A DNA stretch of 35,698 bases from an uncultured Mailhella sp. Lineage in GTDB: Bacteria; Desulfobacterota; Desulfovibrionia; Desulfovibrionales; Desulfovibrionaceae. Below the pieces are notes generated by a model. That model was not told the origin of the DNA. It ran no database searches and saw only the letters and a program-made list of their open reading frames with translations. Positions 1 through 35,698 of the stretch are shown here, piece after piece (within the stretch, counting starts at the first letter, position 1; each line of letters opens with the position of its first letter). The position numbers and the translations under genes are program-made. The stretch spans positions 1 through 35,698 of the forward strand of contig NZ_CANRLT010000021.1 in the NCBI RefSeq assembly GCF_947631555.1, given 5' to 3'.

Positions 1-238
1 GCATCTCGGTACCCTCCGTTTTTTTTTGAAGGATAGCATAATCTCAAACATTTGTCATTATAAAAGTCAGTGTCTCAGACTGTGCCACAGCCCCTGTCTT
101 GCAAAAATGTTAAAACTTCCATGGCGTCCGTCCGCTGCGTGAGAAAGCATTTGCCAGGGCGTGGCGTTTCGGGCATACTTGAAGCACCTTGCACGAAGAA
201 GCGTTTTTCGTATTCGGCCCCACAGTCCATCCTTTATC
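1..238. other. gene-free leader upstream of the queuosine operon
   Basis: I see no credible gene here. A short T-run near 20-28 may be the tail of a terminator belonging to a gene outside the window. The region should carry the promoter and 5' leader of the riboswitch-controlled operon that follows, but no convincing -35/-10 pair stands out. Confidence 0.5.
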
Positions 239-268
239 CGTGTGCTTGAAAACCACGTAAAAAACAAG
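239..268 (+). promoter_or_regulatory. probable preQ1-I riboswitch
   Basis: This compact element sits directly before the ATG of the queuosine-precursor transporter. P1 is a 4-bp stem (CGTG 239-242 with CACG 254-257) closing an 11-nt loop that ends in C253, the place of the ligand-reading cytosine in known preQ1-I aptamers. An A-rich tail (TAAAAAACAAG) follows, as in the family. The loop bases CTTG (245-248) are perfectly complementary to CAAG in the tail (265-268), giving the expected H-type pseudoknot. The tail ends two bases before the start codon and there is no other Shine-Dalgarno sequence, so ligand-bound folding would block translation initiation. PreQ1 riboswitches are known upstream of this transporter family (COG1738). 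P1 is one pair shorter than in the best-known examples. Confidence 0.68.
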
Positions 269-270
269 AC

Positions 271-954
271 ATGAAGAATTTCGCCGTCTCTCCAGTGTTC
301 ATGCTGCTCGGGTTGCTGTTCTGCACCTGCCTCATGCTCTCCAACCTCATGGCCGTCAAACTTTTCCAGTTCGGCCCCATCGCCCTTCCTGCGGCGGTGA
401 TCATCTTCCCCCTTTCCTACATCATCAACGACTGCATTTCCGAAATCTGGGGCTACCGCCGTGCGCGGCTCATCATCTGGCTGGGCTTCGCCATGAATTT
501 TCTGATGGTCGTGGTCAGTCAGATCGCTCTGGCTTTACCCTCTGCCCCCTTCTGGGACGGCGCGGAGCATTTTCACTACGTCTTCGGACTGGCCCCGCGC
601 CTCGCCTTTGCCAGCTTCACGGCGTTCCTGGCGGGTTCGTTCATGAACGCCTACGTCATGAGCCGGATGAAGGTGGCGTCCAGGGGCAGGCATTTTTCCG
701 CACGCGCCATTCTGTCCACGGTACTTGGCGAAGGGGTGGATTCCCTCATTTTCTTCCCGCTGGCTTTCGGCGGAACCATGCCTCCGGTCGCCATGCTCAC
801 CATGATGCTGGGACAGGTCACGCTCAAGACCCTGTACGAGATTCTGATCCTGCCTGTGACCGTCCGAGTGGTGGAATACGTCAAGCGCGTGGAGGGTGCC
901 GACGTGTACGATGAGCATATTTCCTACAACATTCTCAGAATACGGGAGATCTAG
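271..954 (+). CDS. yhhQ: queuosine precursor transporter (YhhQ/VUT family)
   Basis: This is an integral inner-membrane protein of 227 residues, built from about six hydrophobic segments and matching the usual length of the YhhQ/COG1738 family. Family-typical stretches include SNLMAVK near residue 25 and the polar [15 protein letters not shown] segment near 52-66, which lies between membrane spans. Members take up queuosine precursors such as preQ0 and preQ1. The ATG at 271 directly follows the predicted preQ1 riboswitch, and the stop lies only 4 bp before queC, so it is the first gene of a queuosine operon. Function is inferred from family and context, and the exact substrate is not visible in the sequence. 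Confidence 0.88.
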
Positions 955-958
955 GGAC

Positions 959-1624
959 ATGGAAAAGGCTCTCGTTATCTTCAGCGGAGGACAGGATTCC
1001 ACCACCTGCCTTTTCTGGGCAAAACAACATTTTTCCGAAGTTCGGGCGCTGACGTTTTTCTATGGTCAGAAGCACCGTCTGGAAGTGGAACGGGCCCATG
1101 ACATCGCAACTGGAGCCGGCATCCCGTTTGAGCTTCAGGATGTGAGTTTTATCAGCCGCCTGGGCCGCAGTTCCCTGACGGATCCCGCGCTCCCTGTAGA
1201 TTCTGCTGACGAGGAGAAAACGGCGGAAGGCTATCCCAGCACCTTTGTGCCGGGCCGCAATCTGTTCTTCCTCAGCGCTGCGGCAGTGTACGCCCGCGAA
1301 CACGGTATCCGCAACCTTGTTACAGGAGTATCACAGACGGACTTTTCCGGCTATCCCGACTGCCGTGACACGTTTATCCGATCGCTGAACGTCACCCTCA
1401 ATCTGGCGCTGGATGAACAATTCGTCATCCACACACCGCTCATGTGGCTGGACAAGGCACAAACGTGGGAACTGGCCGACAGACTGGGTGTCTTCGACCT
1501 TGTACGCGAGAAAACCCTGACCTGCTACAACGGCATCCCCGGAGACGGCTGCGGACGCTGCCCGGCCTGCAAGCTGCGCCGGAAAGGTCTGGAAAAGTAC
1601 CTGGCTCAGCGCGGCAAAGCCTGA
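959..1624 (+). CDS. queC: 7-cyano-7-deazaguanine synthase QueC
   Basis: QueC converts 7-carboxy-7-deazaguanine to preQ0 using ATP and ammonia. The PP-loop signature SGGQDS is at residues 9-14. The C-terminal zinc site has four cysteines (about C189, C198, C201, C204) in the family pattern C-x8-C-x2-C-x2-C. The protein has 221 residues, normal for the family. The frame is open upstream to 896, but that part overlaps yhhQ. The ATG at 959, with GGGAG about ten bases upstream, places the PP-loop at the usual N-terminal position. It is the second gene of the queuosine operon, 4 bp after yhhQ. No queD or queE is present in this window, so the earlier steps must be encoded elsewhere if synthesis is de novo. 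Confidence 0.95.
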
Positions 1625-1685
1625 ACCTTTCTTCCTGCCGGCTCGAACCTTTTCCGGCAGCCCCTCATTCCACGGAGTTGTGCCC

Positions 1686-2144
1686 ATGAATGACAGAAGC
1701 GGCGAGCTTTCCCTTCTGGGAAGGAAGACAGAGTTCCGGCAGGACTATGCCCCCGATGTGCTGGAAACTTTTGAAAACAAACACCCGGAACACGACTACT
1801 GGGTACGGTTCAACTGCCCGGAATTTACCAGCCTTTGTCCCGTCACAGGACAGCCTGACTTTGCCGAGATCCGCATCGAATACATTCCTGACACCCGCAT
1901 GGTGGAGAGCAAAAGTCTCAAGCTGTATCTGTTCAGCTTCCGCAACCATGGAAATTTTCATGAAGACTGCGTGAACATCATCATGAAGGATCTCATCGCA
2001 CTCATGGCTCCCCGCTACATCGAAGTGACCGGAATCTTCACGCCGCGCGGCGGTATTTCCATCTATCCTTTCTGCAACTACGGCAAGCCCGGGACCTCAT
2101 ACGAAAAGCTGGCCGAATACCGTTTCATGCGGCACGACCTGTGA
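1686..2144 (+). CDS. queF: NADPH-dependent preQ0 reductase QueF
   Basis: QueF reduces the nitrile of preQ0 to the amine of preQ1. At 152 residues it is the short, single T-fold type (Bacillus YkvM-like), not the long E. coli type. Catalytic Cys51 is in [13 protein letters not shown], with Asp58 a few residues on. The QueF motif ESKSLK is at 74-79, and Glu93 in FHED is the substrate-binding acid. I chose the ATG at 1686 over the in-frame GTG at 1680 because GGAG at about 1674-1677 gives better spacing. It lies 61 bp after queC and 19 bp before tilS, consistent with co-transcription. Confidence 0.95.
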
Positions 2145-2163
2145 ACACCGGGGAATACGCGGC

Positions 2164-3189
2164 ATGAAGCTTGCCCCCGATCTTTCCTTAAAAGATCTCG
2201 CCCCCTGTGATGCCCGCATGGCCTTGTCCATAGCGCGCTTTGCCGAAGAGGAACTGAAGGCGCCGCTGCGGGGACGACTGCTTGTGGCTTTGTCCGGCGG
2301 GGCGGATTCTACGGCGCTTCTGATCATTCTGTGCGCCCTGCGGCCACTCCTGGGCTGCCATGTGGAAGCGGCGCACCTCGACCACGGCCTACGGCCTGAA
2401 AGTGCTGAAGACGCCCTTGCAGCGGCAGTCTTGTGCAGAGATCTGGGGGTGCCTTTTCACGGCGGTCGGGCGGACGTTGCGCATCTGGCGCAGGAGTACT
2501 CGTGCGGCGTGGAAGAGGCCGGCCGCCGCGCCCGCTATGCCTTTCTCGAAGAAGCGCGGATTTCCTCCGGAGCAGACTGGACGCTCACCGCGCATCATGT
2601 GGGAGACCTTGCTGAAGACGTGCTGCTGCGTCTGGCACGCGGTGCTGTCTGGCCCGGTGTGGGCGGTATGCGCGCAAGGCTTGAAGAACCTGGGCGGCGT
2701 GTTCTGCGCCCACTGCTCATGCAGGAAAAAAGGAATCTCACGGCCATGCTCGAACGCCTGGAGGTATCATGGCGGGAAGACGGCTCCAATGCCAGCTGTA
2801 TTTGGAAGCGCAACCGTATGCGTCACGAACTCCTTCCCCTGTTTTTAGCGGAAAATCCCGCATTTTTCGACAGTATCCGGCGACTCTGGCGCAACGCACG
2901 GCGAGATGAAGCCTATTGGGACACTCTGCTTGCGCCCGCGCTGGAGCTTCAGACGGACGGTTCTCTGTTCATCCCCGGCAAGACACTCTCCCGCTGGACT
3001 AAGGCAGAACGCCTGAGAGCCCTGGCCGAAGCGGTACGCAGGATGCACTGCGGACAGCCACTGTGCGAGACGCTTGAACGCATGGACTCCGTCTGGAACC
3101 GGCGGCATTTTCCTCGAAGCTTTGCCTTCTCGGGCGGCCTTGAGGCAGAAGTCTGCGCCCGAGGTATAGTTTTCCGCAAACGCAGCTGA
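2164..3189 (+). CDS. tilS: tRNA(Ile)-lysidine synthase TilS
   Basis: TilS attaches lysine to C34 of the tRNA-Ile that reads AUA, using ATP. The N-type ATP-pyrophosphatase motif SGGADS is at residues 44-49. Further family stretches are the LDHGLRPES segment after the second strand and the TAHHVGDLAEDVLLRL helix, where H-x2-D-x2-E-x2-L is typical. The protein has 341 residues, shorter than E. coli TilS (about 430), so it is a compact form with a reduced C-terminal part. GGGGA lies before the ATG. It is the last gene of the yhhQ-queC-queF-tilS unit and is followed by a terminator at 3218-3255. Both queuosine and lysidine are position-34 modifications, which makes the grouping functionally coherent. 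Confidence 0.93.
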   Translation: MKLAPDLSLKDLAPCDARMALSIARFAEEELKAPLRGRLLVALSGGADSTALLIILCALRPLLGCHVEAAHLDHGLRPESAEDALAAAVLCRDLGVPFHGGRADVAHLAQEYSCGVEEAGRRARYAFLEEARISSGADWTLTAHHVGDLAEDVLLRLARGAVWPGVGGMRARLEEPGRRVLRPLLMQEKRNLTAMLERLEVSWREDGSNASCIWKRNRMRHELLPLFLAENPAFFDSIRRLWRNARRDEAYWDTLLAPALELQTDGSLFIPGKTLSRWTKAERLRALAEAVRRMHCGQPLCETLERMDSVWNRRHFPRSFAFSGGLEAEVCARGIVFRKRS

Positions 3190-3217
3190 CTTCCTCACTC
3201 CTTATCCTTGCAAAAAA

Positions 3218-3255
3218 GCGGTTTTGCCTCGTCACGGGCAGGCCGTTTTTTTTTT
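3218..3255 (+). terminator. intrinsic terminator after tilS
   Basis: An imperfect hairpin (CGG...TGCC pairing with GGCA...CCG, 3219-3245) is followed by ten T residues (3246-3255). It ends the queuosine/tilS operon and separates it from the biotin ligase gene. Confidence 0.75.
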
Positions 3256-3399
3256 CAGAGAGGATGCCTCTGAAAAATTTATGGACAAAAGCTCCCATTT
3301 CATGATGTTCTGGAACAGAAAAGGAGCCGCACAGGCCATGCGTCCGCATGTTCCTGCAAAATGTGGGCCGCGAGCCACCCGCAAGCCTGGAGAATGGAT

Positions 3400-4239
3400 A
3401 TGCCGCTGCACGAAATTCCCGTAAGAGATCGTATCCTCGACGCCCTCAGCCACAGCGGTGACGCCTGGGTCTCCGGACAGAAGCTCTCCTCCACCTTCGG
3501 CATCAGCAGGGCCGCCGTGAGCAAGCATATCATGACCCTGCGGGAAGAGGGAAACATCATCGAATCCGTTCCGCATCGCGGCTATCGCATGGTCTCCCGC
3601 GCCGATCCCTGGGCGGGAGAAAACATCCATACCGGACTGCATACAGAATGCCTGGGCCAGTCGCGCTGGATCTGGCTGAAGGAGACTGGATCCACGAATC
3701 AGATAGCCACCGGAGCTGCTCTGAACGGTGCAGAGACAGGGCTTGTGGTGGTGGCGCGGCGGCAGAACGAAGGCCGGGGATGCCGGGGACACGAATGGGT
3801 TCATCTGCCAGGATCACTGTGCTTTTCAGTGCTTATGCGGCCGGAGATCTCCCCTGGCGAACTTCCCGGACTGCCTCTCCTCGTCATGAAAGCCTGTGCT
3901 GCCGCTGTGAGACGGTGCGGAGGGCCGGAACTTGAACGCGTCCCGCCCAATGATCTCTGTCTGCACGGGCGCAAGGTCGGCGGTATTCTTGTGGAGAGCA
4001 TGTTTTACAACGATGCGATGCAGTGGATGGTGGCCGGTATCGGACTCAACGTCAACGTTCCGCTGATGGCTTTTCCGCAGGAACTCAGGAAAACCGCATC
4101 GTCGCTTTATGTGGGAAGCGGCCGGCCTTTTTCCATAACTGGTCTTATGCAGGCCATCCTCGAAGAGCTGGAAACGGTGTTTCGAGAGCGGACGATGTGC
4201 GCCCCCCCGCATGATTGTCTTCATCGGCAAAACAGATGA
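3400..4239 (+). CDS. birA: BirA-type biotin ligase/repressor, C-terminally shortened
   Basis: BirA proteins make biotinyl-5'-AMP, transfer biotin to carrier lysines, and repress biotin genes through an N-terminal helix-turn-helix. Residues about 8-66 form a winged HTH (VSGQKLSSTFGISRAAVSKHI). The ligase core follows, with ETGSTNQ near 95-101, the nucleotide loop GRGCRG (125-130), RKVGGILVE (191-199) and GIGLNVN (213-219). The start at 3400 is preferred over ATGs at 3361 and 3394 because GGAG (3389-3392) is correctly spaced only for 3400. Two oddities stand out. The loop has Cys128 where E. coli BirA has Arg118, and KWPND reads VPPND. The chain also ends at 279 residues, without the SH3-like BPL_C domain; no reading frame in the next 240 bp restores it. 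It could be mainly a regulator, with a second ligase at 16678 supplying activity. Confidence 0.85.
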   Translation: MPLHEIPVRDRILDALSHSGDAWVSGQKLSSTFGISRAAVSKHIMTLREEGNIIESVPHRGYRMVSRADPWAGENIHTGLHTECLGQSRWIWLKETGSTNQIATGAALNGAETGLVVVARRQNEGRGCRGHEWVHLPGSLCFSVLMRPEISPGELPGLPLLVMKACAAAVRRCGGPELERVPPNDLCLHGRKVGGILVESMFYNDAMQWMVAGIGLNVNVPLMAFPQELRKTASSLYVGSGRPFSITGLMQAILEELETVFRERTMCAPPHDCLHRQNR

Positions 4240-4477
4240 AGGAGAGGGGTGACTCTGCCCTTCTCACAGCCTAAGGGCCGCTCCAATGGCGTTATCCCTT
4301 AAAATAATTTTTTGAAGAACAAGCGCAAATTTTCATAGCACAAGGGGATTCCACTCCTGAACAACTCCATTCCTCAGAATCTGCGCCCTTGCCATGCGCG
4401 GCTTCAAGGCGTAGGTAATGCGGTAACCCAGCATCCGCGATGACTTTGCGCGGTATTTTTCCTCCAGAGATTCTGCC
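4240..4477. other. intergenic region before the MFS transporter
   Basis: I find no gene here. I looked for a frameshifted remainder of the biotin-ligase C-terminal domain just after 4239 and found nothing resembling it in any forward frame. The stretch ATCCCTTAAAATAATTTTTT near 4296-4315 is AT-rich and may be promoter DNA for the downstream transporter. Confidence 0.4.
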
Positions 4478-5662
4478 ATGGATCATAAAAAAATTTTTCT
4501 CCTTGCACTGGGACATATGTCCTGCGACGTGAACGCACATGCGCTTCCGGCTCTGCTACCGTATCTTGTTACGGCTCACGGCTTCGACTATCAAAGCTGC
4601 GGTCTGCTGGCCTTTGCCTACGCCGCGATCTCGTCCCTTATTCAGCCCGTGCTCGGTCTCGTCTCAGACAGGTTCGCCTGCCGCTGGTTCATTCCTCTGG
4701 GGGTACTCATCGCCGGATGCAGTTTCGGGGTCACGGGCTTTTTCAGCGAATACTGGCTCATTTTCACGGCTCTCGTCCTCGGCGGTGTAGGTAGTGCTCT
4801 GTTTCATCCCGAAGGGGCGCGCTATGCCAATCTCGTTTCGGGAAGTCAGAAAGGGGTGGGCATGAGCATTTTTGCCGTGGGCGGGAATATGGGCATGATC
4901 GTTGGGCCTCTGTTCATCCTCCTCGCAGTGGGGGGCGTTCATGCAGGCGGAATGACGGTGGGAGGCTTCGGCCTTCCTGGAACGGCCGTATTCGCCGTGT
5001 GGGGATTCGCCATGTCTGTCCTCATCTACGGAAAAATGCTGTCATGGCCGGTCTCGGCCGGAGAGAAAACAAAACGTTCCGTGCAGGACGACGAAGGCTG
5101 GAACGACTGGCACGCCTTCGGCATACTCTCAGGGTGTATTTTGGCCCGCGCCAGCGTTGCCATGAGCTTCACCACCTACGTTCCTCTATACTGGCACAGC
5201 GTTTTTCATCAGCCGGAACAGGTGGGAAGCATTGTTCTGATCTTCTTCTGCGGACTGTGTATTGTCAGTAATCTGGCGGGCGGGGTTCTTGCCGACCGCT
5301 GGGGCTATATCCGTGTCATCCGTTTCTCGTCCTTTGTCCTCCTGGCCGCGACCGCGATTTTCCCGCTCATCACGTCCCCCTGGCTTGCTCTGCTTTTCCT
5401 TCTTCCGCTGGCTGTGGCCTTTTTCGGGCCTTTCAGTGCCATCGTTGTGCTTGGACAACGTTACCTCTCAAGAAATATGGGGCTTGCATCGGGCGTCACT
5501 CTGGGCATCTCGGTCAGTCTCGGCGGCGCCTTCTCCCCCATTCTCGGCTGGGTGGCGGACAATTTTGGCGGTCTGTCTCCGGCTCTTTTCCTTTTTGTAC
5601 CGCTGTCCGCCATTGGGGCAGTCTGCTCCTGCTTTCTGAAGGATACGCTGCGGAAGGTGTGA
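4478..5662 (+). CDS. MFS transporter, fosmidomycin-resistance (Fsr) type
   Basis: This inner-membrane major facilitator protein has 394 residues and about twelve hydrophobic segments. It begins with LALGHMSCDVNAHALPALLPYL, which resembles the start of Fsr-type exporters (a GH...D pair followed by ALPALLP). The MFS loop 2-3 appears as GLVSDRF near residue 60, and LFHPEGAR (about 107-114) is a segment typical of this subfamily. Fsr proteins export drugs such as fosmidomycin in E. coli; the natural substrate here cannot be told. Only a weak ribosome-binding site (AGAG) precedes the ATG. It stands alone, converging on the MucR-like gene. Confidence 0.85.
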   Translation: MDHKKIFLLALGHMSCDVNAHALPALLPYLVTAHGFDYQSCGLLAFAYAAISSLIQPVLGLVSDRFACRWFIPLGVLIAGCSFGVTGFFSEYWLIFTALVLGGVGSALFHPEGARYANLVSGSQKGVGMSIFAVGGNMGMIVGPLFILLAVGGVHAGGMTVGGFGLPGTAVFAVWGFAMSVLIYGKMLSWPVSAGEKTKRSVQDDEGWNDWHAFGILSGCILARASVAMSFTTYVPLYWHSVFHQPEQVGSIVLIFFCGLCIVSNLAGGVLADRWGYIRVIRFSSFVLLAATAIFPLITSPWLALLFLLPLAVAFFGPFSAIVVLGQRYLSRNMGLASGVTLGISVSLGGAFSPILGWVADNFGGLSPALFLFVPLSAIGAVCSCFLKDTLRKV

Positions 5663-5798
5663 TTTTCCGTCCGTGCCGGAGCCGGTTTCACAGACATTCG
5701 TTCCGGTTGAGAATACGCAGGGCAGCACTTACCATCTCTGCAAGCCTCCCTTCCTGAAAAAAGGGAAATCCGCGGATGCGAAAAACAGGCGACAGAAA

Positions 5799-5828
5799 AG
5801 GCCGAAATCCAACCAAGGATTCCGGCCT
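5799..5828 (-). terminator. terminator between the MFS gene and the MucR-like gene
   Basis: A 12-bp stem with one mismatch (5799-5810 with 5817-5828) lies between two convergent genes. Read on the minus strand the stem is followed by a T-rich tail (CCTTTTCTGT), so it mainly serves the MucR-like gene, but it may also stop transcription from the MFS gene. Confidence 0.75.
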
Positions 5829-5867
5829 GTGAACATGCAGGAAAGAAAGTTCTTTCCGCAAGGCTGT

Positions 5868-6287
5868 CTACTTGGGCATGCCTTTACGGGCAAGCGCGCG
5901 CTTTTCCCAAAGCTTCATATCCTTCATCTTCTGACGGCGGGCGCGCTGAAGCTCTTTGCAGGTAAGCGGGGTCCCCTTCTTGAGGCCCCACTTTTCGCGA
6001 TAGGACACAGCATCAAGCCCATGCAGAGCCAAATGCTTCTTCGTGATAACCTTGAAAGTTTTGCCGCACTCAAGGCAGACAATGCTTTTTTCCTTGATGG
6101 AGCGCTTGGCGTCCTGCACAGGCGCTTCGGCTACGGCGCAGACTTCCTCAACTTCTTCGGTGCAGTCCAGCTTTTTCAGCTTGCCGGCCAAAGAAGCGAT
6201 CATCTGCTCCATTTCATCTTCCTGCATGATACGTACCGAGGCCTGGGCTTTAACTAGTTCTATAGCATGTTTCAGATAGTCTTCCAT
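5868..6287 (-). CDS. MucR/Ros-family zinc-finger transcriptional regulator
   Basis: This DNA-binding regulator has 139 residues. The C-terminal half carries a prokaryotic C2H2 zinc finger (C71-x2-C74-x10-H85-x3-H89), followed by the family's SYREKWGL segment and a basic tail rich in Lys and Arg (113-139). MucR/Ros proteins bind AT-rich DNA and control surface, motility and virulence genes in alphaproteobacteria; Desulfovibrionaceae carry many copies. The start is supported by AAAGGAG ending 5-6 bases before the ATG. Its upstream region is strongly AT-rich, which would suit autoregulation, as is known for MucR. The target genes cannot be read from this window. Confidence 0.88.
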   Translation of the reverse strand: MEDYLKHAIELVKAQASVRIMQEDEMEQMIASLAGKLKKLDCTEEVEEVCAVAEAPVQDAKRSIKEKSIVCLECGKTFKVITKKHLALHGLDAVSYREKWGLKKGTPLTCKELQRARRQKMKDMKLWEKRALARKGMPK

Positions 6288-6319
6288 AGCACTCTCCTTT
6301 AATAAGAATTTCTTCTCGA

Positions 6320-6346
6320 ATTAAGCCAAACGACAAATTCTGTCAA
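6320..6346 (-). promoter_or_regulatory. candidate promoter of the MucR-like gene
   Basis: On the minus strand a perfect -35 hexamer TTGACA (6346-6341) is followed after 15 bp by CTTAAT (6325-6320), which matches four of six positions of the -10 consensus. It lies 33 bp upstream of the start codon in AT-rich DNA. The short spacer lowers confidence. Confidence 0.4.
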
Positions 6347-7132
6347 TTTAAAACAGGATTAATTGGAAAAAATTAATAAGAAAAAAAGAAAAATATTCTT
6401 CCCGTGGTTCATGATGGATCAGGGCTTTTTTCTGAAAAATAATAAGAAGGTCCAATACGTTGTTGCAGGCTGAGACTCTCTGGTATTTTCTGGACTGGCA
6501 AACCTCCAAATTTTTTGGAGCAAATCGTTACAAAAATGGTTTGTCTGCAGGACTTCTGTTGTGCGGGCTGAACTATTCACGGAGCGGGCGAATCGTGAAG
6601 ATTTAAAGACGGTGCAACACCTGAAAAAATCAGAGAGCGGTATAGGCGCTCAGAACAAATCACGTGAAATATTAAGCTGAAAAGCCCAGCAGTACACCTG
6701 GATGACGGCCATACATGAATCAAGCCCTTTGGCGTACCGTGTCACCACGCATCGAGCACGTTTCTCTGATAATTTTTTCTGCCCATTCCATCAATCTTGT
6801 AACTGCAGGCAACGGTGACAACACCCGCTGCCGAAGTGTCACAAGGGGTACGGCAGACGCCCCTTGAAGTCTGCTCTGTCCCCAAGAGCACGGCGTGCGC
6901 CGTGGTCAGGAAGCGCCTCTGTGGTCCGCTAGAGAAGCTCAAACCATGCGCCAAAGTATACGGCGCAACACAGCAAAACTATATGGGGAAAGACAAAAAG
7001 CCGGGGTATGGCCTTCCGTAGTTCGCTTCAGGCGAAAGCTGATACACCATAACTCTGAGCGGGAAAGGTAAGGCCGATCACTCTCTCCAAGACCACAGGT
7101 CGGTATTTTCTGAACTTTACGACGGAAACGGT
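6347..7132. other. gene-free region with clustered hairpins
   Basis: No convincing gene is present; the open frames at 6742-6954 (-) and 6815-7021 (+) overlap each other and resemble nothing I know. The first part, up to about 6450, is AT-rich. From 6815 to 7036 there are several perfect inverted repeats in a row: GTGACA/TGTCAC (6815-6842), CAAGGGG/CCCCTTG (6842-6866), CACGGC/GCCGTG with a 4-nt loop (6889-6904), GCGCC/GGCGC (about 6949-6965) and TTCGC/GCGAA (7022-7036). This could be a structured RNA or the remains of a lost element. I could not match it to tmRNA, RNase P RNA, SRP RNA or a known riboswitch. Confidence 0.35.
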
Positions 7133-7489
7133 TCACTTTCCGCCGTTCAGCTGTCCTTCCAACTCCGTGAGAGCGTCTTCCAGCTTCTCGCTAAGAGCGT
7201 TGGCTGTGCGGGGATCCCAGTTCGCAAGGGCGTTCCTCATCTCGGCGAGACGAGTCGTCACCGTCTGTACACAAAGATCAAGACGCTGCTTCTGCTCATC
7301 GGACAGGTCGCTGAAGCGGATGGCGTCTGACAGATATTCCGCAAGCTCGATAACGCCATGCTTCAGACCGACAGGCCCCCAACGGTCGAGCTGTGCCCAG
7401 ACCAGTTCAGCAAGCTGCGGCCAGGCTCTGACGACCTCGTCTTCATTATACGTCCAGGCACTCACGCGGATCTGAAGAATCCTGCCCAC
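7133..7489 (-). CDS. small unknown protein, last gene of the carboxylase operon
   Basis: I do not recognise this 118-residue protein. It is soluble, with no signal peptide or membrane segment, and looks mostly helical. It is rich in Trp near the N-terminus (AWTYNEDE, RAWPQLAELVWAQLDRWG) and ends in a probable amphipathic or coiled-coil stretch (NALSEKLEDALTELEGQL). The frame is open upstream to 7792, but that part lies over the preceding gene. The GTG at 7489 begins 2 bp after the preceding stop and has GGGGAG upstream, so I chose it. Tight coupling to the biotin carboxylase, carboxyltransferase and carrier genes suggests an accessory or assembly subunit of that carboxylase. This is inference from position only. 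Confidence 0.72.
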   Translation of the reverse strand: MGRILQIRVSAWTYNEDEVVRAWPQLAELVWAQLDRWGPVGLKHGVIELAEYLSDAIRFSDLSDEQKQRLDLCVQTVTTRLAEMRNALANWDPRTANALSEKLEDALTELEGQLNGGK

Positions 7490-7491
7490 GG

Positions 7492-8142
7492 CTACTCCCC
7501 ATCGCTCCATTCCCGCTCCACGCGGGAGATGACGTCTTCCACGGACTCTTCCTGTTCGGGAGGGCAGACAACGATAAGCGGCGCTCCCGCATCCACATTC
7601 CTGTTCTGGTCGAAGCAGACTTCGTAAATGATGCCGGAAGGTCCGGCGTAGCAAAGGGGCGCTTCCCGCTTCATACGGGATACAATGAACAGCTCCATGC
7701 CCTCCTGCACGGACACCGTACGGCAGCCGAGGATTTTGACCTTCTTGTCCACGTCCGGAGCAAAGTAGTATCTGGCCCGTTCCGGGGCGCAAAAAGTGTA
7801 CAGGCTCTCCATGAGAAGTCTGCTTATCACTTCCTGACGGGTGAGATAGTGGCGAACCAGCGCCAGCATCGTACCTGCCTCCACAAAGGTTCCGTCAAGC
7901 TCACGGCAGACCTTTCGGAGTATGCCACGTTCCGCCGTCACAATATTCCGGGGGTTGCGCTCGCGGGTGATGGTAGCGATGTGCGTACCGGGAATCTCCT
8001 GCCACTCTCCCGTGGGGCCGAAGACTTCGCTTCCTTCCTCCACGTCCGAGAACTGAACCACGCCGGTGTGCGGAGCCACGACCGCCTTTTCCGTATAGGG
8101 AGCGGCCTTGAGTTCCGCCATGACTTCAGCGATATCTCTCAT
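7492..8142 (-). CDS. biotinyl/lipoyl-like carrier protein with two degenerate domains
   Basis: This 216-residue protein is the likely biotin carrier of the operon. Residues about 142-192 fit a biotinyl domain: RMKRE holds a lysine (K158) where biotinylated carriers have AMKM, followed by AGPSGIIYEV and the end strand VDAGAPLIVV. An earlier segment (about 22-97) has the same outline (APHTGVV, AERGILRKV, VEAGTMLALV) but Arg/Glu in place of the lysine, so it looks like a dead first copy. The MKM consensus is broken (Arg on both sides of MK), and the usual Pro/Ala-rich linker is missing. It lies 2 bp before the small unknown gene and 9 bp after the carboxyltransferase gene. Biotinylation of K158 is a prediction, and a purely structural role is the alternative. 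Confidence 0.75.
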   Translation of the reverse strand: MRDIAEVMAELKAAPYTEKAVVAPHTGVVQFSDVEEGSEVFGPTGEWQEIPGTHIATITRERNPRNIVTAERGILRKVCRELDGTFVEAGTMLALVRHYLTRQEVISRLLMESLYTFCAPERARYYFAPDVDKKVKILGCRTVSVQEGMELFIVSRMKREAPLCYAGPSGIIYEVCFDQNRNVDAGAPLIVVCPPEQEESVEDVISRVEREWSDGE

Positions 8143-8151
8143 ACCCTTCCT

Positions 8152-10380
8152 CTAGCGGTAATAAAGGTTGCGGCCGCCCATGGTCTCGATGGCCTGGCAC
8201 AGGTTGGCGCGCACGTCACGGCGATCCCAGACGCCCTGAATATGCCCGCGGGACAGCGCATGATAACAGTTGTGATGGTTCGGCGGCACATCGATCCCCG
8301 TGGTATTCTTGATAACGCCCGGCCCGGCAAAGCCAATGCTGGAAGAGCGAATGGCAAACTGGTAGAAGGCACAGCCCAGAAAACTGGCCACCGGGCCGCC
8401 ATAGGACTTGGTATCGTACAGCACGAGGTAGAGACCGCCCGCTTCAATGTAGCGGCGCACGGCCACGGTGCAGCGAGGCATCTGGATAACGCCGTGCGTA
8501 CCTTCCTGAATGCGTATGCCGGCCGTCCCATGGCAATAAACAATGAACGGGCAGCGCTTGCGCCGCGCCCTGTCCGCCGCAGCCACAAACTTGGCCCCTT
8601 CCGCCACACCAACGGATCCACCTCGAAACGAACCGGCCAGAATGGCCACAACAACCTGAATGCCTTCAAGTCGCGCCTCAAAGGTGATGCAGGCGCTCTT
8701 CAACCCTGTCTTTTTTCTGGCCGCAGCGAGCTTTTCGTCAAATCCCGGGAAGCGCAGCGGATTGCCAGACTCGACTTCGGTGTTGAACTCATAGAGGGAG
8801 TCCTTGTCGAAGCAATTGTTCATCACCCATTGGTATTCCATGGGAAAGTGATGCCCGCACGAGGAACAGACGCCCGCGAATTCGTTATAGAGGTCGAAGG
8901 CCCACATATCCATGCAGCCACGCCGCGCGGCATAGGGACAGGTGACAGCTCGGTCTTCCCTTGCCTTTTCGCTGACCCAGGCCCAGCCACGCTCGTCCTC
9001 CGACCATTCGGAAAGCGAAGTCAGCTCCTCTTCGGCAGCCAGTTCCTGTGCTTCCTGCCGCTTCCATGTACGCAAAAGGCGCATCTTGAACATATCCCAT
9101 TCGGAGCCGAGTTCTTCGAACAGATTCCTGATGGTGCGGCGGTTGCGGTGATAGAAGTCATAGATAAGCCGGTTGTAGATCTCCCACCACTGTTCAGACC
9201 AGGCATCACCCAGACGTCCGGCAACGGAACGGTTGTTCTTGCAGACGCTGTGGGAAGCCTTGATGAACTTGTTCTGGCGCATTTCCACAAGGCGCTGGCG
9301 GGCGGCCCGGGACAAATCCCAGCGAACGTAGAACTCGTCCAGATTCAGTTCCCGGTCGTGCAGGCGGTGCAGTGCGGCTGCACGCAAGGGCGCGAATCCG
9401 CGCGCCCTGAGTACGACTTCATCCGTGGCCCGCAGCACTTCCTGACGTAGTGTGCGGAAGAACTCGTAGTGGTAGGGCCTTGCGCCCAGCACTGGTTCCT
9501 GAATGATTTTGTCGATATAGCCGAACTTCAGATTGTCCTCGGCCGTGAGATGCAGATTTTCGGCACAGCGCTCCACAAGCTCCGCAGAAGCACGCTCTCC
9601 ATTGCGCAGCCGCCCTTCGATAGCAGCGGCTCCTTCGGGCGAGATAACCGAATAATAGCCATGGGAGAGCATAAGACGCCGATCAGCGAGAGAAACGGCC
9701 TCCGCCCCGCCGGACCCCCCTTCGGAAAAAACGGCAATGATGGGCACGGTCAGCCCGGCCATTTCATAGATATTGCGAGCGATCTGCTGCGCTGCGCCCG
9801 GGTATTCCTCCAGCGGATACCCCCCCGGAGTGAAGACGTAGGCGTGGATCGGGATGCCTTCGGTTTCGGCCACGCCCATGTAATGCTTGGCCTTGGCGTT
9901 GCCCCAGGGCTTGGCCGATCCGCCGTTGCGGAACTCCTCGCCGTGCCCCTTTTCATGCCCGATGACCAGTACCGGCTGATGGTACACCTGGCCGCCGCGC
10001 TTGCGGGTGATATAGGCGCGGGCGATGAGCATGGCCGGATCGATGGTGTGTTCGTCCTGTCCGCCTATCTCGGTGTAGTTGTCATACACATTTTCAAGGA
10101 TGTCGCGCAGGCAGATACGCTGGGGATGGCGCACAATGCGCACCTTATCCATCGGAGTGAGCTTGTCTTCCAGCTTGCACTCAATAAAGAAGAACAAGTC
10201 TTCAAGTGCCTCCAGTCCGGCTCCGGACTCTTCCCCGGAAGCGTTCTCTGCCGCGGCCTGTGCTTCGTCGAGACGGGTCTGAAGCAGGGCCAGCTCCTCC
10301 TCGTGCTTGCCGGGAAAAATATCCCGAAGGTAGCTCAGGCGTTCGGAGAGCTGATGCAGCCTTTTTGCGAATTCTGACAT
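8152..10380 (-). CDS. acyl-/acetyl-CoA carboxylase carboxyltransferase, fused alpha-beta
   Basis: This 742-residue protein joins both carboxyltransferase halves in one chain, alpha first. Residues about 75-330 match AccA (RHPQRICLRDILENVY, GGSAKPWGNAKAKHYM, oxyanion-type glycines in SEGGSGGAEA, VISPEGAAAI). A helical linker of about 150 residues follows. Residues about 480-742 match AccD, with a zinc ribbon C481-x7-C489-x15-C505-x2-C508 and glycine-rich GSFRGGSVGVAEG and FAGPGVIKN segments. The first ribbon knuckle is widened from the usual C-x2-C to C-x7-C, while the x15 spacing is kept. The ATG at 10380 has AAGGGA upstream and is preferred to a TTG at 10416 that overlaps the accC stop. With the neighbouring biotin carboxylase and carrier it should transfer carboxyl from biotin to acetyl-CoA. 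Another acyl-CoA substrate is possible. Confidence 0.9.
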   Translation of the reverse strand: MSEFAKRLHQLSERLSYLRDIFPGKHEEELALLQTRLDEAQAAAENASGEESGAGLEALEDLFFFIECKLEDKLTPMDKVRIVRHPQRICLRDILENVYDNYTEIGGQDEHTIDPAMLIARAYITRKRGGQVYHQPVLVIGHEKGHGEEFRNGGSAKPWGNAKAKHYMGVAETEGIPIHAYVFTPGGYPLEEYPGAAQQIARNIYEMAGLTVPIIAVFSEGGSGGAEAVSLADRRLMLSHGYYSVISPEGAAAIEGRLRNGERASAELVERCAENLHLTAEDNLKFGYIDKIIQEPVLGARPYHYEFFRTLRQEVLRATDEVVLRARGFAPLRAAALHRLHDRELNLDEFYVRWDLSRAARQRLVEMRQNKFIKASHSVCKNNRSVAGRLGDAWSEQWWEIYNRLIYDFYHRNRRTIRNLFEELGSEWDMFKMRLLRTWKRQEAQELAAEEELTSLSEWSEDERGWAWVSEKAREDRAVTCPYAARRGCMDMWAFDLYNEFAGVCSSCGHHFPMEYQWVMNNCFDKDSLYEFNTEVESGNPLRFPGFDEKLAAARKKTGLKSACITFEARLEGIQVVVAILAGSFRGGSVGVAEGAKFVAAADRARRKRCPFIVYCHGTAGIRIQEGTHGVIQMPRCTVAVRRYIEAGGLYLVLYDTKSYGGPVASFLGCAFYQFAIRSSSIGFAGPGVIKNTTGIDVPPNHHNCYHALSRGHIQGVWDRRDVRANLCQAIETMGGRNLYYR

Positions 10381-10412
10381 ATAGGATTCCCTTCCCAGAC
10401 GCGTCCGGAGGG

Positions 10413-11837
10413 TCAAAATCGGAGCATCTGCCCCGTCTTGTTCTTCAAAAATTCCACGTTGGAGCGCAGAGGTTCGCCCCTGCCATCGTGACCTTCGAGC
10501 CGGAGATGCCCAAGAAAATCCAGACCACGGGCGCCGGCCTCTTCAAGATCCTTGCCCCAGACTATGGCCAAAGCCAGATTCGGGTCAAATTCCGTGGGAA
10601 TGGTGTAAGGAGCATCGGCAGTTACCGGAGGAACATGCGTATGCAGGGAGAGCCATTCCGCGTCCGTCCAGTCGAAGCGGTCAATGTCGCCCACCCAGGG
10701 CGCAAAGCCGCTGTCGGGGTCTTCGGCAATGAGGCGATATTCCACGCCCACACCGCGGAAGGTAATGTCGCTCTGACTGTACCCCAGAGGCTCGCCTAAA
10801 GCGGTACGGATCTGCTCGGCGATGAGATCCACAGGCTGACCCTTCACACGACTGATGGCAGCAGACACGCCGTTTTCCACCTGGATACGGGTGTTCACCT
10901 CCATGAGGAAAGGCTGTCCGTCGCGAGTGACCACCCATTCCCAAGTACCCACGCTGTCGTAGCCTACCTTGCGGGCCATTTTCAGAGAATGCTGAACAAT
11001 CTCGTCCAGCAGCGCGGCGGCATCGAACCGATACTCGACGGATGAGGGGTCAAAGCCGGGTGCCACTTCCAGCCGTTTCTGGCGACCGGTGGATTGGATG
11101 GAACAGTTACGTGTGCCGAAATGCACGGGATGACGCCCGCGGCGGTCCGAGAGTATCTGCACTTCCAGATGATTGAAGTCCATGATGCGCTGCTCGATAA
11201 GCACACCATCGTCCTTGAACTGGCGCATAGCATAATTGCGTATACGGCGGTAGACCTGCCGGAACAGGTCGAGGTCGTGGACTTCCTCTATACCCATGCC
11301 TCCGCCTCCGGCCGAAGCCTTCACCAGAACCACAGGCCGGGCTATGCCCTGCTGCGACTGATAGTCGAACAGGGAACGTGCCACCTTTTCGGCCTCCATC
11401 TCGTCGTAGATGGGTCTGTCGGAACCGGGAACCGTGGGCACACCGAGGCTTCGCGCCAGACGCTTGGTATTGATCTTGTCGCCGAGTTCGCGGATGACAC
11501 GCCAGGAAGGGCCGATGAAGACAAGCTTCCGGCCACGCTCTTCCACACGGCGGGCGAAACGGAAATCTTCGGCGAAAAAGCCGTAGCCGGGATGCACCGC
11601 CGTGGCGCCCGCATCATCGGCAACGCTCAGAAGTTCGTTGGCATCGTGATAGGAAGAGATGCGGTAGAGACCGCTCTCGCCTCCCAGCTCTCTGGCCAGG
11701 GCCACATGTCCGGAGCAGACGTCCTCCGCGGTGTAGACGCAGACAAAATCCAGCCCCAGCTTTCTGCACGCCCGAAGGATGCGAACCGCTATCTCACCGC
11801 GGTTGGCAATAAGCACCTTATGCTGCTGTATATTCAC
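10413..11837 (-). CDS. accC: biotin carboxylase subunit (AccC-like, divergent)
   Basis: This ATP-grasp enzyme carboxylates carrier-bound biotin with bicarbonate and ATP. It has 474 residues. Motifs are ANRGEIAVRILRAC (11-24), HPGYGFFAED (82-91), the ATP glycine loop GGGGMG (177-182), HLEVQILSD (223-231), Cys245 and EVNTRIQVE (313-321), so the catalytic Asn-Thr-Arg and Glu are kept. It differs from typical AccC at usually fixed places: ERDCS reads TRNCS and QVEHPV reads QVENGV. I chose the GTG at 11837 because AAGGA lies seven bases upstream; the ATG at 11852 has only a C-run before it. It is the first gene of a four-gene minus-strand operon. Confidence 0.88.
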   Translation of the reverse strand: MNIQQHKVLIANRGEIAVRILRACRKLGLDFVCVYTAEDVCSGHVALARELGGESGLYRISSYHDANELLSVADDAGATAVHPGYGFFAEDFRFARRVEERGRKLVFIGPSWRVIRELGDKINTKRLARSLGVPTVPGSDRPIYDEMEAEKVARSLFDYQSQQGIARPVVLVKASAGGGGMGIEEVHDLDLFRQVYRRIRNYAMRQFKDDGVLIEQRIMDFNHLEVQILSDRRGRHPVHFGTRNCSIQSTGRQKRLEVAPGFDPSSVEYRFDAAALLDEIVQHSLKMARKVGYDSVGTWEWVVTRDGQPFLMEVNTRIQVENGVSAAISRVKGQPVDLIAEQIRTALGEPLGYSQSDITFRGVGVEYRLIAEDPDSGFAPWVGDIDRFDWTDAEWLSLHTHVPPVTADAPYTIPTEFDPNLALAIVWGKDLEEAGARGLDFLGHLRLEGHDGRGEPLRSNVEFLKNKTGQMLRF

Positions 11838-12100
11838 GCCGTTTCCTTGCATACGGGGGGGGAAAGGGCCTTTAAAAGACCATCGTTGAAAAAAGCAGGA
11901 CGACTCTCTCCTTCGCCCTACTTGGCATTCAGCCCAAAGGCAGAAGCTCCGAAACTCCGGAAGATACGTCAATGCCGGACATTGCCCATTCCCTGAGATA
12001 CGGGGGAACCAGCTCGAAGTTCTCTTGGCATTATAACCCGTACGCCGAAAGAATCAAGCCCCCGGCAAGAGCGCTTATACCAAGTCCTGAACAACACGTT

Positions 12101-12130
12101 ATCCTATTGAATTAACAGTTTCTTTGTCAA
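12101..12130 (-). promoter_or_regulatory. candidate promoter of the carboxylase operon
   Basis: On the minus strand a perfect TTGACA (12130-12125) is followed after 18 bp by TAGGAT (12106-12101, four of six consensus positions). It points toward accC, whose start codon is about 260 bases further on, which implies a long leader. Confidence 0.4.
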
Positions 12131-12193
12131 TGATGCGTACAGACGGCAAAAGGCGGCTCACCCCTTCTCCCACGCGCAGATGCCCCCGTCCGC

Positions 12194-12222
12194 TTGCATT
12201 ATCGCCCTGTTTTTCTTATATT
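12194..12222 (+). promoter_or_regulatory. candidate promoter of typA
   Basis: TTGCAT (12194-12199) and TATATT (12217-12222, five of six -10 positions) are separated by an ideal 17-bp spacer, about 95 bp upstream of the typA start codon. Confidence 0.55.
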
Positions 12223-12318
12223 GAACGACCGCGCCTCTTCCGTCCTCCCTGCCGGAGGCTCCGTACCGCGACGTCTTATTTTTCCGAACGTATCCATAAT
12301 ATCTGGAAGGAACTGACT

Positions 12319-14154
12319 GTGAGTCCTCTCGCCCGTAACGAATCCTTACGCAATATCGCCATCATCGCTCATGTCGACCACGGTAAGACCACGCTGGTCG
12401 ACGGTCTTTTCAAACAGAGCGGCATGTTCAGAGCCGATCAGGTGGTGGACGACCGCCTTATGGACAGCATGGAGCTGGAACGTGAACGCGGCATCACTAT
12501 CTCCGCAAAAAACTGCGCTGTCGCCTGGAAAGGTGTGCGCATTAACATCCTTGACACGCCCGGACACGCCGACTTCGGCGGCGAGGTGGAACGCGCACTG
12601 TCCATGGTGGACGGCGTCATTCTTCTGGTTGACGCCTCGGAAGGCCCTCTGCCCCAGACCCGTTTCGTGCTGCGCAAGGCCCTCGGACTCGACCTGCCCG
12701 TCATCGTGGTACTGAACAAGATCGACCGCAAGGACGCCCGCGCCGAAGAAGTGCTTAACGAAGTCTACGACCTGTTCATCGACCTCGACGCCAACGAAGC
12801 GCAGCTTGAATTTCCCGTACTGTACGCCATCGGCCGCGACGCCGTGGCCATGAACAGCCTGAACGACGAGCGCAGGGATCTTTCCCCGCTCTTCGATGCC
12901 ATTCTTAAGTATATCCCTGCACCTTCCTACGACCCTGAGCAACCCTTCCACATGCTCGTGACCGACCTTGACTACTCGGACTATCTCGGTCGTCTGGCCG
13001 TGGGGCGCATACGCAACGGCCACGCGCACACCAAGGATTCCCTGGTCTGCATCGGCGAGGACGGCGTACCCCGCCCCCTGCGCGCCACGCGCTTCCAGGT
13101 CTATCAGGGCAAGAACATGATCGACGTGAACGAAGTGGACGCCGGAGACATTGTGGTTATGGCCGGTATCGAGGACGTGACCATCGGTGACACCATCTGC
13201 ACCGCAGCCGACCCTTCGCCCCTGCCGCGCATCAAGGTGGACGATCCCACGGTAGCCATGCGCATCGGCATCAACACTTCTCCGCTCGCCGGCCGTGAGG
13301 GAAAGATCGTGCAGTCCCGCAAAATCCGCGAACGACTTGACCGGGAAGCCCTGCGCAACGTGTCCATCCATGTGGAAGACGCCGAGGATCGCGATGCCTA
13401 CCTCGTCAAGGGCCGGGGTGAATTTCAGATGGCCATTCTGGTGGAGACCATGCGCCGCGAGGGTTTTGAACTTACCGTAGGACGCCCGGAAGTCATCTTC
13501 AAGGAAGTGGACGGTCAGAAATACGAGCCCATCGAAGAGCTGTCCGTAGACTGTGACGAAGAATACATGGGCGTGGTTACAGAAAAAGTCACCTTCCGCA
13601 AGGGCCGCATGAGCAACTGCATCAACAATGGCACGGGGCGGGTGCGCCTCACCTTCTCCGTACCGGCGCGCGGACTTATCGGCTACCGCGACGAGTTCCT
13701 CACAGACACCAAAGGCACCGGCATCATGAGTTCAACCTTCAGCGGCTACGAACCGTACCGCGGCGACTTCCTGACCCGTATGACGGGTTCGCTCATCGCC
13801 GACCGCCCCGGCAATGCCGTGGCCTACGCCCTTTACAACCTCGAACCCCGAGGAGCACTCTTCGTGAAACCTGGCGACCCCGTCTACGAAGGCATGATCG
13901 TGGGCGAACACAACCGTGACAACGACATTGATGTCAATGCCACCAAGGAGAAAAAACTTACCAACCTCCGCGCCGCGGGCAAGGACGAGAACATCATCCT
14001 CACCCCTGTCCGCCCCATGCCGCTGGAACGCTGCCTGAACTTTATGCGCGAAGACGAAATGCTGGAGGTCACACCGCTGTCCCTGCGCCTGCGCAAGGCC
14101 GTACTCTCATCCACGGAACGCTATCGCATGGGCGGAGGACGCAAACGCATCTGA
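12319..14154 (+). CDS. typA: ribosome-associated GTPase TypA/BipA
   Basis: This translational GTPase of the EF-G family binds ribosomes and helps 50S assembly and growth under stress. It has 611 residues, the usual length. GTPase motifs are AHVDHGKTT (G1, near residue 14), the RGITI switch I segment, [16 protein letters not shown] (G3) and NKID (G4). EF-G-like domains II, III and V follow, then the TypA-specific C-terminal region ([32 protein letters not shown]). The frame is open upstream to 12124, but the GTG at 12319 with AAGGA seven bases before it gives the standard N-terminus. It stands alone, divergent from accC. Confidence 0.96.
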
Positions 14155-14254
14155 GCTGCCCGTACGAGAACGCATAAGGGATGGAAGCTCTCCGTTCCTT
14201 TCTTCCGATGTCCGCCCGGGATTCGACAGTTGACATTCTCTCCGCGAGACCGTC

Positions 14255-15475
14255 ATGACTTTTTCCAGCCGCCGCTCCCAGCTTTTTCTCATCTACCTTC
14301 TGGCCTTCGTCTGTGCCGTGGGCAACCCCATTGTTGTGCCGAACCTTCCTTTTATTATGGAAGAATTTCGGCTCACGGCCATCGAAATGGGGCTGGTCAT
14401 TTCCCTGTTCGCCCTGCCAGGTGCCATCATCATCCCGCTCTACGGCGTACTCTGTGACAGAATTGGCCGCAGACCCATGCTCATCATGTGCCTGCTGACC
14501 TGCATTCTCGGATCCCTGTTCTCCTATTACGCCCCCAGCTTTTCCTGGCTGCTCGTCGGCCGTATGCTTCAGGGGCTTTCCTTCACGCCGCTGGAGGCGC
14601 TGAGCAACACTCTGGCCAGCGACCTCTTCGAGGGGGAAGCCCGCCTGAAATGCATCGCCCGCTGTACCAGCATCCAGTACTTCAGCGTGGCCATAACCCC
14701 GCTCATCGTTACAAGCCTCACCTCTTGGGCCGGCTGGCGTGTAGGCTTCGCCTTTTCCACCGCCCTGGCGGGCACAGCGCTGTTTCTCTGCCTGCCTATC
14801 CGCATTGCGTACAGGTCGCCGGAAAACGTCACTTTCCGCAAATATGGCAGTCATATCCGGCAAATTCTGACTTCGTTCCGCGTACTTTCGCTCTTCTCGG
14901 TGCGCATCGCCGTAGCCTTCATTATTTTCGGCGTCGTCTATCCACACTTTGCCCTGCTGCTCACCATGCGTCTCGGTGTTCCAGCTGAAGAGACGGGCTT
15001 CACATACTCCGGATACGCTATCGGCATGTTCCTCGGTGCGTTGTTCATTCCCCTGGTCATACGCTGGTTCAAGCCCCGCACGATTGGATTTGTGGGCGGT
15101 CTTCAGCTCAGCGCCGCCACCGTCATCCTGTTTTTGGCCGAAAATTCCTTCCACGTTTTTATCGCCCTCCTGCTCATCGGAACCGGAAGCGGGATGCTCA
15201 CCTCCTGCTGTGCGGGACATGTGTCCCTTGCCTCCTCGCCCGACACCCGTGGTTCCATCATGTCGGCTTATTCCACAATTTTCCGCATGGGGCAGACCGT
15301 GGCGCCTCTTCTCTTTGGCATGATCTTCCAGTCAGGCGGGTTCGAGGGACTGCTCGGAGCCTGCTTTGCAGTGACCCTGTTCCTGATGGGCATGGCCGGA
15401 TATTCCTTCTCCTACGCAGACCGCATCGAACACCAGGCTGACACACGGCAGCATGGTGATAGCTTCAGCTCTTAA
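14255..15475 (+). CDS. MFS transporter (drug-efflux-like)
   Basis: This inner-membrane protein has 406 residues and about twelve hydrophobic segments. The MFS signature between helices 2 and 3 is GVLCDRIGRRPML (about residues 64-76), and a second MFS element, GRMLQG, is near residue 102. PGAIIIPLYG precedes the signature, as in 12-helix drug/proton antiporters, but the substrate cannot be named. The ATG at 14255 has only a weak ribosome-binding site and sits 100 bp after typA. It converges on the nucleotidyltransferase gene, with about 30 bp between the two stops. Confidence 0.85.
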   Translation: MTFSSRRSQLFLIYLLAFVCAVGNPIVVPNLPFIMEEFRLTAIEMGLVISLFALPGAIIIPLYGVLCDRIGRRPMLIMCLLTCILGSLFSYYAPSFSWLLVGRMLQGLSFTPLEALSNTLASDLFEGEARLKCIARCTSIQYFSVAITPLIVTSLTSWAGWRVGFAFSTALAGTALFLCLPIRIAYRSPENVTFRKYGSHIRQILTSFRVLSLFSVRIAVAFIIFGVVYPHFALLLTMRLGVPAEETGFTYSGYAIGMFLGALFIPLVIRWFKPRTIGFVGGLQLSAATVILFLAENSFHVFIALLLIGTGSGMLTSCCAGHVSLASSPDTRGSIMSAYSTIFRMGQTVAPLLFGMIFQSGGFEGLLGACFAVTLFLMGMAGYSFSYADRIEHQADTRQHGDSFSS

Positions 15476-15506
15476 AACGGAGGCGGCGCACAGCCGCCGG
15501 CTCAGA

Positions 15507-16679
15507 CTAGCTCTCCTTTGAACGATTCGCCTTTTGATCCGATGCATCCTTGAGCTTTTCCGCACTGACGCCAGGAAAACTGCCAAGTGCATGGCATTGC
15601 AGAAGTCGCAGGTGCTGTCCGGAAAGCTCGCCTTTGTCCTGCCACTTTTTCGGGAGCCTGACACGGCTCATGACAATCCAGTCACGCCTGGCAGCTGGTT
15701 CCCAGTCTGTGCCGCCGTCCGCGCAGGCCAGCTTCCAAAACTCATGCCACAGCCCTGCCTTACCCAGGCTAACCAAAAGGTCGCGGCGTGTACCAACGCG
15801 AAGCGTACCGTAGATGCCTCCTTTCATGTGCAGTTCCGTGCCAGTCATCCCTGCACGGAGATAACGCTTCGGGACACCGATCCGTTCTCCAAGAACGCGT
15901 ACGAGTTCCACTCCTCTGTGCTCGTGACCGTAGTGATGTGGCAGAAGCGCAGGCTCCGTAACCGTTTTGCCCAGGTCGTGACAGAGGGCCATCCATACCG
16001 TCAGCGGATTTCCGGCGCAGCGATCCATCACAGTCAGCGTGTGCTCGAAAAGCGAATCATCGTGCCACGGGCGTGGCCCCGCTGGAATATTCGGAGCCGG
16101 AACAATTTCGGAAAACCATGGTTGCAGCCCTCCGATACTCTGAAGCACCGTAAAAAACCGCGACGGCCTGGCCGCGGCCATCGCCTTCATGAGTTCCTGG
16201 CACACCCGTTCGCGGGGAAGCACGGCCAGGCGATCTCGGCGCTCGTTGCAAAAGCTGCGCAGCGCCTCAAGAGACTCGCCGTCCAGATCAAAATCGGGAA
16301 ACATGGCCGCAAAACGCGCCGCACGGAAGACACGAAGCGGATCCTGCTCCAGGACTTCGGGTGAAGACAGGCGCAGGACTCCTGCACACAGGTCTTCAAG
16401 AAAACGAGGATGGCAGAACAGGCATCCGCGGGCATCGATGGCCGCAGCATTGACAGTAAGATCGCGGCGCAGCATGTCTTCTTCCAGGCTGCCCTGAAGC
16501 TCCGTACATTCCAGACCTCCGGCAAGCAGAACTTCCGGGCTGCCGCCCGTGTTGCGATAATGAGGAAAAACCTGTAAAAAAGCCTCACCACCACCCGCAA
16601 AAGAAACATCCAGATCCCTCACGGAATTTCCCAGCAAGAGATCACGCACCGCTCCGCCAACGACAAACCACTCTATCAT
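15507..16679 (-). CDS. tRNA nucleotidyltransferase / poly(A) polymerase family protein with HD domain
   Basis: This class II nucleotidyltransferase has 390 residues. The N-terminal head has VGGAVRDLLLG (7-17) and the metal-binding RDLDVSF (21-27). RRDLTVNAAA and the DPLRVFRAARFAA segment follow, both typical of CCA-adding enzymes and bacterial poly(A) polymerases. The C-terminal part is an HD domain, with HDDSLFEHTLTVMDRC and CHDLGK giving the His/Asp metal ligands. HD-containing members often act on the CCA end of tRNA, but tail synthesis by poly(A) polymerase cannot be excluded. Its ATG shares the palindrome CATG (16677-16680) with the divergent biotin ligase gene, so the two start codons overlap; one may be mis-placed. 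Confidence 0.88.
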   Translation of the reverse strand: MIEWFVVGGAVRDLLLGNSVRDLDVSFAGGGEAFLQVFPHYRNTGGSPEVLLAGGLECTELQGSLEEDMLRRDLTVNAAAIDARGCLFCHPRFLEDLCAGVLRLSSPEVLEQDPLRVFRAARFAAMFPDFDLDGESLEALRSFCNERRDRLAVLPRERVCQELMKAMAAARPSRFFTVLQSIGGLQPWFSEIVPAPNIPAGPRPWHDDSLFEHTLTVMDRCAGNPLTVWMALCHDLGKTVTEPALLPHHYGHEHRGVELVRVLGERIGVPKRYLRAGMTGTELHMKGGIYGTLRVGTRRDLLVSLGKAGLWHEFWKLACADGGTDWEPAARRDWIVMSRVRLPKKWQDKGELSGQHLRLLQCHALGSFPGVSAEKLKDASDQKANRSKES

Positions 16680-17715
16680 GTCCGAATCCGCCGTTATCCG
16701 TTTTCTTTATCAGGGGCTGTCCTCTTCTGAAACCGTGGTCGCAGAGCCGTGGACTCTCCCAGAACTGGACGCCTCGCCGCTGTCACCCGAAGCCAGTGCG
16801 TCCGCATGGACACCCGGCGAACAAAACGGCGTGGTCTGGCTCGAAGAACATCCCATGCCGGGCCTGCCCGCTCCACTCTACGTCACCGGGGCTTGTTCCT
16901 CAACCCTTGACGTGGCGAGATTCCTCGGCGAACGTGACTGCCTCCCTGAATGGGGTTCGGTACTCTCCCTCCGGCAGACAGCCGGGCGCGGGCAGATGCG
17001 CCGAAACTGGGTCTCTCCCCCGGGCAATCTCTACGCTGCCCTGCGCCTCCCGCTGGAAGGGCCGTTCCTGACTTGTGCCGCTGCCCCCGCCATCGGCGCA
17101 CTGCTGGCCGCAGCTCTGAACGCTCTCGGCTTTGCCGTGGCACTCAAATGGCCCAACGACCTCATGGACATTTCTGCGCCCGTCCCTCGCGGCAAAACTC
17201 CACGCAGAAACGACGCCCGCAAGGTAGGCGGCATTCTTCTGGAACAACGAGGAGACATACTCACTGCGGGCATCGGCATAAACGTGGCGAACTGCCCTCC
17301 CGAAACGGCGCTGCGGGACGGCGCGGCCTTCTGTGCAGGAACGCTTGCGCTTCGCGAAACGTCATGGCGCGAAACTTCGGACGCCCCCAGCCTTTCTTTG
17401 CCACAGACTGGAAATATTTTCACATTCTGGTTACAGCTTGCCGCTGCGCTTTTTTCTTGCTATGAAAAAAGGACAAGCCCTGATACATGGTGGCTGCCCC
17501 TTGCAGAGCGGCATCTGGCCTTCCGTGGCTGTCGTTTTGTCCTTTCCGACGCCATCCCGGAAAACGACGCCATATCCAGGTCTCCTTGTGAAGGCATAGT
17601 CGAAAGCATCACGCCTTCGGGCGCGCTTCTTTTAAAAACTGAACACGGATCCGAGAGCTTCCTTGGAGGTTCCCTGCTCCCTGCGAACGGGGATCTCCCT
17701 TCCAACCGGAGTTAA
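16678..17715 (+). CDS. biotin--[carboxylase] ligase without HTH domain
   Basis: This is a second biotin protein ligase of 345 residues, acting in the cytoplasm. There is no helix-turn-helix; about 60 residues of unknown character precede the catalytic core, which begins near PLYVTGACSSTLDVAR. The nucleotide/biotin loop is GRGQMRRNW (about 103-111), followed by KWPNDLMD, RKVGGILLEQ with the conserved lysine, and GIGINV. A BPL_C domain is present at the end (WLPLAERHLAFRGC..., GIVESITPSGALLL). An insertion rich in Arg and Lys lies between KWPND and RKVGG. The start codon overlaps that of the divergent gene and lacks a Shine-Dalgarno sequence, so the real start may be downstream. It is 1 bp from the pyruvate carboxylase gene and likely biotinylates that enzyme. 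Confidence 0.88.
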   Translation: MSESAVIRFLYQGLSSSETVVAEPWTLPELDASPLSPEASASAWTPGEQNGVVWLEEHPMPGLPAPLYVTGACSSTLDVARFLGERDCLPEWGSVLSLRQTAGRGQMRRNWVSPPGNLYAALRLPLEGPFLTCAAAPAIGALLAAALNALGFAVALKWPNDLMDISAPVPRGKTPRRNDARKVGGILLEQRGDILTAGIGINVANCPPETALRDGAAFCAGTLALRETSWRETSDAPSLSLPQTGNIFTFWLQLAAALFSCYEKRTSPDTWWLPLAERHLAFRGCRFVLSDAIPENDAISRSPCEGIVESITPSGALLLKTEHGSESFLGGSLLPANGDLPSNRS

Positions 17716-17716
17716 C

Positions 17717-20700
17717 ATGGCTGCAAAGACAATGGAACAGGTTCAGGCCGAGCTTGCGGGGAAACCCATCCTCGTAGCCAACCGCGGTATTCCCGCCCGG
17801 CGTATCTGCCGCGCCATACGCGAACGCTTCAACGGCATCGCCGTTATGACGGCTACGGATGTTGACAAGACGTCTCCCGCGGCCTCTTCCGCTCAGGAAC
17901 TCATGCTTCTGGGCTCTGACCCCACAGCCTACCTCGACCTTGATCTCATCATCAGCAAGGCCAAGGCCCGCGGCATCGTGGGCATACATCCCGGCTGGGG
18001 ATTCGCCTCTGAAGACGACAGCTTCCCCCGCAAATGCGCCGAGTCCGGCATCGTCTTCATTGGCTCAACCTGCGAATCCATGAACCGCCTGGGCAACAAG
18101 GTGCAGGCCCGCACCCTCGCCACGCAGCTTGGCATTCCGGTCGTGCCCGGTTCCGATGGCGCCGTGGATATTGAAGGCGCGCGCAAGATCATCAAGAATA
18201 TCGGCCTGCCCGTCATGCTCAAGGCCGAAGGCGGCGGCGGCGGGCGAGGCATCTTCGTCATCCGCACCCTGCACGAACTGGAAGACGCCTTTGTAAAGGC
18301 CTCCACCATGGCCGAAGCATCTTTCGGCAACCCCCGCCTCTTTGTCGAGCGCTATCTGGAAAACGTGCGCCACATTGAGATTCAGGTCATCGCCGACATG
18401 TACGGCAACGTCTTCGCCTTTGATGAGCGCGACTGTACCGTGCAGCGCAACCATCAGAAACTCATTGAGATCACGCCTTCGCCCTGGCCGCGCATGACGA
18501 AGGAGCTGCGTGAAAAGCTCAAGGACTACGCCTGCCGGCTGGTCAAGGCCGTCAACTACTACTCTCTGGCCACGGTGGAATTTCTGGTCACGCCGGACGG
18601 CACCCCCTACATGATTGAGGTCAACACCCGCCTTCAGGTAGAGCACGGCATCACGGAAAGCCGCTACAGCATAGACCTTGTGGAGGCACAGATCGCCATC
18701 GCCTTCGGTGCGAAACTGCCGTTCACGGAAGAGAACACCGAGCCGCAGAACTGGGCCATGCAGGTACGCGTCAACTGCGAGGATCCTCAGAAGAACTTCG
18801 CTCCCAACTGCGGCCGCATCACCCGCTACGTCTCCCCCGGCGGTCCCGGCATCCGCATGGACTCCAACCTCTGCGCGGGCTACGACTTCCCCTCTAACTA
18901 CGACTCGGCAGGTTCCCTGCTCATCGCTTTCGGGCGCAGCTGGGATCGTATCCTGGGCATCATGAAGCGCGCCCTGGAAGAATACACCATTTCGGGCATC
19001 AAGACGACGCTGCCTTTCTACAGACACATCCTCGACATCCCGCAGTTCCGAGCCGCAGAGTTCGACACTAACTTCGTGGCCAACACACCGGAGCTCTTCG
19101 ACTATCAGGATCTGGCTCCCGAAGGCGAACGCCTGACCCATCTTGTGGCGGAGATCTCGGCCAAGGGCTATAACCCCTACGTCATGCTCGGAGAATACCG
19201 CAGTTCAGACACGCCCCGCATGCCCGAATTCTCGCCCGTGCTGCCGCGCATCTCCGGGGCTGATCTCTATGCGCCCAGCCCCTACCCGCATACGCGGGAC
19301 GAACTCCTCGCCTTCCTGCGCGATTCCAAAGCCGTACACTTCACGGACACCACGACCCGCGACATGACGCAGTCCAACACGGGCAACCGCTTCCGTCTGG
19401 CGGAAGACGCGCTTGTCGGGCCGTATCTGGATTCCTGCAACTTCTTCTCTCTGGAGAACGGCGGCGGCGCCCACTTCCATGTGGCCATGATGGCCAACAT
19501 GACCTATCCCTTCACCGAAGCGCAGGCATGGAACCGCTTCGCCCCAAAAACGCTCAAGCAGATACTGGTTCGCTCGACCAACGTGCTCGGCTACACGCCC
19601 CAGCCCCGCAATCTCATGAACATCACCGGCGAAATGATCTGCGACAACTATCAGATCATCCGCTGCTTCGACTTCCTCAACGACATGCGCAACATGCGTC
19701 CCATCGCGGAAGTCGTGCTCTCGCGCAAGGACGTTGTGTTTGAGCCGGCACTGTCCATCTCCGTGGCCGATGGTTTCGACGTGGATCACTATCTCGACGT
19801 CACTGCTGCAACCCTTGACATGGTCGGCAAACTTGCCGGCTGCACTCAGAAGGACGCTTCCCGGCTCATCATCCTGGGTCTGAAAGACATGGCCGGCATC
19901 TGCCCGCCTTCGTTCATCAGCCATCTGGTCGCGGCTCTGCGCAAGCGCTGGCCATCGCTGGTACTCCATTACCACCGGCACGCCACGGACGGGCTTTTCG
20001 TTCCTGCTGTGGGAGCGGCGGCCAAGGCGGGCGCGCAGATCGTAGATACCGGCCTCGGCGCAAGCGTACGTACCTACGGACAGGGTGATGTCCTGGCGAC
20101 TGTGGCCTACATGGAAAACGAGCTGGGACTCAAGACCCTCGTCAACAAGGACATGATCGAACAGGCCAACTTCGTGCTCAAGCAGATCATGCCCTACTAC
20201 GACCGCTACTGCACCCCCTACTTCCAGGGAACCGACTATACGGCCGTACGCCACTGTATGCCCGGCGGCGCGACTTCCTCCTCTCAGGAAGGCGCCATGA
20301 AGCAGGGCTACATCCAGCTTCTGCCCTATATGCTGCGTTTCCTGGCGGCCATCCGCAAAATTGTGCGCTATCATGACGTGACCCCAGGTTCCCAGATCAC
20401 CTGGAACACCGCGTTTCTGGCCGTGACCAACGCCTTCAAGCGCGGCGGTGAAAAGGGTGTGCAACATCTGCTCAAGATTGCCGAAAAAGCGGCCGTCACC
20501 CCTGAAGAAGAAGTCGACGATGCACTCAGGGATCAGCGGCTGGAGATCTACCAGGACTGCAATGACGCCTTCCGCAATCTGCTCCTCGGCAAATTCGGAC
20601 GTCTCCCCCTGGGCTTCCCGCCAGACTGGGTGTATGAAAGCGCCTTCGGCAGCGCTGAATACCGCTCCGCCCTCGCCAACAGGACGGAAGACTGCCCCCT

Positions 20701-21418
20701 TGACCACCTCAAGGACGTCAACGTGGAGACTGAGGCAAAAGCCTGCGCCGGCATCCTCAAACAGACGCCGAACGACGAAGAGCTGGTCATGTACCTGAAC
20801 CACCCCGGTGACGCCGTCAAGACCATGAAATTCGTCAAAAGGTTCGGCGACCCCAACCGTCTGCCCCTGCATGTGTGGTTCGAAGGGCTGAGCCTGGGAC
20901 AGGAACTCCAGTTCACGGATTCCAGCGGCAAGCCGCACAAAATGACCATACAGCGCATGACACCCGTCACGGACAGCGGCACGGTGGTGGTGCGCTACAA
21001 CTATGACTCCATGGTGATGACCTGCGAAGTCAAGGTCTCCGAAGCGCACTTGCAGCACAGTGAAGTTCCCATGGCCGACCCGGACAACAAGTACCATGTG
21101 GCCGCGCCCTCCAACGGCGACCTGTGGGTGGTGTATGTGAAGCCCGGCAGCATTGTGAAGGCCGGAGACGAGATCTTCAACATCTCCATTATGAAACAGG
21201 AGAAAGCCGTCCTCGCCCCGGTGGACGGTGTGGTCAAGCGCGTACTCAAGGCTGCCGACTACCAGGCCACCCGCAAGATGGTTCCTGTGCGCGAAGGCGA
21301 ACTCATCGTTGAACTTGCTCCCTGCCCCACGGTGTGCGCGAACCCCGAATGCGGCAAGCCCCTGCCCGCCGGCGCGGCAAACTTCTGCCCGTGGTGCGGA
21401 CACAAAATCAAAAAGTAA
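17717..21418 (+). CDS. pyc: pyruvate carboxylase, single chain, with C-terminal zinc ribbon
   Basis: This biotin enzyme of 1233 residues should carboxylate pyruvate to oxaloacetate. The order is biotin carboxylase (about 15-470, with GGGGGRG at 172-178 and EVNTRLQVEHG), carboxyltransferase (about 535-840, FTDTTTRD, the KDMAG lysine near 724, the H-x-H metal pair, CMPGG), the conserved PYC/OADA region, and a biotinyl domain with SIMKQE, the predicted biotin site being K1160. Key places differ from well-studied enzymes: ANRGEI reads ANRGIP, HTHDT reads HRHAT, and MPGGQ reads MPGGA. A tail beyond the biotinyl domain forms a zinc ribbon (C1207-x4-C1212-x11-C1224-x2-C1227), which ordinary pyruvate carboxylases lack. 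GGAG lies five bases before the ATG. It is co-transcribed with the biotin ligase just upstream. Confidence 0.9.
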   Translation: MAAKTMEQVQAELAGKPILVANRGIPARRICRAIRERFNGIAVMTATDVDKTSPAASSAQELMLLGSDPTAYLDLDLIISKAKARGIVGIHPGWGFASEDDSFPRKCAESGIVFIGSTCESMNRLGNKVQARTLATQLGIPVVPGSDGAVDIEGARKIIKNIGLPVMLKAEGGGGGRGIFVIRTLHELEDAFVKASTMAEASFGNPRLFVERYLENVRHIEIQVIADMYGNVFAFDERDCTVQRNHQKLIEITPSPWPRMTKELREKLKDYACRLVKAVNYYSLATVEFLVTPDGTPYMIEVNTRLQVEHGITESRYSIDLVEAQIAIAFGAKLPFTEENTEPQNWAMQVRVNCEDPQKNFAPNCGRITRYVSPGGPGIRMDSNLCAGYDFPSNYDSAGSLLIAFGRSWDRILGIMKRALEEYTISGIKTTLPFYRHILDIPQFRAAEFDTNFVANTPELFDYQDLAPEGERLTHLVAEISAKGYNPYVMLGEYRSSDTPRMPEFSPVLPRISGADLYAPSPYPHTRDELLAFLRDSKAVHFTDTTTRDMTQSNTGNRFRLAEDALVGPYLDSCNFFSLENGGGAHFHVAMMANMTYPFTEAQAWNRFAPKTLKQILVRSTNVLGYTPQPRNLMNITGEMICDNYQIIRCFDFLNDMRNMRPIAEVVLSRKDVVFEPALSISVADGFDVDHYLDVTAATLDMVGKLAGCTQKDASRLIILGLKDMAGICPPSFISHLVAALRKRWPSLVLHYHRHATDGLFVPAVGAAAKAGAQIVDTGLGASVRTYGQGDVLATVAYMENELGLKTLVNKDMIEQANFVLKQIMPYYDRYCTPYFQGTDYTAVRHCMPGGATSSSQEGAMKQGYIQLLPYMLRFLAAIRKIVRYHDVTPGSQITWNTAFLAVTNAFKRGGEKGVQHLLKIAEKAAVTPEEEVDDALRDQRLEIYQDCNDAFRNLLLGKFGRLPLGFPPDWVYESAFGSAEYRSALANRTEDCPLDHLKDVNVETEAKACAGILKQTPNDEELVMYLNHPGDAVKTMKFVKRFGDPNRLPLHVWFEGLSLGQELQFTDSSGKPHKMTIQRMTPVTDSGTVVVRYNYDSMVMTCEVKVSEAHLQHSEVPMADPDNKYHVAAPSNGDLWVVYVKPGSIVKAGDEIFNISIMKQEKAVLAPVDGVVKRVLKAADYQATRKMVPVREGELIVELAPCPTVCANPECGKPLPAGAANFCPWCGHKIKK

Positions 21419-21442
21419 ACGCCCGCTCTGCGGACAGTATGA

Positions 21443-21475
21443 AAAGGCCGCCTCCTTCTTCGGGAGACGGCCTTT
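21443..21475. terminator. bidirectional terminator between pyc and the exported-protein gene
   Basis: A stem with one mismatch (AAAGGCCG...CTCC with GGAG...CGGCCTTT) lies between convergent stops. It has A residues on one side and T residues on the other, so it can serve both strands. Confidence 0.75.
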
Positions 21476-21525
21476 CTGGTATCAAACAGCAAACTGCCTC
21501 GCGGCAGTGTATTCGGGGCAGTGGC

Positions 21526-22215
21526 TCAAAACAGGGAAAGCGCGTAGAGCACCATATCCAGTACCGAAGTGTAGCGGGTGAAGTCATCGGGAATCTGAAA
21601 AATGGCATCTCCTGATTGCTCCGCCGTAATATTGTCCAACCAGGCGCTGGAGGCGTAAGTTTCTCTGGTCTCGTCCACCAAGACGCGCAGGGGAAGGGGA
21701 GCAAACGCCTCGTTTTCCCAGACTTCCATCGTCACGCGGCGCTGACTGCCCATGAGGGTGAACTGAAAGACACTGCGGCTCCTGTTCGCCGCGTACCCCT
21801 TCCAGCTCCCGCGGCTCAGGGGCGCACGCTCGACTTCTTCGGCGGACATCAATCCCATGCTCTGGGGCATCACCGCCGCCGAAACACTTTTGACAAGCTC
21901 TCGCCAGTCGCGGGCATCTCCGGACACAGGAATGTCCACATAGGCTTTGAGCACCAGGGAAAGAACCGAAAGCCGCTTTGCCTCTTCATCCAAAATAAAG
22001 GAAAATTCACCGGCCCTGCCGAGCTGAACGTCCAGACGGACATAGTGCCCGCTGGCCCTGACCGTTCCGCAGGGCTGCGGGCTTTGTTTCCCCTGCTGAG
22101 AGACGACGTCCGCCCGAAAGTCAGCGCGGACGGCGGCATGAGCGGCGTTCACGGGGGTGAGAATCCAGCAGAACAAAAGCAGGAAGCCCCCCCATACCGG
22201 CAGCAACCGTTTCAT
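21526..22215 (-). CDS. exported protein, DUF4412/LolA-like
   Basis: This 229-residue protein has a Sec signal peptide (KR, hydrophobic stretch to about residue 20, probable cleavage after AHA near 27). The mature part looks like a beta-rich, LolA-like fold. It includes an SFILDEEAKRLSVLS strand pair and the late segment AIFQIPDDFTRY, which resembles the end of DUF4412 proteins. Such proteins sit in the periplasm and may bind lipid or lipoprotein chains, but no function is established here. Its start overlaps the stop of the preceding lipoprotein gene by 4 bp (ATGA), so the two are translationally coupled and probably work together at the cell envelope. Confidence 0.75.
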   Translation of the reverse strand: MKRLLPVWGGFLLLFCWILTPVNAAHAAVRADFRADVVSQQGKQSPQPCGTVRASGHYVRLDVQLGRAGEFSFILDEEAKRLSVLSLVLKAYVDIPVSGDARDWRELVKSVSAAVMPQSMGLMSAEEVERAPLSRGSWKGYAANRSRSVFQFTLMGSQRRVTMEVWENEAFAPLPLRVLVDETRETYASSAWLDNITAEQSGDAIFQIPDDFTRYTSVLDMVLYALSLF

Positions 22216-22697
22216 AACCGGCCCCCTTTGATATCAACCTTGTCCCTGCCGACCACCTGGATCTCGCTCACAGTCTCGGAAATTCCGGCGAAAACATTGC
22301 GCCCCACCAGCCGCCAGCGGTACGCACCGGCAGGATACGCAGGAGCAAAGACAAAACTGAAATTCTTCCCGAACAAATCCGCCCAGATGTCCCGGGAATC
22401 GAATCGTTGCTGTTCCTGAGCCAGGAAGGGACAGCCCAGGCACAATTCATCGTCGACCGGCTGGATCTCCAGGATCAGATAATCCAGATTTCGGGACGCA
22501 CCCGAGATCTGCCCCTGAAAGGTCAGGACGCCGTCCACGGTCATTTCCGCCGAAAGCTCTTCAAAGCCAAAGGCTTCACTGCTGCTGTCCGGTATCGGAT
22601 CGCCTTTGAGCCCACAGCCGGACAGTGCAAAACAGCCAACAAGCACCAGCAGCAATACGAGACGCCCAGCATAGACAAACAAGGATCCTTTCTTCAT
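22212..22697 (-). CDS. lipoprotein with LptM-like start
   Basis: This 161-residue envelope protein has a lipoprotein signal peptide ending in the lipobox LSGC (Cys28). The mature N-terminus CGLKGDPIP resembles the CGLKGPLYFP start of LptM/YifL, a small lipoprotein that helps maturation of the LPS translocon. Here, however, the protein is much longer, with a C-terminal domain containing a C-x2-C pair (ELCLGCPF) and a beta-strand end (GAYRWRLVGRNVFAGIS) like a fibronectin-type fold. The LptM resemblance is limited to the start. GGAGAGG lies before the ATG. It follows mutS on the same strand by about 90 bp and overlaps the next gene by 4 bp. Confidence 0.78.
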   Translation of the reverse strand: MKKGSLFVYAGRLVLLLVLVGCFALSGCGLKGDPIPDSSSEAFGFEELSAEMTVDGVLTFQGQISGASRNLDYLILEIQPVDDELCLGCPFLAQEQQRFDSRDIWADLFGKNFSFVFAPAYPAGAYRWRLVGRNVFAGISETVSEIQVVGRDKVDIKGGRL

Positions 22698-22784
22698 ATA
22701 TCCTCTCCGGTTCCGCTTTCAGGTGGAACCATCAGACATGGTGTTGCCCTTCTTCGACGAGATGTCAAGATGAATGGGGAAACG

Positions 22785-25475
22785 TCATTCGGACTTTGGT
22801 TCTCCCCACAGCATTTTCCAGTCGGCGAGAAGTTTCAGCGCAGACATGGGCGTCATGCTGTCAATGTCCACCGCGTTCAGAGCTTCCAGAATCGGCGCTT
22901 CCTTTGCAGGCGGAGGAGGCGGCGCAGGCTGCGTCTGCCGCGAAACAAGTTCCACTCCCGGCAGAACGGAAACCTCCATCTGAGCCGCACGGGTACGGCT
23001 GCGGGCCTTTTCAAGCTGACCGAGTATCTCCCGCGCCCGCTGTACCACCGAAGCGGGGACACCCGCAAGCCGCGCCACCTCAATGCCGTAACTGCGATCG
23101 GCGGGGCCGGGGATGAGGCGGCGCAGGAACACGATATCATCGTTCCATTCACGGATGGCAATGTTCATATTGTACACGCCGGGTATGCTGTTCGCCAGTG
23201 ACGTGAGCTCATGGTAATGCGTGGCAAAAAGCGTGCGTATGCTGCCTCCGGCCCGTCGCGCAAGCTCCTCAACCACGGCCCAGGCCAGCGCCAGCCCGTC
23301 AAAGGTACTCGTGCCGCGGCCTATCTCGTCGAGTATGACCAGGCTGCGTTTTCCCGACTGACGCAGGATACGGGCCGTCTCCATCATTTCCACCATGAAG
23401 GTGCTCTGCCCCTGAGACAGATTGTCCGAGGCTCCCACTCGGGAAAAGATCCGATCCGTCAGGCCCAGTTCCGCGCTCAAGGCCGGAACAAAGGAACCCA
23501 TCTGGGCCATGATGACGATGAGCGCCGTCTGGCGCAGCACCGTTGATTTTCCGGCCATGTTCGGACCGGTGATGAGGATGAGACGGCGCTTTTCATCCAT
23601 GACAAGATCATTGGGAATGAACGAGGCCCGGCCGATCATGGACTCCACGACAGGGTGTCTTCCCTGCCGTATATCCAGCCCGCAGCCCTCGTTAATGACA
23701 GGCCGCGTCCAGCCGCCCCGGGCCGCTGCTTCCGCCAGCGACTGCCAGTAGTCCAGATGTGCGAGGACGTCGGCCATGAAAACCAGCCGCGGGCGCTCAG
23801 CCGCCACCTTTTCACGGAGCTGCTGATAAAGCCGGTATTCCAGGCTCTTGCGCTTTTCCGAGGCGGTGAGCAGTTTCTCTTCCAGCTCCTTGAGCTGCGG
23901 CGTGGTAAAACGGTCGCTGTTCGCCAGGCTCTGGCGGCGCTGAAAGTGCGCGGGGACAGTGCCAGTCTGCTGAGCGCGGGTCAGCTCGAAATAGTACCCG
24001 AAGACATGGTTGTAGCCCAGCTTCAGCTTGGGCATACTGTTCTTTTCCTGCTCCTCGCGGAGCAGTTCCTGAAGTCTGCTCTCTCCGTGTTCCACCAGAT
24101 CCAGAAGCTCATCCAGTTCCGCATCGTATCCGGCACGAAAAAGCCCGCCGTCAGTGATCTGCACAGGGAGTTCATCGCACAGGGCGCGCTTCAGCAGCGC
24201 GGCGACATCGGCCATCATGTCCCAGCGCCGCACCAGCCGCTGAAGTCCGGCGGGCAGGTCGTCACCCCGGCGCTCTTCCACTGTGGCAAGCTGGCCCGCA
24301 CGGGGCAGAAGCACGGCATCCAGCACTGCGGAGAGCGAACTCAAACTTTCCCGCAGAGCGGCAAAATCGTGCGGCGAACAGCGGTTCAGGGATATTCTCG
24401 TGGACAGGCGCTCCATGTCGTAGACCCGATCCAGCGCCGAGCGCAGCGCCTTTCTGCGGTCATCCCTGTCCTTCAGCAGGGCTACAACATCCTGCGTCAT
24501 GCGTATGGAGTCCTGAAGGCGCCACGGGCAGCGCATACGCTCTTCGAGAAGCCGCCCTCCCATGGGTGTGCGCGTATGATCCATGACGGCCCACAGAGTG
24601 CCGGATCCGCGCTTGCCGTCCAGACGGCGAAAAAGCTCCAGATTGCGTTCCGTCACCTCGTCCAGAATGAGGTAACGCCCTTTTTCCAGAGGTTGAAACG
24701 CGCCGAGCTGAACCGGCGTCTGCATCTGCATCTGCCCGAGGTAGGCGACCAAAGCGCCGCAGGCCTGCATGAGTTCCGGGCTTTTTTCCAGCCCCAGGGC
24801 GGCGGCTTCCTGGACATGCTGCACGGCAAGCACCCGCGCCTCGGCCTGCTTCAGTTCAAAATGGCTGCGGAACGGCACTCGGACGGCCTGCATTTCCGGA
24901 AGCAGTGTCAGGGAAAGAGGCATTTCCCCCCTGTCCGGGATGAGAAGTTCTCTGGGAGCCATCTTCAAGGCCCACTGCTTCAGTTCCTCTTCCCTGGAGG
25001 ACTGAAGACCGGTCCATGCTCCTGTAGACACGTCCAGCCAGGCAAAGCCGCCGGCCTTCCGCTCCTCATTCCAGAACAGTGCTCCAAGATAGGTATGAGC
25101 CTTGGCTTCCAGGTTGGCGTCTTCCAATGCCGTGCCGCTGGTAATCACGCGGGTCACCGCCCGCTTGACCAGCCCCTTGGCCTGCCTGGGATCTTCCATC
25201 TGATCGCAGATGGCCACCTTGTAGCCTTTTTCCACAAGCTGGCTCAGGTAGGCTTCGGCAGCATGCCACGGCACGCCGCACATGGGTACGCCGCCTTCAT
25301 CCCTGCTGCGACTGGTAAGCGCAAGCTGAAGCTCCCGTGCAGCGACTTCGGCATCGTCGAAAAAAAGCTCGTAAAAATCCCCCATGCGGTAGAAAAGCAA
25401 CGCATCGGGATATTCTTTCTTGATCTCCATGTACTGGCGGTACATGGGAGTCAGTTTCGACTGCGTTTCGCTCAT
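22785..25475 (-). CDS. mutS: DNA mismatch repair protein MutS
   Basis: MutS recognises base mismatches and starts repair with MutL. It has 896 residues, near the usual length. The N-terminal mismatch-binding Phe-x-Glu motif is in RMGDFYELFFDDA (about 30-42). Connector, lever and clamp regions follow. The ATPase domain has Walker A GPNMAGKST (about residue 640), Walker B LVILDEIGRGTSTFDG and the ATHYHEL segment. The C-terminal end (MTPMSALKLLADWKM) is typical of MutS. The frame is open upstream to 25577, but the ATG at 25475 gives the standard start of the family (TPMYRQYMEIK). It is separated from the LapA-like gene upstream by a terminator, so it likely has its own promoter. Confidence 0.96.
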   Translation of the reverse strand: MSETQSKLTPMYRQYMEIKKEYPDALLFYRMGDFYELFFDDAEVAARELQLALTSRSRDEGGVPMCGVPWHAAEAYLSQLVEKGYKVAICDQMEDPRQAKGLVKRAVTRVITSGTALEDANLEAKAHTYLGALFWNEERKAGGFAWLDVSTGAWTGLQSSREEELKQWALKMAPRELLIPDRGEMPLSLTLLPEMQAVRVPFRSHFELKQAEARVLAVQHVQEAAALGLEKSPELMQACGALVAYLGQMQMQTPVQLGAFQPLEKGRYLILDEVTERNLELFRRLDGKRGSGTLWAVMDHTRTPMGGRLLEERMRCPWRLQDSIRMTQDVVALLKDRDDRRKALRSALDRVYDMERLSTRISLNRCSPHDFAALRESLSSLSAVLDAVLLPRAGQLATVEERRGDDLPAGLQRLVRRWDMMADVAALLKRALCDELPVQITDGGLFRAGYDAELDELLDLVEHGESRLQELLREEQEKNSMPKLKLGYNHVFGYYFELTRAQQTGTVPAHFQRRQSLANSDRFTTPQLKELEEKLLTASEKRKSLEYRLYQQLREKVAAERPRLVFMADVLAHLDYWQSLAEAAARGGWTRPVINEGCGLDIRQGRHPVVESMIGRASFIPNDLVMDEKRRLILITGPNMAGKSTVLRQTALIVIMAQMGSFVPALSAELGLTDRIFSRVGASDNLSQGQSTFMVEMMETARILRQSGKRSLVILDEIGRGTSTFDGLALAWAVVEELARRAGGSIRTLFATHYHELTSLANSIPGVYNMNIAIREWNDDIVFLRRLIPGPADRSYGIEVARLAGVPASVVQRAREILGQLEKARSRTRAAQMEVSVLPGVELVSRQTQPAPPPPPAKEAPILEALNAVDIDSMTPMSALKLLADWKMLWGEPKSE

Positions 25476-25651
25476 GCTTCCCCAATACGGACACCGAGGG
25501 CGGGACACACCACGCCCGTCAGGCACAGTCCAGTTCCGTCCTTTCCGTCCTTGATGTTTCAATCCACAGCCCCCCATCCGCCGCCTGACTCCGCAACCGA
25601 TGGATAGGGGTCTTACAGACTGCCCTCCCTGAGGGGAGGGCGCACGGAAAA

Positions 25652-25681
25652 AAGCGCACGACTCCGGAGAGTCATGCGCTT
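25652..25681 (-). terminator. intrinsic terminator after the LapA-like gene
   Basis: A 12-bp stem with one mismatch (25652-25664 with 25669-25681) is followed, on the minus strand, by a run of six T (GCGCTTTTTTCC). A second GC hairpin (25622-25641) follows. Together they separate the LapA-like gene from mutS. Confidence 0.85.
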
Positions 25682-25693
25682 GGCAGAACGCTG

Positions 25694-26050
25694 TTACTCT
25701 GCTTTGGCGGCCTGTTCTGCGGCTTTCATGGCAGCTTCCAGCTTTTCCTTTTCCGCCGTCATCTTTTCAAGCTGCTTGCGAAGAGAGTGCTCGCGGCGGC
25801 GGGAGGCAGCAAGGCGGCTGGACAGAGACAAGCGATCCCACAGAAGCATGGCCAGAACCACAACGGCGCCCAAGGCGAAGCAGATGAGCAGGAGAGCGTA
25901 GCGCGGCAGCGGCATGGAGGTAAATTCCGGCATGAACATCGGGTCAAACTTCAGAACCACAGAATCAGAAAACGAGGGCTGATTCTGCACGAAAAGCATC
26001 ATGACCAGGAAAAACAGCAGGATCAGCAGAAAGACTTTGATGTAACGCAT
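25694..26050 (-). CDS. LapA-domain membrane protein
   Basis: This 118-residue inner-membrane protein has two hydrophobic segments (about 5-22 and 52-70). The FFLVMMLFVQNQPSF stretch with the VQN motif is characteristic of the LapA domain (DUF1049, YciS-like). The C-terminal half is a charged cytoplasmic coiled coil (about 78-118, rich in Glu, Lys, Ala). In E. coli, LapA with LapB links lipopolysaccharide assembly to LpxC turnover; the role in this lineage is not shown, and no lapB is next to it. It follows the HIT-family gene by about 40 bp on the same strand and ends in a strong terminator. Confidence 0.83.
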   Translation of the reverse strand: MRYIKVFLLILLFFLVMMLFVQNQPSFSDSVVLKFDPMFMPEFTSMPLPRYALLLICFALGAVVVLAMLLWDRLSLSSRLAASRRREHSLRKQLEKMTAEKEKLEAAMKAAEQAAKAE

Positions 26051-26091
26051 GACGTCTCCTCTTGCAGCGGTGCCGTGCGAAGGGTAAAGGT

Positions 26092-26592
26092 TCAGGCAGA
26101 TTGCTTTGCCAGATGTGCAAACACAGGCGCCAGACGACGACAGGTATCCTCCAGCGCTTCAGGAATGATGCGGACATCATCAAGAACGGCTATGAAGTTG
26201 GAATCGCCATTCCAGCGGGGAACCACATGCATATGCAAGTGCATACCGATACCGGCTCCAGCCGCTTCTCCAAGATTCAGCCCGACATTGATGCCCTGCG
26301 GGTGAAGCTCCCGACGCAGTACCCGGCAGGAAAGCCGGACCACTTCCATAAGCTCCGCAGCCTCCTCTTCGGAAAGCTCGGCGATATCGCCGACGTGCCG
26401 ATAGGGGAGCACCATGAGATGCCCGGAAGCGTAGGGAAAGCGGTTGAGCATAACGAAGACGTGCCTGCCACGGTAGACGATAAGCTTCTCTTCGTCTTCC
26501 GCACGGTCTGCGGGAGGGCAGAGTACACAGCCGTCCCTGCTCTTGGGACCAAGAATGTACCGCATCCGCCACGGCGTCCACAGATTCTTCAT
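26092..26592 (-). CDS. HIT-family nucleotide hydrolase/phosphorylase
   Basis: This 166-residue histidine-triad protein likely acts on dinucleoside polyphosphates or nucleotidyl conjugates. It begins with the WTPWRMRYI segment typical of the bacterial Ap4A-phosphorylase-like HIT branch. A C-x2-C pair (C22, C25) probably helps bind zinc. The catalytic triad HLHMHVV (H118, H120, H122) is intact, and NRFPYASGHLMVLPYRHV is well conserved. The frame is open upstream to 26808, but the ATG at 26592, preceded by GAGGAG, starts exactly at the conserved N-terminus. The LapA-like gene follows on the same strand. Confidence 0.9.
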   Translation of the reverse strand: MKNLWTPWRMRYILGPKSRDGCVLCPPADRAEDEEKLIVYRGRHVFVMLNRFPYASGHLMVLPYRHVGDIAELSEEEAAELMEVVRLSCRVLRRELHPQGINVGLNLGEAAGAGIGMHLHMHVVPRWNGDSNFIAVLDDVRIIPEALEDTCRRLAPVFAHLAKQSA

Positions 26593-26787
26593 AGCGCTTA
26601 CTCCTCGGAGCAATCTAGCACACTCCTTCTTTCCCGGCAAGCACGGTTCCTGGCCGGGCGACCTTTCCCGAAGGCTGCCGGAAAACGGCGGCGCTGGGCA
26701 ATCCCGCGCCATCTCTGCGGCGTTTGGAGCAGAGACCGAAAACACAGGCAGCGCAGCATCCCCTGGGGAGAGGTTCTCCGTGAAAAC

Positions 26788-26822
26788 GAAAGACGCCTCC
26801 CGAAACACGGAAGGCGTCTTTC
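26788..26822 (-). terminator. terminator after the outer-membrane protein gene
   Basis: A perfect 11-bp stem (GAAAGACGCCT with AGGCGTCTTTC) lies just after the stop at 26840 on the minus strand, followed on that strand by CGTTTTC. It separates the beta-barrel gene from the HIT gene. Confidence 0.82.
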
Positions 26823-26839
26823 AGCAGACGGCGAAATTC

Positions 26840-27478
26840 CTAGAACGTCAGGCGTAATCCCAGGAAGAACTGATGCATCGCCAGGGATTCGGCCTTGAGA
26901 TTGTATCCACTTACGCCGGTCTCGCCATCGCCGGTGAACAGATAACGGTAGCCAAAATCGGCAGAGATGTTCGATGTGAAGAAGTAGGAACAGCCCACGC
27001 CCACCTGCGCGGCAAGAGAATAATCCGTGTCGGAAGCGCTGTAATGCCCAGAGCCGTTATCCAGCGTACCCTTGGTATGGATGGCAGCGAGGCCGACGCC
27101 CGCGCCCACATAGGGCGTAAAGTCCATGATGTTGGCGATGTCCCAGTAGGCGTTGGCCATCAGCGTCTGGATCCTGGACTTGCCCGTGGCGCCGCTCACG
27201 CTCTTGCTCACACGGCTGTTATAGCCGTATTCCAGTTCCGCACGCAGAGGCAGTCCGTGCATGATGGAAAAATCGTAGCCCCCGGCAACGGAGAAGCCCG
27301 CAATGCCGCGGGTGCTGTCCGCGCTGCCCGAACCTGAGGGAGTGGAGAGCGACCAGTCCGTGTTCTGGAATCCGGCAACGAACTTGGGGACGATATAGAT
27401 GCCCGTATCCCCGGCCTGAGACTGGCAGGGAAGCGCCATAAGCAACGCAAACAGGATGGCGGCAAAAAACTTCTTCAT
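26840..27478 (-). CDS. outer-membrane beta-barrel protein
   Basis: This 212-residue protein has a clear Sec signal peptide (MKKFFAAILFALLMALPCQSQA, cleavage after about residue 22). The mature part alternates polar and hydrophobic residues in strands typical of the small 8-stranded OmpA/OmpW-like or Opa-like barrels. It includes the TPYVGAGVGLA strand common in such proteins and ends in Phe (FFLGLRLTF), the usual outer-membrane insertion signal. The ATG at 27478 has AAGGAG upstream and gives the signal peptide; the upstream extension does not. It has its own terminator. The physiological role is unknown. Confidence 0.85.
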   Translation of the reverse strand: MKKFFAAILFALLMALPCQSQAGDTGIYIVPKFVAGFQNTDWSLSTPSGSGSADSTRGIAGFSVAGGYDFSIMHGLPLRAELEYGYNSRVSKSVSGATGKSRIQTLMANAYWDIANIMDFTPYVGAGVGLAAIHTKGTLDNGSGHYSASDTDYSLAAQVGVGCSYFFTSNISADFGYRYLFTGDGETGVSGYNLKAESLAMHQFFLGLRLTF

Positions 27479-27706
27479 CTTTCTTCTCCTTGGCAACGAT
27501 AAAAGACAGGCAAACATCAAAGACGCCCGGAAAGCCTCGTACCATTCTTTCTTCTGCATAGGACGCACACGCGATTTCTGTCAAGAGACGCGCCGCAGTT
27601 TTCCATCCCCAGCCGGTCCCATGTTCTATCCATCACTCTTTTCCTCCTGAAGGGAAGATGGCAAACCTCAAGGGAACGTTGATGAAAGCGGAGACAAAAC
27701 GGCCCG

Positions 27707-29542
27707 TCACTCCACGGTAACGCTTTTGGCAAGGTTGCGCGGCTGATCCACGTCCTTGCCCAGATAGTCCGCCACATGGTAGCTGAAGAGCTGAAGGGCC
27801 GGAAGCGCAAGGAAGGAAGCCGCCACGGGGTGCGCCTCGGGCAGAACCCACATTTCCTCCACCTCCAGATCGGGAGCCTTGCCGTCCCGTTCCTGCACCA
27901 GCGCGATGACTCTGCCCTGCCGCGCCAGCACTTCCTGAATGTTGGACTTTACCTTGGGGAAAAGCGCGTTGTCCAGCGCCAGCGCAAAGGTAGGAAAGGC
28001 GGGATCGATGAGGGCGATGGGCCCGTGCTTCATCTCGCCGGAAGCGTAGCCCTCGGCGTGGATATAGGAAAGTTCCTTGAGCTTGAGCGCCCCTTCCAGC
28101 GCCAGTGCATAATATTGTCCGCGCCCCAGATAGAAGAAGCTCCGTGCCGAAGAGAAACGCACGGCCAGGGCTTCGGCCTTCTGCCGCATGGCGGGTAACG
28201 CTCCAGCCAGAAGCACGGGAAGCCCCATAATGGCTTCCAGCAACTCCGGATCCGCACAGGCCGGCTGGCGGCGCTGACCGTAATAGAGAGCGATGAGGGC
28301 AAGGAGCGTCATCTGGCTGCACATGGCCTTGGTGGAAGCCACGCTGATTTCAGGCCCGGCCTGGGTGTACAGCACCACGTCAGCCTCACGGGCGATGGAG
28401 GAGCCAAGCACGTTGCACAGTCCGATGACCTTGCAGCCCTTTTCCCGTGCCAGACGCAGCGCGGCCAGCGTGTCGGCGGTCTCGCCGGACTGACTGATAA
28501 CCAGCACCATGTCCTGCGGCCGCAGAAGCGGATCGCGGTAGCGAAACTCCGACGCGATATCAAGATCCGTGGGGATGCCGCCTGTATGTTCAAGGAGCTG
28601 CCGCCCCCAGAGACCGGCGTTGTACGACGTGCCGCAGGCAACGATGTGCAGGCGTTCCGGCACGGGCAGGCCGTCCAGCTCGCGCAGGCAGACGCGGTGA
28701 CCGGAAGCGCTCTCCGTGATTCGACCGCTGAGGCAGTCCTGGATGACGCGGGGCTGCTCCATGATTTCCTTCAGCATGAAGTGCCTGTAGCCGTCCTTGG
28801 CCGCAGCCTGCATATCCCACGGCACATGGCTGACGGTCTTTTCCACAGGCGAAAGATCGGCCAGGGAGAACACGCTCCAGCGACCGCCCTCGATACGGGC
28901 AATCTCGCCGTCTTCCAGAAAGACCACTTCGCGGGTATAGGGCAGGAAAGCCGGAATGTCGGACGCCACAAAGACTTCGCCCGTGCCTACGCCCATGAGC
29001 AACGGCGCGGCCATGCGTGCGGCATAGATGACGCCCAGTTCTTCAGGGGCCAGCATGACCACGGCGTAGGCTCCGTGCGCGCGGCGCAGTGCCCGGGCAA
29101 AGGCGTCGCCAAGATTGTCCGCCATCCTGCGCTCCTCGCCGATGAGATGGGCCAGAACTTCGGTATCCGTATCGGAAAGGAAGGTGTGCCCGCGGGCCAG
29201 AAGCTCGTCCTTGAGTTCCTGAAAATTCTCGATAATGCCGTTATGAATGATGGCGATGCCCCCGCCCTGGGACAGATGCGGGTGAGCGTTCCGTTCCACG
29301 GGAAGGCCGTGTGTGGCCCAGCGGGTATGGCCGATACCGGCCGTGGCCAGCATACAGGGAACCTTTTCCAGCTTCTCTTCCAGCGCGGCGAGCTTGCCCG
29401 CGGCCTTGACCACCTGAAGATGCGCTCCCTGTTCAAAGGCCACGCCCGCCGAGTCGTAGCCGCGATACTCCAGACGGTGCAGCCCCTCCAGAAGCAGGGG
29501 GACGGCGGGCCGATGTCCGCTGTAGCCAATGATGCCGCACAT
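27707..29542 (-). CDS. glmS: glutamine--fructose-6-phosphate aminotransferase GlmS
   Basis: GlmS makes glucosamine-6-phosphate from fructose-6-phosphate and glutamine, the first step to peptidoglycan and LPS amino sugars. It has 611 residues. It begins MCGIIGY, so Cys2 becomes the N-terminal nucleophile of the glutaminase domain, which runs to about residue 220 (GHTRWATHG and IIHNGIIENF are conserved). Two SIS domains follow (CGTSYNAG, SQSGETADT, STKAMCSQ), and it ends PRNLAKSVTVE, the canonical end that lines the active site. AGGAGG lies before the ATG. No GlmS ribozyme is seen in the short leader. It lies downstream of gdhA, which has its own terminator. Confidence 0.97.
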   Translation of the reverse strand: MCGIIGYSGHRPAVPLLLEGLHRLEYRGYDSAGVAFEQGAHLQVVKAAGKLAALEEKLEKVPCMLATAGIGHTRWATHGLPVERNAHPHLSQGGGIAIIHNGIIENFQELKDELLARGHTFLSDTDTEVLAHLIGEERRMADNLGDAFARALRRAHGAYAVVMLAPEELGVIYAARMAAPLLMGVGTGEVFVASDIPAFLPYTREVVFLEDGEIARIEGGRWSVFSLADLSPVEKTVSHVPWDMQAAAKDGYRHFMLKEIMEQPRVIQDCLSGRITESASGHRVCLRELDGLPVPERLHIVACGTSYNAGLWGRQLLEHTGGIPTDLDIASEFRYRDPLLRPQDMVLVISQSGETADTLAALRLAREKGCKVIGLCNVLGSSIAREADVVLYTQAGPEISVASTKAMCSQMTLLALIALYYGQRRQPACADPELLEAIMGLPVLLAGALPAMRQKAEALAVRFSSARSFFYLGRGQYYALALEGALKLKELSYIHAEGYASGEMKHGPIALIDPAFPTFALALDNALFPKVKSNIQEVLARQGRVIALVQERDGKAPDLEVEEMWVLPEAHPVAASFLALPALQLFSYHVADYLGKDVDQPRNLAKSVTVE

Positions 29543-29571
29543 AGCAGGCCTCCTGTGGAAAAGATGCTTCC

Positions 29572-29600
29572 ACTATACCTGGGGAACGGCGCAACGGCAA
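29572..29600 (-). promoter_or_regulatory. promoter of glmS
   Basis: On the minus strand TTGCCG (29600-29595) and TATAGT (29577-29572, five of six -10 positions) are separated by exactly 17 bp. They lie about 30 bp upstream of the glmS start codon. Confidence 0.6.
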
Positions 29601-29667
29601 GCGCCGAACAACGTCCCGTGCCCAGACACGGACGGACACAGGCAGACCTGGAAGGCGCAAGAGAAAA

Positions 29668-29690
29668 GGCCGCCCGGATGCCGGACGGCC
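29668..29690 (-). terminator. intrinsic terminator after gdhA
   Basis: A 10-bp stem with one mismatch (29668-29677 with 29681-29690, loop ATG) is followed on the minus strand by TTTTC. It lies 30 bp after the gdhA stop and just before the glmS promoter. Confidence 0.82.
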
Positions 29691-29717
29691 CTTCGTTCAC
29701 ATCAAAGCGGTCAGGAA

Positions 29718-31073
<1,356 letters not shown>

Positions 31074-31604
31074 TCTCAAGCTCCTTAAAAAGTGACATGA
31101 CGATTCAAAAAAACGATGCGGGAGATTTGACATTGAGGCGCATTGGCACAATTTTGTCAAAATCTTATGGTTTCACTCAAAAAACCTGTCCTGAACTACG
31201 CCCTTTTCCTGAGAGAATCAATCTTTTTTTGAGACAAAAATGCAATACGGCACTTTCCTTTTTTGCACTCCTTCAGAAAAGTACGGAAGGAATTTTTCCT
31301 AGAAAAAATTTTTACCATTATATTTCAATAAATTATAATAAATTTGCAACTTCGCAGTACAGTGCCACCCAAAGGCTGAATACTCACTTTTTTGTCAGAA
31401 TTCATAATTTTTACAAAATTGTATAACACGGCTGTCCTCTCACGACCTTTCCCGAGGAATTTTTAAGAGTCCTGCCATTGATAACAGGCGGTCTCTCATG
31501 GTAGAAAAAAAGCAAGTGTTCCTGCCCACGCACCGTATCCTCAAATATGACCGAATCGGGCAAGTTTTTAGAGCGGATTATGTCTGGGACGGCTCGCACC
31601 GTTG

Positions 31605-31613
31605 TGCTATACT
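31605..31613 (+). promoter_or_regulatory. candidate extended -10 promoter of larB
   Basis: TGC followed by TATACT (31608-31613, five of six positions) forms an extended -10 element about 110 bp upstream of larB. No clear -35 hexamer is seen, which is acceptable for extended -10 promoters. Confidence 0.45.
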
Positions 31614-31652
31614 AACACGAAGCAATATTTCTCCCTTCCCCTCTTCCGGGTG

Positions 31653-31700
31653 CCGCCCCCAAGCTGAAGATCTTCCGCAGGAGGAAGCGGGAGGGGGCGG
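31653..31700 (+). promoter_or_regulatory. long leader hairpin before larB
   Basis: CCGCCCCC (31653-31660) pairs perfectly with GGGGGCGG (31693-31700), enclosing an inner stem CTTCC (31672-31676) with GGAAG (31683-31687). The structure lies in the presumed larB leader, after the candidate promoter and about ten bases before the GGAG that precedes the start codon. It could modulate transcription or translation; no T-run follows, so it is not a simple terminator. Confidence 0.5.
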
Positions 31701-31725
31701 ACGCTCAACCGGAGAAAAAAGAAAC

Positions 31726-32379
31726 ATGACATCAGGCGTTGTTTTCGACCACGACCGCAAAGCCCGGATCGGCCTGCCGGAGGCTGTGTTCTGCGAAGGC
31801 AAGGATTTTGAGTCCGTGCGTGGACTTCTGGAACGCTTCGGCAGGGGGTCAGGGCATCCCATACTTTTCACCCGTCTGCGCCCTGAAGTCTTCGAACGCA
31901 TCCCCGAGGAGACGAAAGCGCTGTACAGCTACCACGCGCTTTCCGGCACCGCCTTCGGGGACGCATTGCCCGCCATGGAACGCGGGAGCGTGGCCGTTGT
32001 GTCCGCGGGAACTTCCGATGGCCGCGTGACCTGGGAAGCTGCGCGCACCCTGGAATATCTGGGCATACGCCACAAAGTGTTCGAGGACTGCGGTGCTGCG
32101 GGCCTGTGGCGGCTCACCCAAAGGCTGGAAGAAATCAACTCGTTCGACGTTATCATCGTTATCGCCGGAATGGACGCAGCGCTGGCGACCATACTCGGCG
32201 GACTCACGCCCAGACCGCTGTTCGGCGTCCCCACCTCCGTGGGCTACGGAGTTGCCGAAGGCGGGAAAACCGCGCTGGCGGCCATGCTGGCAAGCTGTGC
32301 GCCCGGCATCGGCATCCTGAACATCGACAACGGCTACGGCGCGGCCTGCGCCGCCGCGAGGGTAATACACCTCCTATGA
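31726..32379 (+). CDS. larB: pyridinium-3,5-biscarboxylic acid mononucleotide synthase LarB
   Basis: LarB carboxylates nicotinic acid adenine dinucleotide and splits off AMP, the first step to the nickel-pincer nucleotide (NPN) cofactor. It has 217 residues and the PurE-like C-terminal fold. Family stretches are RIGLPEAVFCEGKDFESV near the N-terminus, VVSAGTSDGRVTWEAARTL in the middle, and PTSVGYGVAEGGKTALAAML with NIDNGYGA near the end. The frame is open upstream to 31498 but lacks family similarity there; I chose the ATG at 31726 with GGAG at 31711-31714. Its stop overlaps the larC start (ATGA), so the two are translationally coupled. Confidence 0.93.
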   Translation: MTSGVVFDHDRKARIGLPEAVFCEGKDFESVRGLLERFGRGSGHPILFTRLRPEVFERIPEETKALYSYHALSGTAFGDALPAMERGSVAVVSAGTSDGRVTWEAARTLEYLGIRHKVFEDCGAAGLWRLTQRLEEINSFDVIIVIAGMDAALATILGGLTPRPLFGVPTSVGYGVAEGGKTALAAMLASCAPGIGILNIDNGYGAACAAARVIHLL

Positions 32380-33278
32380 ACAACCTTCACACCCAAGAAA
32401 GGCACAACCAGGAAAATCACGGTCATGACGGGCACGGCGGCCGGCACACGCCGAACGTGCTCACCATACGCCTGTATTCCGGCTTGTCCGGCGATATGTT
32501 TCTGGCCGGACTGCTCCGCATGACAGGACTGAACGGCGATGAAATCCCCGCCATCATGCCCGAACTTTCCGGTGCCGTGAGCCTCGTGCGCAGGGAGATG
32601 GGCGGCATTGGCGGCTGGCACGCCGAAGTCTCCCTGCCTCACCAGCACGAACACAGAACGCTCGAGGTCATCGAGTCCCTCATCGCCCAAAGCGGCATGA
32701 AGGACGCGGCCAAACGTCTGGCCTGCGACACCTTCACACTGCTGGCCCGCGCCGAAGCGTCCGTCCACGGCAAGGCACCCGGCGAGATACACTTCCACGA
32801 AGTCGGCGCGCTGGACAGCATCCTCGACATCTGCCTGACGTGCGAGCTATTCACGCTTCTCGCGCCCGACCGCCTCGTGGTCAGCCCTCTGCCGCTTGCG
32901 GACGGCAGCGTCTCCTGCGCCCACGGCGTCCTGCCCGTGCCCGCTCCAGCCGTGCTCGAACTTCTGGAAGGTGTGCCCGTCCGGCCCTTTGCCGGAGAGG
33001 GGGAAACGGTCACGCCCACGGCGCTGGCGCTTCTGAAAAGCCTGGGCGCGGAGTTCGGCCCGTGGCCTTCCATGACCGTGACCCGCCGAGCCCTGGTCTA
33101 CGGCACACGGGTCTTCCCCAACGCTCCCAACGGAGCGGCCTTTGCCTTCGGCCCTCAGTCCGACACTTTTGAACCATACCGCCAACCCCTGGAGGACTCT
33201 GACGATGAACGCTTCCAAAGTCTATTTCACCGACATGCGCTGCAAGGTGGGGACGAGCCTGCTGGACAAGCTCGATAA
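32376..33278 (+). CDS. larC: nickel insertion protein LarC, first domain only
   Basis: LarC inserts nickel into the pincer nucleotide using CTP. This product has 300 residues, clearly shorter than full-length LarC (about 400 or more). It begins with a His-rich segment (about residues 5-24) that may bind nickel, then LarC1-type motifs: LYSGLSGDMFLAGLL, HFHEVGALDSILDI, the VVSPLPLADGSVSCAHGVLPVPAPAVLELL segment and TPTALALLKSLG. It stops soon after this domain. The ETNIDDMTGE-type start of the second domain (LarC2) is absent, and the last 25 residues read through the start of the next gene, which overlaps by 74 bp. In Lactobacillus a frameshift joins LarC1 to LarC2; here no LarC2 is encoded in the overlapping frame. 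Confidence 0.82.
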   Translation: MNNLHTQERHNQENHGHDGHGGRHTPNVLTIRLYSGLSGDMFLAGLLRMTGLNGDEIPAIMPELSGAVSLVRREMGGIGGWHAEVSLPHQHEHRTLEVIESLIAQSGMKDAAKRLACDTFTLLARAEASVHGKAPGEIHFHEVGALDSILDICLTCELFTLLAPDRLVVSPLPLADGSVSCAHGVLPVPAPAVLELLEGVPVRPFAGEGETVTPTALALLKSLGAEFGPWPSMTVTRRALVYGTRVFPNAPNGAAFAFGPQSDTFEPYRQPLEDSDDERFQSLFHRHALQGGDEPAGQAR

Positions 33279-34311
33279 ACTCATCCTTGCCGCTGGTATC
33301 GACCGCATTGATTTTGAAAACAAATTCGTGGCGATAAAGCTGCACTTCGGCGAGCCGGGCAACCTGTCCTTCCTGCGCCCGAACTTCGCCAAGGCCGTGG
33401 CCGACCGCGTGAAGGCCCTCGGCGGGAATCCCTTCCTCACCGACTGCAATACTCTGTATGTAGGACGGCGCAAGAACGCCCTGGAACACCTGACCGCCGC
33501 TCAGGAGAACGGCTTCTCCCCGGTCTCCACAGGCTGCCAGATCATCATCGGTGACGGACTCAAGGGCACGGACGATGTGGAAGTTCCCGTGCACGGCGGA
33601 AAAATACTCCAGACCGCCTTCATCGGCAGGGCCATCATGGACGCCGATATCTTCATCTCCCTGACCCACTTCAAGGGCCACGAACTCACCGGCTTCGGCG
33701 GCGCCATCAAGAATATCGGCATGGGCTGCGGAAGCCGTGCGGGGAAGCGGGCGATGCACTGCAACGGCAAGCCCAGCGTCGATGCAGAAAAATGCCGGGG
33801 CTGCCGCACCTGTACCCGCTTCTGCGCGCAGTCGGCCATCACGGTAACGGAGCGCAAGGCGCACATCGACCATGAAAAATGCGTGGGCTGCGGCCGCTGC
33901 ATCGGCGTGTGCAACTTCAGCGCCATCTCCAGCGACATCGACGCCCAGAGCAACGATGTCAACCGCCGCATGGTGGAATACGCCAAAGCCGTTGTGGACG
34001 GACGCCCCCACTTCCACATCAGCATCATCAATCAGGTTTCGCCCTGCTGCGACTGCCACGGCGAAAACGACGCTCCCGTGATCCCGGATCTCGGTATGCT
34101 CGCTTCCTTTGACCCCGTGGCGCTGGATCATGCCTGCATTGACGCCGTGAACGCCGCTCCCGTCATCGCTTCCAGCATCCTCGGTCAGTGCGATCACTCG
34201 CAGCACGACCACTTCACCAGCATCCATCCCACAACGAACTGGCACAGCCAGCTTGAACACGCCGAAGCCGTCGGCCTCGGCAGCGCCGACTACGAACTCA
34301 TCGTTGTGTAA
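33205..34311 (+). CDS. DUF362 protein with two [4Fe-4S] clusters
   Basis: This 368-residue iron-sulfur protein belongs to the DUF362 family. Residues about 1-190 form the DUF362 domain (opening KVYFTDMRCKVG). A bacterial ferredoxin-type pair of cluster motifs follows: C-x2-C-x2-C-x3-C at about residues 198-208 (CRGCRTCTRFC) and again near 228-238 (CVGCGRCIGVC), each with four cysteines. A further Cys-rich run, CCDCHGE, follows. The ATG at 33205 has GGAGG nine bases upstream and lies within larC, overlapping it by 74 bp. Its place between larC and larE suggests a redox step in making or using the nickel cofactor, or sulfur delivery for LarE. No experimental function is known to me. Confidence 0.85.
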   Translation: MNASKVYFTDMRCKVGTSLLDKLDKLILAAGIDRIDFENKFVAIKLHFGEPGNLSFLRPNFAKAVADRVKALGGNPFLTDCNTLYVGRRKNALEHLTAAQENGFSPVSTGCQIIIGDGLKGTDDVEVPVHGGKILQTAFIGRAIMDADIFISLTHFKGHELTGFGGAIKNIGMGCGSRAGKRAMHCNGKPSVDAEKCRGCRTCTRFCAQSAITVTERKAHIDHEKCVGCGRCIGVCNFSAISSDIDAQSNDVNRRMVEYAKAVVDGRPHFHISIINQVSPCCDCHGENDAPVIPDLGMLASFDPVALDHACIDAVNAAPVIASSILGQCDHSQHDHFTSIHPTTNWHSQLEHAEAVGLGSADYELIVV

Positions 34312-34317
34312 ATGCCC

Positions 34318-34343
34318 GGGCGGCGGTTTGCTTGCCGCCGCCC
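34318..34343 (+). promoter_or_regulatory. strong hairpin between the DUF362 gene and larE
   Basis: A perfect 9-bp stem, GGGCGGCGG (34318-34326) with CCGCCGCCC (34335-34343), begins 6 bp after the DUF362 stop and is followed by TTCTTCC. The tail is too short on T for a full intrinsic terminator; it may attenuate larE or stabilise the upstream mRNA. No Shine-Dalgarno sequence separates it from the larE ATG. Confidence 0.55.
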
Positions 34344-34360
34344 TTCTTCCCTCGCTCCGT

Positions 34361-35200
34361 ATGCCGAAATCTTCACTGTTCCTGAACGAACCATTCCACA
34401 GGCTTGACGAAGCCCTGGCCCGCATTGCCCAAAACAGGCGCTTCGCTCTGGCCTTTTCCGGCGGCATGGACAGCCGCTTTCTCGCGTACGCGGCGCAGCT
34501 TCTGGGCTATGCGCCCGCGCTCCTGCATATCTGCGGGCCGCACATCCCCGAGGAAGAAACGCGGGAGGCAGAAGCCTGGGCCAAAGGCAGAAAACTGGAG
34601 CTTCAGCTCATCCCTCTGGATCCGCTCCGCATCCCGGAGGTGGCCTCCGGGCACGAAAGGCGCTGCTACTTCTGCAAAAAGGCGCTGTTTCAGCGGCTTG
34701 GGGAAGAAACAACGCTCCCTCTCTGTGATGGAACCAACCTTTCCGACCTCGAGGGGTACCGCCCGGGGCGTCAGGCCCTCAGAGAACTGGGCATAGCCTC
34801 GCCCCTGGCCGAAGCCCGGTTGGGCAAGGCCGACATCCACGATCTGGCGCTCCGCACCGCACTGGACCGCCCCCTGCAGAAACCCCGCCCCTGTCTGCTG
34901 ACACGCTTTCCCTACGGCATGGGCGTAAGCCGCTCCCTGCTGCGCGATGTGGCTGGCGGTGAAGCGGCCATCCGCGAGACGTTTGCCGAAGCGGGACTCC
35001 CCTGCCCCGACTTCCGTCTGCGCCTCATGGACGAGGAACACGCCGTCCTGCACCTGAACTATCGGGACAGAGAGGCGCTGTCTCCGGCACTTTGCGAGGC
35101 TCTTGCCCGGGCCGTGGCGCAGGCCGCGCCCGCGCTCCCGCCCCTGAACATCGAAGCCGTGGACAAACTTTCCGGCTTTTTCGACAAGGCCCGCAAGTAA
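34361..35200 (+). CDS. larE: sulfur transferase LarE
   Basis: LarE adds sulfur to the pincer nucleotide before nickel insertion. It has 279 residues. The PP-loop ATP motif SGGMDS is at residues 33-38. A C-x2-C pair (C102, C105) lies in RRCYFCKKALF. RPCLLTRFPYG carries Cys178 at the place of Cys176 of the Lactobacillus enzyme, which gives up its own sulfur. I see no C-terminal C-x-C of the kind used in iron-sulfur LarE forms, so it is probably the sacrificial type. The frame is open upstream to a TTG at 34253 within the DUF362 gene, but the ATG at 34361 gives the normal start. No ribosome-binding site is seen. larA, the known user of the cofactor, is absent from this window. Confidence 0.9.
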   Translation: MPKSSLFLNEPFHRLDEALARIAQNRRFALAFSGGMDSRFLAYAAQLLGYAPALLHICGPHIPEEETREAEAWAKGRKLELQLIPLDPLRIPEVASGHERRCYFCKKALFQRLGEETTLPLCDGTNLSDLEGYRPGRQALRELGIASPLAEARLGKADIHDLALRTALDRPLQKPRPCLLTRFPYGMGVSRSLLRDVAGGEAAIRETFAEAGLPCPDFRLRLMDEEHAVLHLNYRDREALSPALCEALARAVAQAAPALPPLNIEAVDKLSGFFDKARK

Positions 35201-35698
35201 AGCCGGATATGCGAACGGCAGCCCTGCGACTGCGGACTGTGCGCTTTCCCTGCCTTGACGTTCCGCTTGCGCTAAGCTTCCCCTCCCCCCCCCATCCCGC
35301 CTAAATTTCGCTTTCTGCGCAAAACGCTCTTTTCGCGGCTGCTCTTTTCAGAAACGTGCGCCGGAAGATTTCAGGAAAAACAGTTCTGTCGAAAAAACTT
35401 GACCTCGGTCTGCGTTTCCTCATACCCTTCCCCCGCCATGCGGAAAAAGTGTGCGCTGCGTGGCCGCAAAACGTCAGGCAACAGCTCCTCGCGGCTCTCC
35501 CCTATGGCTCCCCGTGTCAGCTTCTCGAGGACTCCCCGTGGCGGTTCCCCTCTTTCGGAAGGGCGAGTGCGACCTTGCCTCTTGGAAACATCAGGCTGGG
35601 GTTTTCGCGGGCGGCGTCCCGAAAAAAATAAAAAAATTTGCACGAAATCTCAAAATTTAACGTTTTATTTACATTTCAATTATATTTTCTTATGATTT
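35201..35698. other. gene-free 3' region, AT-rich at the end
   Basis: I see no supported gene. A C-run lies near 35281-35294. The short open frames on both strands overlap one another and look random. The last 75 bases (about 35625-35698) are strongly AT-rich, with TTTACA and TATATT-like stretches, and probably hold promoter DNA for a gene beyond the window. I saw no match to cobalamin, TPP, FMN or molybdenum-cofactor riboswitch cores. Confidence 0.45.

Follow-up and report, generated by a model that had tools for sequence, protein, structure and literature searches.

A probable class I, type II preQ1 riboswitch without a Shine-Dalgarno sequence at the yhhQ start codon in Mailhella

Introduction

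Class I preQ1 riboswitches of type II bind preQ1 in a 1:1 ratio. The type II riboswitch of Thermoanaerobacter tengcongensis (Tte) is an H-type pseudoknot with an A before the specificity C and a U after the 5′ strand of P1; it has G-C floor and ceiling pairs and an A-rich L3, controls translation, and partly buries the Shine-Dalgarno (SD) sequence, with two of its four P2 steps being canonical (PMC11625349). The type III riboswitch in the yhhQ leader of Escherichia coli (Eco) is very small and combines AC at the specificity base with UU after the 5′ strand of P1, a loop rich in pyrimidines and an AAGG SD that P2 sequesters. In the type I riboswitch of Carnobacterium antarcticum (Can), which has UC before the 3′ strand of P1, two stacked preQ1 molecules occupy one pocket, and pseudoknot formation regulates more than SD burial does, a case of indirect occlusion (PMC11625349). 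Translational riboswitches in mRNAs without an SD have been predicted by the preQ1 field, and standard searches would miss them (PMC11625349). Bacteroidetes have mRNAs without SD sequences, and an A near the start promotes SD-less initiation there (PMC6847099). In the tandem (pseudo-cooperative) SAM-II, glutamine and TPP doublets, a riboswitch is repeated head-to-tail before a single gene, and a 2022 survey lists preQ1-I among the classes not found in tandem (Table 3 of PMC9481103); our literature searches found no later report of a tandem preQ1-I element.

Here, a candidate preQ1 riboswitch is described in a stretch of 35,698 nt from an uncultured Mailhella sp., a sulfate reducer of the gut (NZ_CANRLT010000021.1, positions 1 to 35,698); the whole stretch is called the window below. 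All the features given above for Tte recur in this element up to translational control, which is proposed here, whereas its P1 has 4 bp, its P2 consists of four Watson-Crick pairs, no SD is present and the pseudoknot ends 2 nt from the AUG. With Eco it has in common yhhQ as the gene, the very small size and the AC at the specificity base, but it carries UG in place of UU, has AAAA in its loop and lacks an SD. It resembles Can in that pseudoknot formation would count for more in its regulation than SD burial; the window has AC instead of UC, and congeners duplicate the whole aptamer rather than the ligand in the pocket. These duplicates resemble the known doublets in being head-to-tail copies upstream of one gene, but are separated by a 3-nt linker only, with no terminator evident between them.

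Results and Discussion

The yhhQ leader holds a pseudoknot that ends at the start codon

Positions 239-268 of the window read CGTG-TG-CTTG-AAAA-C-CACG-TAAAAAA-CAAG, followed by AC and by the yhhQ ATG at 271 (Table 1). The first-pass annotation had described a preQ1-I architecture here, and this was confirmed at base resolution: P1 has 4 bp (239-242/254-257) and is not extended by C238 and T258, the loop (243-253) comprises 11 nt with C253 as its final base, and the A-rich tail leads into the P2 pseudoknot, in which CTTG and CAAG form four Watson-Crick pairs (245-248/265-268). Its description of the junction with the gene also holds in the window sequence, as a spacer of 2 nt separates the end of P2 from the ATG and no SD of the GGAG, GAGG or AGGA type precedes this ATG in the leader; SD-like sequences were seen at many other plausible gene starts of the window, the starts being uncurated. 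The same annotation had ranked the element among the smallest natural riboswitches, which is true of the class, described as the smallest known natural aptamers, but not of the element within it, where its size is unexceptional.

A strict descriptor of the architecture matched the window once, exactly at 239-268, and gave no match on the opposite strand. Under a first-order Markov model 0.013 matches per window were expected, and the 90-nt leader, shuffled 200,000 times, never contained one, figures that are optimistic in that the descriptor was composed after the motif was seen. Thermodynamic folding by itself was not significant (z about 0), as is expected when a nested-only model is applied to a 30-nt pseudoknot, and the evidential weight therefore lies on conservation and covariation. 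MFE folding also allowed a competing CGUGU/ACAUG hairpin in the window that takes in the start codon; as other species have different bases at the spacer positions that it would pair, it was rejected.

Table 1. Coordinates of the predicted features in the window, with the evidence for each (A2, the alignment subset used to count covariation)
Feature	Position	Strand	Evidence
Predicted sigma-70-like promoter, TTGCCA-17-CATACT	151..179	+	9/12 matches
Probable preQ1 riboswitch, class I, type II-like (whole aptamer)	239..268	+	Structure, conservation, covariation, descriptor, own-genome model search
P1 5′ strand CGTG; G242 as floor guanine (G5 equivalent)	239..242	+	Pairs with 254-257
L1; U243 at the position of the ligand-edge-reading U6	243..244	+	U in all aligned homologues; role from PMC11625349
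P2 5′ strand CTTG; G248-C265 as ceiling pair (G11-C30 equivalent)	245..248	+	Covaries with 265-268
L2, variable loop part	249..252	+	Main variable positions within the genus
A252 before C253, AC signature of type II	252..253	+	A and C invariant in A2; criterion from PMC11625349
C253, specificity base, expected preQ1 partner	253	+	Invariant in A2; role from PMC11625349
P1 3′ strand CACG	254..257	+	Covariation
L3, A-rich tail TAAAAAA; A264 as A29/A30 equivalent	258..264	+	A-rich in all homologues
P2 3′ strand CAAG, -6 to -3 from the start codon	265..268	+	P2-to-ATG spacing in leaders
yhhQ, queuosine precursor transporter, candidate regulated gene	271..954	+	TIGR00697 108.5 bits, PF02592 175 bits
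queC, 4 nt after yhhQ	959..1624	+	TIGR00364 249 bits, PF06508 265 bits
queF (preQ1 synthase), third cassette gene	1683..2144	+	TIGR03139 174 bits; same gene order in Phocaeicola
tilS, 19 nt after queF	2164..3189	+	TIGR02432 152 bits

The element is conserved throughout the genus

The pattern TGCTTGNNNACCACGTNAAAAACAAG was present in 19 of the 19 genomes of the genus, and the reversed control pattern in none. Every match that could be placed is at a yhhQ gene; where a contig ends at the match (G016, G018), the gene is cut off. With one exception, every yhhQ of the family in the genus carries the element. Across 26 leaders the element had a mean pairwise identity of 96%; the adjoining 30-nt block upstream had 36% and the block beyond it 26%, while the opening 30 nt of yhhQ had 62% and its third codon positions 51%. 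Both helices were invariant within the genus, and P2 ended 2 nt before the ATG in 24 of the 26 leaders from congeners or the sister genus, the remaining two having spacers of 0 and 3 nt.

The exception is the second yhhQ of G014 (L109), the leader of which bears a degenerate version, CGCGAGCTTGAAACCCCGTATAGCCCAAAG, that was not counted as an element and is possibly a decaying riboswitch. Several congeners have a further yhhQ copy that bears the same element but has neither queC nor queF beside it (L104-L108, L160), and these copies belong to a different tree lineage, nested in Bacteroidota.

Both helices covary across Bacteroidota homologues

Bacteroidota YhhQ homologues have the same element before the gene, built with different stems. 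Because tails of unequal length were out of register in alignment A1, the count of covariation used a subset, A2, and a structural alignment made by hand. In A2, 99.3% of the cells were paired against 85.6% after shuffling, 13 cells were double-changed and four pairs had changed on both sides, two per helix, counts that are inflated by relatedness and that owe their stem variation to the Bacteroidota homologues, with none from Mailhella alone. The covariation score was 0.289 against 0.063 for shuffled alignments, a value that 0 of 500 shuffles reached, and controls with the structure slid along A2 scored far lower and failed. In the wider hand-made alignment, seven distinct P1 stems from Bacteroidota and Mailhella were all paired, and random pairing of the P1 3′ strands did as well in only 2 of 5040 arrangements. 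P1 variants included CGTG/CACG, GGGG/CCCC, GGAG/CTCC, AGAG/CTCT and AGTG/CACT; those of P2 were CTTG/CAAG, CTAG/CTAG and ACAG/CTGC, the changes in A2 running from UA to AU and from UA to CG, and in Phocaeicola CTAG or CCAG faces CAGG with an A.A mismatch inside the helix. By the descriptor, the Prevotella yhhQ leaders L074 and L084 held no element. The covariation of P1 and P2 in homologous leaders, the conservation and the association with queuosine genes together support the preQ1-I reading of the first-pass annotation.

The arrangement CGTG-N11-CACG makes the DNA an inverted repeat close to the start codon, and such a dyad, very highly conserved in primary sequence, stem included, could be the operator of a queuosine-responsive repressor. 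This is highly improbable, since an operator would not tolerate the compensatory changes seen among the P1 stems; the second, interleaved helix P2 covaries as well, the spacing from the dyad to the P2 tail varies, and transcription is predicted to start about 50 nt upstream of the element. That the sequence merely lands ribosomes or enhances an SD-less start without sensing a ligand is scarcely credible: such a role would fit the A-rich stretch directly before the AUG in an SD-free leader, but it has no need of conserved and covarying P1 and P2 or of the invariant U, C and G, and the element is restricted to queuosine genes.

Upstream of P1, leaders of Phocaeicola and Bacteroides (L007, L009-L015, L019-L024, L208 about 5815-5835) carry a conserved GCCGTGAATAGCGGY block just before the stem, which could form a small hairpin. 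Prevotella elements L032, L048, L050, L053, L054, L057, L069 and L079 have a long L2 insert between P2 and the specificity C, in several cases with an apparent extra hairpin.

Pocket positions place the element in type II of class I

Judged from sequence and alignment, the element at 239-268 is very probably a preQ1 riboswitch of class I and, within it, of type II. Its H-type pseudoknot, made of P1 and the loop-tail P2, is perfect in the window and covaries in both helices. The pocket positions U243 (U6), G242-C254 (the closing P1 pair, or floor), C253, A264 (A29/A30) and G248-C265 (ceiling) agree with the published class I set, and U243, A264 and G242-C254 are conserved in A2 (roles from PMC11625349). 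The genes that follow are queuosine genes, yhhQ-queC-queF in the window and queC or a QueD-like gene elsewhere. Type III would show UU after the P1 5′ strand and an AAGG SD in P2, where the window has UG and CAAG without an SD, and the UC that type I has before the P1 3′ strand is replaced by AC in both the window and A2.

The pocket also bears on the ligand. A riboswitch of the same fold might respond mainly to preQ0 or another 7-deazapurine: import by YhhQ reportedly favours preQ0 over preQ1, type II Tte binds preQ0 only 17-fold worse than preQ1 (PMC10622847), and the cassette includes both the preQ0-making QueC and the preQ0-consuming QueF. We consider this unlikely, as all the positions expected of a class I preQ1 pocket are present (U243, G242-C254, C253 and A264) and preQ1 is bound by the class I subtypes that have been characterised, preQ0 binding less tightly where it has been reported (PMC10622847, PMC11625349).

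The Rfam PreQ1 model (RF00522), to which the first-pass annotation had looked for a check, did not recognise the element: the window gave no match either at gathering or at E≤10, a search of the whole own genome gave nothing at the element site, and six Bacteroidota or Mailhella loci gave nothing against Rfam at gathering, the RF00522 gathering threshold of 39 bits being a detection threshold and not a biological criterion. The leader at the orthologous position in Xylanibacter ruminicola (L036, before yhhQ-queF) matched RF00522 with 28.6 bits (E=9.8e-5), PreQ1 being the only significant one of 4227 Rfam families, and the sole match in leader L068 was a non-significant one to RF00522 (9.7 bits). 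Because the orthologous L036 leader matches this model, the 39-bit threshold appears to miss the lineage of the element, which points to a sensitivity gap of the model; in the SD-less Bacteroidota the homologues lay below the Rfam threshold in every leader checked. A model of the element run on the own genome scored the window element at 50.2 bits (E=5e-7) and the next best match at 15.9 bits, where the gap matters more than the score, as the window sequence is part of the model.

Promoter and genes of the cassette

Transcription is predicted to begin at about 185-188, some 50 nt ahead of the element; most congeners that share the operon have TTGCnn-17-CATAGT upstream of their element. Instead of implying a start after position 239, the promoter-like site at 151-179 lies upstream of it, and the element is therefore expected within the transcript 5′ leader. 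No terminator was found in the window between the promoter and yhhQ, which favours translational control. Since queC starts so close behind yhhQ, translational coupling of the two is plausible. The gap between queF and tilS varies in congeners from about 30 to over 600 nt, and inspection of Bacteroidota loci detected no tilS next to the cassette; because this linkage is not conserved, control of tilS by the element, which the first-pass annotation had included, finds little support, and its membership of the regulon is doubtful.

Both tgt and a gene of the QueD family are present in the own genome. The model search revealed a copy of the element before a stand-alone queC in a Bacteroidota genome (L205). 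At L204, likewise in a Bacteroidota genome, a preQ1-I-like element stands before a QueD-like gene that was identified by eye from its sequence.

A putative switch at the start codon

The best reading of these data is that the element would repress translation through folding at the start codon. At low preQ1 (or preQ0), the weak P1 hairpin would leave the A-rich tail UAAAAAACAAG single-stranded before the AUG; L3 is probably an unstructured ribosome-landing stretch in this unbound state, on which the 30S subunit could initiate yhhQ translation without an SD. As preQ1 accumulates, it would pair with C253 between P1 and P2 and close the CUUG/CAAG pseudoknot up to the last pair, 2 nt from the AUG. 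The closed pseudoknot, at -32 to -3, would sterically block initiation, the output of yhhQ would fall, and queC and queF would follow via coupling or polarity. The element would then be a compact natural SD-less example in an otherwise SD-using bacterium.

The cassette groups with Bacteroidota

The best YhhQ matches outside the genus came from Bacteroidota, with up to 71% identity, whereas other Desulfovibrionaceae genera reached at most 39%, except for the sister genus g13 (about 62%). The gene order yhhQ-queC-queF recurs in Phocaeicola, where identity is about 73% for QueC and about 81% for QueF. In the midpoint-rooted YhhQ tree, the Mailhella sequences took up at least two places, with Bacteroidota and set off from other Desulfovibrionaceae (99/97). 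No other match to the element was obtained under strict filters in 297 genomes of the phylum.

Transfer of the cassette, switch included, from Bacteroidota is the simplest reading and a probable one. The direction is suggested by the breadth of the distribution and by one Mailhella lineage nested in Bacteroidota. Such an ancestry, from a group whose mRNAs lack an SD, would explain the SD-free platform found here. Since the operon is common to both groups, the data suggest that the whole cassette, with the switch, crossed phyla in the gut, and if it did, the expression platform works with both kinds of ribosome. A Bacteroides finegoldii plasmid match that bears the cassette was considered as a transfer vehicle and rejected, as its neighbours rlmH and nadC look chromosomal. 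A scan of viral contigs found no copy of the motif.

Tandem copies in congeners

The window holds a single copy of the element, and two complete copies with no gene between them were not found in it. Two complete head-to-tail elements are present in G011, G012, G014, G016 and G017 and, at a contig end, in G018, which gives five or six tandem congeners, the two places in G016, both at contig ends, being counted as probably one site. The layout consists of 30-nt copies joined by a 3-nt CGC linker, with a period of 33 nt and the second copy 2 nt from the ATG (locus L159 in G017). G017 is a single 3.17-Mb contig, so its tandem is no assembly-edge effect. The relatives thus offer the same 30-nt aptamer before the same gene in one copy versus two.

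The additional, upstream aptamer would most likely steepen or strengthen repression. Chances seem evenly balanced on the broader proposal, drawn from sequence comparison, that the element would represent a Bacteroidota-derived, SD-less preQ1-I class acting purely by folding at the start codon, with a tandem in Mailhella relatives that would be cooperative or pseudo-cooperative. If true, this would be the first tandem preQ1 riboswitch, and duplication would give the steep response that type I obtains via two ligands per pocket.

The L2 loops of the tandem copies differ: AAAA in the second copy, against AGAA, CTAA or CAAA in the first. A single copy is present in G013, with the loop and upstream flank of a first copy and the downstream flank of a second, an arrangement that is consistent with a deletion between the repeats.
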